DNA of 53,407 nt from Pseudomonadota bacterium (GTDB taxonomy: Bacteria; Pseudomonadota; Alphaproteobacteria; Rhodospirillales; Rhodospirillaceae), in assembly GCA_020160875.1 (NCBI GenBank), contig JAIUPE010000011.1, positions 1-53,407 on the forward strand. Reading direction: 5' to 3'. The translations under genes were made by a program, and so were the position numbers. How positions within the stretch are numbered: the first letter of the stretch is position 1; every line of letters starts with the position of its first letter. The notes under the pieces are model-generated. The model saw only the letters and a list, made by a program, of their open reading frames with translations. It ran no database searches and was not told where the DNA came from. This document shows, one piece after another, positions 1 through 53,407 of the stretch.

Positions 1-211
1 ACATCTGGCCCTGCAGTTCGCAGGCGAGGTCCCATGTCGGCTGGCGGCTCATGGTCGCGTCGAGCGCGAGGATCAACCGGCCACCGGCCTGGCCGGCTCT
101 GGCGATAGCACGCGCCTGACGGACAAACGCGTCGACTTCCGATGCGTCCGAACGGCGCTCGGCCGGCGGACGGGTGGCTGACGTAACCGGGGGCTTGTTT
201 GCGTCGCTCAT
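1..211 (-). CDS. VWA-domain protein, N-terminal part (runs off the window)
   Basis: An ATG at 209-211 on the minus strand opens a frame that runs to the window edge (70 codons). The product starts with a Pro/Arg-rich stretch and reaches a segment reading LILALDATMSRQPTWDLA at about residues 47-64. That hydrophobic strand followed by DATxSRxPTWD is, from memory, typical of the short cytoplasmic von Willebrand A proteins found near DnaJ-like genes in alphaproteobacteria. The metal-site remainder lies outside the window, so function cannot be judged. Family assignment is an inference from this short motif. Confidence 0.55.
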   Translation of the reverse strand, partial: MSDANKPPVTSATRPPAERRSDASEVDAFVRQARAIARAGQAGGRLILALDATMSRQPTWDLACELQGQM

Positions 212-275
212 CACACAAGAAGATGTGGCGAGCCGCGTCGGCTTGCAAGCCCGTCCTTGCACGCCATGAGCTGGC

Positions 276-692
276 CTAAAGCAGGCCAAGCTCCGCCAGC
301 TCCAGACGCAGCTTCGGCGGCATTTCGGCAAGTGCAGCGTTGCCCTGGCCCAGATCCAGCGGCGCGTCGGCAGGCTTGAGGTAGCGCCAGCCCTGGAACG
401 CGCGGCGGTGCGTGGGCTCGACCAGGACGTGCTTGGGGTCGAGCTCGATCAGGCACTCCGGCTTGCCGTCCCGTTTACGCGTGTGCAGCTTCAGGACCTT
501 CTGGCGGACCATGATGTAGCCACCGATGACCCAATAGAGCGAGCCGGTCTCGATCAACTCCTCGGCCTGCTTGGGTGCGTTGCGCGTGCGGCAGCGCGGA
601 TTGCCGTTGGCGAGGGCGTAGGTCTTCTGGACTTTGGCGAGATGCTCGACGTCATCGATACCGACGGCGAGTTTGATGATGTGGATGGTCAT
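276..692 (-). CDS. DUF1489 family protein
   Basis: The 138-residue product begins MTIHIIKLAVGIDDVEHL and contains IGGYIMVRQKVLKLHTR and a C-terminal EMPPKLRLELAELGLL. These match my memory of DUF1489, a family nearly confined to alphaproteobacteria and of unknown function. The frame stays open upstream to 782, but the ATG at 690-692 gives the N-terminus usual for the family. No signal peptide or membrane helix is visible, so it is probably cytoplasmic. It stands alone; the next gene on the same strand is 185 bp upstream and a perfect hairpin (773-793) lies between them. Confidence 0.85.
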   Translation of the reverse strand: MTIHIIKLAVGIDDVEHLAKVQKTYALANGNPRCRTRNAPKQAEELIETGSLYWVIGGYIMVRQKVLKLHTRKRDGKPECLIELDPKHVLVEPTHRRAFQGWRYLKPADAPLDLGQGNAALAEMPPKLRLELAELGLL

Positions 693-772
693 GGGCGCTA
701 AGAAAGCGCGCCTGCGCGTTTCGATCAAGAGTGACGAACGGCGGGCAGGCTCCGTGACGGCGCGGCGTAAAC

Positions 773-793
773 GACCGGTCATGCTGACCGGTC
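773..793 (-). terminator. Perfect 9-bp hairpin between methyltransferase and DUF1489 genes
   Basis: GACCGGTCA (773-781) and TGACCGGTC (785-793) form a perfect 9-bp stem with a 3-nt loop. It lies 85 bp past the stop of the methyltransferase gene on the minus strand and is followed by a weak GTTTA tract, so it may end that transcript. Each arm carries the 8-bp palindrome GACCGGTC, so a protein-binding site for control of the DUF1489 gene is an alternative. Confidence 0.4.
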
Positions 794-877
794 AGCCGCG
801 TGCACTCACAGGACCTTCCCCTGTGGCCCACCGCTCGCCGGAAAAATTAACGCGCCGGGCCTATCCGAGGTTGCCTT

Positions 878-1459
878 TCAGGCGGGTTGCAAATGCACCG
901 GCCCAATTCCCTTACAGGCGCACAGACGCTGGCGCACGGCGGGCCTGGGATGGATCTCTTCGCCATGCTCGTAGGCGACGATTTCAAGCGCGCCGTCGAA
1001 AGCGCGCAAGAGTTCGCCGGGGGCGAGGAGGAAATCCGGATTGCGGGGACGGCCGAGGCGTTCGTTGCCCTGGCCGAAGGTTTCGAAGATCAGGACGCCG
1101 CCCGGCGCCAGGCTCGCGATGAGATGCGGAAAGTGCGGGCGGTGGAGATAGTTCGTGACGACGATGGCATCGAAGCTGGCAGGCGCGAAGGGCCAGGTGC
1201 CGGTTTCAAGATCGGCGGCAAGGACGTCGAGACCTCCCGCATCCATCAAACCGCTGGTGTCGATGTCGACGGCGACGACCTTGTGACCCATCGCCTGGAG
1301 CGCGCGGGCATGGCGGCCATGACCGGCGGCCACGTCCAAAACCCGACCGGCCGGTCGAATCAGATGTGCCCAGCGTAGCACCCAGGCCGAAGGGGCGATG
1401 GCGGGGTCGGTGGGGCGATCAAAACTTGCCATTTCTTGAGTATAGACAGCCATTTCCAT
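878..1459 (-). CDS. Class I SAM-dependent methyltransferase
   Basis: The 193-residue protein has a Rossmann methyltransferase core: motif I reads VLDVAAGHGRHA (about residues 40-51), followed by an acidic strand end VVAVDID and a motif IV region FDAIVVTNYLHRP. The compact size and lack of an extra substrate domain recall TehB/UbiE-like small methyltransferases; the substrate is not evident. The start is uncertain: ATG at 1459 has a possible AGGGG ribosome site, while the ATG at 1432 gives an N-terminus of MASFDRPTDP. It is divergent from mutA, with about 116 bp between. Confidence 0.8.
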   Translation of the reverse strand: MEMAVYTQEMASFDRPTDPAIAPSAWVLRWAHLIRPAGRVLDVAAGHGRHARALQAMGHKVVAVDIDTSGLMDAGGLDVLAADLETGTWPFAPASFDAIVVTNYLHRPHFPHLIASLAPGGVLIFETFGQGNERLGRPRNPDFLLAPGELLRAFDGALEIVAYEHGEEIHPRPAVRQRLCACKGIGPVHLQPA

Positions 1460-1513
1460 GCGCGGAGCCCCTACATTTGGACAGAGCTGGCATGACCATG
1501 CCCATGTTTGACG

Positions 1514-1532
1514 TAAGTGGGCTCACCACTTA
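1514..1532. promoter_or_regulatory. Inverted repeat upstream of mutA
   Basis: TAAGTGG (1514-1520) and CCACTTA (1526-1532) form a perfect 7-bp inverted repeat with a 5-nt loop, 43 bp before the mutA start and in the divergent spacer with the methyltransferase gene. Position and symmetry suit an operator. No U-tract follows it, which argues against a terminator. No known regulator motif is recognised. Confidence 0.3.
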
Positions 1533-1575
1533 AGAAAAATGTGATTTGCTGCGTCTGTCCTGGGGAGAACGTGCG

Positions 1576-3588
1576 TTGGCGAAAGAGACCGGTTCAAGCG
1601 ATGCGGCGCTGAAACTCGCGGCTGACTTTCCGCCCGCGAGCGATGCGCAGTGGATGAAGCTTCTGGAGAAGGTGCTGGCCGGCGCGCCCTTCGAAAAGAA
1701 ACTCGTCTCCAAGACCTACGACGGCCTCTCCATCCGTCCCTTGTACACCCGCGCCGACTGGCCGTCGGCGAATGACCCCTCCGGCCTTCCAGGCGGCGCG
1801 CCCTTCGTGCGCGGTGGCACGGTGCTGGCAAGCGCGATGAACGGCTGGGATATCCGCCAGGTCCATGGCCATCCCGATCCCGCCACGGCAAACAAAGAAA
1901 TTCTCCAAGACCTGGAAAACGGCGTGACCTCGATCACGCTACGGCTCTGCCCTGAGGGCAAGAACGGCGTCGCGGTGAACACTTATGCCGATCTCGCCAA
2001 GACCCTGGACGGCGTGATGCTCGACCTCGCCCCGGTCAACCTTGAAGGCTATCCGTCGCTGGTGTTCGCGGCCTATCTGATCAAGTTGTTGGAGAAGCGC
2101 GGACAGAGCGCGGCCTATGCCGGTAACTTCGGCCTCGATGTGCTATCGGTGTTCGCGGCGAAGGGCCGCATCACGTCCGACCCGGAAACCGCGCGCGCGC
2201 GCGTCGCGGATCTCGCGAGCTACGCGGCGAAACATCTGCCGAAGGCGCGCACCTACAATGTGAGTTCGGTGGTCTATCACTCCGCGGGCGCTTCGGAAGC
2301 GCAGGAACTGGCCTGCGTACTGGCGAGCGCCGTGGAATACTTGCGCGCGATGACCGACAACGGTCTCGATCTCGAGGCGGCGGTGAAGCAGATCGCCTTC
2401 ACCATCACCGCCGACGCAGACATGTTCCTGTCCGTCGCCAAGATCCGGGCCCTGCGCAAGATGTGGGCGCGCGTCGCGGAAGCTTCGGGGGCCGAGAACC
2501 GCACCACGTTCATCACCGCGGTCACCGCGCCGCGCATGATGAGCCGCCGCGATCCCTGGGTGAATATCCTACGGTCCACCGTCGCCTGCTTCAGTGCGGG
2601 CATCGCGGGCGCGGACGCCGTGACCGTGCTGCCGTTCGACAACGCGCTGGGCGTGCCCAGCGATCTCGGGCGCCGCATCGCGCGCAACACTCAGGTCGTG
2701 CTGCAGGAGGAATCCGGACTCGGCAAGGTCATCGACCCGGCCGGCGGCGCCTGGATGTTCGAGACACTGACGGACGAACTCGCCGACAAGGCCTGGAGCT
2801 TCTTCCAGGAGATCGAGCGCCAGGGCGGCATGATGAAGGCGCTGATGGCTGAATTCATCGCGGCGAAGATCGCCGGTGTCCAGGCGGAGCGCGCGAAAAA
2901 CCTTGCCAAGCGCAAAGACGCCGTGACGGGCGTGAGTGAGTTTCCGAACGTGCATGAGACGCCGGTCGCGGCGGCAAAGACAAGCACGCCAAAGGCGACC
3001 GCGGCGTCCGCCCCCACGCTGACGCTGCCGGAAACGGGGCACGGCAAGCTCACCGAAGCTTTTGTCGCAGCGGCCGAGACAGCGCAAATTTCGAGCTATC
3101 TCGCCGCGCTGAAAGGCGGCACGGGCGCATCCATCACCCCCCTGCCGAACCTGCGCCTCGCGCAGGACTTCGAGAAGCTGCGCGATGCGGCCGACTCCTA
3201 TCCTCAGCGCCCGAAGGTCTATCTCGCGAACATGGGCACGGTGGCGGACTTCACCGCGCGCGCAACCTTCGCCAAGAATTTCTATGAGGCCGGCGGCTTC
3301 GAAACGGTCTCGGGCGCGGGCGGGACGGACACGTCGGTCCTCGCAAAGGATTTCAAGGCCAGCGGCGCGCGCTTCGCCGTGATCTGTTCGACCGACGCGG
3401 TTTATGCGGAACATGCTGTGAACGCCGTGGAAGCGTTGAAAGACGCAGGCGCGAGCGCCGTCCACCTCGCGGGGCGCGGCGGCGAACTAGAAGCGGCGCT
3501 AAAAGCCGCGGGCGCCGACGACTTCATCTTCATCGGCTGCGATGTGTTGGGGGTGCTGAATGCCCTGCACGCGCGCGTGAGCACGTAA
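1576..3588 (+). CDS. mutA: Methylmalonyl-CoA mutase small (beta) subunit
   Basis: The 670-residue protein is the non-catalytic partner of the adenosylcobalamin-dependent mutase that converts (R)-methylmalonyl-CoA to succinyl-CoA at the end of propionate and odd-chain degradation. Its TIM-barrel part includes a GWDIRQVHG strand and [21 protein letters not shown]. The C-terminal flavodoxin-like domain (about 560-670) lacks the DxHxxG cobalamin-His motif, as expected for this subunit. I chose the TTG at 1576 because GGGGAGAA lies 6 nt upstream (1562-1569); an earlier in-frame TTG at 1546 lacks such a site. mutB follows after 10 bp, so the subunits are co-translated. Confidence 0.92.
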
Positions 3589-3598
3589 GGAGACCGCC

Positions 3599-5776
3599 AT
3601 GAACAAAGCGGCCGGCAAAATCCCGAACTTCGCCGATATCGGCCTTTCGTCGACATCCAACTCCGGGCGTCTGACGCTGGAAGAGTGGACCGCACAGGCG
3701 GGCGCCGCCGCCGCGCGCGTGGAAACACCCGAGGGCATCCCGGTGAAGCCGCTGTACACCAGCGCGGACCTCGAAGGTCTCGACTTCCTCGATACACGCC
3801 CCGGCGTCGCGCCCTTCCTGCGCGGCCCCTACCCCGCGATGTACGTGACCCAGCCGTGGACCGTGCGCCAATACGCCGGCTTCTCGACGGCCGAGGATTC
3901 CAACGCCTTCTACCGCCGCAATCTCGCGGCCGGACAAAAGGGCCTTTCCATCGCCTTCGATCTCGCGACCCACCGCGGCTACGACAGCGACCATCCGCGC
4001 GTCGTCGGCGACGTCGGCATGGCCGGTGTGGCGGTGGATTCCATCTACGACATGCGCACGCTGTTCGATGGGATTCCCTTGGACCAGATGAGCGTCTCCA
4101 TGACCATGAACGGCGCGGTTCTGCCGATCCTCGCGCTCTATATCGTCGCGGCGGAAGAACAGGGCGTGCAACCCGCGCAGCTTTCCGGAACCATTCAGAA
4201 CGACATCCTGAAAGAGTTCATGGTGCGCAACACCTACATATTCCCGCCGGCCCCGAGCATGCGCATCATCTCGGACATCTTCGCGTATACCTCGCAGCAT
4301 ATGCCGAAGTTCAATTCGATCTCGATCTCCGGCTATCACATGCAGGAAGCCGGCGCGACGGCGGACTTGGAGTTGGCGTACACGCTGGCCGACGGCGTGG
4401 AATACGCGCGCGCCGGGATGAAAGCCGGACTCGACATCGACGCGTTCGCGCCCCGGCTGTCGTTCTTCTGGGCCATCGGCATGAACTTCTTCATGGAAGT
4501 CGCCAAGATGCGCGCGGCGCGCCTGTTGTGGGCGAAGCTTTTGAAGCAGTTCAATCCGAAGAGCGACAAGTCCCTCGCGCTGCGCACGCACTGCCAGACC
4601 TCCGGCTGGTCCCTCACCGCCCAGGACGTCTACAACAACGTGGTGCGCACCTGTGTCGAAGCCATGGCCGCGACCCAGGGCCATACCCAGTCGCTGCACA
4701 CAAATGCCTTCGATGAAGCGCTCGCCCTGCCGACGGATTTTTCGGCGCGCATCGCCCGCAATACGCAGTTGTTTATCCAGCAGGAATCCGGCACGACCCG
4801 CAGCGTCGACCCGTGGGGCGGCAGCTACTATGTCGAACGCCTGACCTACGAATTGGCCGAGAAAGCCTGGGCGCATATCCAGGAAGTCGAGAGCCTGGGC
4901 GGCATGGCCAAAGCCATCGAAGCCGGCATCCCGAAACTGCGCATCGAAGAAGCCGCGGCGCGCACGCAGGCGCGTATCGACTCCGGCCGTCAAACAGTCG
5001 TCGGGGTGAACAAGTACAAGCTCACCGAGAAGGAAGACATCGACGTCCTCAAGGTCGACAACAGCGCCGTGCGCGCCGCGCAGATCGCCAAGCTCAAAAA
5101 ACTGAGGGCCGAGCGCGATCAGAAGGCCGTGGACGCCGCGTTGAACGCGCTGACCGACGCGGCGAAGACCGGCACCGGCAACCTACTGGGCCTCGCCGTG
5201 GCCGCTGGACGCGCGAAAGCGACCGTCGGAGAAATTACCGACGCGCTCGAGAAGGTGTATGGTCGCCATGTGGCCGAGATCCGCTCGATCTCGGGCGTAT
5301 ACCGCAAGGAAGTGGGCGCGAAGAACGTGGATAAGGTTCTGAAAATGGTCGAAGCCTTCGCCGAGAAAGAAGGCCGCCGCCCACGCATCCTCATCGCGAA
5401 AATGGGCCAGGACGGCCATGATCGCGGCCAGAAAGTGATCGCCAGCGCCTTCGCCGATCTCGGCTTCGACGTGGACATCGGCCCCCTCTTCCAGACGCCG
5501 GCGGAGGCCGCCAAGCAGGCGGTGGAGAACGACGTTCATATCATCGGCGCCTCGTCGCTGGCGGCGGGTCACCTGACATTGGTCCCCGCACTGAAGGCCG
5601 AGCTGAAGAAGATGGGCCGCGAAGACATCATGGTGGTCGTGGGAGGCGTGGTCCCGCCGCAGGATTTCGACGCGCTGTATCAAGCCGGTGCGGCGGCGAT
5701 CTTCCCGCCAGGCACGGTCATCGGCGACGCCGCCGTCGGCCTCCTCGAAAAACTCAACGCGGCCCTCGGCCACTAA
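3599..5776 (+). CDS. mutB: Methylmalonyl-CoA mutase large (alpha, catalytic) subunit
   Basis: The 725-residue protein is the catalytic, cobalamin-binding subunit. The N-terminal half is the substrate-binding TIM barrel, with the highly conserved [20 protein letters not shown] region. The C-terminal cobalamin domain carries the base-off motif DGHDRG, with Asp605 and His607 (His being the lower cobalt ligand), followed by the family's GPLFQTP and [10 protein letters not shown] segments. Length matches the family. An AAGGAGA ribosome site (3587-3593) overlaps the mutA stop. The gene sits between mutA and the chaperone gene meaB. No methylmalonyl-CoA epimerase is present in the window. Confidence 0.97.
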
Positions 5777-5787
5777 AGGATCGCTTC

Positions 5788-6780
5788 GTGCGCCATTCCA
5801 CGGCAGCCGCGTATGGTGAGGGCGTCATCTCGGGCGATCGCGCGAAGCTTGCGCAGGCCATCACCCTGATCGAATCGCGCAACGCCGCGCACCAGAAGCT
5901 GGCGCAGGAGATGTTGGTGGCGCTGCTGCCACGCACCGGCAAATCCTTGCGCATCGGCATCAGCGGCCTGCCGGGCGCAGGCAAAAGCACCTTCATCGAC
6001 GCGTTCGGGACGATGCTGACCAGCCGGGGCCACAAGGTGGCGGTGCTGGCGGTGGACCCCACCTCCTCACGCACCGGCGGTTCCATTCTGGGCGACAAGA
6101 CGCGCATGACCCGCCTGTCGATGGACGAAAATGCCTTTATCCGCCCATCGCCGACAGGCGGGACCCTGGGCGGTGTCGCGCGCGCGACGCGGGAAGCGAT
6201 TTTGGTCTGCGAGGCCGCAGGCTTCGACATCATCCTCGTTGAAACGGTCGGCGTCGGGCAGAGCGAGATCACCGTTTCAGAAATGGTCGACTTCTTCCTG
6301 GTGTTGATGATCGCCGGCGGCGGCGACGAGCTGCAGGGCATCAAGAAGGGTGTGCTCGAGATCGCCGACATGATCGCCATCACCAAGGCGGACGGCGAGA
6401 ACGTCACGCGCGCCAAGATCACCGCGACCGACTATCAGCACGCCATGCGCATCATCACCCCGATGAACCCCTTGTGGACGCCGCCAGTGGTGACGGTGAG
6501 CTCCATTGAGAACAAGGGGCTGGATACGCTGTGGGAGAAGATCGAACACCATCGGAAGACGCTCACAAACGCCGGTGAATTCGAGACCAAGCGCCGGACG
6601 CAGCAGATTCGCTGGATGTGGTCGATGATCGACGATCGGCTCATGAGCCGCCTTCGGGCCGACGACAAGATCCGGTCCCTGGTGAGCGAAATGGAGCGCG
6701 GGATCGCCGACGGCAAAGTGACTCCGGCCTTGGCTGCGGATAATATCCTCTCGGCATTCTGGAGTTCTTTCGGGGGATAA
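5788..6780 (+). CDS. meaB: Methylmalonyl-CoA mutase-associated G-protein chaperone MeaB
   Basis: This 330-residue SIMIBI-class GTPase protects and reloads cobalamin on methylmalonyl-CoA mutase. The P-loop is GLPGAGKST (residues 60-68); [19 protein letters not shown] and [10 protein letters not shown] are the family's switch regions; ITKADGEN is the NKxD-type base-recognition site. GTG at 5788 is the start, with AAAGGA (5775-5780) upstream, 11 bp after mutB. Older annotation calls such proteins ArgK, but the mut context supports MeaB. Confidence 0.95.
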
Positions 6781-6784
6781 ATTC

Positions 6785-8020
6785 ATGATCCGCTTCGTTT
6801 TGGCCGCGGTGATGATTTCCACGCCGGCTTTCGCGCAGTCGCAAGCCGACCTTTACGCCAAGGCGCGCGAAATCCACGAACGGGTCCTGACCATCGACAC
6901 CCACGTCGATATTCCCTTCGACTTCGCCACGCCCGCCTACGACATGATGAAACCCGGCCCGCGCGGGCAGCAGGTGCATATCCCGACCATGATCGAAGGC
7001 GGGCTCGATGCGCCGTTCCTGATCGTCTACATGGGGCAGGGCGAACGCACCGTTGCCGGTTACGCTAAAGCCGCCGCCGACGCCTTCACCAAGTTCTCGG
7101 CGATCCACCGCGCCGCCGACGAGCTCTACAAGGACAAGATTGAGCTTGCGTATACGGCGGCCGACGTGCGGCGCATCTACGGCGCCGGCAAGAAGCCGAT
7201 CATCATCGGCATGGAAAATGGCTATGCGGTCGGCAAGGACCTACGCCTGCTCGATATCTATCACGGCCTGGGCGCGCGCTACCTCGGCCTTCTGCACAAC
7301 GGCCACAACGATCTCGGCGATTCAGCGCAACCGAATGCAAATGAACCCGCCGCCGAGCACAACGGCTTGTCGCCGCTGGGAAAACAAGTCGTCGAGAAAC
7401 TGAACGAACTTGGCATCATGGCTGATATTAGCCACGCCTCGATGAAAACCGCGCTCGACATCCTCGCCGTGTCCAAGGCGCCGGTGATCGCCAGCCATTC
7501 GGCGGTGAAGGGCGTCTATGACCATCCGCGCAATGTGAGTGACGAGGTGTTGGACGCGATCAAACGCTCCGGTGGCGTGGTGCAGATCGTCGCCTTCGAT
7601 CCTTACCTGCGCGCGACGCCGCCTGAGAAGACCAAGGCCGTCCAAGCCCTGCAAAAAACCATGGGCATGCGTGGAAACGGCGACATCGACAAGCTGCAGC
7701 CGGGCCAACTGCAAGCCTATGAAGCCGAAATGGCCAATATCGAGAACCAGTGGCCCAAGGCGGATGTGACCAATCTGGTCGACCATATGGACTATGCCAT
7801 CAAACGCATCGGCATCGACCATGTGGGCATTTCGTCGGACTTCAACGGCGGCGGCGGCATCCGGGGCTGGGGAAATGCCGCCGAAACCCTAAATGTCACA
7901 CTGGAGCTGGTGCGGCGTGGGTATACCGAGGACCAAATCGCCAAGCTTTGGGGCGGTAATCTCCTGCGCGTGATGGAACAGGTCGAGGCCAATGCCAAGC
8001 GGCCGCGAAAACGGCGTTAA
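6785..8020 (+). CDS. Secreted membrane-dipeptidase-like peptidase, family M19
   Basis: The 411-residue protein has a Sec signal peptide (residues 1-17, ending AFAQ) and the renal-dipeptidase TIM-barrel signature: the zinc pair His40-x-Asp42 in TIDTHVDIP, GMENGYAVG, the ADISHAS segment, ASHSAVKGV, and IGIDHVGISSDFNGGGG. Family members hydrolyse dipeptides, including some with D-residues, using a binuclear zinc site. It starts 4 bp after the meaB stop and is probably carried on the mut transcript, although no metabolic link to methylmalonyl-CoA is evident. The lysine/arginine-rich C-terminus (KRPRKRR) is unusual. Confidence 0.9.
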   Translation: MIRFVLAAVMISTPAFAQSQADLYAKAREIHERVLTIDTHVDIPFDFATPAYDMMKPGPRGQQVHIPTMIEGGLDAPFLIVYMGQGERTVAGYAKAAADAFTKFSAIHRAADELYKDKIELAYTAADVRRIYGAGKKPIIIGMENGYAVGKDLRLLDIYHGLGARYLGLLHNGHNDLGDSAQPNANEPAAEHNGLSPLGKQVVEKLNELGIMADISHASMKTALDILAVSKAPVIASHSAVKGVYDHPRNVSDEVLDAIKRSGGVVQIVAFDPYLRATPPEKTKAVQALQKTMGMRGNGDIDKLQPGQLQAYEAEMANIENQWPKADVTNLVDHMDYAIKRIGIDHVGISSDFNGGGGIRGWGNAAETLNVTLELVRRGYTEDQIAKLWGGNLLRVMEQVEANAKRPRKRR

Positions 8021-8975
8021 CGTCTTCGACACCAGCGGTCTTCCGCCGCTGGACGATAGCCGTACGCGCCGCTCTCCCCTCACCCTTGCCCAGCATGCCA
8101 CCGTCATCACCACGCGCCTTGTGTTCGGGGCGCTGTGCGGCGTCATTCGTCTCTTCAGGGGCGAACATCCGAAGGGCTGGCGCACGATCCGCTATGGCCT
8201 GCACCGGGAAGAGATCCTCGACCATCATGCGCCGCCCGCCGATAAGCCGCCGCATCGCGCCGTCGTGTTCGTTCACGGCGGCGGCTGGCTCATGGGCACG
8301 AAGGACTTCTACGCCCACGATCTGATCTTCCTGTCCGAGGCCGGATATCCGGTGTTCAACGTCGAGTACCCGAAAGCGCCGGAGCACCCCCATCCGAGAC
8401 CTTTACGTTCGCTGCTGACGGCGCTGGTGTTCATCAAGCGCTCTTTCCCCGAAGCGACGCATGTGCATCTGATGGGCGATTCCGCGGGCGGCAATCTGGC
8501 CGTGATGGCGGCGTTGCTGCTATCCGACGTCAGGCTTCTGAAGCAGGTGGATCCGTGGTGCGATCCGAAGAAACTGCCGAAGGTCCTGTCGGTAACCTCG
8601 ATTTACGGAGTCCTCGATCGCGCCACGATGCTGCGGCCGAACGTACCGGGCGGCGCGGCGCTGCTGGCAGCTTACGCGGGTCAAGACGCCCTCAAGGACG
8701 CGGTGGGACCGGAGCATTCCATCACGCCGATGGACTTGAAATTCGAACGCCATCCGCGCTGTTTCATCGCTTGCGGCGGCGACGATCCGATCCTGCCCTC
8801 AAGCCAGATCTATGCGGAGCGCCTGCAGAAGGAAGGGCATAAGGTGGTGCTGACGACCTATCCGAAGGCGTTCCACGGCTTCTTCAACTTCCCCGAAGGC
8901 GAGCCGAAGCGGAACCTGCGGCGCGACATCCTCACGTTCCTGGACGAGAACTTCCTGGGCGTACAGTCGCGGTGA
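7992..8975 (+). CDS. Alpha/beta hydrolase, esterase/lipase (HSL-like) type
   Basis: The 327-residue protein has the oxyanion-hole motif HGGGW (residues 95-99) and the nucleophile elbow GDSAGG with Ser164. A late CGGDDPILPSS supplies the acid and KAFHGFF the catalytic His, in family order. The HGGGW motif places it with hormone-sensitive-lipase-like carboxylesterases; the substrate is unknown. The ATG at 7992 overlaps the M19 gene by 29 bp, which suggests coupling, though a later start is possible because the first 30 residues are poorly conserved in character. Its stop abuts the stop of the convergent gene with no spacer. Confidence 0.85.
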   Translation: MPSGRENGVNVFDTSGLPPLDDSRTRRSPLTLAQHATVITTRLVFGALCGVIRLFRGEHPKGWRTIRYGLHREEILDHHAPPADKPPHRAVVFVHGGGWLMGTKDFYAHDLIFLSEAGYPVFNVEYPKAPEHPHPRPLRSLLTALVFIKRSFPEATHVHLMGDSAGGNLAVMAALLLSDVRLLKQVDPWCDPKKLPKVLSVTSIYGVLDRATMLRPNVPGGAALLAAYAGQDALKDAVGPEHSITPMDLKFERHPRCFIACGGDDPILPSSQIYAERLQKEGHKVVLTTYPKAFHGFFNFPEGEPKRNLRRDILTFLDENFLGVQSR

Positions 8976-9887
8976 CTAAGTCGCCTGTGCAAGCCAACGC
9001 ATCAGATTCAAAATGAACTGCTTGTTTCCCTCGGCGCCGGGCGCATTGAAGCCCATGGGCTCGGCAGCGGGCCCGAGTCTCTGAGCACTGAACATCGCCG
9101 CTTCACCGAACACGGCGATGCGTCCCTTGCCGACCGCCATCACGGCGCCTTGAAGCAAGCCACCCGCCTCCGTGCGAGGGGTTTCGGGCGTCACGATGCT
9201 TGAGTCCGTTCGAAACTCAAGGTGGAACCCCTGCGGCAAGGTCAAGATAGGCCGCGCACCGGAAGGCGCCGTAAATGCCGATCCTGTGAAGGTCACGACT
9301 TTTCGCACGACCTCGGCGGACGAACGGCCATGAAGGATCATATCGTCCTTGAGCGTCCCGTCTTCCAGGACAAAGGCGTCCGAACTCGTTTCCTCCTTCG
9401 GCATCGCGTAAGCATTGTAAAATTCAAAGCCAAATGCCGAAGCGAGATCGGCCGCATTTCCCGCGAACGGAAAGTGGTCGGCAATCAACAACAATGCCCC
9501 GCCGCCACCGACCCACGCCTTCACGGCGGCAATTTCCTCAGCCGTGAACGCTGAGGGCGTCGCGCCACGCCAATTGCCCACGTTTACCTTATTCAACGCA
9601 TTCGAGATAACGAGGACTTGCGTTTTACTCAAACTATCGGCGGAAAACGGATCGGTAAAAGCACGAAGACGAAACCCGTCATTGCGCAGCAGGTTTCCAA
9701 ACGTCTCAAACCGGCCGTCAAGTTTATGGAAATTGAAATGCGCGGCATCGAGGGAAACGACAGGCCCCGTGTCGCGGGCAAACGCCGGCGATGCCACACT
9801 GATATCGACGTCGCGGTCGGGAACTTGTTGCGCGTCGGCCGGCGAAAGGAAAAGCGCGCCGGCGACCCCTAAGATCAGAGCGCGCAT
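8976..9887 (-). CDS. Exported DUF4350-like protein
   Basis: The 303-residue protein begins with a Sec signal peptide (MRALILGVAGALFL, cleavage near ADA-QQ). The mature part has features of the DUF4350/GATase-like fold: SKTQVLVISNALN, then AVKAWVGGGGALLLIADHFPF at about residues 130-150, and GKGRIAVFGEAAMFSAQ near the end. These strand-Gly-Gly-Gly turns resemble proteins that bind ligands without enzymatic residues. It follows aguB by 13 bp on the same strand, so it probably shares the agu transcript; what a periplasmic protein does for agmatine use is unknown. Confidence 0.65.
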   Translation of the reverse strand: MRALILGVAGALFLSPADAQQVPDRDVDISVASPAFARDTGPVVSLDAAHFNFHKLDGRFETFGNLLRNDGFRLRAFTDPFSADSLSKTQVLVISNALNKVNVGNWRGATPSAFTAEEIAAVKAWVGGGGALLLIADHFPFAGNAADLASAFGFEFYNAYAMPKEETSSDAFVLEDGTLKDDMILHGRSSAEVVRKVVTFTGSAFTAPSGARPILTLPQGFHLEFRTDSSIVTPETPRTEAGGLLQGAVMAVGKGRIAVFGEAAMFSAQRLGPAAEPMGFNAPGAEGNKQFILNLMRWLAQAT

Positions 9888-9900
9888 TTTCCGGCCTCGT

Positions 9901-10746
9901 TTACCGCTCGGTCAGCGCACCGTAAAGTTCCGGACGGCGATCTCTAAAGAATCCGAACGCCGCACGAGCGCGGCGGACTTCATCGAGATCGATGGTCGCG
10001 GAGATGACGCCTTCGTCGGTGCGGTTCATCTCGGCGACCTTGTCGCCGCGATGGTTGGCGATGAAGGACGAGCCGTAGAACACCTGGCCATCTTCGGTGC
10101 CGACGCGGTTGGCGGCGACCACGGGCACGACGTTGGACACGGCATGGCCGATCATGGCGCGCTGCCAAAGATCCTTGGTGTCGAGCTCGGCATTGTCGGG
10201 CTCCGAGCCGATCGCGGTTGGATAAAACAGGATCTCGGCGCCCTGCAGCATCAGCGCGCGCGCGGTTTCCGGAAACCACTGGTCCCAGCAGATTCCGACA
10301 CCCATGGAACCGAAGCGGGTGCGCCAAGCCTTGAAACCGGTGTTGCCGGGGCGGAAGTAAAACTTCTCCTCGTAGCCCGGGCCATCGGGGATGTGGCTTT
10401 TGCGGTAGATACCCATCGTCGCGCCGCCGGCGTCGATCATGGCGAGGCTGTTGTAGAAATGGTTGTGCTCGCGCTCGAAGATCGAGGTCGGGATCACCAC
10501 ATTCAGCTTCTTGGCAAGTTCCGCCATGCGCAGCACCGCCGGGTGGCTGTCGGCCGGATAAGCGGCGTCGAAATGAGTTTCCTTCTCCTCACGGCAGAAG
10601 TAGTGGCCCTGAAACAACTCCGGCGGAAGAATGACCTGTGCGCCCTTCTTGGCCGCTTCGGTCACGAAGCCTTCGATCTTCGTAATGTTCTTCTCCATGT
10701 CGGTGGAGAAGGCGCACTGGATGGCCGCAACGGTGACTTTGGTCAT
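9901..10746 (-). CDS. aguB: N-carbamoylputrescine amidase
   Basis: The 281-residue nitrilase-superfamily enzyme hydrolyses N-carbamoylputrescine to putrescine, CO2 and ammonia. The catalytic triad is visible: Glu43 (LPPELFQG), Lys116 (IYRKSHIPDGPGY) and Cys153 (GVGICWDQWFPE). The FQGHYFCREE and EKFYFRPGNTGF segments fit AguB rather than a general amidase. It lies 10 bp downstream of aguA, which makes its substrate, so the pair forms a complete agmatine-to-putrescine module in the cytoplasm. Confidence 0.93.
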   Translation of the reverse strand: MTKVTVAAIQCAFSTDMEKNITKIEGFVTEAAKKGAQVILPPELFQGHYFCREEKETHFDAAYPADSHPAVLRMAELAKKLNVVIPTSIFEREHNHFYNSLAMIDAGGATMGIYRKSHIPDGPGYEEKFYFRPGNTGFKAWRTRFGSMGVGICWDQWFPETARALMLQGAEILFYPTAIGSEPDNAELDTKDLWQRAMIGHAVSNVVPVVAANRVGTEDGQVFYGSSFIANHRGDKVAEMNRTDEGVISATIDLDEVRRARAAFGFFRDRRPELYGALTER

Positions 10747-10756
10747 AGCGTTATCC

Positions 10757-11785
10757 TTAAGCCGGCTGCTGCTGCGTGATGCAGTGGAAGGAACCGCCGC
10801 CGGTTATAACAGAGTTCGCGGACAGGCCCACGGTGCGGCGGCCCGGGAACAGCTTGGCGATGGCCGCCACGGCCGCGTCGTCGGACTTCGCGCCGTAGAG
10901 CGGAACCACGACGGTGGTATTGCCGATATAGAAGTTCATCGAGCTGACGGGCATGACGTCGCCGTCCTCGTTCTCCATGCGGCCCGGGGACGGCACGGTC
11001 ATGACTTCGAGTTTTTTGCCGTTCACATCGCGCGCGGCCTTGAGGTCGGCGATGATGGCCTTCAATGCGTCGGTGTTCGGATCGTCGGACCCGAACGGCT
11101 CCATGCACACGACGACACCCGGCGCGATGAAACGCGCGATGTTATCGATATGGCCGTCCGTGTGATCGTTGGCGAGGCCGTCGCCCAGCCAGATCAGATG
11201 TTCGATACCGAGACCCGCCTTGAGGCGCGCTTCGATGTCCGTCTGCGCGAGGGACGGATTGCGGTTCTCGTTGAGGAGGCACTGGCGGGTGGTCAGCGCC
11301 GTGCCGAGGCCGTCCACGTCGATGGAACCGCCTTCCAGCACCCAATCGTTCAGAATGGCCGGCGTGCCGGCGTGCTGCGCGACAAAGGCCGCGACCTGGT
11401 CGTCGCCTTCGAGCACGTACTTACCGCCCCAGCCATTGAACTTGAAGCAAGACGCCTGAAGACCTGCCGGACCCTTCACGAAGATGGGCGCGATGTCGCG
11501 GAACCAGATGTCGCCGAACATGCCGGGGATGACTTGCGCATTCACGCCCTTGAGCGCGGCGCGCGCGGAGGCTACAGCCTCCGCGCCATTCGCGACGATC
11601 TTCAAGGCTTCGCCCTTGCCGTCATCGGCGATGGCTTTGAACAGCGCGGCGACTTCGGCGCGCGCCGGTTCCAAGTCCTCGAGCCACAGGTCGGCCGCGC
11701 TGGGCCAAGCGGACCAGACGGCGCTGTGTTTGTCCCATTCGGCGGGTTGGCGGAGCGGTGTGTTTGTGTTCGGTTTTGTGTCCAT
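10757..11785 (-). CDS. aguA: Agmatine deiminase
   Basis: The 342-residue enzyme converts agmatine to N-carbamoylputrescine and ammonia. It has the family's RQPAEWDKHSAVWSAWP start, the EGGSIDVDGLGT acidic loop, HTDGHIDNIARFI, and the C-terminal GGGSFHCITQQ carrying the catalytic Cys. I start it at the ATG at 11783-11785 (MDTKPNTNTPL); an in-frame ATG at 11860 would overlap the divergent methyltransferase gene and add a segment unlike the family. aguB follows. The 55-bp spacer to the divergent gene must hold both promoters. Confidence 0.93.
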   Translation of the reverse strand: MDTKPNTNTPLRQPAEWDKHSAVWSAWPSAADLWLEDLEPARAEVAALFKAIADDGKGEALKIVANGAEAVASARAALKGVNAQVIPGMFGDIWFRDIAPIFVKGPAGLQASCFKFNGWGGKYVLEGDDQVAAFVAQHAGTPAILNDWVLEGGSIDVDGLGTALTTRQCLLNENRNPSLAQTDIEARLKAGLGIEHLIWLGDGLANDHTDGHIDNIARFIAPGVVVCMEPFGSDDPNTDALKAIIADLKAARDVNGKKLEVMTVPSPGRMENEDGDVMPVSSMNFYIGNTTVVVPLYGAKSDDAAVAAIAKLFPGRRTVGLSANSVITGGGSFHCITQQQPA

Positions 11786-11840
11786 GGGACGCTCACATAC
11801 TGTCTGGAAGTCCCCCATGCAATGCTTGAGAATATGAATC

Positions 11841-12728
11841 ATGTCCTCGGGAAATATCACCGCCGACCGCCGGTATGACTACGCCCAGAGCTTGCGCGCG
11901 GAAGGGGACTTTTCGGCCGCGGCGGAGTTGATCGGGCAAGCCCTGGAACTGGCCCCGAAGTGGGCCGAGGGGCGGTTTGCCTTCGCTGAAACCCTGGTGG
12001 ACGCAGGGCGCGCCGCGGACGCCGTTGCAGCCTACCGCGCCTATCTCGCGGTCGACCCCGCCGACTCCATGGGTGCCGCGGCACGCCTGACGTTGCTGGG
12101 CGCGGCGCCGACTCCGGCCAACCTGCCGCCCGCCTATGTCACCCGATTGTTCGATGAATATGCGCCGCGCTTCGACACCGCTCTGACCGAGCGGCTCAAC
12201 TACCGGGGCCCGGCGCTTTTAAAGGAGGCCGTGACGCGTGTATGGCCCCGCCCTTTTTCGCGTGTATTCGACCTCGGCTGCGGGACCGGACTATCAGGCG
12301 CGGCCTTCCGCGATGCGGCCGCGTGGCTGGGCGGAGTCGATCTGTCGCCGGTCATGGTGAAAAAGGCCGACGCGAAGAAGATCTACGATCATCTGGAAGC
12401 GGGCGATATGGGCACCGCGGTGGCGAACCTCAAAGAACCGTGTGAGCTCATCCTCGCCGCCGACGTGCTTGTCTATGTGGGCGATCTATCGCCGCTGTTC
12501 GCCCTTGTGCGCGATGCGCTCGTCCCCGGCGGTATTTTCGCCTTCACCGTTCAGCGCGCCGAGAGCGGCGACTATGCGCTGGGACGCGAGCAGCGCTATA
12601 GCCACAGCCGCGCGTATATCGAACGCCAAGCCGATGCGGCGGACTTCGAGGTGGCGATCCTGGAAGACGTCGTGACCCGTCAGGAAGCCGGCAAGGACGT
12701 GCCGGGCCTGCTCGCCGTTCTAGTTTAA
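11841..12728 (+). CDS. TPR-containing SAM-dependent methyltransferase
   Basis: The 295-residue protein joins an N-terminal tetratricopeptide pair (about residues 10-75, with repeated A-G/A-A helices such as AAELIGQALELAPKWAEG) to a class I methyltransferase domain. That domain begins near LPPAYVTRLFDEYAPRFD and carries motif I VFDLGCGTG, then GVDLSPVMV and ILAADVLVYVGDL. The YVTRLFDEYAxxFD element is common in TPR-methyltransferases of unknown substrate. It is divergent from aguA, and its last 9 bp overlap the end of the convergent rlmI-like gene. Confidence 0.85.
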   Translation: MSSGNITADRRYDYAQSLRAEGDFSAAAELIGQALELAPKWAEGRFAFAETLVDAGRAADAVAAYRAYLAVDPADSMGAAARLTLLGAAPTPANLPPAYVTRLFDEYAPRFDTALTERLNYRGPALLKEAVTRVWPRPFSRVFDLGCGTGLSGAAFRDAAAWLGGVDLSPVMVKKADAKKIYDHLEAGDMGTAVANLKEPCELILAADVLVYVGDLSPLFALVRDALVPGGIFAFTVQRAESGDYALGREQRYSHSRAYIERQADAADFEVAILEDVVTRQEAGKDVPGLLAVLV

Positions 12729-13913
12729 ATGAAACACCAGCGCCTTCAGATAGGCGCTTTCCGGCAACAACGGATGCACCGGATGATCCGGGCCGGCGCC
12801 GGCGGTGCGGATGATCTTGCCCGCACGTTTCGCGTCCTCGAGCCCGCGCGCGACAGCGGCCGTGAATTCATCGAGCGGCGCGTTGTGACTGCAGGAGGCG
12901 ACGAGGAGACAGCCGCCGGGCGCGGTGACTTCCGCTGAAAGGCGCGCGAGCTTGCGATACCCCTGCAGGCCCGCCTTCAGATCCTTCTTCGATTTCACGA
13001 AGGCCGGCGGATCGGCGATGACGACATCCCAGGTCTTGCGCGCGCGCACGGCGTTTTCCAGGAAGGGGAACACTTCCGCCTTCTCGAACGTACACGCGAC
13101 CTTGTTGGCGGCCGCGGCTTTGGCGGCGAGGTCCAGCGAATGCGCGGAGCGGTCAACGGCGGTGACGTTCTTGGCGCCGCCAAGCGCGCAAGCCATCGCG
13201 AAGCCGCCGGTGTGGGTGTAGAGGTCGATGGCGCTCGCACCTTTTGCAAGCTTGCCCATGAAGGCGCGGTTGTCGCGCTGATCGAAGAACCAACCGGTCT
13301 TCTGGCCGGAGGTGAGATCGCAGAAGAAGGTGGCGCCGTTTTCCTCGACGGGCACATCACCCTCAAGCGCCCCGTGTACGACGCGCACGTCCTGCTCGAG
13401 CCCTTCGAGTCCGCGCGCCGGCGTGTCGGCACGCACAACGACGGCGCGCGGATTCGTAAGCTGCACCAGCGCGTCGAGGATCAGCGGAAGCAGCGCGTCC
13501 ATGCCGGCGGTGTTCGGCTGGAGCACAAAGACATCACCGAAACGATCGATGATGAGTCCGGGCAGGCCGTCCGCCTCGGCGTGGACGAGCCGGTAGAAAG
13601 GACGCGCGAACAGGCGGTCGCGCAGGGATAGCGCGGTCTTGAGCTTGCCCGCGACGAACGCGGCGTCGATGGCGACGTCCGGCGCATGGGCCAGCACCCG
13701 GGCGCTGATGAGCGTGCGTGGGTTGAACTGGGCGGTGGCCAGGAGGGTCCCGCCAGCGTCGGCGATGGTTACAATGGCCCCCGCCGGCAAGGCCTTGGTC
13801 TCCGGGTCCATTTTCACTTCGTTGGAGAAGATCCAGGGATAGCCCGACTGGAGGCGCCGTTGGGCGCGGGGCTGGAGGATAAGACGCGGATGACGGGTAA
13901 CAGGCGTGTTCAT
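12720..13913 (-). CDS. rlmI: RlmI-like 23S rRNA (cytosine-C5) methyltransferase
   Basis: The 397-residue protein has an N-terminal PUA domain (residues 1-80, with RRLQSGYPWIFSNEV) and a C-terminal class I methyltransferase. The latter includes SGQKTGWFFDQRDNR, DLYTHTGGFAMACALGGA, and the catalytic-loop region VIADPPAFVKSKKDLKAGLQGYRKL; LLVASCSHN follows near the end. This architecture is that of RlmI (YccW), which makes m5C1962 in E. coli 23S rRNA. Other COG1092 members have related targets, so exact site specificity is inferred. It is monocistronic, convergent with the preceding gene. Confidence 0.85.
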   Translation of the reverse strand: MNTPVTRHPRLILQPRAQRRLQSGYPWIFSNEVKMDPETKALPAGAIVTIADAGGTLLATAQFNPRTLISARVLAHAPDVAIDAAFVAGKLKTALSLRDRLFARPFYRLVHAEADGLPGLIIDRFGDVFVLQPNTAGMDALLPLILDALVQLTNPRAVVVRADTPARGLEGLEQDVRVVHGALEGDVPVEENGATFFCDLTSGQKTGWFFDQRDNRAFMGKLAKGASAIDLYTHTGGFAMACALGGAKNVTAVDRSAHSLDLAAKAAAANKVACTFEKAEVFPFLENAVRARKTWDVVIADPPAFVKSKKDLKAGLQGYRKLARLSAEVTAPGGCLLVASCSHNAPLDEFTAAVARGLEDAKRAGKIIRTAGAGPDHPVHPLLPESAYLKALVFHLN

Positions 13914-14012
13914 GGCGGTCCTTTGCCACCGAATTGGCCGAAAACATAGGAAAAAACGCGCACCGGAGGCTATACTCGCCCCTTCCGTCGGACCCTAAAG
14001 GGAGGCGTCCCC

Positions 14013-14459
14013 ATGATCACCCTGACCATCAACGAGCAAAAGCACGAGGTGGAGGTCGATCCGTCGACGCCGCTGTTGTGGGTATTGCGCGACAAGCTGG
14101 CGATGACCGGCACCAAGTTCGGCTGCGGCATCGCGCAGTGCGGGGCCTGTACCGTGCATATCAACGGCATGGCCGCCAGGGCCTGCGTGACGCCGGTGAG
14201 CATGGTGACCGACGCCAAGATCACGACCATCGAGGGGCTTTCGACCGACGGCAGCCATCCGGTGCAGGCGGCCTGGGTGGCCCATGAAGTGCCGCAGTGC
14301 GGCTATTGCCAGCCCGGCATGATGATGGCCGCCGCCGCGCTTCTGACCCAGAAACCGAACCCGACGGACGCGGACATCGACGCGGCGATCACCAATATCT
14401 GCCGCTGCGGCACGTACCCGCGTGTGCGCGCCGCCATCCATTCCATCGCCAAGACCTGA
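14013..14459 (+). CDS. iorA: Molybdenum hydroxylase small subunit, two [2Fe-2S] clusters (IorA-like)
   Basis: The 148-residue protein is the electron-transfer subunit of a xanthine-oxidase-family enzyme of the isoquinoline 1-oxidoreductase/aldehyde oxidase type. An N-terminal plant-ferredoxin fold carries Cys residues in [14 protein letters not shown] with a later partner in ARACVTP; the C-terminal helical domain holds [13 protein letters not shown] and [20 protein letters not shown] precedes the ATG by a few bases, and a TATACT at 13971-13976 could be a -10 element. The large subunit gene follows after 11 bp. The substrate cannot be deduced. Confidence 0.92.
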
Positions 14460-14470
14460 GGAGAAGCATC

Positions 14471-16621
14471 ATGAACTTCGCCCTCAATCGCCGCCTTTTC
14501 CTGCAAGCCTCCACCGTCGCCGGTGGTGGCTTCATGCTTGGCTTCGCGCTGCCGGGCAATGAAGCGGAAGCCGCCGCGGCACCGGAAGTGAACGCCTGGA
14601 TCGTGATCCAACCGGATGACACCGTCATTGTGCGCGTCGCTCATTCGGAAATGGGTCAGGGCGCCTTCACGGCGCTGCCGATGATGGTCGCGGAAGAACT
14701 CAACGCCGACTGGGCGAAGGTAAAACCGGAGTTCATCAACCCGACCGAACATGTGCAGCGCAACCGTGTCTGGGGCGGCACCGCGACTGTGGGCAGCCGC
14801 GCCGTGCGCACCAGCCATGAATACTTACGCAAGGCGGGCGCCAGCGCGCGCGAGATGCTGATCGCCGCCGCCGCGCAGCAGTGGAAAGTCCCGGCGAGCG
14901 AAGTGCGCGCCGAGAAGAGTGTACTCACGCATACGCCGACGGGCCGCACCTTGAGCTACGGCAAGGTCGCGAGCGCCGCGTCGCGCATGCCGGCGCCGAA
15001 AGACGTCGCGCTGAAGCCGCACACGGAATGGACCATCCTGGGCACGCCGAAGAGCCGCGTGGAGATCCCCGACAAGGTGATGGGAAAACCGGTGTTCGCC
15101 ATCGACGTGCGCCTTCCGGACATGCTGTTCGCGGCCATCGAGCACAGCCCCGCGTTTGGCGGCAAGCTGAAGAGCTTCGATGAAAAAGCGGTCGCCAAAA
15201 TGCCGGGCGTGCGTGCCGTGGTGGCTCTCGCCGATAGCGCCGTCGCGGTCGTGGCTGACAGCTATTTTGAGGCCTCACGCGCTTAGACAGTGCTGCCGAT
15301 CGAGTGGGACCGCGGGCCCAACGGCCATGTGAACCATGCGGATGTGCTGGCTTTCGTGAAAAGCGGGCTGACGGCGACCGATCCGCTGGAAGGCGCGAGC
15401 GAAGGCGACGTTGTCGCCGCCATCGCCAAGGGCGCGAAGGTGATCGAGGCGGAATATCACGCTCCATTCCTGTCCCACGCCCCGATGGAGCCGCAGAACG
15501 CCACGGCGCGCGTGAGCGCCGACCTCGTTGAAATCTGGGCGCCAACACAGAATATCGAAGCGACGCTGAATCTGGCGGCCAAAGCCGCTGGCGTGGACAT
15601 CGGCAAGGTGAAGGTGCATCCGGTGATGGCGGGCGGCGGTTTCGGCCGGCGCGGCGGGCAACTCGAGTATGTGCCACAGGCGGTGGAACTCTCCATGCGC
15701 ATGGGCAAACCGGTGCAGGTGATCTGGTCGCGCGAGGAAGATATCCGCCACGACTACTACCGCCCGATTTCCTCGGCGAAGTTCAAGGCCGCGTTCGACG
15801 CGCAGAACAATCCCATCGCCTGGGATACACGCATCGCCGGCCAGTCGATCATGTCCACCGTGAACCCCGAGGCTCTCAAGAAGGGCACCGATTTGGGCTT
15901 TCTGGTGTGCTTCACAGACAATCCGTACGATGTGCCGAACCGCCGCGTGGATTTCGGCATGCGCAACACCCATGTGCCGGTGGGCTATTGGCGCTCAGTG
16001 AACCATTCGCAGAACGGCTATTTCCGCGAATGTTTCGTGGACGAAATGGCCGAAGCCGCCGGCATGGACCCGTATCAGTTCCGCCGCAAGCTCCTGGCCA
16101 ACTCCCCGAAGCAGCTCGCCTGTATGGACGCCGCCGCCAAGGCGGCCGGTTGGGGCCGTTCACTGCCGCAAGGTGTCTTCCAAGGCATTGCACAAGTCGA
16201 TGGCTACGGCAGCTACGTGGCGTCCGTCGTCGAAGCCTCCGTGCGTCCTGATGGCCATCCGAAGGTGCATCGTGTCGTCGCGGCTATCGATTGCGGCCAT
16301 GTGGTGAACCCGGATACGGTGAAGGCGCAAACCGAAGGCGCGGTGGCCTGGGCGCTGTCGGCAGCGCTCTACGGCGAGATCACCATCAAGAACGGCGGCG
16401 TGGAGCAAGGCAACTACCACGACTATCCGATGGTGAAGATGGCCGAGATGCCGGTGGTGGAAGTGGTGCTGGTGCCATCCTACGACTTCTGGGGCGGCGT
16501 CGGCGAGCCGGGCGCGCCGCCGGTCACCCCGGCCCTGCTCAACGCCATGTACAAGGCGACGGGCCGGCGCATCCGGAACCTACCGATTGTAAAAGACAGC
16601 CAACCACGCTCGGCTGACTAG
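14471..16621 (+). pseudogene. iorB: Molybdenum hydroxylase large subunit (IorB-like), interrupted by an in-frame TAG
   Basis: The frame codes for a molybdopterin-cytosine-dinucleotide subunit of about 716 residues, normal for the family. It starts with a Tat signal (NRRLFLQAS, residues 6-14), followed by the GQGAFTALPMMVAEEL and VWGGTATVGSRAVR segments. A TAG at 15284-15286 ends translation after 271 residues, just where relatives read an unbroken ALxxLPIEWDEGPN; the same frame resumes at once with LPIEWDRGPN and continues intact to GGGFGRRGGQ and GVGEPGAPPVTPALLNA. A GTG at 15290 could reinitiate, but a separate second half would lack the Tat signal. One base change accounts for the stop and no other decay is seen, so it is a recent nonsense mutation, a sequencing error, or read-through. 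Confidence 0.8.
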
Positions 16622-16653
16622 GACTCTTTTTTATTCGGCCGTTTGCGGCCCGT

Positions 16654-17088
16654 CTAAAACGGCTTCAAGACGACCATGATCACGATGATGATCATGGCGA
16701 CGGCCGGAAGTTCGTTGACCATGCGGTAGAACTTCGCCGTACGGGTGTTGGCGTCGCGCGCAAAGTCCTTCGTCCAGCGCTCCATGAGTCCGTGCATGAA
16801 AACGAGGACGACGACGAAGGCGAGCTTCACATGGATCCAGCCCTGGTGCCAATCCACCGGGCTTTCCGGCAAAACCAACATCAGGATGCCGAATCCCATC
16901 GCGGCAGCTGCGGCCGGGCGCATGATGATGCGCAGGAGACGGCCTTCCATGCCCTTCAGCATCTCAGACGCTTCGGAGCCAGGCGCGAGGCCGACGTGGT
17001 TCACAAACAGGCGCGGCAGATAAAGCAATCCCGCCATCCATGCGATGACAGCGATAATGTGCAGCGCCTTGATCCAGAAAAAGAGCAT
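16654..17088 (-). CDS. hemJ: Protoporphyrinogen IX oxidase HemJ
   Basis: The 144-residue membrane protein has four predicted helices: about 3-23, 55-75, 85-103 and 125-143. It matches the HemJ/UPF0093 family, which oxidises protoporphyrinogen IX to protoporphyrin IX in many alphaproteobacteria and cyanobacteria. The conserved His10 in ALHIIAVIAWMAGLLYLPRL, the following RLFVNH, and the WIHVKLAFV helix are all present. It is the last gene of the haem cluster, 181 bp after hemF, and that gap contains an inverted repeat. Convergent with the iorB-like gene. Confidence 0.92.
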   Translation of the reverse strand: MLFFWIKALHIIAVIAWMAGLLYLPRLFVNHVGLAPGSEASEMLKGMEGRLLRIIMRPAAAAAMGFGILMLVLPESPVDWHQGWIHVKLAFVVVLVFMHGLMERWTKDFARDANTRTAKFYRMVNELPAVAMIIIVIMVVLKPF

Positions 17089-17107
17089 GAGGCCCCCTTG
17101 CTTCTAA

Positions 17108-17185
17108 GCCCCTCGCCTTTATGGGGAGGAGGTTGGAGGTGGGGGGATGACCCGCACCGTCGCCGCTTGTAGCCTTACCCCCACC
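17108..17185. repeat. GC-rich intergenic inverted repeat between hemF and hemJ
   Basis: GGTGGGGG (17138-17145) and CCCCCACC (17178-17185) are 8-bp inverted arms about 32 nt apart, preceded by a smaller CCCC...GGGG hairpin near 17110-17126. Runs of this GGGGAGG...GGTGGGG kind are familiar as dispersed intergenic repeats in alphaproteobacterial genomes. Only one copy is in this window, so its repetitive nature is an inference. It splits hemJ from the rest of the haem operon and could attenuate or process the transcript. Confidence 0.4.
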
Positions 17186-17269
17186 CGCGTTTGCTGTCGC
17201 GTGTTTTTCGAGACCGGACAGCGCCCGAAGCGTACGGCGCCGTCCCACACGAGAGGGGGCGTTGGTCTG

Positions 17270-18109
17270 CTATGGCCACTTTGCCGTGGGCGGCATGCTC
17301 ATGAGATAGGCGTCGGGGTTCGCGTCGGTGGCGAAGCCGAATTTTGTGCCGCGGTCGTAAACGAGGTTGAACTCCACGTAGCGGCCGCGTTTGATGAGCT
17401 GCTTTTCCTTGTCGGCGTCCGTGAAGGCCGTGTCTTTCCGCCGGGCGACAATCTTCGGGATCACAGCGAGGAACGCTTCGCCGACGTCGCGTTGAAAAGC
17501 AAAATCCTTCTTGATGTCGCCGCTGTTGAGATCGTCGAAGAAGATGCCGCCGACACCGCGCGGTTCCTTCCGATGCGGTAGATAGAAGTACTTGTCGCAC
17601 CATTCCTTATATTCGGCGTAAGCGCCCGGACGATAACGGTCACACGCCTCCCTCATCGCCGCGTGGAAGTCCTTGGTGTCTTCGTCGAAAGGAATGGTGG
17701 GGGTGAGGTCGGCGCCGCCGCCCAGCCACAGTTTGCTGGTGTGCATGAAACGGAGATTCATATGCACGGTCGGCACGAAAGGGTTGAGCATGTGAGTGAC
17801 GAGCGAAATGCCGCTGGCGGTGAACTGGCCGTCGGACTCTTTCGCCCCCGGCATCTGGGCCATGCCCTGTTCGGACAACTTACCCCAAACGTGGCTGACA
17901 TTGACGCCCGCCTTCTCGAACACTTTCCCGCGCAGCACACGCATGCGCCCGCCGCCTTTGAGACGGTGGTCGGGGCCGCGTTCCCATTCGGTCTGCTCGA
18001 ACTTCACCCCGTCTTCGAAGCTTTCGAAGCTGGCACAGATGCGGTCTTGCAAGTTCTTAAAGAACGCAACGGCGTCGGCAATGAATTCGTCGGAGACTTG
18101 AGAGGTCAT
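17270..18109 (-). CDS. hemF: Oxygen-dependent coproporphyrinogen III oxidase
   Basis: The 279-residue soluble enzyme decarboxylates two propionates of coproporphyrinogen III to give protoporphyrinogen IX, using O2. Family features include GGGRMRVLRGKVFEKAGVNV, HMNLRFM, LWLGGGADLTP with its conserved acidic and His neighbours, CDKYFYLPHRKEPRGVGGIFFDDL, and RGRYVEFNLVYDRGTKFG. Length is normal. Its ATG overlaps the hemE stop by 4 bp (ATGA), so it is translationally coupled. The oxygen-dependent isoform implies aerobic haem synthesis. Confidence 0.97.
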   Translation of the reverse strand: MTSQVSDEFIADAVAFFKNLQDRICASFESFEDGVKFEQTEWERGPDHRLKGGGRMRVLRGKVFEKAGVNVSHVWGKLSEQGMAQMPGAKESDGQFTASGISLVTHMLNPFVPTVHMNLRFMHTSKLWLGGGADLTPTIPFDEDTKDFHAAMREACDRYRPGAYAEYKEWCDKYFYLPHRKEPRGVGGIFFDDLNSGDIKKDFAFQRDVGEAFLAVIPKIVARRKDTAFTDADKEKQLIKRGRYVEFNLVYDRGTKFGFATDANPDAYLMSMPPTAKWP

Positions 18110-19140
18110 TTTGCGGTCCGTTCATGCACATAATCGACGAGGCGCTTCACGGCATCGGGGTCGACTTCCGGCCAGATGCCATGGCCGAGATTGAAGATAT
18201 GGCCGGGCGCGGGGCCCGCGTCGGCGAGGATCTCGTCGATGCGCTTTTCAAGCGCCGCTTTCGGCGCGAACAGCACGGCGGGATCGAGGTTGCCCTGGAT
18301 CGCCTTGCCCGGAAGCAATTTGCGCGCGCCGGCGAGCGGCACACGCCAATCGAGGCCCACCACATGCACGGGAAGCTCGGAGATGATGTCGAGCATCGTG
18401 CCGCAGTTGTTGGCGAAGTAGATGAGCGGAACGTCGAGGTCCTTGAGTCCCTCGAAGATGCGCTTCACCGGCGGGAGAGCGACGTTGCGGAAGTCGTGTG
18501 GGCCAAGGAGGCCGCCCCAGGATTCAAACAACATCAGCGCCTGCGCGCCCGCGGCGGCCTGAGCACGCAGGTAAACGATCATCGCGTCGGCGAGACGCTC
18601 AAGGAGACGCGCCGTCACCTCGGGCTGCGCATGAACGAAAGAGCGCGGCACGGAGAATTCCTTCGAGGGCTTGCCGGCAACGAGATAGGCAAAGAGCGTG
18701 AACGGCGAGCCGGCGAAACCGATGAGCGGCACATGAGCCGGAAGACCGGCGCGGGTGAGCTTGATCGCTTCCATGACGAACGGCACATCGCGCTCCGGGA
18801 CCAGCGGGCGAATCGCTTCGACCTGCTTCAGGGTGCGGATCGGATCGGCGATCACGGGTCCCGGCGCGTAGTCGAGATCGATCCCCATGCCTTCGAGCGG
18901 CACCATGATGTCGGAGAAGATGATGGAGGCGTCGAAGGCGAAGCGGCGGATCGGCTGTAGGGTGACTTCGGCGGCGAGTTCAGGCGTACGCGTGAGTTCG
19001 GCGAAACCGACCTTGGCCCGCACTTCGCGGTACTCGGGAAGATAGCGCCCGGCCTGGCGCATGACCCAGATCGGCGTGTGCGACGTCGGTTGACGGCGGC
19101 AGGCAGCGAGGAACGGAGGCAGCGCGGTCGAATCGGTCAC
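18106..19140 (-). CDS. hemE: Uroporphyrinogen III decarboxylase
   Basis: The 344-residue enzyme converts uroporphyrinogen III to coproporphyrinogen III by removing four acetate carboxyls. The N-terminal signature WVMRQAGRYLPEYREVR is present, as are FSDIMVPLEGMGIDLDYAPGPV with the catalytic Asp, GFAGSPFTLFAYLV, LFESWGGLL and FNLGHGIWPEVDPD. Length is typical. It follows hemC by 35 bp and overlaps hemF by 4 bp. Confidence 0.97.
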   Translation of the reverse strand: MTDSTALPPFLAACRRQPTSHTPIWVMRQAGRYLPEYREVRAKVGFAELTRTPELAAEVTLQPIRRFAFDASIIFSDIMVPLEGMGIDLDYAPGPVIADPIRTLKQVEAIRPLVPERDVPFVMEAIKLTRAGLPAHVPLIGFAGSPFTLFAYLVAGKPSKEFSVPRSFVHAQPEVTARLLERLADAMIVYLRAQAAAGAQALMLFESWGGLLGPHDFRNVALPPVKRIFEGLKDLDVPLIYFANNCGTMLDIISELPVHVVGLDWRVPLAGARKLLPGKAIQGNLDPAVLFAPKAALEKRIDEILADAGPAPGHIFNLGHGIWPEVDPDAVKRLVDYVHERTAK

Positions 19141-19175
19141 GGGACTTCTCTTTGCTGGTGAATTTCTAACATGTG

Positions 19176-20126
19176 TCAGGCTTGGCCCGGATTGATCGCA
19201 GTCAGCCGGCGGGCATTGGCCTGCGCAAGCACGGCGTCGCCGCCCTTCGAAATAAACGCGGATGCAGCGGCGTTACCCAATGCGGCGGCATTGGAAACAT
19301 GGCCCGTTTGCGTGACGGAGACGAAATCGCGCCCATCGAGATTGCAGGCCGCGGCGTAGAGGGAAACGTCGTTGCCATTGACGGTCGCCAGCGCCCCGAG
19401 CGGCACCTGGCAACCGCCTTCAAGACGTCCGAGCATGGCGCGCTCGGCGTCGACGGCCACACGGGTCGGCGCGTGATCCAGCGGGTGAAGCCAGCGCAGG
19501 GTTTCGCCATCGCCCGCGCGTGCGCAAATGGCGATGGCGCCCTGGGCGGCGGCATTGGGAAATATATCCGTCGGCAGGAGTTGCGTGATCCGTTCAGCCA
19601 AACCCAAGCGCTTCAAACCCGCCGCCGCAAGGATGATGGCGTCGTATTCGCCGTCATCAAGCTTGCGCAGACGCGTGGGCACGTTGCCGCGTAGTTCCAC
19701 CTGCTTCAGGTCGGGCCGCGCCTTGGCGAGGAAGGCCTTGCGGCGCAGGCTCGACGTGCCGATGCGCGCGCCGGAAGGAAGATTCGCGAAATCGAGACCA
19801 CCGCGCGAGACCAGTGCGTCGTGCGGATCCTCGCGCTCCAGCACCGCCGCCAGCGTGGTGCCGGCGGTCATGGCGGTGGCGAGATCCTTCAAACTATGAA
19901 CGAGGAGGTCGACTTCATTGTCGAGCAAGGCCCGGTCGAGCTCGGCGGTGAAGAAACCTTTGCCGTCCGTGGACCAAAGCGGGATATCGGTCTGCAGATC
20001 GCCGCGCGTCTTGATGACGACGAGTTCAACCGCCGGCGCGCCGGGGATGAGGCCGATCAGACGTTTCACTTCTTCCGACTGCCAAAGCGCCAAGGCGGAA
20101 CCGCGAGTACCAATACGCAAAGTCAC
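19176..20126 (-). CDS. hemC: Porphobilinogen deaminase (hydroxymethylbilane synthase)
   Basis: The 316-residue enzyme polymerises four porphobilinogens to hydroxymethylbilane. It shows the RIGTRGSALALWQ start, VHSLKDLATA with the catalytic Asp81, RIGTSSLRRKAFL and VELRGNVPTRLRKL. Cys239 in LEGGCQVPLG is the thioether attachment site of the dipyrromethane cofactor. Its ATG overlaps the stop of the response-regulator gene by 4 bp. hemB, which makes its substrate, and hemD, which uses its product, are not in this window. Confidence 0.97.
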   Translation of the reverse strand: MTLRIGTRGSALALWQSEEVKRLIGLIPGAPAVELVVIKTRGDLQTDIPLWSTDGKGFFTAELDRALLDNEVDLLVHSLKDLATAMTAGTTLAAVLEREDPHDALVSRGGLDFANLPSGARIGTSSLRRKAFLAKARPDLKQVELRGNVPTRLRKLDDGEYDAIILAAAGLKRLGLAERITQLLPTDIFPNAAAQGAIAICARAGDGETLRWLHPLDHAPTRVAVDAERAMLGRLEGGCQVPLGALATVNGNDVSLYAAACNLDGRDFVSVTQTGHVSNAAALGNAAASAFISKGGDAVLAQANARRLTAINPGQA

Positions 20127-20851
20127 GACACTTCTCCTTCAGGGAGGAAACGGTAGCCGACGCCGCGCACCGTCAGGAAATGTTTAGGCTCGTGCGGCGT
20201 GCGCTCGAAAATCTTGCGCAGGCGCAGGATGAAGTTGTCGACGGTGCGGGTCGAGGGAAACACTTCGTAACCCCAGACTTTCTCCAAGAGGTCGTCGCGC
20301 GTGACGACCGCGTCCGGCTGTTCGGACAGGACCTTCATGATCATCGCTTCTTTTTCCGTGAGATCATGGAAGGAGCCGTCCCAGGATTTAGCGCGGAAGG
20401 TGCGGAAGTTCACTTCGTTGCCGGCGAAGCGCAGCACGCCGTCGGAGGCCGGTTTGGCCATGGACTGTTTGTACCAGTCCCAGCGGCGCAGGATCGCCTT
20501 TACGCGCAGGAGGAATTCGTCGAGATGGAAGGGTTTGGTGAGATAATCGTCGCCGCCGGCTTCAAGCCCGCGTACACGGTCCTGCGGGTCGCCGCGCGCC
20601 GTGAGAAATAAAACCGGTGTGTTCTTGCCCTGGGCACGCAACTCGCGGCACAGCGCGAAGCCGTCCATCTTGGGCATCATCACGTCCAGGATCAGAAGAT
20701 CGTAGTCGCTGGCCAAAGCCTGCGCGAGACCGGCGCCGCCATCATGAGCGGTATCGGCGGCATATCCCTCGGCGCGCATGTTCTCGGCCATGCCCTCGGC
20801 AAGATGCAGGTCGTCCTCGACGACCAGGATACGGTGCATGACCTCGTTCAT
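20123..20851 (-). CDS. OmpR-type response regulator inside the haem operon
   Basis: The 242-residue protein has an N-terminal receiver with acidic pair VVEDD (residues 11-14), phosphoacceptor Asp56 in LILDVMMPKMDG and switch Lys in YLTKPF. A C-terminal winged helix includes LTEKEAMIMKVL and RTVDNFILRLRKIFE, then VRGVGYRFLP. I place the start at 20851 because that ATG forms a 4-bp ATGA overlap with the upstream kinase stop; an in-frame ATG at 20881 would overlap it more, and one at 20839 is also possible. Its own stop overlaps the hemC start. It most likely controls genes for tetrapyrrole synthesis, but targets cannot be read here. Confidence 0.93.
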   Translation of the reverse strand: MNEVMHRILVVEDDLHLAEGMAENMRAEGYAADTAHDGGAGLAQALASDYDLLILDVMMPKMDGFALCRELRAQGKNTPVLFLTARGDPQDRVRGLEAGGDDYLTKPFHLDEFLLRVKAILRRWDWYKQSMAKPASDGVLRFAGNEVNFRTFRAKSWDGSFHDLTEKEAMIMKVLSEQPDAVVTRDDLLEKVWGYEVFPSTRTVDNFILRLRKIFERTPHEPKHFLTVRGVGYRFLPEGEVS

Positions 20852-21951
20852 GGGGCGTCCAGGGTGACGGCGGCGGGCCATGTCACGGTGAAGGTTGCTC
20901 CTTTGCCGGGGCCGTCACTGTGCGCTTTTGCCTCGCCGTTCTCGAAATGCATGAAGCGCCGCACTATGTGGAGACCAAGACCCGTGCCGGCGGCATCGCG
21001 TCCTCCGGAGGTATCAAGACGCACGAATTTCTCAAAAAGGCGTTCCGCGTCGCCGGGCTCGAAACCAATCCCGCTATCTTTTACCGCGATCTCAAGAGCG
21101 CCGCCGTGGCGACGGCCGGAAATGGCGATGGCGCCGCCTTTCATGGGCGCGACGGCCGCGATGGCGTTGTCGATGAGGTTACGCAGGACGCCATCGGTCG
21201 CGACGGGATCGGCATAGAGATCCAGATCGGCCGGAATATCGACGCTGAAACTGACGTTCTCGCGCTTGGCGATATCCTCGACATTGGCGAGAACATGACG
21301 CACCGCTTCGGCCACACTGATGCGCTCGCGGTTGAGCTGCACCCGGCCGCGATCCAGGCGCGCGCTGTCGAGGATCTTGGCGACCATGTTCTCCATCCGC
21401 CTCAGATCATCAAGCATCCGGTGCGAAAGCTGCTGGAAGCGTTCGGGCGACAGCTGGCGGCGGAGCATCGTCTCAAGGGAAAGTTGAAGACTGGCCAATG
21501 GCGTCTTGAACTGATGCGACACCATCGCCAGGAAATTGTCCTGCTTGCGGCGCACTTCGGCTTCGCCCGACAAGCCGCGCCAAAGCACCGCGATGCCGGC
21601 GGCGAGCACCAGAAGGAAGAAGCCGCTTTCCCAGGTATATTGGTTGACGCGCGCGCGCTGAGCGTCGTCCAGCGCGCGCGCGGCCTCGGGTTTCAAGCCG
21701 ACCGTCTCACCCGACACTTGCAGATGCGGAAAGATGGCCGTGATCTCGGCGCCGTTCACGCCGGCGGCTTCCAAGCGCAAGCCCGCGGCGACGTCGTATG
21801 TATAGAGCGTACGGATCTGATGTGTGTGTTCAGCTGCGACCATGCGCTGATCGATCAACCACCACAGGACCTGCGCTACCGCGAACACCTGCAAACCGAT
21901 CATGACGATGTGCAGGAAGCGGATGGGGTCGGAGCGGAGTGTCATGGCCAT
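20848..21951 (-). CDS. Membrane sensor histidine kinase inside the haem operon
   Basis: The 367-residue kinase has two membrane helices (about 12-33 and 109-126) framing a periplasmic sensor loop of about 75 residues with no recognisable domain and no cysteine. A short linker leads to HisKA with phospho-His146 in MVSHQFKTPLASL, then HATPase_c with N-box NLIDNAIAA, DSGIGF and GTGLGLHIV. ATG at 21951 or 21945 may start it. It lies 45 bp after hemL and overlaps the regulator gene by 4 bp. The partner gene and position imply that it senses something tied to haem or iron status; that is inference. Confidence 0.93.
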   Translation of the reverse strand: MAMTLRSDPIRFLHIVMIGLQVFAVAQVLWWLIDQRMVAAEHTHQIRTLYTYDVAAGLRLEAAGVNGAEITAIFPHLQVSGETVGLKPEAARALDDAQRARVNQYTWESGFFLLVLAAGIAVLWRGLSGEAEVRRKQDNFLAMVSHQFKTPLASLQLSLETMLRRQLSPERFQQLSHRMLDDLRRMENMVAKILDSARLDRGRVQLNRERISVAEAVRHVLANVEDIAKRENVSFSVDIPADLDLYADPVATDGVLRNLIDNAIAAVAPMKGGAIAISGRRHGGALEIAVKDSGIGFEPGDAERLFEKFVRLDTSGGRDAAGTGLGLHIVRRFMHFENGEAKAHSDGPGKGATFTVTWPAAVTLDAP

Positions 21952-21996
21952 GGCGGATGGTCCGTTGTTGCTTATCGCGGCGGCGCCGCTTCTTAA

Positions 21997-23286
21997 TTAG
22001 CGCGGCAACGCCGCAACCGTCTCGGCAAGGCCCGCGACGAGGGTGCCGATGTCCGCCTCGGTATGGGCGGCGGACAGGAACCCGACCTCGTAGGCCGACG
22101 GTGCAATGTAGATACCTTTGTCGAGAAGCGCTTGAAAGAGCGGCGCAAAACGGGCGCCGGCGCCCGCATCAATGGCTTCGGCCGACCGAGGCGGCTCGCC
22201 GGGCTGGAACGACAGCCAAAAGATGGAACCGAGACGCGCGAAACCGACCTCGCGGCCGGTGGCCTTCAACGCCGCGGTGGCCTTGGCTTCAAGAACGGCC
22301 CCCATGTCATCGAGCTTGGCGATGACGTTGTCGCGCTCGAGGATACGCAAGGTCGCGAGGCCGGCCGCCATCGCCACGGGATTCCCGGAAAGCGTGCCGG
22401 CCTGATAGACCGGCCCCTCCGGGGCGATATGGGACATGAGATGGCGCGAACCGCCGTAAGCGCCGACCGGCAATCCGCCACCGATCACCTTGCCGAACGT
22501 CACGAGGTCCGGGGTGATGCCGTAATGCGCCGCGGCGCTGCCCTTGGGGACGCGAAAGCCGGAGATGACTTCGTCGAAAATAAGCAGCGCGCCGTGTTCC
22601 TTGGTCAGCGCGCGGAGCTTTTGGAGGAAAGCCGGGCGCTGCAGCAAGAGGCCGTTGTTGGCGGGCACCGGTTCAATGATGACGGCGGCGATCTTTTTAC
22701 CTTCGGCGGCAAACAACGCGTCGAGCTTGGCGTCGTCGTCGAGCGGCAACACGCGCGTGAGCGCGGCGAAATCCTTGGGCACACCTGCGGACGATGGCTG
22801 ACCGGCGGTGACCAGGCCCGAACCGGCGGCGACGAGAAGATGATCGGCATGGCCGTGATAGCAGCCGGAGAATTTCACCACGAGATCGCGGCCCGTCGCA
22901 CCACGCGCGAGCCGGATGGCGCTCATGGTCGCTTCGGTGCCTGACGAGACGAAGCGTACCTGCTCGAGGCCCGGATAAGCGGCGACGACTTTCTCGGCGA
23001 GATCGACCTCACCGCGACACGGCGCGCCATAGGTGGTGCCGAGCGAAGCGGCTTTCTGAACGGCGCTTACCACTTCCTGCGGCGCGTGACCGAGGATGAG
23101 CGGTCCCCAAGACCCGACAAAATCGAGATAGCGTTTGCCTTCCTCGTCAGTGACGTAGGCGCCCTCGGCCTTGGCGATAAAACGCGGCGTGCCGCCGACG
23201 GACTTGAACGCGCGGACCGGCGAGTTGACGCCGCCCGGGATGAACCGGCGGGCGCGTTCGTAGAGAGCGGCATTGGTCTCGGTCAC
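21997..23286 (-). CDS. hemL: Glutamate-1-semialdehyde 2,1-aminomutase
   Basis: The 429-residue PLP enzyme makes 5-aminolevulinate from glutamate-1-semialdehyde, the second step of the C5 route. It has the FIPGGVNSPVRAF start, RFVSSGTEATMSAIRLAR, YHGHADHLLV, LIFDEVISGFRV and the PLP Lys266 in VTFGKVIGGGLPVGAYGG, all diagnostic of HemL rather than other class III aminotransferases. The start overlaps the hemA stop by 4 bp, so both C5 enzymes are made together. Confidence 0.97.
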   Translation of the reverse strand: MTETNAALYERARRFIPGGVNSPVRAFKSVGGTPRFIAKAEGAYVTDEEGKRYLDFVGSWGPLILGHAPQEVVSAVQKAASLGTTYGAPCRGEVDLAEKVVAAYPGLEQVRFVSSGTEATMSAIRLARGATGRDLVVKFSGCYHGHADHLLVAAGSGLVTAGQPSSAGVPKDFAALTRVLPLDDDAKLDALFAAEGKKIAAVIIEPVPANNGLLLQRPAFLQKLRALTKEHGALLIFDEVISGFRVPKGSAAAHYGITPDLVTFGKVIGGGLPVGAYGGSRHLMSHIAPEGPVYQAGTLSGNPVAMAAGLATLRILERDNVIAKLDDMGAVLEAKATAALKATGREVGFARLGSIFWLSFQPGEPPRSAEAIDAGAGARFAPLFQALLDKGIYIAPSAYEVGFLSAAHTEADIGTLVAGLAETVAALPR

Positions 23287-24575
23287 TGACTCTTCTCCTT
23301 ATTGAGCGGATGGCGCGCGGTTTCGCCGTGAAGGGCGTCCTGCACGCCGCGCAAGTAAGCCTGCACGGCGGCGGGACCGGATTCGGTCGCGAGCGCGCGC
23401 AGCCCCTTGAGCGGCGCGTGCGCGAGGCGGCGCGCGAAACCTTCGGCCCACTGCTTGAGGCCTTCTTCGCTGGTTTGCGACTTGGGCAGACGGCGCAGGC
23501 TTTCGACGGCCGCGCGCTGATACTGCATGGTGAGATCCTGGATGAGCGAGGAGGCTTCGCGGATGGCGTATTCGCCGCGCAGGCGTTCCAGATGCTCGTC
23601 GATCACGATGCGCGCGGAGGCGAGCTCGCGCAACCGCTCGGTACGACCCAGGGCGGCGTCGGCGATCACCGCGTCCATACCAAGACGTGTGAGGCCGGTC
23701 ATGAGACCCGCCGCGGGATCGACGTTCGGCGGCACACCCAGATCAACGATGAGAGTTCCACGCGTGGGCGCGGCGGCGGCGATGCGCGCCGCGACCGTGA
23801 GATCGATGAGCGGCTCGGCGCCGCCGACGGCGCTGATGATGACATCGATGGGGCCGGGATTGGCAAGAAACTGATCCAATGGACAAGCTTCACCGTTCAA
23901 TTCGATCGCCAGTTCCTCGGCGGTTTCGTAGGTGCGGTTGACGACGGTAATCGGCAAACCCCGCGCCGCGAGCATACGGCCGGCGTGGCGCGTCATCGGT
24001 GAAATGCCGACCAGCGCCACACGACCGCGCGCGCCGTCCACATGCGCGAGCGCACGTTTCACCGCATAATCGGCAAGCGATTCGACGTTCGCGGTGCCGG
24101 CGATTTCCTTGTGCACATCCTGCGCGGCGCGTAACGCTTCGGCAAAGAGATAGTCGAGCTGCGGCCCGCATGTGCCCGCCGCCTTGGCCGCGCTCCAGGA
24201 CTGGCGGACCTGATTGTAGATCTCGCGTTCGCCGGCCTGGGCTGAATCGAGACCGGAGGCGACGAGGAACAGGTGCTCGGCCGCCCCCTCGCCCACCCAG
24301 GCGCGGAACACATGACGGACGTCGTCGCCGGCCAGCACGTCGGAAAAGACATCGCCCAGGGCGTCGCGGCAGTCCTGCGCGGTCAAGGACTCGTCGCCGG
24401 CGACGATGAACTCGATTCTGTTACAAGTGCCGATGTAAGCAAGTTCAGGCACGCCAAGACGCGCGGCAAGTTCCCGCAGGCGGTCCTCGATCTCGGTCTT
24501 CGGCCAGGCGAGGCGCCCGATCCGGTCGACCCCTGCCGATTTATAAGAAGCGCCGATGAGCGCAAACTGGTCCAT
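23283..24575 (-). CDS. hemA: Glutamyl-tRNA reductase (C5 pathway)
   Basis: The 430-residue enzyme reduces glutamyl-tRNA to glutamate-1-semialdehyde with NADPH. The catalytic Cys51 sits in YIGTCNRIEF, followed by VASGLDSAQAGEREIYNQVR, a slightly divergent form of the GLDSxxxGExQI segment. An NADPH-binding Rossmann domain includes VALVGISPMTRHAGRML and VVNRTYETAEELA, then DLGVPPNVDP and a helical C-terminal dimerisation region. It is not 5-aminolevulinate synthase, which shares the symbol hemA in most alphaproteobacteria. First gene of the cluster. No Shine-Dalgarno site precedes the ATG; a GC hairpin lies there instead. Confidence 0.95.
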   Translation of the reverse strand: MDQFALIGASYKSAGVDRIGRLAWPKTEIEDRLRELAARLGVPELAYIGTCNRIEFIVAGDESLTAQDCRDALGDVFSDVLAGDDVRHVFRAWVGEGAAEHLFLVASGLDSAQAGEREIYNQVRQSWSAAKAAGTCGPQLDYLFAEALRAAQDVHKEIAGTANVESLADYAVKRALAHVDGARGRVALVGISPMTRHAGRMLAARGLPITVVNRTYETAEELAIELNGEACPLDQFLANPGPIDVIISAVGGAEPLIDLTVAARIAAAAPTRGTLIVDLGVPPNVDPAAGLMTGLTRLGMDAVIADAALGRTERLRELASARIVIDEHLERLRGEYAIREASSLIQDLTMQYQRAAVESLRRLPKSQTSEEGLKQWAEGFARRLAHAPLKGLRALATESGPAAVQAYLRGVQDALHGETARHPLNKEKSQ

Positions 24576-24578
24576 AGC

Positions 24579-24599
24579 CGGGGGGATAGCATGCCCCCG
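24579..24599 (-). promoter_or_regulatory. hemA: GC hairpin directly upstream of the hemA start
   Basis: CGGGGG (24579-24584) and CCCCCG (24594-24599) form a 6-bp, all-GC stem with a 9-nt loop, ending 4 nt before the hemA ATG on the minus strand. It occupies the place where a ribosome-binding site would be, and no AG-rich site is seen. It could restrict translation of the first C5 enzyme. Confidence 0.35.
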
Positions 24600-24685
24600 A
24601 AGCCTCTATGTCATGGCTGTGTCACGGCGTCTTAATTGATTGATATAACAGATATAATGAACCTCTCATGTTTGGGGAAACCGCC

Positions 24686-25198
24686 ATGCGCCACATCTAT
24701 CTGGCCCTTACGGCGAGCGTATTGGCCGGTTGTGGTCCTGCTTCGCGGTTGGACTACGCTCAGCGCGCCCTGATCCAGTGCATGGAAACAGGACGGGATG
24801 GCGGGCGCTGCACGCAAGGGGTCATGGAGAGCTGGAGCAGGTTGGCCGGCGCGTGCGGTGTGCGGAACAACGTAAAGCGCGTTTGCGACGGCGAGTTCGA
24901 GCGGCGTTACTTCTGCAATGTCTCCACGCGGGAAGAAAAGACCACCAACGAAAAAGGCAACGTGACCATAAAGAACGTGGAGAAACGCGAGGGCCCCGGG
25001 TGTGGCCTGGAAGGCGCGCGACGCTATGAACTCCGCGCCGCTTATATGGCCGAATGCGAACGGCACAGCGACGTTCCGAATACGTCCCCCCGGGAAGGCG
25101 CCTCCTGTTACTGCGGGGACACGTACTGCTCGTTCGCCTATCCGGACGTTTCGAACGAGACCGCGGTACGCTATTTTCCGGAACTGGCCGACAAATAG
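24686..25198 (+). CDS. Cysteine-rich lipoprotein of unknown function
   Basis: The 170-residue product has a lipoprotein signal, MRHIYLALTASVLAGC, with lipidation at Cys16. The mature part has ten more cysteines, including CYCGDTYC near the C-terminus, which suggests several disulphides or metal ligands. A charged central stretch reads REEKTTNEKGNVTIK. I recognise no family. The ATG at 24686 is preferred to the in-frame ATG at 24668 because it gives a clean signal sequence. A TATAAT at 24653-24658 could be its -10 element but no good -35 is paired with it. It is divergent from hemA, sharing a 110-bp spacer. Confidence 0.75.
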   Translation: MRHIYLALTASVLAGCGPASRLDYAQRALIQCMETGRDGGRCTQGVMESWSRLAGACGVRNNVKRVCDGEFERRYFCNVSTREEKTTNEKGNVTIKNVEKREGPGCGLEGARRYELRAAYMAECERHSDVPNTSPREGASCYCGDTYCSFAYPDVSNETAVRYFPELADK

Positions 25199-25229
25199 AT
25201 AACCGGACACGCCCACGGCACCGGCAATG

Positions 25230-25712
25230 TCACGCGCGGACGACGCGTTCGACCGCTTGTTTTACCCGCGCCGCCGACGGTGTGGTGAAACAAAAGAACC
25301 AATCCGCGAGTTCGCCGTCGGGGCCGATCAGATATTTCGTGAAGTTCCACAACGGCCGCCCCAGCGGGCCGGCTTCGTGCGCGAGCCACTGGAACAACGG
25401 ATCGGCCGCGCGGCCACGGATATGGCGTTTTTCCGACAACGGGAATGTGACCTTGAAGGTTCCTTCGCAGAACGCCGAGATCTCCTCGGCCGTGCCGGGC
25501 TCCTGGCCGCCGAAGTCGTTGCACGGCACGCCCACCACGACCAGCCCGCGGCCTTTGTATTCATCCCACAAGGATTGAAGCCCGGCGTACTGCGGGGTGA
25601 AGCCGCATTGCGAGGCCGTATTGACGATCAGCAGGGGCCGCCCCCTGAAGGCGGCAAGGTCCAGCGGCGCGCCCGTCAGGGCCCGGAGGGGAAAATCGTA
25701 GGCGGTGGTCAT
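25230..25712 (-). CDS. Glutathione peroxidase family protein, cytoplasmic
   Basis: The 160-residue protein has the GPx thioredoxin fold with Cys36 in NTASQCGFTPQY, the conserved Gln in NDFGGQEPG and Trp in WNFTKYL, completing the catalytic set. The active residue is Cys, not selenocysteine. Bacterial members of this kind usually reduce peroxides with thioredoxin. No signal peptide is visible. Its ATG overlaps the stop of the upstream ABC exporter gene by 4 bp (ATGA), so the two are coupled. It is the shorter of two GPx homologues in the window. Confidence 0.92.
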   Translation of the reverse strand: MTTAYDFPLRALTGAPLDLAAFRGRPLLIVNTASQCGFTPQYAGLQSLWDEYKGRGLVVVGVPCNDFGGQEPGTAEEISAFCEGTFKVTFPLSEKRHIRGRAADPLFQWLAHEAGPLGRPLWNFTKYLIGPDGELADWFFCFTTPSAARVKQAVERVVRA

Positions 25713-27556
25713 TCGGCGGAAAGCCGCGCGGCGTCGTCGCGGAATCCGCCGGACTGGCGCTTCCAGAGGCGCGCGTAAGTCCCGTTCGCGGCCAGGAGCG
25801 CGGCGTGGGTGCCGGTTTCGACAATGCGGCCCTTATCCATGACGATGAGGCGGTCCATCTGCGCGATGGTCGATAGTCGGTGCGCGATGGCGATGACCGT
25901 ACGCCCTTCCATGAGTGAAGAGAGCTGTTCCTGAATGGCGGCCTCGACGTCGGAATCAAGCGCGGAGGTCGCTTCGTCGAGCACCAGGATCGGGGCGTTC
26001 TTGAGAATGACGCGCGCGAGGGCGATACGCTGGCGCTGGCCGCCGGAGAGTTTGACGCCGCGCTCACCCACCTGAGCGTCGAAGCCCTTGCGACCCTGCC
26101 AATCTTCGAGGGTTTCGATGAATTCGCGCGCATGAGCGCGTTCGACGGCGTCGCGGATCTCGGCGTCCGTCGCGTCTGGGCGGCCATAACGAATGTTCTC
26201 GCGGATGGAACGGTGCAGGAGCGACGTATCCTGGGTGACCATGGCGATATTCGCCCGCAGCGTCTCCTGCGTCACATCGGCGATATCCTGGCCATCGATC
26301 AAGATGCGCCCGGAATCCACGTCGAAGAATCGCAGGAGCAGGTTGACCATGGTGGACTTGCCGGCGCCGGACGCGCCGACGAGGCCGATGCGTTCGCCCG
26401 GCCGGATCGCGAGATCAATGCCGTGCAAGACACCGCGCGCGGTCCCATATCCGAAATGCACATTCTCGAATGTGATCGCGCCCTTGCCGACATGAAGCGG
26501 TTGCGCGCCCTCGCGGTCGCGCATGGTGCGCGGCGTAGCGATAGACTTGATGCCATCCTGAACGGTGCCGACCTGCTCGAAGATGGCGGTGATACTGCCC
26601 GCGACCCAGCCGGACATGGAGACGAGCTGCCACGCGAGCGGCAACGCCATCGCGACCACCCCGACCTCGAGCGTGCCGCGGGCCCACAGTCCGATCGCAA
26701 GGCCGGCCACGCTGATCACCATCATCGCATTGAGCGCGGTGAGAAGCGTGCTGAAGCCCGTCATGAGACGTAAGAGACGGTGATAGATGACGGTGTGTTC
26801 GTCCATGCTCGCGCGCACGAAGGCGTCCTCGTCGCGCGGTTTGGCGAAGAGTTTCACCGTCAGAATATTGGTGTAGCTGTCGACAACCTTGCCGGTGATC
26901 GTCGAACGCAGCTCGGACACCGCGCGCGACCGGTCGCGCATGCGCGGCACGAAGTATCTGAGCAGCGCCACATAAACCGCAAACCAGGCGACGATCGGCA
27001 GCGTCAGGCGCCAATCGGAGCGGGCGAGCACGATGATGGCGCTGGTGCCATAAACGAGGATGTACCAAACGGCGTTGAATGAGGCGACCACGCTTTCCCG
27101 CAACGACGGGCCCGTCTGCATGATGCGGTTGGCGATGCGGCCGGCGAAGTCATTCTGGAAAAAGGCCCAGCCCTGACGCACCACATGCCAGTGCGCCTGC
27201 CAGCGGACGAGATTCTGAAAGTTCGCGGCCAACCCCTGGTTCGTCACCAATCCTTGCAGAAGCACGGCCGCCGGGCGGGCGAACATCTGCACGGCGGCCA
27301 TGCCGGCAAGAATCCGCCAGTGGTCGCGGAAGATCTCCTCCGGCGTATGTTGCGAGACGAGTTCTACGATTTTCCCGATAAAGATCGGTATGAGCAGATC
27401 GAGGAACGCGACAATCGAGCCCATCACGAACAAAGCAACGAGCAGTCCGCGCGTCTGGCGCACGAAATGCCAATAGAACGCCACGAGGCCCGGCGGGGGC
27501 GGCTCGCCCGCGATGTCCTCGGTGGGTTTCAGGAAGCGTTCGAAGAGCTTAAACAC
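25709..27556 (-). CDS. ABC exporter half-transporter (fused membrane and ATPase domains)
   Basis: The 615-residue protein starts with VFKLFERFLKPTED, has a six-helix exporter membrane domain to about residue 315, then an ATPase domain. The latter shows Walker A GASGAGKST, a Q-loop MVTQDTSLLH, signature LSGGQRQRIALAR, Walker B ILVLDEATSALD and switch His in AIAHRLST. The frame is open further upstream to 27778, but that part does not look like protein of this family; GTG at 27554-27556 gives a normal N-terminus. Substrate unknown. The overlap with a peroxidase gene hints at a stress-related role. Confidence 0.88.
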   Translation of the reverse strand: MFKLFERFLKPTEDIAGEPPPPGLVAFYWHFVRQTRGLLVALFVMGSIVAFLDLLIPIFIGKIVELVSQHTPEEIFRDHWRILAGMAAVQMFARPAAVLLQGLVTNQGLAANFQNLVRWQAHWHVVRQGWAFFQNDFAGRIANRIMQTGPSLRESVVASFNAVWYILVYGTSAIIVLARSDWRLTLPIVAWFAVYVALLRYFVPRMRDRSRAVSELRSTITGKVVDSYTNILTVKLFAKPRDEDAFVRASMDEHTVIYHRLLRLMTGFSTLLTALNAMMVISVAGLAIGLWARGTLEVGVVAMALPLAWQLVSMSGWVAGSITAIFEQVGTVQDGIKSIATPRTMRDREGAQPLHVGKGAITFENVHFGYGTARGVLHGIDLAIRPGERIGLVGASGAGKSTMVNLLLRFFDVDSGRILIDGQDIADVTQETLRANIAMVTQDTSLLHRSIRENIRYGRPDATDAEIRDAVERAHAREFIETLEDWQGRKGFDAQVGERGVKLSGGQRQRIALARVILKNAPILVLDEATSALDSDVEAAIQEQLSSLMEGRTVIAIAHRLSTIAQMDRLIVMDKGRIVETGTHAALLAANGTYARLWKRQSGGFRDDAARLSAE

Positions 27557-27638
27557 AGCGTCCGTTCGGATTGCGAAATGGACCAAAATATCGCACAAGC
27601 AGTTGTCGCCGGTCCCTGACGTTATAGGGGCCGTCCTA

Positions 27639-27923
27639 TCAAGACGCCAGATATCGGAAGGCGCCGGCCAGGCGCGTGCGGAAGCCGTTATACCGCGGGC
27701 CCAATTTCGAGCCGCCGCAACGCTTTTTATGTCCGCATATCGTGCCGTGCGGATCCTTATCGCCGCAGGCGCGCTCATTTAGAGGGATTTCGGCCTCTTT
27801 CCGGAACGTAACGGCGCCGCGGCCGAGCGGCGGCACCCGAACGTGGGCGGCCTCTTGAGAAAAAGCGACCGCAACACGGCGCTCGAAAGAACGGGTGCGA
27901 CCCGCGAAGCCGAAACCATACAC
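27639..27923 (-). CDS. Possible small Cys-containing protein (doubtful)
   Basis: A 94-codon frame lies in the 394-bp gap between the ABC exporter and the stand-alone receiver gene. Its second half has GC-rich third positions like real genes here and encodes ACGDKDPHGTICGHKKRCGG, a three-Cys basic segment, then an aromatic tail ending FRYLAS. The first half looks less coding, so a start near 27780 is possible. No family is recognised and no ribosome site stands out. Apart from this frame I see nothing in the gap. Confidence 0.25.
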   Translation of the reverse strand: MYGFGFAGRTRSFERRVAVAFSQEAAHVRVPPLGRGAVTFRKEAEIPLNERACGDKDPHGTICGHKKRCGGSKLGPRYNGFRTRLAGAFRYLAS

Positions 27924-27950
27924 GGCCCCGCACGCAGGCTTCAGCGATCG

Positions 27951-28322
27951 TCAGTGGCCGATCACCCGGCGCAACCCCTGCTCGAACTCCGCCACCGTCA
28001 AAGGCTTTTGCAGGACCTCATGCGCGGCCCAGCGGCCGTGCACGCCATCGCGACCGTAGCCGGTGATAAAGACGAATGGAATCCCGCTCGTTTCCAATTT
28101 CTCAGCGATCGGAAACGCGGTCTCGCCGCCGATGTTCACGTCCAGAATGGCCAGCGCGGGAAGCTTGGCCGCAACGAGCGCAAGGCCGGCGTCGAGGCGC
28201 GCCGCGTGACGCACGCTGGCCGCGCCGAGTTGCTCCAGCATCTCCTCGATCAGGAAGGAGACCATGGTTTCATCCTCGATCAGCAGGATATCCAAACCTG
28301 CTAGGAGATTGGAGCGTGGCAT
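27951..28322 (-). CDS. Stand-alone receiver-domain response regulator
   Basis: The 123-residue protein is a single CheY-like receiver: acidic pair in LLIEDETMV, phosphoacceptor Asp61 in LAILDVNIGGETAF, Thr in FVFITGYG and Lys in VLQKPLT. The DVNIGGE motif is typical of receivers paired with HWE-family kinases. It has no output domain. The start at 28320-28322 (MPRSNLLAG) lies 14 bp after the kinase stop; a longer frame from 28361 would overlap the kinase. It probably passes phosphate on to a phosphotransfer protein or works by protein contact. Confidence 0.9.
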   Translation of the reverse strand: MPRSNLLAGLDILLIEDETMVSFLIEEMLEQLGAASVRHAARLDAGLALVAAKLPALAILDVNIGGETAFPIAEKLETSGIPFVFITGYGRDGVHGRWAAHEVLQKPLTVAEFEQGLRRVIGH

Positions 28323-28336
28323 CTCGCGAGCCTTCC

Positions 28337-29908
28337 CTAAAGAGCGATCTCTATAACACACCGGAACCCCTCCGGCGGGAAAGATGGCATATAATCGCCG
28401 CGAAGCTCATCGACCACGGCGCGCTCTATAAATCTTGTCCCATAACCGGTCTGCGCCGGCGGCTGCACGGCAGGCCCGCCGGTTTCCTCCCAGGTCAGAC
28501 GCAGACGCTCCGCCCCAAGACGCAGCCAGACAAGACTTACCACACCATTCGGGGCGGAAAGCGCGCCGTACTTCACCGCGTTGGTGGCAAGTTCGTTCAA
28601 GATCATCGCCAGGGCAATCGCGACATGAGGCCGGAGCGCGACACTGGGGCCATCAATGATGGCGCGCGCCGCGCGTTGCCCCGTGTAAGGCGCGATGATC
28701 GATCGCACGACCTCTTCGAGATACGCGCCCTCCCAATGCTTGCTGCTGAGCACATTGTGAACGCTGGATAAGGCCTGGAGGCGCGCTTCGATGGCCTGAT
28801 GCACCTCCGGCGCTGCGCCTGAGTTGCGTAATCCGCGCCAGACGATCGCTTGAACGGAGGCGAGCGTATTCTTGACACGGTGATTGAGCTCGTTGATGAG
28901 CAGCTCGCGATGGCGCTCGGCGCCCACAAGTTGACGCGCGATGCGAACCGCGAAATAGCCGCCGAAAAGAATCAGCACGGCCCCGATACTGAAAGTCGTG
29001 GCGAACGAACGAAGTGTCGGCGCCTGATACTGGCCGATGGGCACGCCCACGGCGACCACCCATCCTGTTTCGACCGAAAGGGTAAAGGCGGTAAGCACGC
29101 GCGTTCCTTCAACGGAGGTTGTTTCCGTCAACCGCTCACCGCCCGCTTCCAATTGAGCGCGCAAAGAGTCCGAGGCCGACGTGATGGCCCTGTCGGAAAG
29201 CACCGGCCGCCGCGCGACGTGGTGCGCCACCCGGTCGAAAACCGAGAGGACCCAGCCCTCGCGCAAGTCGGGACGCCGCAGGATGTCGGTGAAACTCGCA
29301 CGCGGGGGATTGAAAGCGAGCGCGTACAAGACTTTGCCTTCGTGCATCACCGGGACAACGACTGTGAATGTCACCTCGCCGGCGCGCCGGCTGAGATAGA
29401 CGTTGGAGACCTGAGGCCCCTGCCCCGCGAAAACCGCGGCAACGGCTTCCAGGACTTCGGGGCGTGCAAGCGTGGGCGATGCGCTTTCGAATGTATTGAA
29501 CAGCTGCACGCCGTTCGGATCGGCGACCGAAATCCCCGTGCCTTCCGGAAAGCGCGTGAGGAAGCGCTCGGCATCGGCGCCGAAGTTCGACAGATCCTCG
29601 GCCCGGAGACTCGGCGACAGCGCTAACACCTCAAGAGCGGCGATCTGGTTGCGCAATTCGCGGTCGACCGCGATCATGGTACTGCGCGTGAGTTGCAGCA
29701 CTTGCTCGGCAGCCGCATCCTTCGCCCGCTCGTAACTCTGGAAAACGACCACCCCGCTCAGCACCAGCATCGGCACCAACGTGCCGGCAATGAGAACAAG
29801 CAGCCTGATCTGCAAGGGGAGGGGCTTGGGCGAAAACAACGCCTCAGACGGCGCCAACGCGCCGTCCCGCGGCTTATTTTCCGACACCGTATCCCGATAG
29901 GTATCCAC
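28337..29908 (-). CDS. HWE-family sensor histidine kinase with extracytoplasmic sensor
   Basis: The 523-residue kinase has a first helix (about 33-56), a periplasmic region (57-302) that resembles a double-Cache sensor (GISVADPNGVQLFNTF and VVVPVMHEGKVLYALAF), and a second helix (303-323). The HWE kinase core has phospho-His343 in ELNHRVKNTLASVQAI, the ALAMILNELATNAVKYGAL N-box and the WEE motif in RLTWEETGGP. Such kinases are common in alphaproteobacteria. It sits directly upstream of a receiver gene and downstream of a hybrid kinase, all on the minus strand. Ligand unknown. Confidence 0.92.
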   Translation of the reverse strand: MDTYRDTVSENKPRDGALAPSEALFSPKPLPLQIRLLVLIAGTLVPMLVLSGVVVFQSYERAKDAAAEQVLQLTRSTMIAVDRELRNQIAALEVLALSPSLRAEDLSNFGADAERFLTRFPEGTGISVADPNGVQLFNTFESASPTLARPEVLEAVAAVFAGQGPQVSNVYLSRRAGEVTFTVVVPVMHEGKVLYALAFNPPRASFTDILRRPDLREGWVLSVFDRVAHHVARRPVLSDRAITSASDSLRAQLEAGGERLTETTSVEGTRVLTAFTLSVETGWVVAVGVPIGQYQAPTLRSFATTFSIGAVLILFGGYFAVRIARQLVGAERHRELLINELNHRVKNTLASVQAIVWRGLRNSGAAPEVHQAIEARLQALSSVHNVLSSKHWEGAYLEEVVRSIIAPYTGQRAARAIIDGPSVALRPHVAIALAMILNELATNAVKYGALSAPNGVVSLVWLRLGAERLRLTWEETGGPAVQPPAQTGYGTRFIERAVVDELRGDYMPSFPPEGFRCVIEIAL

Positions 29909-30018
29909 AATCCCTCCGCGGCCTTCGGCGGGTTACAAGGCAGTTTTCGACGTTTGGGCGCGGGTGTCCAGACACTCCCCCTACCCCGCATCTCCCCGCG
30001 CCGGCCCCTCGCCTTGAA

Positions 30019-32673
30019 TCAATTCGGGGGTGGCGCGGATTTGCCAGGCTGCGCGGCGTTCCGCCGCCAGTCGCTGAGCGCGGACAGGGCCTCGCCCGCC
30101 ATGGCTTCGACTTCGGCCAGGAGGGGCTCGATATTTTCTCCCCGCTTCGCGGTTTGTTCGGTCCACGCCGCAGCGGCGGCGAGGCGCAGCGCGCCGAATT
30201 GGGATGCAAGACCTTTCAGAGAATGAGCCGCCCGGTGCACCACATCGGTTTCACCGCGGATCGCCGCTTGGCGCAAAAGGTCGACGTAGCGGTTCGCCTC
30301 GCGCCCCATGTTGTCGATCAGCGGGCCCAATTCCACGCCGAGGCCTTCCTGCATTTCCTCGAGCAGCGCGAGATCCAGAACGGGCCTCGGCCCGTTTGCC
30401 GCGGGAGTTTCCGTCAACGCGGGGGCGCCTTCCTTGCCGCGCGTCAAGCGATCCATTTCGGCGGCGAGCAACGACCAGTCAACCGGCTTCGTCAGGATCA
30501 AGTCGGCGCCCGCGTCGAGATATTCGCGGTGATGTTCGCGCATCGCATCGGCGGTCAGCGCGATGATCGGAACGTGCGCCGGTGGGCGTTCCTGTCCACG
30601 AATGATACGCATGGCGTCCGGACCATCCATGACAGGCATTTGCATATCCATCAGCACGACATCGAATGCCGCGCGGCCGAACTCGGCCACGGCAACAGCC
30701 CCGTTTTCCGCGGCGGTCACGGCATGCCCCATCTTCGACAGCAATCGAATCGCCAGCATGCGGTTAGTTTCGTTATCTTCCGCGACGAGCACGCGCAGCG
30801 GCCGTGATACCTTCGCCGCCGCACCACCCCGCGCGGCTTCGGCGGTGCTCACGACCTTCGCAGGATCGCCGGCGCGCAGAACGACGGTAAAGCTGAAAGC
30901 CGACCCGACGCCAAGCTCGGAGTCCAACCAGATGCGCCCGCCCATGAGTTCGGCCAGGGTCTTGCTAATCGCGAGGCCCAAGCCCGTCCCGCCGTATTTG
31001 CGTGATGTCGACGTATCTTCCTGCACGAAGGGCTGGAACAAACGGTCGCGGTTGTCCGCCGCAATACCGACGCCGGTGTCGGTGACGGTGGTCTCGACGA
31101 GAACTTGCCTGCCCTCGATCGGCAAGGCCTTCACCTCGATGACAATCCTGCCTTTTTTGGTGAACTTATTGGCATTGCCGACGAGATTCATGATGATCTG
31201 CCGGTAGCGCTTCGCGTCCCCGCGCTGGGCCGGCGTAAGGGACTCGTGGACTTTCGTCTCGATGATATTGCCTTTCTCCGAAGCAAGCGACGTCAGCACC
31301 TCGCGTACGTCGTCGATCACCTGGCGAATGGAAAAATCCACGTCCTCAAGATCGACGCGGCCCGCCTCGATCTTCGCGAAATCGAGGATGTCGTTGAGTA
31401 AGTCGAGCAGCGTGCGCGCAGACCCCATCAACGTCGTCATCAGACGCTGCTGTTCGGCCTTCAGGTCCGTACCCAGCAGGAGTTCGCCCATGCCGAGAAC
31501 ACCGGACATTGGCGTACGCAGTTCATGACTCATAATCGCGAGGAACCGCCCTTTCGCGGCATTGGCGGATTCCGCCGCCGCCTTCGCGTGCATCAGTTCT
31601 TCGGTGCGTTCGACCACCTGACGCTCAAGCTGCGCATTGAAGTCGGCCATACGCACGGCAATCACGTATTTGCGCCGCCGGCTGACGCTTTCCGCGCCGG
31701 CGAGCGCGGCAAGGAGCAGGCTGGCCAGCACGCCGATAATCGCGACGGAACGCGGGCGCGTGAGATTGAGTCCCCGGATGAAGGCCGGATGCGCGGCGAC
31801 CTCGATGATCCACTGGCGACCGAACACGGTGCGCTCGAGCCGCTGCGTGAATTCGCCTACCTGGCCACCGTCGTGGCTACTCTCGTAGATGACGCCCTCG
31901 GCGTCCGGACGGGTCACGTCACGCAAGACAAGGTGCAGCTGACTTTGGTCCAACCGCAAGTGAGCCATCACATCGTTCATCGACAGAGCGACGTAAGTCC
32001 AGCCAAAGGTATTTGCTTCACGTTCCTCCGGCGTGCGTGTGGGCGTCCCCGGCCGATAGATCGGGATCATCAAAAGGAAGGATTTTTGCGTCTTATCGGG
32101 GTTCTGCAGGAGGGTGATGGGCGCCGAGATGGCGGTCTGCCCCGTACGCATGGAGACTTCGGCGGCCTCGCGGCGATTGGGGTCGGAGAAGAGGTCGAGC
32201 CCGAGGGCGGCGGCATTGCGGCTAAACGGCGCGATGTATTCGGTAACGAAGCGTTCGCGCGCGGAAGGCGCAAGCTGGATAATGTGGAAGTCGGGCCGGC
32301 CATCGGCGCGGATACGCATGACGTAGGCCGCTTCGTCGGCAACGGAGACGCGCCGCACGAACCCGAAGCCGCGCGCGCCGGGAAACTCCATATCAACATC
32401 GCGCGAAGCTGAATAGCGCTCGAGCACCGCGAAGGTCGCGCCAGTTTCGCCGGCCGTCAGAATAACGCCGCGCAAACCGCGCATCCCGTACTGATAGAGA
32501 AACAAGCGCTCGGTGACGTCGGCGGCGACGCCTTCGGCCGCCGCACGCACAGCCGCATCGGTTGCATGGCGGTTTTCCCGCACCTGCCGCCATGTGGCGG
32601 CGGCGGTGATGGATAAGCCGGCGGCAAGTGCCACCGCGATCCACACCGTTGTGTTCGAAGCTGTCGTCTGCAT
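30019..32673 (-). CDS. CHASE-domain hybrid histidine kinase with receiver and Hpt domains
   Basis: The 884-residue protein starts at the ATG at 32671-32673, putting a helix at about 9-27. A CHASE sensor follows (about 55-300, with GARGFGFVRRV and FGWTYVALSMND), then a second helix (309-328) and a coiled stretch. HisKA has His383 in MSHELRTPMSGVLGM; the ATPase ends GTGLGLAISKTLAELMGG. A receiver carries LMDMQMPVMDG, and the C-terminal Hpt has HSLKGLASQFGA. It therefore holds a whole phosphorelay up to Hpt, lacking only an output regulator. The downstream HWE kinase and receiver may be partners. Confidence 0.93.
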   Translation of the reverse strand: MQTTASNTTVWIAVALAAGLSITAAATWRQVRENRHATDAAVRAAAEGVAADVTERLFLYQYGMRGLRGVILTAGETGATFAVLERYSASRDVDMEFPGARGFGFVRRVSVADEAAYVMRIRADGRPDFHIIQLAPSARERFVTEYIAPFSRNAAALGLDLFSDPNRREAAEVSMRTGQTAISAPITLLQNPDKTQKSFLLMIPIYRPGTPTRTPEEREANTFGWTYVALSMNDVMAHLRLDQSQLHLVLRDVTRPDAEGVIYESSHDGGQVGEFTQRLERTVFGRQWIIEVAAHPAFIRGLNLTRPRSVAIIGVLASLLLAALAGAESVSRRRKYVIAVRMADFNAQLERQVVERTEELMHAKAAAESANAAKGRFLAIMSHELRTPMSGVLGMGELLLGTDLKAEQQRLMTTLMGSARTLLDLLNDILDFAKIEAGRVDLEDVDFSIRQVIDDVREVLTSLASEKGNIIETKVHESLTPAQRGDAKRYRQIIMNLVGNANKFTKKGRIVIEVKALPIEGRQVLVETTVTDTGVGIAADNRDRLFQPFVQEDTSTSRKYGGTGLGLAISKTLAELMGGRIWLDSELGVGSAFSFTVVLRAGDPAKVVSTAEAARGGAAAKVSRPLRVLVAEDNETNRMLAIRLLSKMGHAVTAAENGAVAVAEFGRAAFDVVLMDMQMPVMDGPDAMRIIRGQERPPAHVPIIALTADAMREHHREYLDAGADLILTKPVDWSLLAAEMDRLTRGKEGAPALTETPAANGPRPVLDLALLEEMQEGLGVELGPLIDNMGREANRYVDLLRQAAIRGETDVVHRAAHSLKGLASQFGALRLAAAAAWTEQTAKRGENIEPLLAEVEAMAGEALSALSDWRRNAAQPGKSAPPPN

Positions 32674-32724
32674 CCGGCCCGTCGAATTCCCCAAATTCGG
32701 ACATGAGCCTAGCACATAAGAAGC

Positions 32725-32749
32725 GGGGCCGGCCTACGAGGCCGGCCCC
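32725..32749 (-). terminator. Strong hairpin terminator after the metallo-beta-lactamase-fold gene
   Basis: GGGGCCGGCCT (32725-32735) and AGGCCGGCCCC (32739-32749) form a perfect 11-bp stem with a 3-nt loop. It lies 28 bp beyond the stop of the MBL-fold gene on the minus strand and is followed by GCTTCTTATG, a modest T-rich tract. It separates that gene from the hybrid kinase gene. Confidence 0.7.
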
Positions 32750-32777
32750 ATACGTAATATTCCTTATGTCGCCCGGG

Positions 32778-34250
32778 TTATTTGGCCTTCGCTTTGGCCT
32801 TGGCCGCGGGTTCCGGCACACCGATATCCCGGCGCAGTTCCGCAAGGGTCACCCGGCGGCCATGGATCGGGGCGACGGTGGCCACATCCAGACCCAGCCG
32901 CTCGATGTTTTCATAGAGATTGACGTTGTACGGGTTCGGCGTGGCCGGCGGCGGCGCATCGGCCGCCATCGGCGACCAGGCATCCGCTTCGGTGAGGATC
33001 TTCTCGTTGGGGAGATAGACCATCAGGAAACCGTCGGCATGGCCGCTGCCCTGGAGGGCATAGATCTCGATCGGACGCTTGCCGTCGGTGAGGACGAGCT
33101 TGTCGGCGACGGTTTCGAACACGGCCGCCTTGCCGCTCTTGCTCATGGCGTCGGGGTTCAGGGTGCGCGGATTGGCCCAGGCCGCTTCGTAGAACGGACG
33201 CGCGGCCTCGGCGGTCACAACGGTCGCGCCTTCGGCCACGAACGGGCGCAAACCACCCGAATGGTCAAAATGCACATGCGTGTTGATGACATAACGGATG
33301 GGTTTGTTCGGGACGAGTTCCTTGGCCTTATTGATGACGGCCTGACCCCGCGCTTCGCTCTGCGGACCTTCGACAATCACGAGGTGATCCATCTGGTCGA
33401 TGAGCAGGCTGTGGTGACTGCCGCCGCGCAGATAGTAGACGCCGTCGGCAAGATTCTCGACCTCGACGTTGATCGGCGGCGCGGTGAAGTTTTTCACCTC
33501 GTCGGGGATCGTGAAAGCGGCCGGCGCATTCTTAACGACCGAAGCCACGTCGATTTCGAGGACCGGAAAACCCGCCTGGACGCGCACGATGCGGCTCGGA
33601 AAGCGCACGCCGCCGAAGTCCTTATAGCCGGAGTAAGTGAACTCGACCGGCGTATCGCCGGTAACGGGATTGTCGAAAGCGGCGGCAACACGCGTGACTT
33701 CGTTCTGGGCGTTGATGGAGCCGCTGAATTTCAGATTGCCCACGGAGAAGGACACTTCGGAACCGCCGTTGGCGGCTGTGACCGTCGCCTCGTGCGCAGC
33801 GGCCGCACGCAGGAAGCCGTGCGGGGTCGCCCAGATCTCAACGGTACGTTCTTCGACCGCGCCCGGCTGCGCCACGACGGCGCCTCCGGGAGGTGCATTC
33901 CACGCCAGCGTGCCAACCATATACTGGTCGACTTTCTGTTCGACCGGCGCGGGACGCGCACGGTTCGGATCGACCACCTGCAGACGCGTCATCTCCACAC
34001 GCGCCGCCGGCGGATCGGCGTAGGAAACGGTTTGCGTGTAAGCGGAGATATCGAAGGCCGGCCACGCCTGGTTCGGCACCGGCGCCTGGCCGAACTGATA
34101 CCACTTGCCGGTCCCGGTGAAGCTGATGGATGCGGTGTTCGGCGCATCGAGCGCCTTGGATGCGGCGGGCAACGTTCCGGCCGGCTCCGAACAGGCGGCC
34201 AGCGTCATCGCCAGACCGACACTCAAAAATCCCAATTTCTTGAAGTGCAT
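32778..34250 (-). CDS. Metallo-beta-lactamase-fold lipoprotein
   Basis: The 490-residue protein has a lipoprotein signal ending LAAC (Cys20). Residues 40-255 form a beta-rich region of unknown role. The C-terminal half is an MBL domain: metal motif THVHFDHSGG with His325, His327, Asp329 and His330, the third-His region QGSGHADGF, an acidic LTEADAW and a final His in PIHGRR. The tail is a low-complexity AKAKAKAK. It probably acts as a periplasmic hydrolase, substrate unknown. A strong GGGAGGAG ribosome site precedes the ATG. A strong hairpin ends the unit, so it is likely transcribed alone. Confidence 0.88.
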   Translation of the reverse strand: MHFKKLGFLSVGLAMTLAACSEPAGTLPAASKALDAPNTASISFTGTGKWYQFGQAPVPNQAWPAFDISAYTQTVSYADPPAARVEMTRLQVVDPNRARPAPVEQKVDQYMVGTLAWNAPPGGAVVAQPGAVEERTVEIWATPHGFLRAAAAHEATVTAANGGSEVSFSVGNLKFSGSINAQNEVTRVAAAFDNPVTGDTPVEFTYSGYKDFGGVRFPSRIVRVQAGFPVLEIDVASVVKNAPAAFTIPDEVKNFTAPPINVEVENLADGVYYLRGGSHHSLLIDQMDHLVIVEGPQSEARGQAVINKAKELVPNKPIRYVINTHVHFDHSGGLRPFVAEGATVVTAEAARPFYEAAWANPRTLNPDAMSKSGKAAVFETVADKLVLTDGKRPIEIYALQGSGHADGFLMVYLPNEKILTEADAWSPMAADAPPPATPNPYNVNLYENIERLGLDVATVAPIHGRRVTLAELRRDIGVPEPAAKAKAKAK

Positions 34251-34354
34251 GGGGGCTCCTCCCTAGGCAGAAAAATACGCAGCGAGCGTGCAACAAAATC
34301 AGGGGACCCGGCAACGGCAACTGCGTGACACCAAGCTCCTGTTTTGTAACAACC

Positions 34355-35629
34355 TTACGCTTCCTCAACGGCTTCTTCGAACGTCTCCAATCGCGAAGTC
34401 TGCGGCGAGTCAATCAATGCGGGTAGATCGCTGATCGCCCCGGCCTGGCGGTCGAAGAGACGACGATAGAGACCGGTCCCATTGGCGAGCAAGGATTGAT
34501 GATCGCCGTCCTCGATGATGCGGCCGTGCTCGAACACGAGAATGCGGTCGAGCGCACGGACCGTCGACAGGCGGTGTGCGATGACGATGGCCGTGCGTCC
34601 CTTCATCAGGCGGCCGATCGCTTCCTGGATCAACGCCTCGGACTCGGAATCGAGACTCGAGGTCGCTTCATCCAGGATCAGGATCGGCGCGTCGGCAAGG
34701 AAGGCGCGCGCCAATGCAACCCGCTGGCGTTCGCCGCCGGACAGCTTCACGCCGCGTTCGCCCACGAGGGTTTCGTAGCCCTTGGGAAGGCGCGCGATGA
34801 ACCCGTGCGCGTTTGCCAGACGCGCGGCCTGTTCGATCTCCGCCCGCGACGCGCCGGGACGCGCGTAGGAGATGTTCTCGGCCAGGCTGCGATGGAACAG
34901 CACCGGTTCCTGCTGAACGATGGCGATTTGCGCGCGTAGCGACTGCTGGGTCGCTGCGCGCACATCCTGCCCGTCCATCAGCACGCGGCCATCCGTCACG
35001 TCGTACAGGCGCTGGATCAACTTCACGAAAGTGGTCTTGCCGGACCCCGAGTGACCAACAAGACCCACCCGTTCGCCGCCCCGGATAAGCACGGATAGAT
35101 CCTCGAACAACGCCGTATCATGACCGCCGTAACGGAAGGTGACATGATCGAATTTCACCTCGCCTGCCGTGAGACGCGCGGGCCTCGCATCCGGGCGGTC
35201 CTCGATCCCGAGCGATTGGTCGTACATGGCGACCATTTCCTCCATATCGTTGACCGAACGCTGGAGATGCTGAACGTGCTGACCGATGTCGCGCAGGTAG
35301 CCGTGCATAATGAAATAGCTGGTGAGCACATAAGCGACATCGCCGGGCGTCGCTTCGCCGCGCATCCAGAGGTAGAGCGCCGTGCCGATGAGGCCGAGAC
35401 GCACCAGCCACAACAGCGCGATCTGGGTGGTGCCCGACCAGGTGCCCCGGCTCCAGGTGCGGTCGGTGCGGCTCTTCCACTTGGCGAGCACCCGGGCGAG
35501 CCCCGCATCCTCGCGCGTTTCCGCGCCGAAGGCCTTCACCACCGCATTGCTGCTGATGGTATCGGCGAGAAAACCGCTCATGCGGGTATCCCGCGGGAAG
35601 CCAGGCCGCGGCAAGGCCCGAAAAAGCAC
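34355..35629 (-). pseudogene. 5'-truncated ABC exporter gene
   Basis: The frame encodes the last third of an exporter membrane domain (from MSGFLADTISSNAVVKAFGAE, codon start at 35581) and a complete ATPase domain: Walker A GHSGSGKTT, signature LSGGERQRVALAR, Walker B ILILDEATSSLD, and His in VIAHRLST. Full-length relatives are near 600 residues and have about 190 more at the N-terminus with the first membrane helices. Only 247 bp separate the frame from divergent dapA, too little for the missing part, and no remnant is seen in other frames. A deletion with its join near 35585-35600 is the simplest reading. The ATPase may still be made. Confidence 0.7.
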
Positions 35630-35824
35630 ATGCCATCACGGCGCGCCGTAGCCGGCGCCCGGAAGGTGCGCGGTCAATCTTCGTAAACAGCGATACTACC
35701 ATATCCGCATCTGTTGTCTTATGAGGAGGCCCGAACGTCAAGTAAATGCAGGCGTTCCAGGCCATTACGTGTCCGCAAGGCGCGGCCCCCCTGAGTTCTT
35801 GTGGCCGGAGGTGTCTGTGATAAT

Positions 35825-35843
35825 GTCCGGCCTCATTCCGGAC
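35825..35843. promoter_or_regulatory. Inverted repeat upstream of dapA
   Basis: GTCCGG (35825-35830) and CCGGAC (35838-35843) are perfect 6-bp arms with a 7-nt loop, 33 bp before the dapA start. It could be an operator or a leader hairpin; no known motif is recognised. The rest of the 247-bp spacer to the truncated ABC gene shows nothing clear. Confidence 0.25.
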
Positions 35844-35876
35844 GGTAACAGCCGTCTTCCCTCTAGGAGCTTTAAG

Positions 35877-36752
35877 ATGTTCCGCGGTTCCATCACGGCC
35901 CTCATTACCCCCTTCAAGAAGGGTGCCGTCGACGAGAAGGCCTATCAGGACTTCATCGAATGGCAGATCAAAGAGGGCAGCCATGGGTTCGTGCCGTGCG
36001 GGACGACCGGGGAATCTCCGACCCTGTCGCACGAGGAACATAACCGCGTGATCGAGCTTTGCGTCGAAGTCGCCAAGGGCCGCGTTCCGGTCATCGCCGG
36101 CACCGGCTCCAACTCGACCGAAGAAGCGATCCAGTTGACCAAGCATGCCCAGAAGGTCGGCGCGGACGCCGCCCTGGTGGTCACGCCGTACTATAATAAA
36201 CCGACGCAGGAAGGGCTGTATCAGCATTTCATGGCGATTGCGGACGCCGTGGACCTGCCGATCATCATCTACAACATCCCCGGCCGCAGCGTCATCGATA
36301 TGTCGATCGAGACCATGGCGAGGTTGGCCGGCCATAAGAATATCGTTGGCGTGAAAGATGCGACCAACGACCTGATGCGTCCGATCCGCTCGCGTTTGGA
36401 GTTCGGCGAGGATTTTTGCCACCTGTCGGGTGAGGATGGGACTTCGGTTGCATTCCTCGCGCATGGCGGGCAGGGCTGCATCTCGGTGACCGCGAACATC
36501 GCGCCGCGCCTGTGCGCGCAGTTGCAGGACGCCTGGCATCTCGGCGCCTATGAGGACGTGTTCCGTATCCGGGATGTATTGGCGCCGGTGCATGACGCCA
36601 TGTTCGTCGAAACCAACCCCACCCCGGTCAAGTTCGCCGCCAGTCTGCTGGGCAAGTGCGCGCCGGACGTCCGTCTGCCGCTGGTGCCGCTGTCGATGAA
36701 GGCCAAGGCCCGGGTGGAAGAGGCGATGCGCCAGGCGGGACTTCTCAACTAG
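35877..36752 (+). CDS. dapA: 4-hydroxy-tetrahydrodipicolinate synthase
   Basis: The 291-residue enzyme condenses pyruvate with aspartate semialdehyde in lysine and diaminopimelate synthesis. The Schiff-base Lys160 lies in IVGVKDATND, the catalytic Tyr132 in YNIPGR and Thr44 in PCGTTGESPTL; TPYYNKPTQEG is the family signature. Length is typical. I start it at the ATG at 35877, preceded by TAGGAG about 9 nt upstream; the frame is open further up but that part is unlike the family. smpB follows after 52 bp. Confidence 0.97.
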   Translation: MFRGSITALITPFKKGAVDEKAYQDFIEWQIKEGSHGFVPCGTTGESPTLSHEEHNRVIELCVEVAKGRVPVIAGTGSNSTEEAIQLTKHAQKVGADAALVVTPYYNKPTQEGLYQHFMAIADAVDLPIIIYNIPGRSVIDMSIETMARLAGHKNIVGVKDATNDLMRPIRSRLEFGEDFCHLSGEDGTSVAFLAHGGQGCISVTANIAPRLCAQLQDAWHLGAYEDVFRIRDVLAPVHDAMFVETNPTPVKFAASLLGKCAPDVRLPLVPLSMKAKARVEEAMRQAGLLN

Positions 36753-36769
36753 GGTTTTTGTGGGCGGCT

Positions 36770-36798
36770 TTGACCAATCGCCCTTTCGCTCCTACATA
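36770..36798 (+). promoter_or_regulatory. smpB: Candidate smpB promoter
   Basis: TTGACC (36770-36775) and TACATA (36793-36798) are separated by 17 bp. A start site 7 nt past the -10 box would fall at the A of the smpB ATG (36805), and no ribosome site precedes that ATG, so the message may be leaderless. Confidence 0.45.
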
Positions 36799-36804
36799 TA
36801 AGTC

Positions 36805-37275
36805 ATGGCGAAAGAACTGATCTCCCACGGCGGCGTTGCGCAGAACCGCAAGGCGCGCCGCGACTATTCCATCGAGGACACCATCGATGCCGGCATCGTC
36901 CTGACCGGTAGCGAGGTGAAGTCGTTGCGTCATGGACGCTGTACGCTGACCGAAGCCTTCGCCCAGGTCTACGACGGCGAGATCTTCCTCGTGAACTGCC
37001 ACATCCCGGCCTACGAGGGCGCCAGCCATTTCCAGCATGAAGAGAAGCGGAAACGCAAACTCCTGGTGAAGCGCAAGGAAGTCGACCAGATCATGGCGGC
37101 CATCGGCCGCAAAGGCATGACGGTCGTGCCGCTCGGGCTGTATTTCAACGATCGTGGTCTGGCGAAAGTCCAGCTCGGCCTCGCCAAGGGCAAGAACCAC
37201 CTCGACCGCCGCGACGATATCAAAAAACGTGAGTGGGAGCGCGAGCAGTCGCGCATCATGCGCGCGAAAGGCTGA
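36805..37275 (+). CDS. smpB: SsrA (tmRNA)-binding protein SmpB
   Basis: The 156-residue protein binds tmRNA and directs it to stalled ribosomes in trans-translation. It shows QNRKARRDYSIEDTIDAGIVLTG, EVKSLRHGR, FLVNCHIPAYEG, a basic RKRKLLVKRKEVD stretch and LGLAKGKNHLDRRDDIKKREW, in family order. Length is normal. dapA-smpB adjacency is common in alphaproteobacteria. No tmRNA gene is visible nearby. No Shine-Dalgarno site precedes the start. Confidence 0.97.
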   Translation: MAKELISHGGVAQNRKARRDYSIEDTIDAGIVLTGSEVKSLRHGRCTLTEAFAQVYDGEIFLVNCHIPAYEGASHFQHEEKRKRKLLVKRKEVDQIMAAIGRKGMTVVPLGLYFNDRGLAKVQLGLAKGKNHLDRRDDIKKREWEREQSRIMRAKG

Positions 37276-37280
37276 CAGCC

Positions 37281-37952
37281 ATGAGCGACACGAACGATGA
37301 CGGGCCTGATCCGCGAGGCGTCAAAGAAAAGCTGATCCGCACCAAGGAACAGTGGGCCAAGGCCGGTCGCGGCCTCACCGGCACAACCGGATCCCCGCAG
37401 GAACGCCGGCCGCCGGGCCAACGTGTCACCGAAGACTTTCCCGTCCTCGATCTCGGCATCCAGCCCAACCTCAGTCAGGCGGACTGGAGCTTGACGGTGG
37501 GCGGGCGCGTGACCAATGCCGTGAAATGGGACTGGGCCGCGCTCATGGCGCAGCCGCAGGTCACGCTGACCAACGACATCCACTGCGTCACGACCTGGTC
37601 GCGTTACGACAACCAGTGGAAGGGCGTTGCGATGCGCACGCTTCTTGAACAGGTGAAGCCTCTGCCGAGCGCGAAGTTCCTGATGCTCAAGAGTTTCGAC
37701 GGCTACTCGACGAACGTGCCGCTGGCCGATATCGACCGTGATGAGGTGCTGATCGCGCATACATGGCAAGGCAAGCCGCTGGCCCGGGAGCACGGCGGCC
37801 CGGTGCGCCTCGTGGTGCCGCATCTTTATTTCTGGAAAAGCGCCAAATGGTTGCGCCACATCACATTTATGGACCAAGATCAGCCTGGATATTGGGAAGC
37901 TCGCGGCTATCATATGCGTGGCGATCCATGGGAGGAGCAACGTTATGGCTAA
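37281..37952 (+). CDS. Sulfite-oxidase-like molybdopterin oxidoreductase
   Basis: The 223-residue protein carries the oxidoreductase molybdopterin domain of the YuiH/sulfite-oxidase type. Cys102 in NDIHCVTTWSRYDNQW is the expected molybdenum ligand, followed by SFDGYSTNVPL and GGPVRLVVPHLYFWKSAKW. It has no signal peptide, no haem domain and no dimerisation domain, so it is a short cytoplasmic form with unknown substrate. It begins 5 bp after smpB and overlaps the next gene by 8 bp, so both are probably read through from smpB. Confidence 0.9.
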   Translation: MSDTNDDGPDPRGVKEKLIRTKEQWAKAGRGLTGTTGSPQERRPPGQRVTEDFPVLDLGIQPNLSQADWSLTVGGRVTNAVKWDWAALMAQPQVTLTNDIHCVTTWSRYDNQWKGVAMRTLLEQVKPLPSAKFLMLKSFDGYSTNVPLADIDRDEVLIAHTWQGKPLAREHGGPVRLVVPHLYFWKSAKWLRHITFMDQDQPGYWEARGYHMRGDPWEEQRYG

Positions 37953-38496
37953 GATGCTGAAAACGTTCTTCGCCGCGGCTTTTGCGGCGGCTGTGATGGG
38001 AGGCCCCGCGATGGCGGAGACCGCGCACGACTTCGTCTTCGAGAAACTCGAAGGCGGCAAGCTCGACATGTCGCAGTACAAAGGCAAGGCCGTGCTGGTG
38101 GTCAACACCGCGTCGTTCTGCGGTTACACGCCACAATACGAAGGCCTGCAAAGCTTGTGGGAAGACTACAAGGACAAAGGGCTCGTGGTGCTCGGAGTGC
38201 CCGCCAATAACTTCGGCGCGCAGGAGCCCGGCTCCGCGGCCGAGATCAAGAATTTTTGCGAATCAAACTACAGCGTCGATTTCCCGATGACGGAAAAGGT
38301 CGATGTGGTCGGCGGCGACGCGCACCCGTTCTATAAGTGGGCGAAGGCGACGCTCGGCGATGGCAGCGTGCCGAAGTGGAATTTCCACAAGTATCTCGTG
38401 AATACGAGGGGCGAACTCGTCGCTGCGTTCCCAAGCGCGGTGAAGCCCGAGAGTGCCGAGATCAAGGCCGCCGTCGACAAGGCGCTCGCGAAATAA
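37945..38496 (+). CDS. Exported glutathione peroxidase homologue
   Basis: The 183-residue protein has a Sec signal peptide (residues 1-24, ending AMAE) and then the GPx fold: Cys59 in NTASFCGYTPQY, Gln in NNFGAQEPG and Trp in KWNFHKYLV. It should act on peroxides in the periplasm. The ATG at 37945 has GGGAGGAG upstream, inside the end of the preceding gene. The start/stop overlap with the molybdopterin protein suggests co-expression. It is a paralogue of the cytoplasmic GPx at 25230-25712. Confidence 0.92.
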   Translation: MAKMLKTFFAAAFAAAVMGGPAMAETAHDFVFEKLEGGKLDMSQYKGKAVLVVNTASFCGYTPQYEGLQSLWEDYKDKGLVVLGVPANNFGAQEPGSAAEIKNFCESNYSVDFPMTEKVDVVGGDAHPFYKWAKATLGDGSVPKWNFHKYLVNTRGELVAAFPSAVKPESAEIKAAVDKALAK

Positions 38497-38509
38497 TTTC
38501 CCGATAAGA

Positions 38510-39292
38510 TTAGCGGTACGCCGCGATGCGGGCGGCCGGCTTGAAGCCGAGCCGTTCGTACGCGGCGCGCCCGGCTTCCGGCGTTTGCAGGCTGGCGAGC
38601 CGCAAGCCTGCTTTCTTTGCATCTTTCAACGCGGCGATCATAAGTCCGGCCGTATAGCCTTTGCCGCGAAACGCGGCCGGCGAACCCATCGTGTAGAAAT
38701 TCAAGATGCCGTGGGCGCTGAAAGCTTCCAGCACGGCAGCGGGTTCATTGCCGACGTACCCGATATACAGGCGCAATGGTGAGGCCGGCGCGATGACCGC
38801 TTCCTTGGCGTCCGTGTAGAATGTCTTGATGGTTTCATCGCCGGCGGTGGCGGTTGTGAGCGCGTCGGCGAACTGCTCGACCTGTGCCGTGCTTGCGACG
38901 CGCTTTACGTCGAGGCCGCCGGGAATTGTGCCGGGGATGTTCACGGTGTCGAGCGACATCGCCATCACCCATTCATCGCCGGGACTGTTGAGGCCGAAGC
39001 TCTTCAGGGTCGGTTCCATCGCGCCGTGCCCCGAGAGCGGCCCGATGATCCAGGTGAAGGGCGCTTTTTTACTCTGGAAGTGTTTGATCGCGGCTTCGAC
39101 GCGGTCCGCACCGAAGCGCGGATGAAGCGTGCATTTACCGATGGTGTTGAAGGAGGCGTTGGCGAGGCCGGAGTCGACCAGCAAGAGGTCCGAAGTTTCC
39201 TCGACGACCGCGTCCTTGCGCGCCTTCGGCAGAAAAGCGGCGCGGTCCCAGAGGTTGGCTTCGAATGCTTTTAAAATAGCCCCGCGGTCCAT
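38510..39292 (-). CDS. GNAT-family N-acetyltransferase
   Basis: The 260-residue protein has a poorly conserved N-terminal half and a C-terminal GNAT fold: LYIGYVGNEPAAVLEAF, the acetyl-CoA loop GSPAAFRGKGYTAGLM (an RGKGY form of Q/RxxGxG/A) and LASLQTPEAGRAAYERLGF, the family's terminal helix. The acetyl acceptor is unknown. It is convergent with the exported peroxidase gene, and follows the uracil-DNA glycosylase gene by 68 bp on the same strand. Confidence 0.85.
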   Translation of the reverse strand: MDRGAILKAFEANLWDRAAFLPKARKDAVVEETSDLLLVDSGLANASFNTIGKCTLHPRFGADRVEAAIKHFQSKKAPFTWIIGPLSGHGAMEPTLKSFGLNSPGDEWVMAMSLDTVNIPGTIPGGLDVKRVASTAQVEQFADALTTATAGDETIKTFYTDAKEAVIAPASPLRLYIGYVGNEPAAVLEAFSAHGILNFYTMGSPAAFRGKGYTAGLMIAALKDAKKAGLRLASLQTPEAGRAAYERLGFKPAARIAAYR

Positions 39293-39360
39293 AACGTACT
39301 TTTACCGTTTCAATCCATGGTGCGTCGGGCCTTGAATACACCGCGACTCTTAATCACACC

Positions 39361-40005
39361 CTAAGCCGTTCCATTAATTGCGTTTATGGCTTGATTCAAT
39401 GCGCCATGAAACATGGATTCGGTTAATACCCCTGTGTTCACGTTGTAGCGGGAACAGTGATAGGAGTCTGTCATAAATAGTTTCCCATCGAAACTATGTA
39501 CGACGCCATGGCCAAACGGGTAGGCGGCTTTACGCAGACCCAAAGTGGATAGGACGGCGTCATGGGCGATGCGTCCCAGCACCAAAATCGACGTGAGACG
39601 GGGCATGGAGGCGATTTCGGAGACCAAAAACCGCCGGCACGTCTTTTGTTCGAGAGGCGTCGGCTTGTTTTCGGGCGGAACGCAGCGGACCGCGTTGGTG
39701 ATGCGGGTGTCGACCAGTTTCAAGCCGTCATCCACCGCGGCTCCATACGCGCCCTTGGCCCGGCCAAACTTAAGAAGGCTCGGGTAGAGGAGTTCTCCGG
39801 CATAGTCGCCGGTGAATGGGCGGCCGGTGCGGTTGGCGCCACGTAGGCCGGGCGCGAGACCGACGACCAACAGCCGGGCGTCCAGGTCGCCGAGGGCGGG
39901 AACCGGGTTATTATGCCAGTCCGGAAAGGCGGCACGGTTAGTTTGGCGGAATTCAGCCAGTCTTGGGCAGAGCTGGCAGTCCTTGGGCGGGGTATCGAGC
40001 GGCAT
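39361..40005 (-). CDS. Uracil-DNA glycosylase, family 5 (UDGb) type
   Basis: The 214-residue enzyme removes uracil and other deaminated bases from DNA. Four cysteines (10, 13, 108 and 123) are spaced as [4Fe-4S] ligands of family 4/5 glycosylases. Motif 1 reads GLAPGLRGANRTGRPFTGD, the UDGb form lacking the water-activating Asp, and motif 2 is HCSRYNVNTG. Length is normal. It lies 9 bp after the NYN-domain gene and is probably co-transcribed. Confidence 0.9.
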   Translation of the reverse strand: MPLDTPPKDCQLCPRLAEFRQTNRAAFPDWHNNPVPALGDLDARLLVVGLAPGLRGANRTGRPFTGDYAGELLYPSLLKFGRAKGAYGAAVDDGLKLVDTRITNAVRCVPPENKPTPLEQKTCRRFLVSEIASMPRLTSILVLGRIAHDAVLSTLGLRKAAYPFGHGVVHSFDGKLFMTDSYHCSRYNVNTGVLTESMFHGALNQAINAINGTA

Positions 40006-40014
40006 GGACCGCTG

Positions 40015-40563
40015 TTAAGCCACCTGCACGGCGGGCGCAACCCTCGCGATACTGCCTTGAAGTTCCATCAGATCGATGAAGTTGTCGGCCTGACGGCGCA
40101 GCTCGTCGGAAATCATAGCGGGCTGGGTTTTTATGCTGGATACGACCGAGACGCGGACGCCGCGCCGCTGGATGCTTTCCACGAGGCGGCGGAAGTCGCC
40201 ATCGCCCGACAAAAGGACAATGTGATCCACCCGGTCGGCGATCTCGAGCATGTCGATCGCGACCTCGATGTCCATGTTGCCTTTGATCCGCCGGCGGCCG
40301 GCGTGATCGGTGAATTCCTTGGCTGGTTTCGTTACGACCGTGAAGCCGTTGTAGTCCAGCCAATCGACCAGCGGACGCAGCGGGGAATACTCCTGATCTT
40401 CCATCAGGGCGGTGTAATAGAACGCGCGCAGCAGCCTGCCTTTGGCCGCGAACAGGGCAAGCAGGCGGCGGTAATCGATGTCAAATCCAAGCGCCTTGGC
40501 GGTGGCATAGAGATTGGCGCCATCGATGAATATGGCCAACCGCTCTTCAGGATAAAAAATCAA
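40015..40563 (-). CDS. NYN-domain (LabA/DUF88) putative ribonuclease
   Basis: The 182-residue protein has a PIN-like NYN fold with the acidic metal-site residues expected for RNases: FIDGANLYATAKALG at residues 12-26, IEVAIDMLEIAD, and LLSGDGDFRRLVESIQRRG. These acidic positions (the first Asp, VAID, and SGDGDF) match the LabA group, whose substrates are mostly unknown. It starts at 40563, beside an AT-rich 173-bp spacer shared with divergent folK. Confidence 0.9.
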   Translation of the reverse strand: MIFYPEERLAIFIDGANLYATAKALGFDIDYRRLLALFAAKGRLLRAFYYTALMEDQEYSPLRPLVDWLDYNGFTVVTKPAKEFTDHAGRRRIKGNMDIEVAIDMLEIADRVDHIVLLSGDGDFRRLVESIQRRGVRVSVVSSIKTQPAMISDELRRQADNFIDLMELQGSIARVAPAVQVA

Positions 40564-40648
40564 ACCAAGTCTCCAAAATTTAAATAAAACAATGTATTAA
40601 ATCTCGAAGTTCATAAAATGATGTAACTGTCGAAAGGAGCTTGCATTG

Positions 40649-40711
40649 ATGAATTCAACAAGCCTATTCACCTTTAAGATGGAGAGGGGGGCCGCGAACC
40701 CCCTGGGATAG
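40649..40711 (+). CDS. Possible 20-codon leader peptide upstream of folK
   Basis: An ATG at 40649 has a good AAAGGAG ribosome site (40633-40639, 9-nt spacing) and opens a 20-codon frame ending TAG at 40711, 25 bp before folK. The peptide starts MNSTSLFTFK and has no run of one amino acid. A GGGGG/CCCCC hairpin (40686-40703) overlaps its end. The surrounding spacer is AT-rich and otherwise empty. It may be a real leader or chance. Confidence 0.25.
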   Translation: MNSTSLFTFKMERGAANPLG

Positions 40712-40736
40712 TCCGCGGAAAATTTTGGTCCTTTCG

Positions 40737-41225
40737 ATGATCCTTATCGGTGTTGGCGCCAACCTTCCGAGTGACGCCGGTTCCCCCCTTCAGACCTGTG
40801 AGGCCGCTTTAGTTCACCTTGGCCGGCTAGGGGTGGTCGTTGCGGCACGGTCGCCATGGTACGAAACGGCCCCGGTCCCGGTTTCGGATCAACCCTGGTT
40901 CGTGAACGCGGTGGTGCGGGCTGAGACGGCGCTGTCCCCCGCCGGTCTGTTGGCGGCCTTGCACCTCACCGAAGCGGCCTTTGGCCGCCTGCGGACGGTC
41001 ACGAACGCGGCGCGGACCCTGGATTTGGACCTTCTGGCCTATGGAGACGTGATTCGGACCGGCGAGGCGCCGCTTCTGCCCCACCCGCGGCTCCATGAAC
41101 GCGCCTTTGTCCTGTTTCCCTTACGGGATCTGGCCCCCGGCTGGCGCCACCCCGTGTTGGGGGAAACCGCCGAAAATCTCGCGGCAAGGCTTCCGGAACA
41201 GGGCATTAGGCGGGCAGGAGCCTGA
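40737..41225 (+). CDS. folK: 2-amino-4-hydroxy-6-hydroxymethyldihydropteridine pyrophosphokinase
   Basis: The 162-residue enzyme transfers pyrophosphate from ATP to the pterin in folate synthesis. It has the GVGANLP start, SPWYETAPV, QPWFVNAVV, FGRLRTVTNAARTLDLDLLAYGD (the conserved R-x-D-x-D-x-D/L signature) and PHPRLHERAFVLFPLRDLAP. I start it at the ATG at 40737. Placement just before rpoZ and rsh is the usual alphaproteobacterial order. Confidence 0.95.
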   Translation: MILIGVGANLPSDAGSPLQTCEAALVHLGRLGVVVAARSPWYETAPVPVSDQPWFVNAVVRAETALSPAGLLAALHLTEAAFGRLRTVTNAARTLDLDLLAYGDVIRTGEAPLLPHPRLHERAFVLFPLRDLAPGWRHPVLGETAENLAARLPEQGIRRAGA

Positions 41226-41245
41226 GCCCGAGGCGGGTAAACCCC

Positions 41246-41274
41246 TTGAGCCCAGCCCCCATACCGCGTACATA
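41246..41274 (+). promoter_or_regulatory. rpoZ: Candidate promoter upstream of rpoZ
   Basis: TTGAGC (41246-41251) and TACATA (41269-41274) are 17 bp apart, with the same -10 sequence as the proposed smpB promoter. It would give a leader of roughly 100 nt before rpoZ. Another TTGACC at 41332 lacks a matching -10 box. Confidence 0.3.
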
Positions 41275-41384
41275 AGCCCGCTTTCCAAGGTGCGCTCACG
41301 TTCCTATATCGGGGAATGGAGGGGGACGGCGTTGACCCGTTCCTTATTTGCGCGCACCTTAAACAATCTTAAGCGAGGACGACG

Positions 41385-41828
41385 ATGGCCCGCGTTACGG
41401 TCGAAGACTGCGTTGAGAAAGTGCCCAATCGGTTTGAGTTGGTGATGGTCGCCGCGCAACGGTCGCGCGAGATCTCTGCCGGAGCCGAGCCGCGCCTCGA
41501 CCGTGACAACGACAAGAACCCGGTCGTCGCGCTGCGCGAGATCGCCGACGAGAAGGTGAGCCCGGAAGAACTTCACAATTCGCTGGTCCAGAGTCTGCAG
41601 CGCCATGTTGAAGTGGACGAACCGGAAGAAGACGGTTTCGATGCCATGGCGTCGAACCCCGAGTTCGCCGGCATCGCCGGTCAGATGAGCGAGCAGATGG
41701 CCGCCGCGGCCGGCATGGGCGTGGAAGGCGAGGACGAAGAAGAGGAAGCGTCGCCGAAGCAGACGGGCGCGCATCCGCGGGTGTCTTTCGAGGATGTCGA
41801 CGCCGATATGGACGACAGCAAGGGGTGA
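41385..41828 (+). CDS. rpoZ: RNA polymerase omega subunit
   Basis: The 147-residue protein starts [20 protein letters not shown], the omega signature, followed by [28 protein letters not shown]. The C-terminal 70 residues are an acidic, low-complexity extension ([10 protein letters not shown]), common in alphaproteobacteria. Omega supports assembly of beta-prime and helps form a ppGpp site in proteobacterial polymerase, which fits its place before the ppGpp synthetase gene. A GCGAGGA ribosome site is present. Confidence 0.97.
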
Positions 41829-41937
41829 TGGGTAGACGCGCGCACGCACAGATCTCAGTTCTCGCGAGCGCAGCATCATACCCTCTGCCGCGCCAGGCTC
41901 TTAGCTCGGCCTCAATTCACCGTCGCGGTGCGTCGTC

Positions 41938-44100
41938 ATGATGCGCCAATTCGAACTTGTCGAACGCGTAAAGTCCTACGATCCCGAAGCGGACGAGGAC
42001 CTGCTGAACCGCGCCTATGTGTACGCCATGATGATGCATGGCACGCAGAAGCGCGCGTCGGGCGATCCGTACTTCTCTCATCCGATCGAAGTTGCCGGCA
42101 TCCTGACCAGCTATAAGCTGGATACGGCGTCGATCGTCACGGCGCTTTTGCATGACATCGTCGAGGACACGAAGGCGACGCTGGACGACGTGCGCGGCCT
42201 GTTCGGCGACGAAGTGGCGCGCCTGGTCGACGGCGTGACCAAACTCGCGCGCATCCAGATCCAGAATATCGAGACGAAGCAGGCCGAGAACTTCCGCAAG
42301 TTCGTGCTTGCGATGTCGGAAGACATCCGCGTCTTGTTGGTGAAGCTCGCCGACCGTCTTCACAATATGCGCACGCTGCGGTTCATCTCGGATCCGGCGA
42401 AGCGAAAGTCCATCGCCATGGAGACGATGGAAATCTATGCGCCGCTGGCCGAACGCATCGGCATGCAGGAGATCAAGACCGAACTCGAGGACTTGGCGTT
42501 CTCCGAGTTGCATTCGGAAGCGCGCACGTCGATCATGACGCGCTTGAAGTTCCTGGAGTTGCATGGCGGCGACCTCGTCGTGAAGATCATGGACGAGCTC
42601 GATCAGGTGATGCAGGACGCCGGCGTCGAGGGTTACATCTCGGGCCGTGAAAAGACGCCATATTCGATCTGGCGCAAGATGCAGATCAAGGACGTGAGTT
42701 TCGAACAACTCTCGGACATCATGGCCTTCCGTATCATGGTCGAGAGCATCGCCGATTGTTACCGCGTGCTCGGCATCATCCATACGCACTATCCGACGGT
42801 GCCCGGCCGTTTCAAGGATTACATCTCGACCCCGAAGCGCAACGGTTATCGCTCGATCCACACGTCTGTGATCGGCCCGGAACGCCACCGCATCGAGATT
42901 CAGATCCGCACCCATAAAATGCATGAGGTCGCGGAACTCGGTGTCGCCAGTCACTGGCGCTACAAGTCCCAAGATCTGTTCGGCTCCACCACCAAGCCCG
43001 TGGAAGGCCGCCAGTATTCGTGGCTGCGCGAGTTGCTCGATATCCTCGAGCACGCGCAGTCACCGCAAGAATTCCTCGAGCACACCAAGCTCGAAATGTT
43101 CCACGATCAAGTCTTCTGCTTTACGCCGAAGGGCGATTTGATTGCGTTGCCGCGCGGCGCGAGCCCGGTGGACTTCGCTTATGCGGTGCATACGGAGGTC
43201 GGAAATACCTGCGTCGGCGCCAAGGTCAATGGACGCATCGTGCCGCTGCGCACGCGCCTCCAGAACGGCGATCAGGTCGAGGTCGTGATGTCGACCGCCC
43301 AGAAGCCGTCTCCCGAATGGGAAGGGTTCGTCGTGACCGGCAAAGCGCGCGCCCATATCCGGCGCCGCTTCCGCGCCGAAGCGCGTGCCGAGTACATCAA
43401 GCTGGGGCGCGATATCCTCGAGCAAAGCTTCAACAAGGAAGGTCTCAGTCTCACGGATAAGGGCTTGAACGGCACGCTCGAAAAGTTTGCCGTCGAGAGT
43501 ATCGACGATCTCTACGCCAAGGTTGGCGAGGGGCGCCTGATGGGCCGCGAGGTGCTCGTGGCTGTGTATCCCGGCGCGCGCATCGGCGCGGCGGAAGACA
43601 ACATCGTCAACCTGTCTCAGGCGCGTATGAAGCATGCCGCCGATGCGGGCGATGCGATCGCCATCAGAGGCCTGACCCCGGGCATGTCCGTCCATTTGGC
43701 CGAATGTTGTCACCCGTTGCCCGGCGACCGGATTGTCGGAATTTCCGGCGGCGGTCATGGCATCGACGTTCACGCCATCGATTGCGAACAACTGGAGAAA
43801 GTCGCCGATCAGCCGGAGCGCTGGATCGACCTCGCATGGGATCCGGACCGCGACAAGGAAGTACACATCGGGCGCATCAATCTCGTCGTGGCGAACGAGG
43901 CCGGGAGCCTGGGCGCGCTGTCGACCGTGATCGCGCGTAACTTCGGCAATATTTCAAATCTGAAGATCGCCAAGCGGTCGAAAGACTTCTTCGAGATGAC
44001 GCTGGACATCGAGGTGAGGGGCGTGAAGCATTTGACCAATATCATCGCCGCTCTGCGTGCGACGCCGGCCATCAATTCAGTCGAGCGCGCGCGCGGATAA
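41938..44100 (+). CDS. rsh: Bifunctional (p)ppGpp synthetase/hydrolase (RSH)
   Basis: The 720-residue stringent-response enzyme has an HD hydrolase domain with His72-Asp73 in LLHDIVEDT, a synthetase domain (about 240-350) with RFKDYISTPKRNGYRSIHT and IEIQIRTHKMHEVAELG, a TGS domain (about 385-450, TPKGDLIALPRGASPVDFAYAVHTE), a zinc-finger-like HLAECCHPLPGD region and a C-terminal ACT domain. Intact motifs indicate both activities. ATG at 41938 or 41941 can start it; no strong ribosome site is seen and a small CACCG/CGGTG hairpin lies 8 nt upstream. Confidence 0.97.
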   Translation: MMRQFELVERVKSYDPEADEDLLNRAYVYAMMMHGTQKRASGDPYFSHPIEVAGILTSYKLDTASIVTALLHDIVEDTKATLDDVRGLFGDEVARLVDGVTKLARIQIQNIETKQAENFRKFVLAMSEDIRVLLVKLADRLHNMRTLRFISDPAKRKSIAMETMEIYAPLAERIGMQEIKTELEDLAFSELHSEARTSIMTRLKFLELHGGDLVVKIMDELDQVMQDAGVEGYISGREKTPYSIWRKMQIKDVSFEQLSDIMAFRIMVESIADCYRVLGIIHTHYPTVPGRFKDYISTPKRNGYRSIHTSVIGPERHRIEIQIRTHKMHEVAELGVASHWRYKSQDLFGSTTKPVEGRQYSWLRELLDILEHAQSPQEFLEHTKLEMFHDQVFCFTPKGDLIALPRGASPVDFAYAVHTEVGNTCVGAKVNGRIVPLRTRLQNGDQVEVVMSTAQKPSPEWEGFVVTGKARAHIRRRFRAEARAEYIKLGRDILEQSFNKEGLSLTDKGLNGTLEKFAVESIDDLYAKVGEGRLMGREVLVAVYPGARIGAAEDNIVNLSQARMKHAADAGDAIAIRGLTPGMSVHLAECCHPLPGDRIVGISGGGHGIDVHAIDCEQLEKVADQPERWIDLAWDPDRDKEVHIGRINLVVANEAGSLGALSTVIARNFGNISNLKIAKRSKDFFEMTLDIEVRGVKHLTNIIAALRATPAINSVERARG

Positions 44101-44126
44101 CTTTCCCTCCTTCCCAGGCCTTCCTA

Positions 44127-44705
44127 ATGTTCCGCCGCCGTCAAAAGCTGAGCCTGTGCGCGAAGGTTGGCGGCATTTTTTGGCCGCGGATCGGCTGGAA
44201 ACGGGCCTGGCTCTACTACTGGTATCGCCTGCACCGGATGGAAGGCACTTCGCGTAGCATCGCGTCGGGCCTGGCTTTCGGCGTGGCGGCCGCGATGACG
44301 CCGTTCTATGGGCTTCATACCATCGTCGCGCTCGTGATCGCCTGGATCTTTGGCGCCAACCTGGTTGGTGCCGCGGTCGGAACCTTCGCCAACAACCCGT
44401 GGACCGCGCCGCCGATTTGGTTCGGCACCTATTACGCGGGCGCATGGCTCTTGGGCGGGCGGACCTCGTCAAACCCGAATTTCATCAATATGTTTAAGCA
44501 CCTCACGGAAGCGATGATGAGCCTCGATATGGAACTGTTCGTCGAAAGCATCTGGCCGGTCCTGAAGCCGATGGCGGTCGGCAGCATACCGCTCGCGTTT
44601 GTCGTGGGCTTCGCGACCTATTTCGTGCTCGAGCCTTTGATTCGCACCATGCATCTTGAGCGCGCGGTGCGCTTCAAGAAAGCGCCGCATCACCCCAAGG
44701 AATGA
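44127..44705 (+). CDS. DUF2062 membrane protein
   Basis: The 192-residue protein shows the DUF2062 pattern: a basic N-terminus, [23 protein letters not shown], then helices at about 70-90 and 150-172, and [23 protein letters not shown] between. The family is a membrane protein of unknown role, usually found next to rsh and pdxJ in alphaproteobacteria, as here. Its stop overlaps the pdxJ start by 4 bp. Confidence 0.9.
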
Positions 44706-45454
44706 CGATGACTTCACGTACCGAGGACCGGCTTCGTTTGGGTGTGAATGTCGATCACGTCGCCACGGTCCGCAATGCACGCGGCGGCGTTCATCCCGAT
44801 CCGGTCCGCGCCGCCTTGCTTGCGGCCGAAGCGGGCGCCGACGGGATCACGGCGCATTTGCGCGAAGACCGGCGGCATATCTCCGACGCCGACATCGAGG
44901 CTTTGATGCGCGATCTCACGGTGCCTCTGAACCTTGAAATGGCGGCGACCGCGGAAATGCTCGCGATCGCGCTGAAACATAAGCCGCACGCGGTATGCCT
45001 GGTGCCGGAGAAGCGCCAGGAGCGGACGACCGAAGGCGGGTTGGATGCGGCGGGGGGGCATCATCATCTCACGCCGTTCGTGCGCAAGCTGTCGGACGCC
45101 GGGATCCGTGTCTCTTTGTTCATCGAGGCCGATCCGCGTCAGCTCGATGCGGCGCGATCGATGGGCGCCCCTGTGGTCGAACTGCATACTGGTTCTTACT
45201 GCGATGCCGCAGGCGCCGCGCGTGGCGCTTTGTTGAAGCGTATCCAGGACGCGGCGGCCTACGCCCACAAAATCGGTCTGGAGTGCCATGCCGGACACGG
45301 CCTGAGCTACGACACGGTCGGTCCGGTCGCGGCGATTCCGACGATGGCGGAACTCAACATCGGTCATTTCCTGGTGGGCGAGGCGATCTTCACCGGGTTC
45401 GCCGCCTCCATCCGGCGCATGCGCGCGGCCATGGATACGGCGAGATCCTCATGA
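44702..45454 (+). CDS. pdxJ: Pyridoxine 5'-phosphate synthase
   Basis: The 250-residue TIM-barrel enzyme makes pyridoxine 5'-phosphate from deoxyxylulose 5-phosphate and 3-amino-2-oxopropyl phosphate. It has [65 protein letters not shown] and [13 protein letters not shown], in order. The first ATG (44702) overlaps the previous stop; a second at 44708 is also possible. The stop overlaps acpS by 4 bp. Confidence 0.97.
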
Positions 45455-45867
45455 TCATCGGCATCGGTAACGATCTGATCGACATCCGCCGTATCGAGCG
45501 GACCCTCGCGCGGTTCGGCGATCGGTTCGTCAACCGGATCTATACGGACGCCGAAAAACGAAAAGCCGAGCGGCGCAAAGGCGCGGGCGGGGCCTACGCC
45601 GCCACGCTGGCCAAGCGTTACGCGGCCAAGGAGGCGGCCGCCAAAGCGCTCGGGACCGGGTTTCGGGCGGGGGTCTTCTGGCGCGATCTCGGCGTTGTGA
45701 ATGAACCTTCCGGAAAGCCGACGATTGTCATGACCGGCGGCGCCGCACAGCGCCTACAGTCGCTGATCCCGGCCGGCATGCGCCCCCAGATCGCGCTGAC
45801 GATCACGGACGAATATCCCATGGCGGAGGCCCTGGTGATCATTTCGGCCGTTCCGGACGTTAAGTAA
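45451..45867 (+). CDS. acpS: Holo-[acyl-carrier-protein] synthase
   Basis: The 138-residue enzyme attaches 4'-phosphopantetheine from CoA to apo-ACP. The first metal-binding motif is [13 protein letters not shown], with Asp8, and the second is [17 protein letters not shown]. Length fits the family. The start at 45451 overlaps the pdxJ stop (ATGA), so the pair is translationally coupled. Confidence 0.96.
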
Positions 45868-45993
45868 TTCAATCCAGACGCATATTTCGAGATTGTTACC
45901 CGTGACCCATTCCCTTGACTTTAGGGGCTCCCGCTGGCTTCATCCGGCCCTTCCGCGCCCCGGTCACGGCCGAGGGCGAGATTTCCAACACTC

Positions 45994-46752
45994 ATGACGA
46001 GATCCGGTATCAGCAGTATGAGCGCGAAAAAGCAGGAAGGTCTTGGCGAGACCTTGCTCACGGTTGTGTACGCGGTGCTGATCGCCCTGGTGATCCGGAC
46101 CTTCGCGTTCGAGCCTTTCAACATCCCGTCGGGTTCGATGATCCCGACGCTCCTGGTCGGCGACTATCTGTTCGTCTCCAAATACTCCTACGGCTACAGC
46201 AAGCACTCCTTCCCTTTGAGCGCTGCGCCGTTCTCCGGCCGCATTCTGGAATCCGTGCCGCAGCGGGGTGACGTTGTCGTGTTCAAGACCCCGGCCGATG
46301 ATAAGACCGATTTCATCAAACGCGTCATCGGCCTTCCGGGGGACACCGTCCGCATGCAGGATGGCCGCTTGTTCATCAACGGCCAGCTTGTCGAACGCCA
46401 GCGCGTCGACGAGTACACGTACCGCGACACCTACGGCAGCGTCGTGCGTTTCACGCGCTATACCGAGACGCTTCCGGGCGGCAAGCAACACCCGATCCTG
46501 GAAGACGGCGACCACGCGCACTACGACAATACGCCCGAATATAAAGTCCCCGAGGGGCACTACTTCATGATGGGCGACAATCGCGACAACTCGCTCGACA
46601 GCCGCGCCGACGTCGGCTTCGTGCCGGCGCAAAACCTCGTGGGCCGCGCCGAATTCATCTTTTTCTCGACCGATGGTAGCGCACGCTTGTGGGAAATCTG
46701 GCGCTGGCCGTTCGCGATGCGCTTCGAGCGCTTCTTCAACGGCATCCATTAG
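45994..46752 (+). CDS. lepB: Signal peptidase I
   Basis: The 252-residue inner-membrane protease cleaves Sec and Tat signal peptides. It has one N-terminal helix (about 20-36), catalytic Ser48 in NIPSGSMIPTLLVGD, the general-base Lys in DFIKRVIGLPGD, and the GHYFMMGDNRDNSLDSR box. Starts at 45994 or 46018 are both open and neither has a strong ribosome site. A TTGACT at 45914 might be a -35 box, without a clear -10. Confidence 0.95.
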   Translation: MTRSGISSMSAKKQEGLGETLLTVVYAVLIALVIRTFAFEPFNIPSGSMIPTLLVGDYLFVSKYSYGYSKHSFPLSAAPFSGRILESVPQRGDVVVFKTPADDKTDFIKRVIGLPGDTVRMQDGRLFINGQLVERQRVDEYTYRDTYGSVVRFTRYTETLPGGKQHPILEDGDHAHYDNTPEYKVPEGHYFMMGDNRDNSLDSRADVGFVPAQNLVGRAEFIFFSTDGSARLWEIWRWPFAMRFERFFNGIH

Positions 46753-46756
46753 GGCC

Positions 46757-47449
46757 GTGTCCACGCGTAATCACCCGCTGGAGGAGGTCCTGGGGCACAG
46801 GTTCCAGGACCCGAGCCTGCTTACGCTCGCCCTGACTCATCGCGGCGCACTCGGGTCGGGCCGCAGCAAATCCAACACCATCGGCAACGAACGGCTGGAA
46901 TTCCTGGGTGACCGGGTGCTGGGGCTCGTCATCGCGGAAGCGTTGTTGCAGAAATTCCCGGATGAGAACGAGGGCGCGCTCGCGGCACGGCTGGCGGCTC
47001 TGGTCAGCGCGGTGGAGCTGACGCGCGTGGCGGAGGCGATCAGCCTGTCGGGTTATCTTAAAATCGCGCCGACACAGAAGTTGGACCCCGCGGCGACGGC
47101 GGTCCTCGCCGACGCTTGCGAGGCGATCATCGGTGCGTTGTATTTGGACGGCGGGCTTGAGAGGGCCGCGGCGTTCATCACCAAACACTGGGCGGCGGCC
47201 ATGGATACCAAGGCCGGTCCGCCCAAGGACCCCAAAATGGCGCTCCAGGAATGGGCGCAGGGCCGTGGCCTGCCGCTTCCGGCGTATAAGGATGTCGAGG
47301 CATCCGGGCCCGCGCACGCGCCGTCGTTTACAATGAGCGTAACCGTGGAAGGTTATCCGGAAGCCATCGGGAAAGGGCGCACGAAGCGTCTTGCCACCCA
47401 GGCCGCCGCGACCGCCTTGCTCGCGCAGTTGATCGAGAAGAAGACATGA
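46757..47449 (+). CDS. rnc: Ribonuclease III
   Basis: The 230-residue double-strand-specific RNase shows the catalytic signature NERLEFLGDRVLGL, a second acidic cluster in DACEAIIGALYLDGG, and a C-terminal double-stranded RNA-binding domain (about 155-228, PKMALQEWAQGRGLP to TQAAATALLAQL). GTG at 46757, 4 bp after the lepB stop, gives the usual N-terminus; longer reading would run into lepB. The stop overlaps era by 4 bp. lepB-rnc-era is a classic operon. Confidence 0.95.
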   Translation: MSTRNHPLEEVLGHRFQDPSLLTLALTHRGALGSGRSKSNTIGNERLEFLGDRVLGLVIAEALLQKFPDENEGALAARLAALVSAVELTRVAEAISLSGYLKIAPTQKLDPAATAVLADACEAIIGALYLDGGLERAAAFITKHWAAAMDTKAGPPKDPKMALQEWAQGRGLPLPAYKDVEASGPAHAPSFTMSVTVEGYPEAIGKGRTKRLATQAAATALLAQLIEKKT

Positions 47450-48378
47450 CGGAAGACTCCGAAAGCGAATTTGAATCGACGCGGTGCGGTTTCGTGGCCG
47501 TGGTCGGCGCGCCGAATGCCGGCAAATCCACGCTTGTGAATGCGTTGGTCGGCGCGAAGGTGAGCATCGTTTCGCCGCGCGTCCAGACGACGCGCACCCT
47601 GGTGCGCGGGATCGCGATGTTCGGCGCCGCGCAGGTGGTGTTCGTCGATACGCCCGGGATTTTCCAGCCGAAGAAACGTTTCGAGCGCGCCATGGTCGCC
47701 GCCGCGTGGGCCGGGGCCGCGGACGCGGAAATCGTGCTCCTGGTCGTCGACGCGGTGAAAGCGTCTAAACCAGGGGGTGAAGAAGATACCGACCGCATTG
47801 TCGCGGATCTCAAGGCGTCGAACCGCAAAGCATTGCTCGCGCTCAACAAGGTCGACCTCGCCGACAAGGGCAAGCTGCTCGAACTCGCCCAACGCCTGAA
47901 CGCGACCGGCGTCTTCACCGAGATCTTCATGGTCTCTGCCCTCACAGGTGACGGGCTTGAACGCATCCGCGAAGCGTTGGCGGGGATGGTTCCGTCCGGC
48001 CCATGGCTGTTCCCAGATGACGAAGTGACGGACATGCCCTCGCGCCTTTTGGCGGCCGAAGTCACGCGGGAAAAGCTGTTCCTGAACCTTAAGCAGGAAT
48101 TGCCCTATTCCTGTGCCGTGGAGACCGAGCGCTGGGAAGAAAAGCAGGATGGCAGCCTGAGAGTCGAACAGGTGATTTACGTCACCCGTGAGAGCCACCG
48201 CCCGATCGTCCTCGGCAACGGCGGGCAGCGCATCAAGACCATCGGCGCTTCGGCGCGCCGGGAACTTGAGGAGATGTTCGACCGCCGCGTTCATCTGTTC
48301 CTGCATGTGAAAGTGAACGAGCGTTGGAACGAAGATCGTTCCCTCTATGCGGCTTGGGGGCTCGACTTCAACGCCTAA
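47446..48378 (+). CDS. era: GTPase Era
   Basis: The 310-residue GTPase helps 16S rRNA maturation and 30S assembly. G1 is GAPNAGKST (residues 21-29), with SIVSPRVQTTR as G2, DTPG as G3 and NKVD as G4. The C-terminal KH domain contains VIYVTRESHRPIVLGNGGQRIKTIG. Length is normal. The ATG overlaps the rnc stop. Confidence 0.98.
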   Translation: MTEDSESEFESTRCGFVAVVGAPNAGKSTLVNALVGAKVSIVSPRVQTTRTLVRGIAMFGAAQVVFVDTPGIFQPKKRFERAMVAAAWAGAADAEIVLLVVDAVKASKPGGEEDTDRIVADLKASNRKALLALNKVDLADKGKLLELAQRLNATGVFTEIFMVSALTGDGLERIREALAGMVPSGPWLFPDDEVTDMPSRLLAAEVTREKLFLNLKQELPYSCAVETERWEEKQDGSLRVEQVIYVTRESHRPIVLGNGGQRIKTIGASARRELEEMFDRRVHLFLHVKVNERWNEDRSLYAAWGLDFNA

Positions 48379-48427
48379 GTCCGCTTTGATGCGATGAGGG
48401 GAGCGGTCGGCGCGCGGAGATACGAGA

Positions 48428-48598
48428 GTGGCTGTTTTTGGGGTGTTGGCGTTTGTCGTGGGGGTCGTGGCCCTTGCGCTTCTTGTGATCCGGCGCGGGC
48501 AGAACTTGCCGCAGCGCGGACTTGATCATCTTCTGATGTTTCTCGGCACGGCCGGTGTCATCGTGGGCATCGGCGTGATCTTCATGCGCTTTACTTAA
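48428..48598 (+). CDS. Small two-helix membrane protein between era and recO
   Basis: A GTG at 48428, with GGAGA (48416-48420) 7 nt upstream, opens a 57-codon frame ending TAA at 48598. The 56-residue product has two clear hydrophobic helices (about 3-21 and 35-53) joined by a polar loop RRGQNLPQRGLDH, so both ends lie on the same side of the membrane. Codon use is GC-rich at third positions like its neighbours. It lies 49 bp after era and 45 bp before recO and should be on the same transcript. I recognise no family. Its size makes it easy to miss. Confidence 0.65.
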   Translation: MAVFGVLAFVVGVVALALLVIRRGQNLPQRGLDHLLMFLGTAGVIVGIGVIFMRFT

Positions 48599-48643
48599 AA
48601 CCGTCGGCTGGCGCGTCCTGCGCGGCGCCTTTAAAATCCCCAT

Positions 48644-49366
48644 ATGGCCATCAGTTGGGAAGATCACGGCATTGTGCTCGCCGTTCGCCGTTTGGGCGAA
48701 CACGATGCCATCGTCAGCCTGCTGACCGAGGCCCAAGGCCGGCATGCGGGCGTCGTCAAGGGCGGTAGCGGTAAGGCGGCGCGGGCGCTCTTGCAGCCGG
48801 GCAATGTCGTCAAAGCGAGTTGGCGTGGACGCCTGGATACCCACATCGGAACTTATTCTTTGGAGCCCGTGCACAGTTTCGCGGCCGGCGCATTGTCGTC
48901 GTCGGCGTCGTTGGCCGGCCTCAGCGCCCTGTGCGCCATGGTTGAGATGGCTTTACCCGAGCGTGAACCTCATGGCGCGGTCTATCGTCACACGCTCAGC
49001 CTTCTTGAGCATCTCGGTGCGCCCGGTTGGGAAGCCGAGTATGTGCTGTGGGAAATGGAATTGTTGCGCGACATGGGCTATGGCCTCGATCTGCGCAGTT
49101 GCGCGGCGACCGGCACGACGGAAGACCTGGTGTATGTTTCCCCGCGCAGCGGCCGGGCGGTCTCGCGGGGCGCGGGCGCCCCGTATGTGGATAAACTTTT
49201 CGTGCTGCCGCCGTTCCTGAAAAGCGAGCAGGCGGACGTCGGAGATGCGGACATCGTGCGTGGGCTGGCGCTGACGGGCTATTTCTTCGAGGCTCATGTC
49301 TTTGGCCCGCACCGCCAGAAAATGCCCGCTTCACGCGTGAGATTCGCCGAGAGATTCAAAATCTAA
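48644..49366 (+). CDS. recO: DNA repair protein RecO
   Basis: The 240-residue recombination mediator helps RecA load on SSB-coated gaps in the RecFOR pathway. The N-terminal OB fold begins WEDHGIVLAVRRLGEHDAIVSLLTE and continues GRHAGVVKGG; the helical C-terminal part has EAEYVLWEMELLRDMGYGLDLRSCAATG. It follows era in the usual alphaproteobacterial order. Length is typical. Confidence 0.95.
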   Translation: MAISWEDHGIVLAVRRLGEHDAIVSLLTEAQGRHAGVVKGGSGKAARALLQPGNVVKASWRGRLDTHIGTYSLEPVHSFAAGALSSSASLAGLSALCAMVEMALPEREPHGAVYRHTLSLLEHLGAPGWEAEYVLWEMELLRDMGYGLDLRSCAATGTTEDLVYVSPRSGRAVSRGAGAPYVDKLFVLPPFLKSEQADVGDADIVRGLALTGYFFEAHVFGPHRQKMPASRVRFAERFKI

Positions 49367-49412
49367 ACGCTGATATGGCTTTTTTGATCGGGATCGCTAT
49401 TCTCTCGCCCCC

Positions 49413-51707
49413 ATGGCAAAAAAACCGACCGCTTCCGCCCCCATCATTGAAGACATCCGTCCGACGCCACTGGCCGAGGCCTTAGGCGAGCGTTATCTCG
49501 CTTACGCGCTGTCGACCATCGTTTCCCGTTCGCTGCCCGACGTGCGCGACGGTTTGAAACCCGTCCACCGGCGCATCCTTTACGCCATGCGCCAGTTGCG
49601 TCTGGACCCGAGCGGCGGCTTCAAGAAGTGCGCCCGTGTCGTCGGCGATGTGATCGGTAAATATCACCCGCACGGCGACGTGGCGGTTTACGACGCGCTC
49701 GTGCGCCTCGCGCAGGAATTCGCGGTGCGCTATCCGCTGGTCGAAGGGCAGGGGAACTTCGGGAACGTCGACGGCGATAACGCCGCCGCCATGCGATACA
49801 CCGAAGCGAAATTGACGCCCTATGCGCAGGCCCTCATGGAAGGCCTGGACGAGGACGCGGTCGACCTTCGCCCGACGTACGACGGCGAGGAGAGCGAGCC
49901 CGTCGTGATGCCGGCAGCGGTGCCGAACTTGCTGGCGAACGGCTCCGCCGGGATCGCGGTCGGCATGGCCACCAATATCCCGCCGCATAACCTCGGTGAA
50001 ATCTGTGACGCGCTCCTGCATCTGATCAAGACCCCGAAGGCGCAGATCGCGACGCTGGTCGATTTGATGCCGGGCCCGGATTTCCCGACGGGCGGCATTC
50101 TCACCGAGAGCCGTGAGACCATTGTCGAGGCTTATCGCACCGGCCGAGGCTCTTTGCGCGTGCGCGCCCGCTGGCAGGAAGAGAAACTCGATCGCGGCCA
50201 GTATCAGATCGTGATCACCGAAATCCCGTATCAGGTTCAGAAGGCGAAGCTGATCGAGCGCGTGGCCGCGCTGATGGAAGAAAAGAAACTTCCGTTCCTG
50301 GCCGACATCCGCGACGAGTCCACGGAAGAAGTGCGTATCGTCCTGGAGCCGAAATCCCGCACGGTCGAGGCCGAGCAGCTCATGGAGCAGCTCTTCCGCC
50401 AGACGGACCTCGAGATCCGCTTCGGGCTGAACATGAACGTGCTTGGCGCGGACGGCATTCCGCGCGTCATGGACCTGCGTGAAGTGCTGCAGTCGTACCT
50501 CGACCATCGTCAGGTCGTGCTGGTGCGCCGCTCCAAGCATCGCCTGGCCGAGATCGAGCGCCGCCTCGAGATCCTCGAAGGCTATCTTATCGCCTATCTG
50601 AACCTCGACGCGGTGATCAAGATCATCCGCACCGAGGACGAGCCGAAGTCGGTCCTGATGAAGCGCTTCAAGCTCACCGACACACAGGCCGAAGCCATCC
50701 TCAACATGCGTCTGCGCTCTTTGCGCAAGCTTGAGGAAATGGAGATCAAGTCCGAGCACAAGTCATTGTCGGACGAGCGCAAGGAAATCAACGCGCTCCT
50801 GAAGGACGAAGACAAGCAGTGGCAGACGATCGCCTGGCAGATCAAGGAAACCAAGAAACAGTTCGGCCAGAGCACACCGCTCGGCAAGCGCCGCACGGTA
50901 TTGGGCGAAGCGCCGAGCGCCGTGATCGTGCCGATCGAAGCGCTGGTCGAGAAGGAGCCGGTCACGGTCGTCCTGTCGGCCAAGGGCTGGATCCGCGCGA
51001 TGAAGGGGCATAAGGACGAAGTGCTGGCAAGCGGCGGCGATCTCAAGTTCAAGGAAGGCGACGCCTTCCAGGCCGCGGTGAAAGCACAGTCCACGGATAA
51101 GATATTGTTCTTCGGCTCCGATGGGCGCTTCTACACGGTGGCGGCCGACCGCTTGCCGCTCGGCCGCGGCTTCGGTGAACCGATCCGCCTCCTGGTCGAT
51201 CTGCCGAACGACGCCGAGATTCTCGCGATGCGCGTTTATAACCGTGAGGAAAAATTCCTGGTCGTCTCCTCGGAGGGCCGCGGCTTCATCGTGCCGGCCG
51301 AACAGGTTTTCGCGCAGACGAAAAACGGCAAGCAGTGCTTGAACCTCGCCGAAGGCGAGAGGGGCCGTGTCTGCGCGGTGCTGCCGGGGACGTCCGGCGG
51401 CGGCGGCGATCTCCTCGGCAAACCCGGGGACTCCGTTGCGATCATCGGCGAGAACCGCAAGCTCTTGATCTTCCCGCTCAGCGAAGTGCCGGAGATGGCG
51501 CGTGGACGCGGCGTGATCCTGCAAAAGTACAAGGATGGGGGCTGCGCCGACGCGAAAGTGTTCAACTATAAAGAAGGTCTCTCGTGGAAATCCGGCGACC
51601 GCGAGCGCGTCGAGACCGACCTCAAGGATTGGCGCGGCGAACGCGCGCAGGCGGGCCGATTGCCGCCGAAGGGCTTCTCGCGGGACGAACGTCCGTTCAG
51701 CGGTTGA
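49413..51707 (+). CDS. parC: DNA topoisomerase IV subunit A
   Basis: The 764-residue subunit cuts and rejoins DNA in the type IIA enzyme that unlinks daughter chromosomes. The breakage domain has [41 protein letters not shown] and catalytic Tyr129 in [10 protein letters not shown]; a coiled-coil and a ParC-type C-terminal beta-pinwheel follow. The C-terminal GyrA box is absent, which separates ParC from GyrA. parE is not in the window. A GNRA-loop hairpin lies about 50 bp downstream. Confidence 0.96.
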
Positions 51708-51755
51708 TTCCCCGCGCTTGGCGCGCGCGCTTTAAAAATTCCCGGCTTTTGGGCG

Positions 51756-51785
51756 CCGCGCAGGCAACTGCGCGGCCACTCTTTT
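51756..51785 (+). terminator. parC: Rho-independent terminator after parC
   Basis: GCCGCGCAG (51756-51764) and CTGCGCGGC (51769-51777) form a perfect 9-bp stem closed by a GCAA (GNRA) tetraloop, followed by CACTCTTTTC. It would end the long rpoZ-to-parC region. A weaker CGCGC/GCGCG hairpin lies at 51714-51726. Confidence 0.55.
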
Positions 51786-52131
51786 CAAATCTGCGCACAG
51801 ACCCCGCATCGCCATCCTGCCAGGCAACAGCGCCCAGGCGCGCCCATGCGGGACAGGTCAATTTTATCCGACGGATATTTGGGCTCATCGCTCATTCGGC
51901 GCGCAGCACACGCCTCTGGCGAGGGAAATTCGCCGTCCCGTTGACGTCACTGCTTCATGACACGGGTATTCTTAACATTGGCGCGATGCGGCAGACATTA
52001 ACCTACGACAATGTTCGCCTTTCGCCCTTGAGCTAGTTTTTTAGCTTGGGCTTAGGGAATTCACTAGGCGGCGTACAGCTCACCGAGCACGGCGGCGTGT
52101 CCTATTCCCTTTGATTGTTGATAGGCACGTA
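51786..52131. other. Gene-poor spacer between parC and the Crp-family gene
   Basis: No convincing coding frame is seen in about 350 bp. CAGGCAAC recurs at 51762 and 51821. A TTGACG at 51941-51946 could be a -35 box for the downstream regulator but no matching -10 at normal spacing is clear. A weak AGCTA/TAGCT hairpin with a T-rich loop lies at 52031-52046. Composition is less GC-rich than the genes around it. Confidence 0.4.
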
Positions 52132-52848
52132 ATGTCGAATGCATTTGTTCGTAGGCTTGAGGGCGTAGAACGGCTTTCTAAAATTGAACGGCAAGCGATC
52201 GTTGAGATCACTAAAAGTGTTCAGAAAGCCGGCGCGCGGCGTCCTATTCTGGGCGAGGGACAGCGTAGCGTCGGCGCGCATGTCATCCTTTCCGGCCTGG
52301 CCTGCCGCTATCGGATTCTTGAAGACGGCAGCCGTCAGATCACGGATTTTCTCGTGCCCGGCGATCTCTGCGAATGCGAGCACATCGTCGGCGCCGATAG
52401 TGGATACAGCATCGCGACTTTGTCCCCGTGCTCATACACTCATATCGATCATCCGTCCCTCGCGGCTCTGACGGAAAAATACCCACGCATCGGCCGCGCG
52501 CTATGGTCGCTCACGCTGATCAACGAAGGTGTTCTGCGCGAGTGGCTGGCCAATGTCGGCCGCCGCCCGGCCGTGCGGCGCGTTGCTTATCTGATGTCGG
52601 AGCTGTGCTTCCGTCTGCAGAACGCGGAAACGCTACGTCCGAGTAGCTGTGCGTTGCCGCTCACGCAGATCGATCTCGCCGATGCGACGGCGCTTTCGTC
52701 CGTGCATATCAACCGTGTCCTCGGCCGCCTGCGTGAAAAGCGGTTGGTGAGCCTGCAACGCCGCTCGATCATCGTGAAGGATACCGAAGGGCTGATGTCC
52801 TTTGCCGAGTTCTCGGGCAATTATATCCAGCGGTCGCATGGCGGCTGA
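52132..52848 (+). CDS. Crp/Fnr-family transcription regulator
   Basis: The 238-residue regulator has an N-terminal cyclic-nucleotide-binding-like beta roll (about 10-125, GAHVILSGLACRYRILEDG and QITDFLVPGDLCE) and a C-terminal Crp-type winged helix whose recognition region reads LADATALSSVHINRVLGRLREK. The set of N-terminal cysteines that holds FeS in FNR is absent. The VPGDLCE and HINRVLGRLRE elements recall the many uncharacterised single-domain Crp-like regulators of alphaproteobacteria. ATG at 52132 is preferred; an upstream TTG at 52111 is also in frame. Confidence 0.88.
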   Translation: MSNAFVRRLEGVERLSKIERQAIVEITKSVQKAGARRPILGEGQRSVGAHVILSGLACRYRILEDGSRQITDFLVPGDLCECEHIVGADSGYSIATLSPCSYTHIDHPSLAALTEKYPRIGRALWSLTLINEGVLREWLANVGRRPAVRRVAYLMSELCFRLQNAETLRPSSCALPLTQIDLADATALSSVHINRVLGRLREKRLVSLQRRSIIVKDTEGLMSFAEFSGNYIQRSHGG

Positions 52849-52918
52849 GCCGCTACGTCACAACCTTGGATCGCCGGATCGTCCGCGAACGCTGTTTTTG
52901 GTGGCCGCGCGAAAGCGG

Positions 52919-53407
52919 CTAGGTTGGCGGGCTCAACTGCTGCCAGCCATCCGGCCCGAGGCACTCCAGCGGCTGGAAGCGCGCTTTGTAGGCCATCTTC
53001 GCGCTGTTGACGATCCAATAGCCGAGATAGGCATAAGGTAAATCCAGTTTGCGCGCCTGTTCGATCATCCACAGCACAACGTAATTGCCCAGGCCGTCGC
53101 GCGCGCCGTTCGCCTCGAAGAAGCTGTACACCGCCGAAAGCCCATCGGTTGTACGGTCCGTCAGGCACACGGCGATCAGGATGCCGGTACGGTCGCGGAA
53201 CTCGACCATGAACGTGTCGATCGGGCTATCCTCGATCATCGCGCTGTATTCGTAGAAGCCCATCAAGGCCATGTCGCTGCCGGCGTGGCGCGATTGCTGA
53301 TAGCGAGCGAAGAGTTCGTATTGCTCGGTCGTCGCGCGTGGAGGGACGCGTGTGGCGATCAGGTCGGAATTCTCGCGCCATTGGCGGGCGAGGGAACGTT
53401 TGCGGCT
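52919..53407 (-). CDS. bpt: Leucyl/arginyl-tRNA-protein transferase (Bpt/ATE type), C-terminal part
   Basis: The 162-residue C-terminal part (start beyond the window edge) has TTEQYELFARYQQSRHAG, FYEYSAMIEDSPIDTFMVEFRD, DGLSAVYSFFE, GNYVVLWMIEQARKLDLPYAYLGYWI and YKARFQPLECL, characteristic of bacterial Bpt. Such enzymes add Leu (or, in ATE relatives, Arg) from aminoacyl-tRNA to acidic or oxidised N-termini, marking proteins for ClpAP. Strict amino-acid specificity cannot be read from this piece. The N-terminal zinc/FeS-type Cys region is outside the window. Confidence 0.88.
   Translation of the reverse strand, partial: SRKRSLARQWRENSDLIATRVPPRATTEQYELFARYQQSRHAGSDMALMGFYEYSAMIEDSPIDTFMVEFRDRTGILIAVCLTDRTTDGLSAVYSFFEANGARDGLGNYVVLWMIEQARKLDLPYAYLGYWIVNSAKMAYKARFQPLECLGPDGWQQLSPPT

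Follow-up and report, generated by a model that had tools for sequence, protein, structure and literature searches.

Why is a two-component system encoded inside a haem-synthesis operon of an alphaproteobacterium, and what does it control there? In the window, by which we mean the whole analysed stretch of 53,407 nucleotides, a single (minus) strand carries the gene order hemA-hemL-HK-RR-hemC-hemE-hemF-hemJ, with HK a sensor kinase and RR an OmpR-type regulator. The pair lies between hemL and hemC exactly as the original prediction placed it (Table 1). The neighbours hemJ, hemF, hemE, hemC and hemL were all identified by scores above NCBIfam cut-offs. The hemA product reaches 188.5 bits against TIGR01035, under the cut-off of 209.55, and its Pfam match is that of a glutamyl-tRNA reductase. 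The description of the operon as complete was wrong, because hemB, hemD and hemH are absent from the hemA-to-hemJ run of the window.

Table 1. Features of the haem locus, in positions of the window
Feature	Positions	Strand	Basis
hemJ, protoporphyrinogen oxidase	16654..17088	-	TIGR00701, above cut-off
hemF, oxygen-dependent coproporphyrinogen oxidase	17270..18109	-	NF003727, above cut-off
hemE, uroporphyrinogen decarboxylase	18106..19140	-	TIGR01464, above cut-off
hemC, hydroxymethylbilane synthase	19176..20126	-	TIGR00212, above cut-off
RR, OmpR/PhoB-type response regulator (HemR-like), phospho-acceptor Asp56	20123..20851	-	domains, alignment, tree
HK, sensor histidine kinase (HemK-like), phospho-acceptor His146, phosphatase residue Thr150	20848..21951	-	domains, alignment, tree
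Sensor part of the kinase	21556..21951	-	alignments and AlphaFold models
hemL, glutamate-1-semialdehyde aminomutase	21997..23286	-	TIGR00713, above cut-off
hemA, glutamyl-tRNA reductase (C5 pathway), divergent	23283..24575	-	PF05201, 6.4e-31
-10-like element ATGCTATC, ~10 bases before the hemA ATG	24585..24592	-	TGNTA invariant in 21 rows
hem-box TGACACAGCCATGACA (TGACA-N6-TGACA), 33 bases upstream of the hemA ATG	24609..24624	-	predicted regulator site

Four junctions had been described as ATGA overlaps. All four overlap by 4 bases, but the shared letters are ATGA only at HK/RR and hemE/hemF, and GTGA at hemA/hemL and RR/hemC. Between hemL and HK there is no overlap but a gap of 45 bases; hemC and hemE are 35 bases apart, and hemF and hemJ 181. 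Across the whole window, Rfam at gathering scores and a tRNA scan returned no matches. Scans for promoter and terminator consensus returned about as many matches as in shuffles.

The arrangement is present in relatives. We fetched 24 carrier genomes; all but one belong to three genera of a single family, and the remaining one comes from a different alphaproteobacterial order. In 20 of them (the window and 19 further genomes), hemA-hemL-HK-RR-hemC-hemE is unbroken. Of the other four, contig ends split the run in two, one stops short of HK, and one has lost hemA-hemL. Among the 20 genomes measured for the RR/hemC junction, 16 show the 4-base overlap; the other four have spacings from -1 to +8 with the start codons chosen. 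A chance insertion of the pair beside the operon, already rejected in the original prediction, is ruled out by this contiguous order in related genomes.

Beyond these carriers, the arrangement is rare, and the survey of the order of genome G150 gave one in five. A profile of the segment from the second transmembrane helix (TM2) to the DHp domain matched 8 of 398 genomes of a phylum sample at 1e-12. The genome of the window matched in full; the seven others begin no earlier than profile position 21 and lack the E..FF part. Meanwhile, we checked the standalone GluTR loci of all 30 GluTR-bearing relatives outside g1, G020 and G026 (4.4 to 16.5 kb each). A weak hemA match was found in 26 loci and none in 4; tblastn at 1e-6 detected no hemL, HK, RR or hemC, and the exact hem-box was absent from all 30.

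The ALA synthase route is the one ascribed to alphaproteobacteria (PMC11480375). A C5 route is uncommon in this class, and ALA synthase exceeds its cut-off in only two of the 24 carriers. Genome G471 has an ALA synthase and no longer carries hemA-hemL in the locus, yet it keeps HK-RR-hemC-hemE and the hem-box, which offers a natural experiment on the purpose of the pair.

TGACA-N6-TGACA precedes hemA in all 23 genomes with a visible hemA upstream region (19 of 19 in the genus), at 32-33 bases from the ATG in 20 of 22 upstreams. Simple shuffles of 22 hemA upstreams gave a mean of 0.0025 carrying a box, and the 3.76 Mb genome holds two exact matches, one of them at hemA. Aligning the upstreams over 100 anchored columns revealed that the invariant blocks are the two box halves and the -10-like TGNTA. 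The -10-like element lies so near the ATG that the hemA transcript is probably leaderless, as judged from the letters of the promoter.

The closest known counterpart of this locus is HemKR of Leptospira (Hklep/Rrlep; LB014-LB015), likewise a HisKA kinase encoded next to an OmpR-type regulator within a C5 haem cluster (PMC2266917, PMC11426443). The hem-cluster place of HemKR is termed novel in the first, and the L. biflexa HemR hem-box is given as TGACA[N6]TGACA in the second. In the L. interrogans record, we found the pair directly after hemL and the same box before hemA, in the reading direction of hemA (L191:8496, with hemA at 8549); this hemA is annotated as hypothetical, and its GlutR_N match is over the cut-off. 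The predicted place of the Leptospira pair within a hem cluster fits L. interrogans; in L. biflexa, by contrast, the pair lies away from the cluster, and the loci are reported to differ between pathogens and saprophytes. Downstream, hemC-hemE-hemF-hemJ follows here and hemE-hemN in Leptospira. None of the papers listed by our literature searches reports HemKR outside Leptospira.

The domains of the two pairs are the same. Our kinase (367 residues, HisKA and HATPase_c) shares with Leptospira HemK the threonine at H+4, the WW that closes the first transmembrane helix (TM1), E..FF and W in TM2, and the absence of HAMP, the helix here continuing from TM2 into DHp. In an alignment of 13 of these kinases with Leptospira HemK, these transmembrane residues do not vary. 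The kinase tree, built with 13 other kinases and one Leptospira sequence on a long branch, groups our kinase with HemK at 99/98, and at 89/89 on the cytoplasmic part alone, without the sensor.

The trees bear out kinship with HemK for the kinase, whereas the regulator tree is not decisive. Leptospira HemR, represented by one sequence whose branch is very long, joins the regulators of this group (242 residues in the window, Response_reg and Trans_reg_C) with a support of only 88/89, and AU tests reject neither a placement of HemR with E. coli PhoB (p 0.297) nor one with Monoglobus (p 0.322). HemR is 34-36% identical to these regulators, which is not above several unrelated OmpR-type regulators; the recognition helices read FPSTRTVDNFILRLR here and FPTNRTIDNSIVRLR in HemR. 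These regulator results are compatible with convergence, in which the hem operon of an alphaproteobacterial ancestor took up an unrelated pair of the OmpR/PhoB family and the shared box merely reflects the half-site common to PhoB-like regulators. Exact boxes beside a phosphate-selective porin gene and a PhoU-like gene also fit such an origin, as does the likeness of the box to a reversed Pho-box. Convergence would, however, have to produce the same place after hemL, the same box orientation at hemA, the 99/98 grouping, the common transmembrane residues and the absence of HAMP in both groups, and we consider it improbable. The conserved position, the hem-box at hemA, the place after hemL and the kinase tree all support the predicted HemKR-like haem regulator. 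We conclude that the pair is likely an alphaproteobacterial HemKR, of common origin with Leptospira HemK/HemR, which controls the C5 haem operon from within.

On the other hand, the Pho-box half-site and spacing match the hem-box when read backwards. The hem-box is a Pho-box repeat in reverse complement, so this motif is not exclusive to HemR. The box could be a PhoB site through which phosphate starvation controls hemA, with the local pair acting elsewhere. The box at the PhoU-like gene (L104) shares the orientation seen at hemA, although our home-made gene call puts it 195 bases from that gene. The box before the porin gene (L116) has the orientation opposite to that at hemA, and G471 retains the box alongside HK-RR despite the loss of hemA-hemL; we give control of hemA by PhoB very little credence. 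The local regulator resembles PhoB of PhoBR/PnpRS in its winged helix, but scores 164.3 of 296.2 bits on NCBIfam PhoB, a result that speaks about the local regulator only; the kinase scores 147.1 of 400 bits on PnpS, and both are far under the cut-offs. In addition, the operon is without phosphate genes. Among NCBIfam kinase and regulator families, the top 25 out of 75 and out of 94 all fall well short of their cut-offs.

Exact boxes in the 19 genomes of the genus number 55, 19 before hemA and 36 elsewhere, while the backwards pattern occurs 14 times; the surplus of 36 against 14 is accounted for only in part. Of the 55 match loci, we inspected 30 with home-made gene calls: 11 are hemA, and 6 of the 19 others lie inside genes. 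A Pfam scan of ten proteins beside 8 of the 13 remaining loci found no haem or iron gene, and exact boxes among the inspected loci reveal no wider haem/iron regulon. In the genome of the window, only one exact box was found before a haem gene; HemR of L. biflexa, in contrast, has hmuO, exbB1/exbD1 and a receptor gene under its control as well. One box with identical letters in G000 and G012 recurs as a variant in G004, followed by TTGTCAG or TTTGTCAG; in G012 and G004 it precedes another response-regulator gene, and it looks like the own site of that other regulator. The genome of the window has one further exact box besides that at hemA, and its letters are those of this G012 box.

Among other systems, RegBA/PrrBA and FnrL regulate tetrapyrrole genes in alphaproteobacteria. 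RegA, which is not known to be encoded in hem operons, binds DNA through a Fis-type domain, whereas the regulator here has a Trans_reg_C winged helix. HrrSA, ChrSA and HssRS are likewise two-component systems tied to haem; they are Gram-positive sensors responding to external haem, and HrrA and ChrA are NarL-type regulators.

The sensor had been described as short, periplasmic and without a known domain, and this description holds. Approximately 72 residues between the two predicted transmembrane helices form a cap, modeled by AlphaFold as a helix, a short helix and a beta-hairpin (mean pLDDT of the sensor part 87.6). The Pfam scan of the kinase found no recognised sensor domain and no match in the cap, and Foldseek with the sensor against the PDB found no fold match at E <= 0.001. 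Leptospira HemK is without this cap, with roughly 35 residues between the helices in L. interrogans (305 residues in total). TM1 carries W30, W31 and D34, and TM2 carries E108, F111, F112 and W124.

We propose that His146 of the kinase phosphorylates Asp56 of the regulator, which would then bind the tandem box, with the downstream half replacing a -35 element. Once bound, the regulator would activate transcription from the hemA promoter and hence production of the operon, the pair included, in a positive loop. In 19 of the 24 genomes, hemH diverges from the hemA box region and may be co-controlled from it. The membrane core of the kinase (W30 W31, E108 F111 F112, W124) may read a haem precursor or product, a signal that would switch the kinase to a phosphatase via Thr150 and close a negative loop. 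In this manner, the pair is probably turned off by such a compound. For L. biflexa, PMC11426443 reports that ALA shuts down HemKR via the Thr of HemK, and that HemR phosphorylation is changed by ALA and not by iron excess or a chelator.

The L. biflexa phosphorylation result speaks against a HemKR-type membrane sensor of redox, oxygen or iron with haem supply as its output, a reading that overlaps ours and differs only in the non-porphyrin signal. Aromatic and acidic residues conserved at the membrane face would suit such a sensor, as would the oxygen-dependent hemF in the operon and a cap without a strictly conserved His ligand (three of 19, namely G003, G007 and G014, have Tyr or Gln in place of His76); we regard this signal as rather unlikely. 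A C5 operon with its own HemKR and the same hem-box in a rare alphaproteobacterial group would provide a second, distant comparison for what HemK senses. The candidates for sensing are the parts common to both groups, a few transmembrane residues; Leptospira manages without the cap. The hem-box, meanwhile, makes the promoter open to direct test.

More tentatively, hemL-HK-RR and the box might constitute a haem-control cassette of spirochaetes and a few alphaproteobacteria, which moved between phyla with the C5 operon, replacing or escaping the ALA synthase route. The signal would be read in the membrane by the WW / E-FF core, and the cap would be a later alphaproteobacterial addition.

On the minus strand of the window, hemA, hemL, the HemK-like histidine kinase (HK), the OmpR-type regulator (RR), hemC, hemE, hemF and hemJ form a run, and the coordinates in the original prediction prove correct. 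It had placed ATGA overlaps at four junctions. All four overlap by 4 bases, but only HK/RR and hemE/hemF read ATGA, whereas hemA/hemL and RR/hemC read GTGA. The term 'complete' operon does not hold, as hemB, hemD and hemH are missing from the run. HK consists of HisKA and HATPase domains without HAMP, and two predicted membrane helices enclose approximately 72 residues. RR contains a receiver and a winged-helix domain. Elsewhere in the window we notice by eye a receiver-type ORF adjoining a membrane kinase-like ORF, unrelated to the haem locus. There are also molybdenum-type oxidoreductase genes, in which a 2Fe-2S subunit (Fer2_2) is followed by two ORFs that look by eye like a large subunit.

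Coordinates of the features discussed (window positions unless a locus or genome is named)
Feature	Position	Strand
HK (367 aa)	20848-21951	-
RR	20123-20851	-
TGACA-N6-TGACA box before hemA	24609..24624	-
Receiver-type and kinase-like ORFs	27951-29908	
Molybdenum-type oxidoreductase genes	14013-16621	
Box, G470	L187:2792 (hemA match from 2841)	
hemL/HK frame overlap, G002	L050:7624	
hemC-hemE open frame, G011	L051:9901-11916	
ALA synthase, G471	L188:5888-7075	
Second hemC, G471	L188:7104-7961	
Box-like sites	L121:1501; L128:1501; G000:C8:32781-32796	
Tandem repeat, G015	L110:1501, 1692, 1878	

The loci of 24 genomes were fetched, picked by kinase search except G004, which was picked by a glutamyl-tRNA reductase (GluTR) search. 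These carriers comprise 19 genomes of genus g1, four of the same family (G026 of g9; G020, G470 and G471 of g3), and G150 from another order of the class; loci L002 and L003 are taken as G012 and G005, as their boxes have the same letters. The arrangement is kept, with hemA-hemL-HK-RR-hemC-hemE uninterrupted in 20 of the 24, hemE being cut by the contig end in two. The run is divided by contig ends in G010 and G013, the contig of G004 stops inside hemL, and G471 has HK-RR-hemC-hemE with hemA-hemL missing at the locus. Next in order are hemF-hemJ in 18 carriers; the contigs of G004, G006, G014 and G026 stop before them, G150 has them downstream on the opposite strand, and they were not found within the fetched stretch of G471. 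The 4-base RR/hemC overlap occurs in 16 of 20 genomes measured. We also notice a 94-base overlap of the hemL and HK frames in G002, the largest in the set, and a single open frame of hemC and hemE with no stop between in G011, either a natural fusion or a sequencing error.

Outside the 24 carriers the sensor is rare. Within the family, 22 of 73 genomes have it (3 of 23 genera); it also occurs in one of five genomes of G150's order, in 2 of 385 of a class sample (the window's genome and G150), and in 1 of 398 of a phylum sample, the window's own.

The main invariant block of the aligned hemA upstreams is TGACA-N6-TGACA, the predicted RR site, present in all 23 genomes with a visible hemA upstream (22 aligned, plus G470). 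Simple shuffling of the 22 upstreams over 2,000 rounds gave a mean of 0.0025 with the box. The distance from box end to start codon is 32 or 33 bases in 20 of the 22, the outliers being G020 (38 bases, TTG start) and G150 (59). A downstream TGNTA is invariant in 21 rows, all but G150. In the window it ends approximately 11 bases before the hemA ATG, so a leaderless hemA transcript is likely from this spacing. The ferrochelatase gene hemH is divergent from the box region in 19 of 24 carriers; it is not in G000, G012, G005 and G004, and G150 has a hemH downstream.

The window's 3.76 Mb genome holds two exact box matches, one being the hemA site. Elsewhere in the genus we found 36 exact matches, against 14 when the pattern is reversed; the surplus is accounted for in part only. 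The Pho-box repeat is TGTCA-N6-TGTCA, which is the other strand of the box; two exact matches adjoin phosphate-type genes, one oriented as at hemA. No second haem or iron target appeared among the exact-box loci inspected. In L121, L128 and G000 a box-like TGACA-N6-TGACA is followed by TTGTCAG; in L121 and L128 it precedes another OmpR-type regulator gene, and in L121 it is divergent from an HlyD-type gene. It is probably that other regulator's own site. In G015, TGACATCGGTGTGACA occurs three times, about 190 bases apart, as a tandem repeat.

The same motif, TGACA[N6]TGACA, is described as the hem-box of L. biflexa, where phosphorylated HemR is reported to activate hemA and ALA to shut HemKR down via HemK phosphatase (PMC11426443). 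In L. interrogans, the HemKR pair was placed between hemL and hemE in a 2008 paper (PMC2266917). The record used for this locus is 350 kb long and bears the label plasmid, but we took it as chromosome II; the order there is hemA-hemCD-hemB-hemL-HK-RR-hemE-hemN, with HK right after hemL as in the window, and the one exact box in 25 kb precedes hemA. Between that hemA, annotated as hypothetical, and the one in the window, blastp showed no match at 1e-3; the Leptospira hemA passes the GlutR_N cut-off (32.4 of 27 bits) and scores weakly against the hemA model (34.3 of 209.55 bits).

In the kinase tree that had been proposed, HemK joins eight carrier kinases against 13 others (support 99/98); when the sensor regions are cut away and two kinases are left out, the join has 89/89. 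The regulator tree does not settle the matter: HemR joins at 88/89 on a branch of length 4.35, and AU tests leave two alternatives unrejected. RR-HemR identity is 34-36%, not above that to several unrelated regulators. In the hemL tree, a branch supported at 100/99 separates seven carrier loci and Leptospira, itself on a long branch, from seven others. Among titles and abstract openings of the open-licence PMC literature, no comparable haem-operon two-component system appeared outside Leptospira, and no paper linking HemKR with Alphaproteobacteria was found in that literature.

In the AlphaFold model, where the mean pLDDT is 87.6 for the sensor alone, a long helix spans TM1; a short helix and a beta-hairpin come next, and the last helix passes through TM2 straight into DHp. 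No PDB fold matched the sensor at E <= 0.001. Residues W30, W31, E108, F111, F112 and W124 (window HK numbering) are invariant in 13 carrier kinases and HemK. Because Leptospira HemK is without the periplasmic cap yet keeps the membrane residues of the window HK, we infer that the common signal may be sited in the membrane core. At the position of His76 in the FPH motif, G003 and G007 carry Tyr and G014 carries Gln, which speaks against an obligatory His-haem ligand at this position.

Alphaproteobacteria are assigned the ALA synthase route in one account (PMC11480375). By the NCBIfam cut-off test, the carriers, most of them incomplete drafts, are mostly C5-only, because ALA synthase exceeds the cut-off in 2 of 24 (G018 and G471) vs 35 of the other 40 relatives. 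GluTR is present in all 19 genus genomes, of which only G018 has ALA synthase above the cut-off, and the 3.8 kb contig that bears it may be foreign; none exceeds the cut-off in G020, G026, G470 or G150. G471 retains the pair and box at the locus lacking hemA-hemL, and on another contig, where there is no exact box, ALA synthase stands directly before a second hemC, a divergent copy (40% to that of the window). The two look like an acquired pair replacing hemA-hemL. Outside the carrying genera, 30 genomes (L129-L158) have a gene resembling glutamyl-tRNA reductase but lack hemL within the stretch fetched, and ALA synthase exceeds the cut-off in 28 of them.
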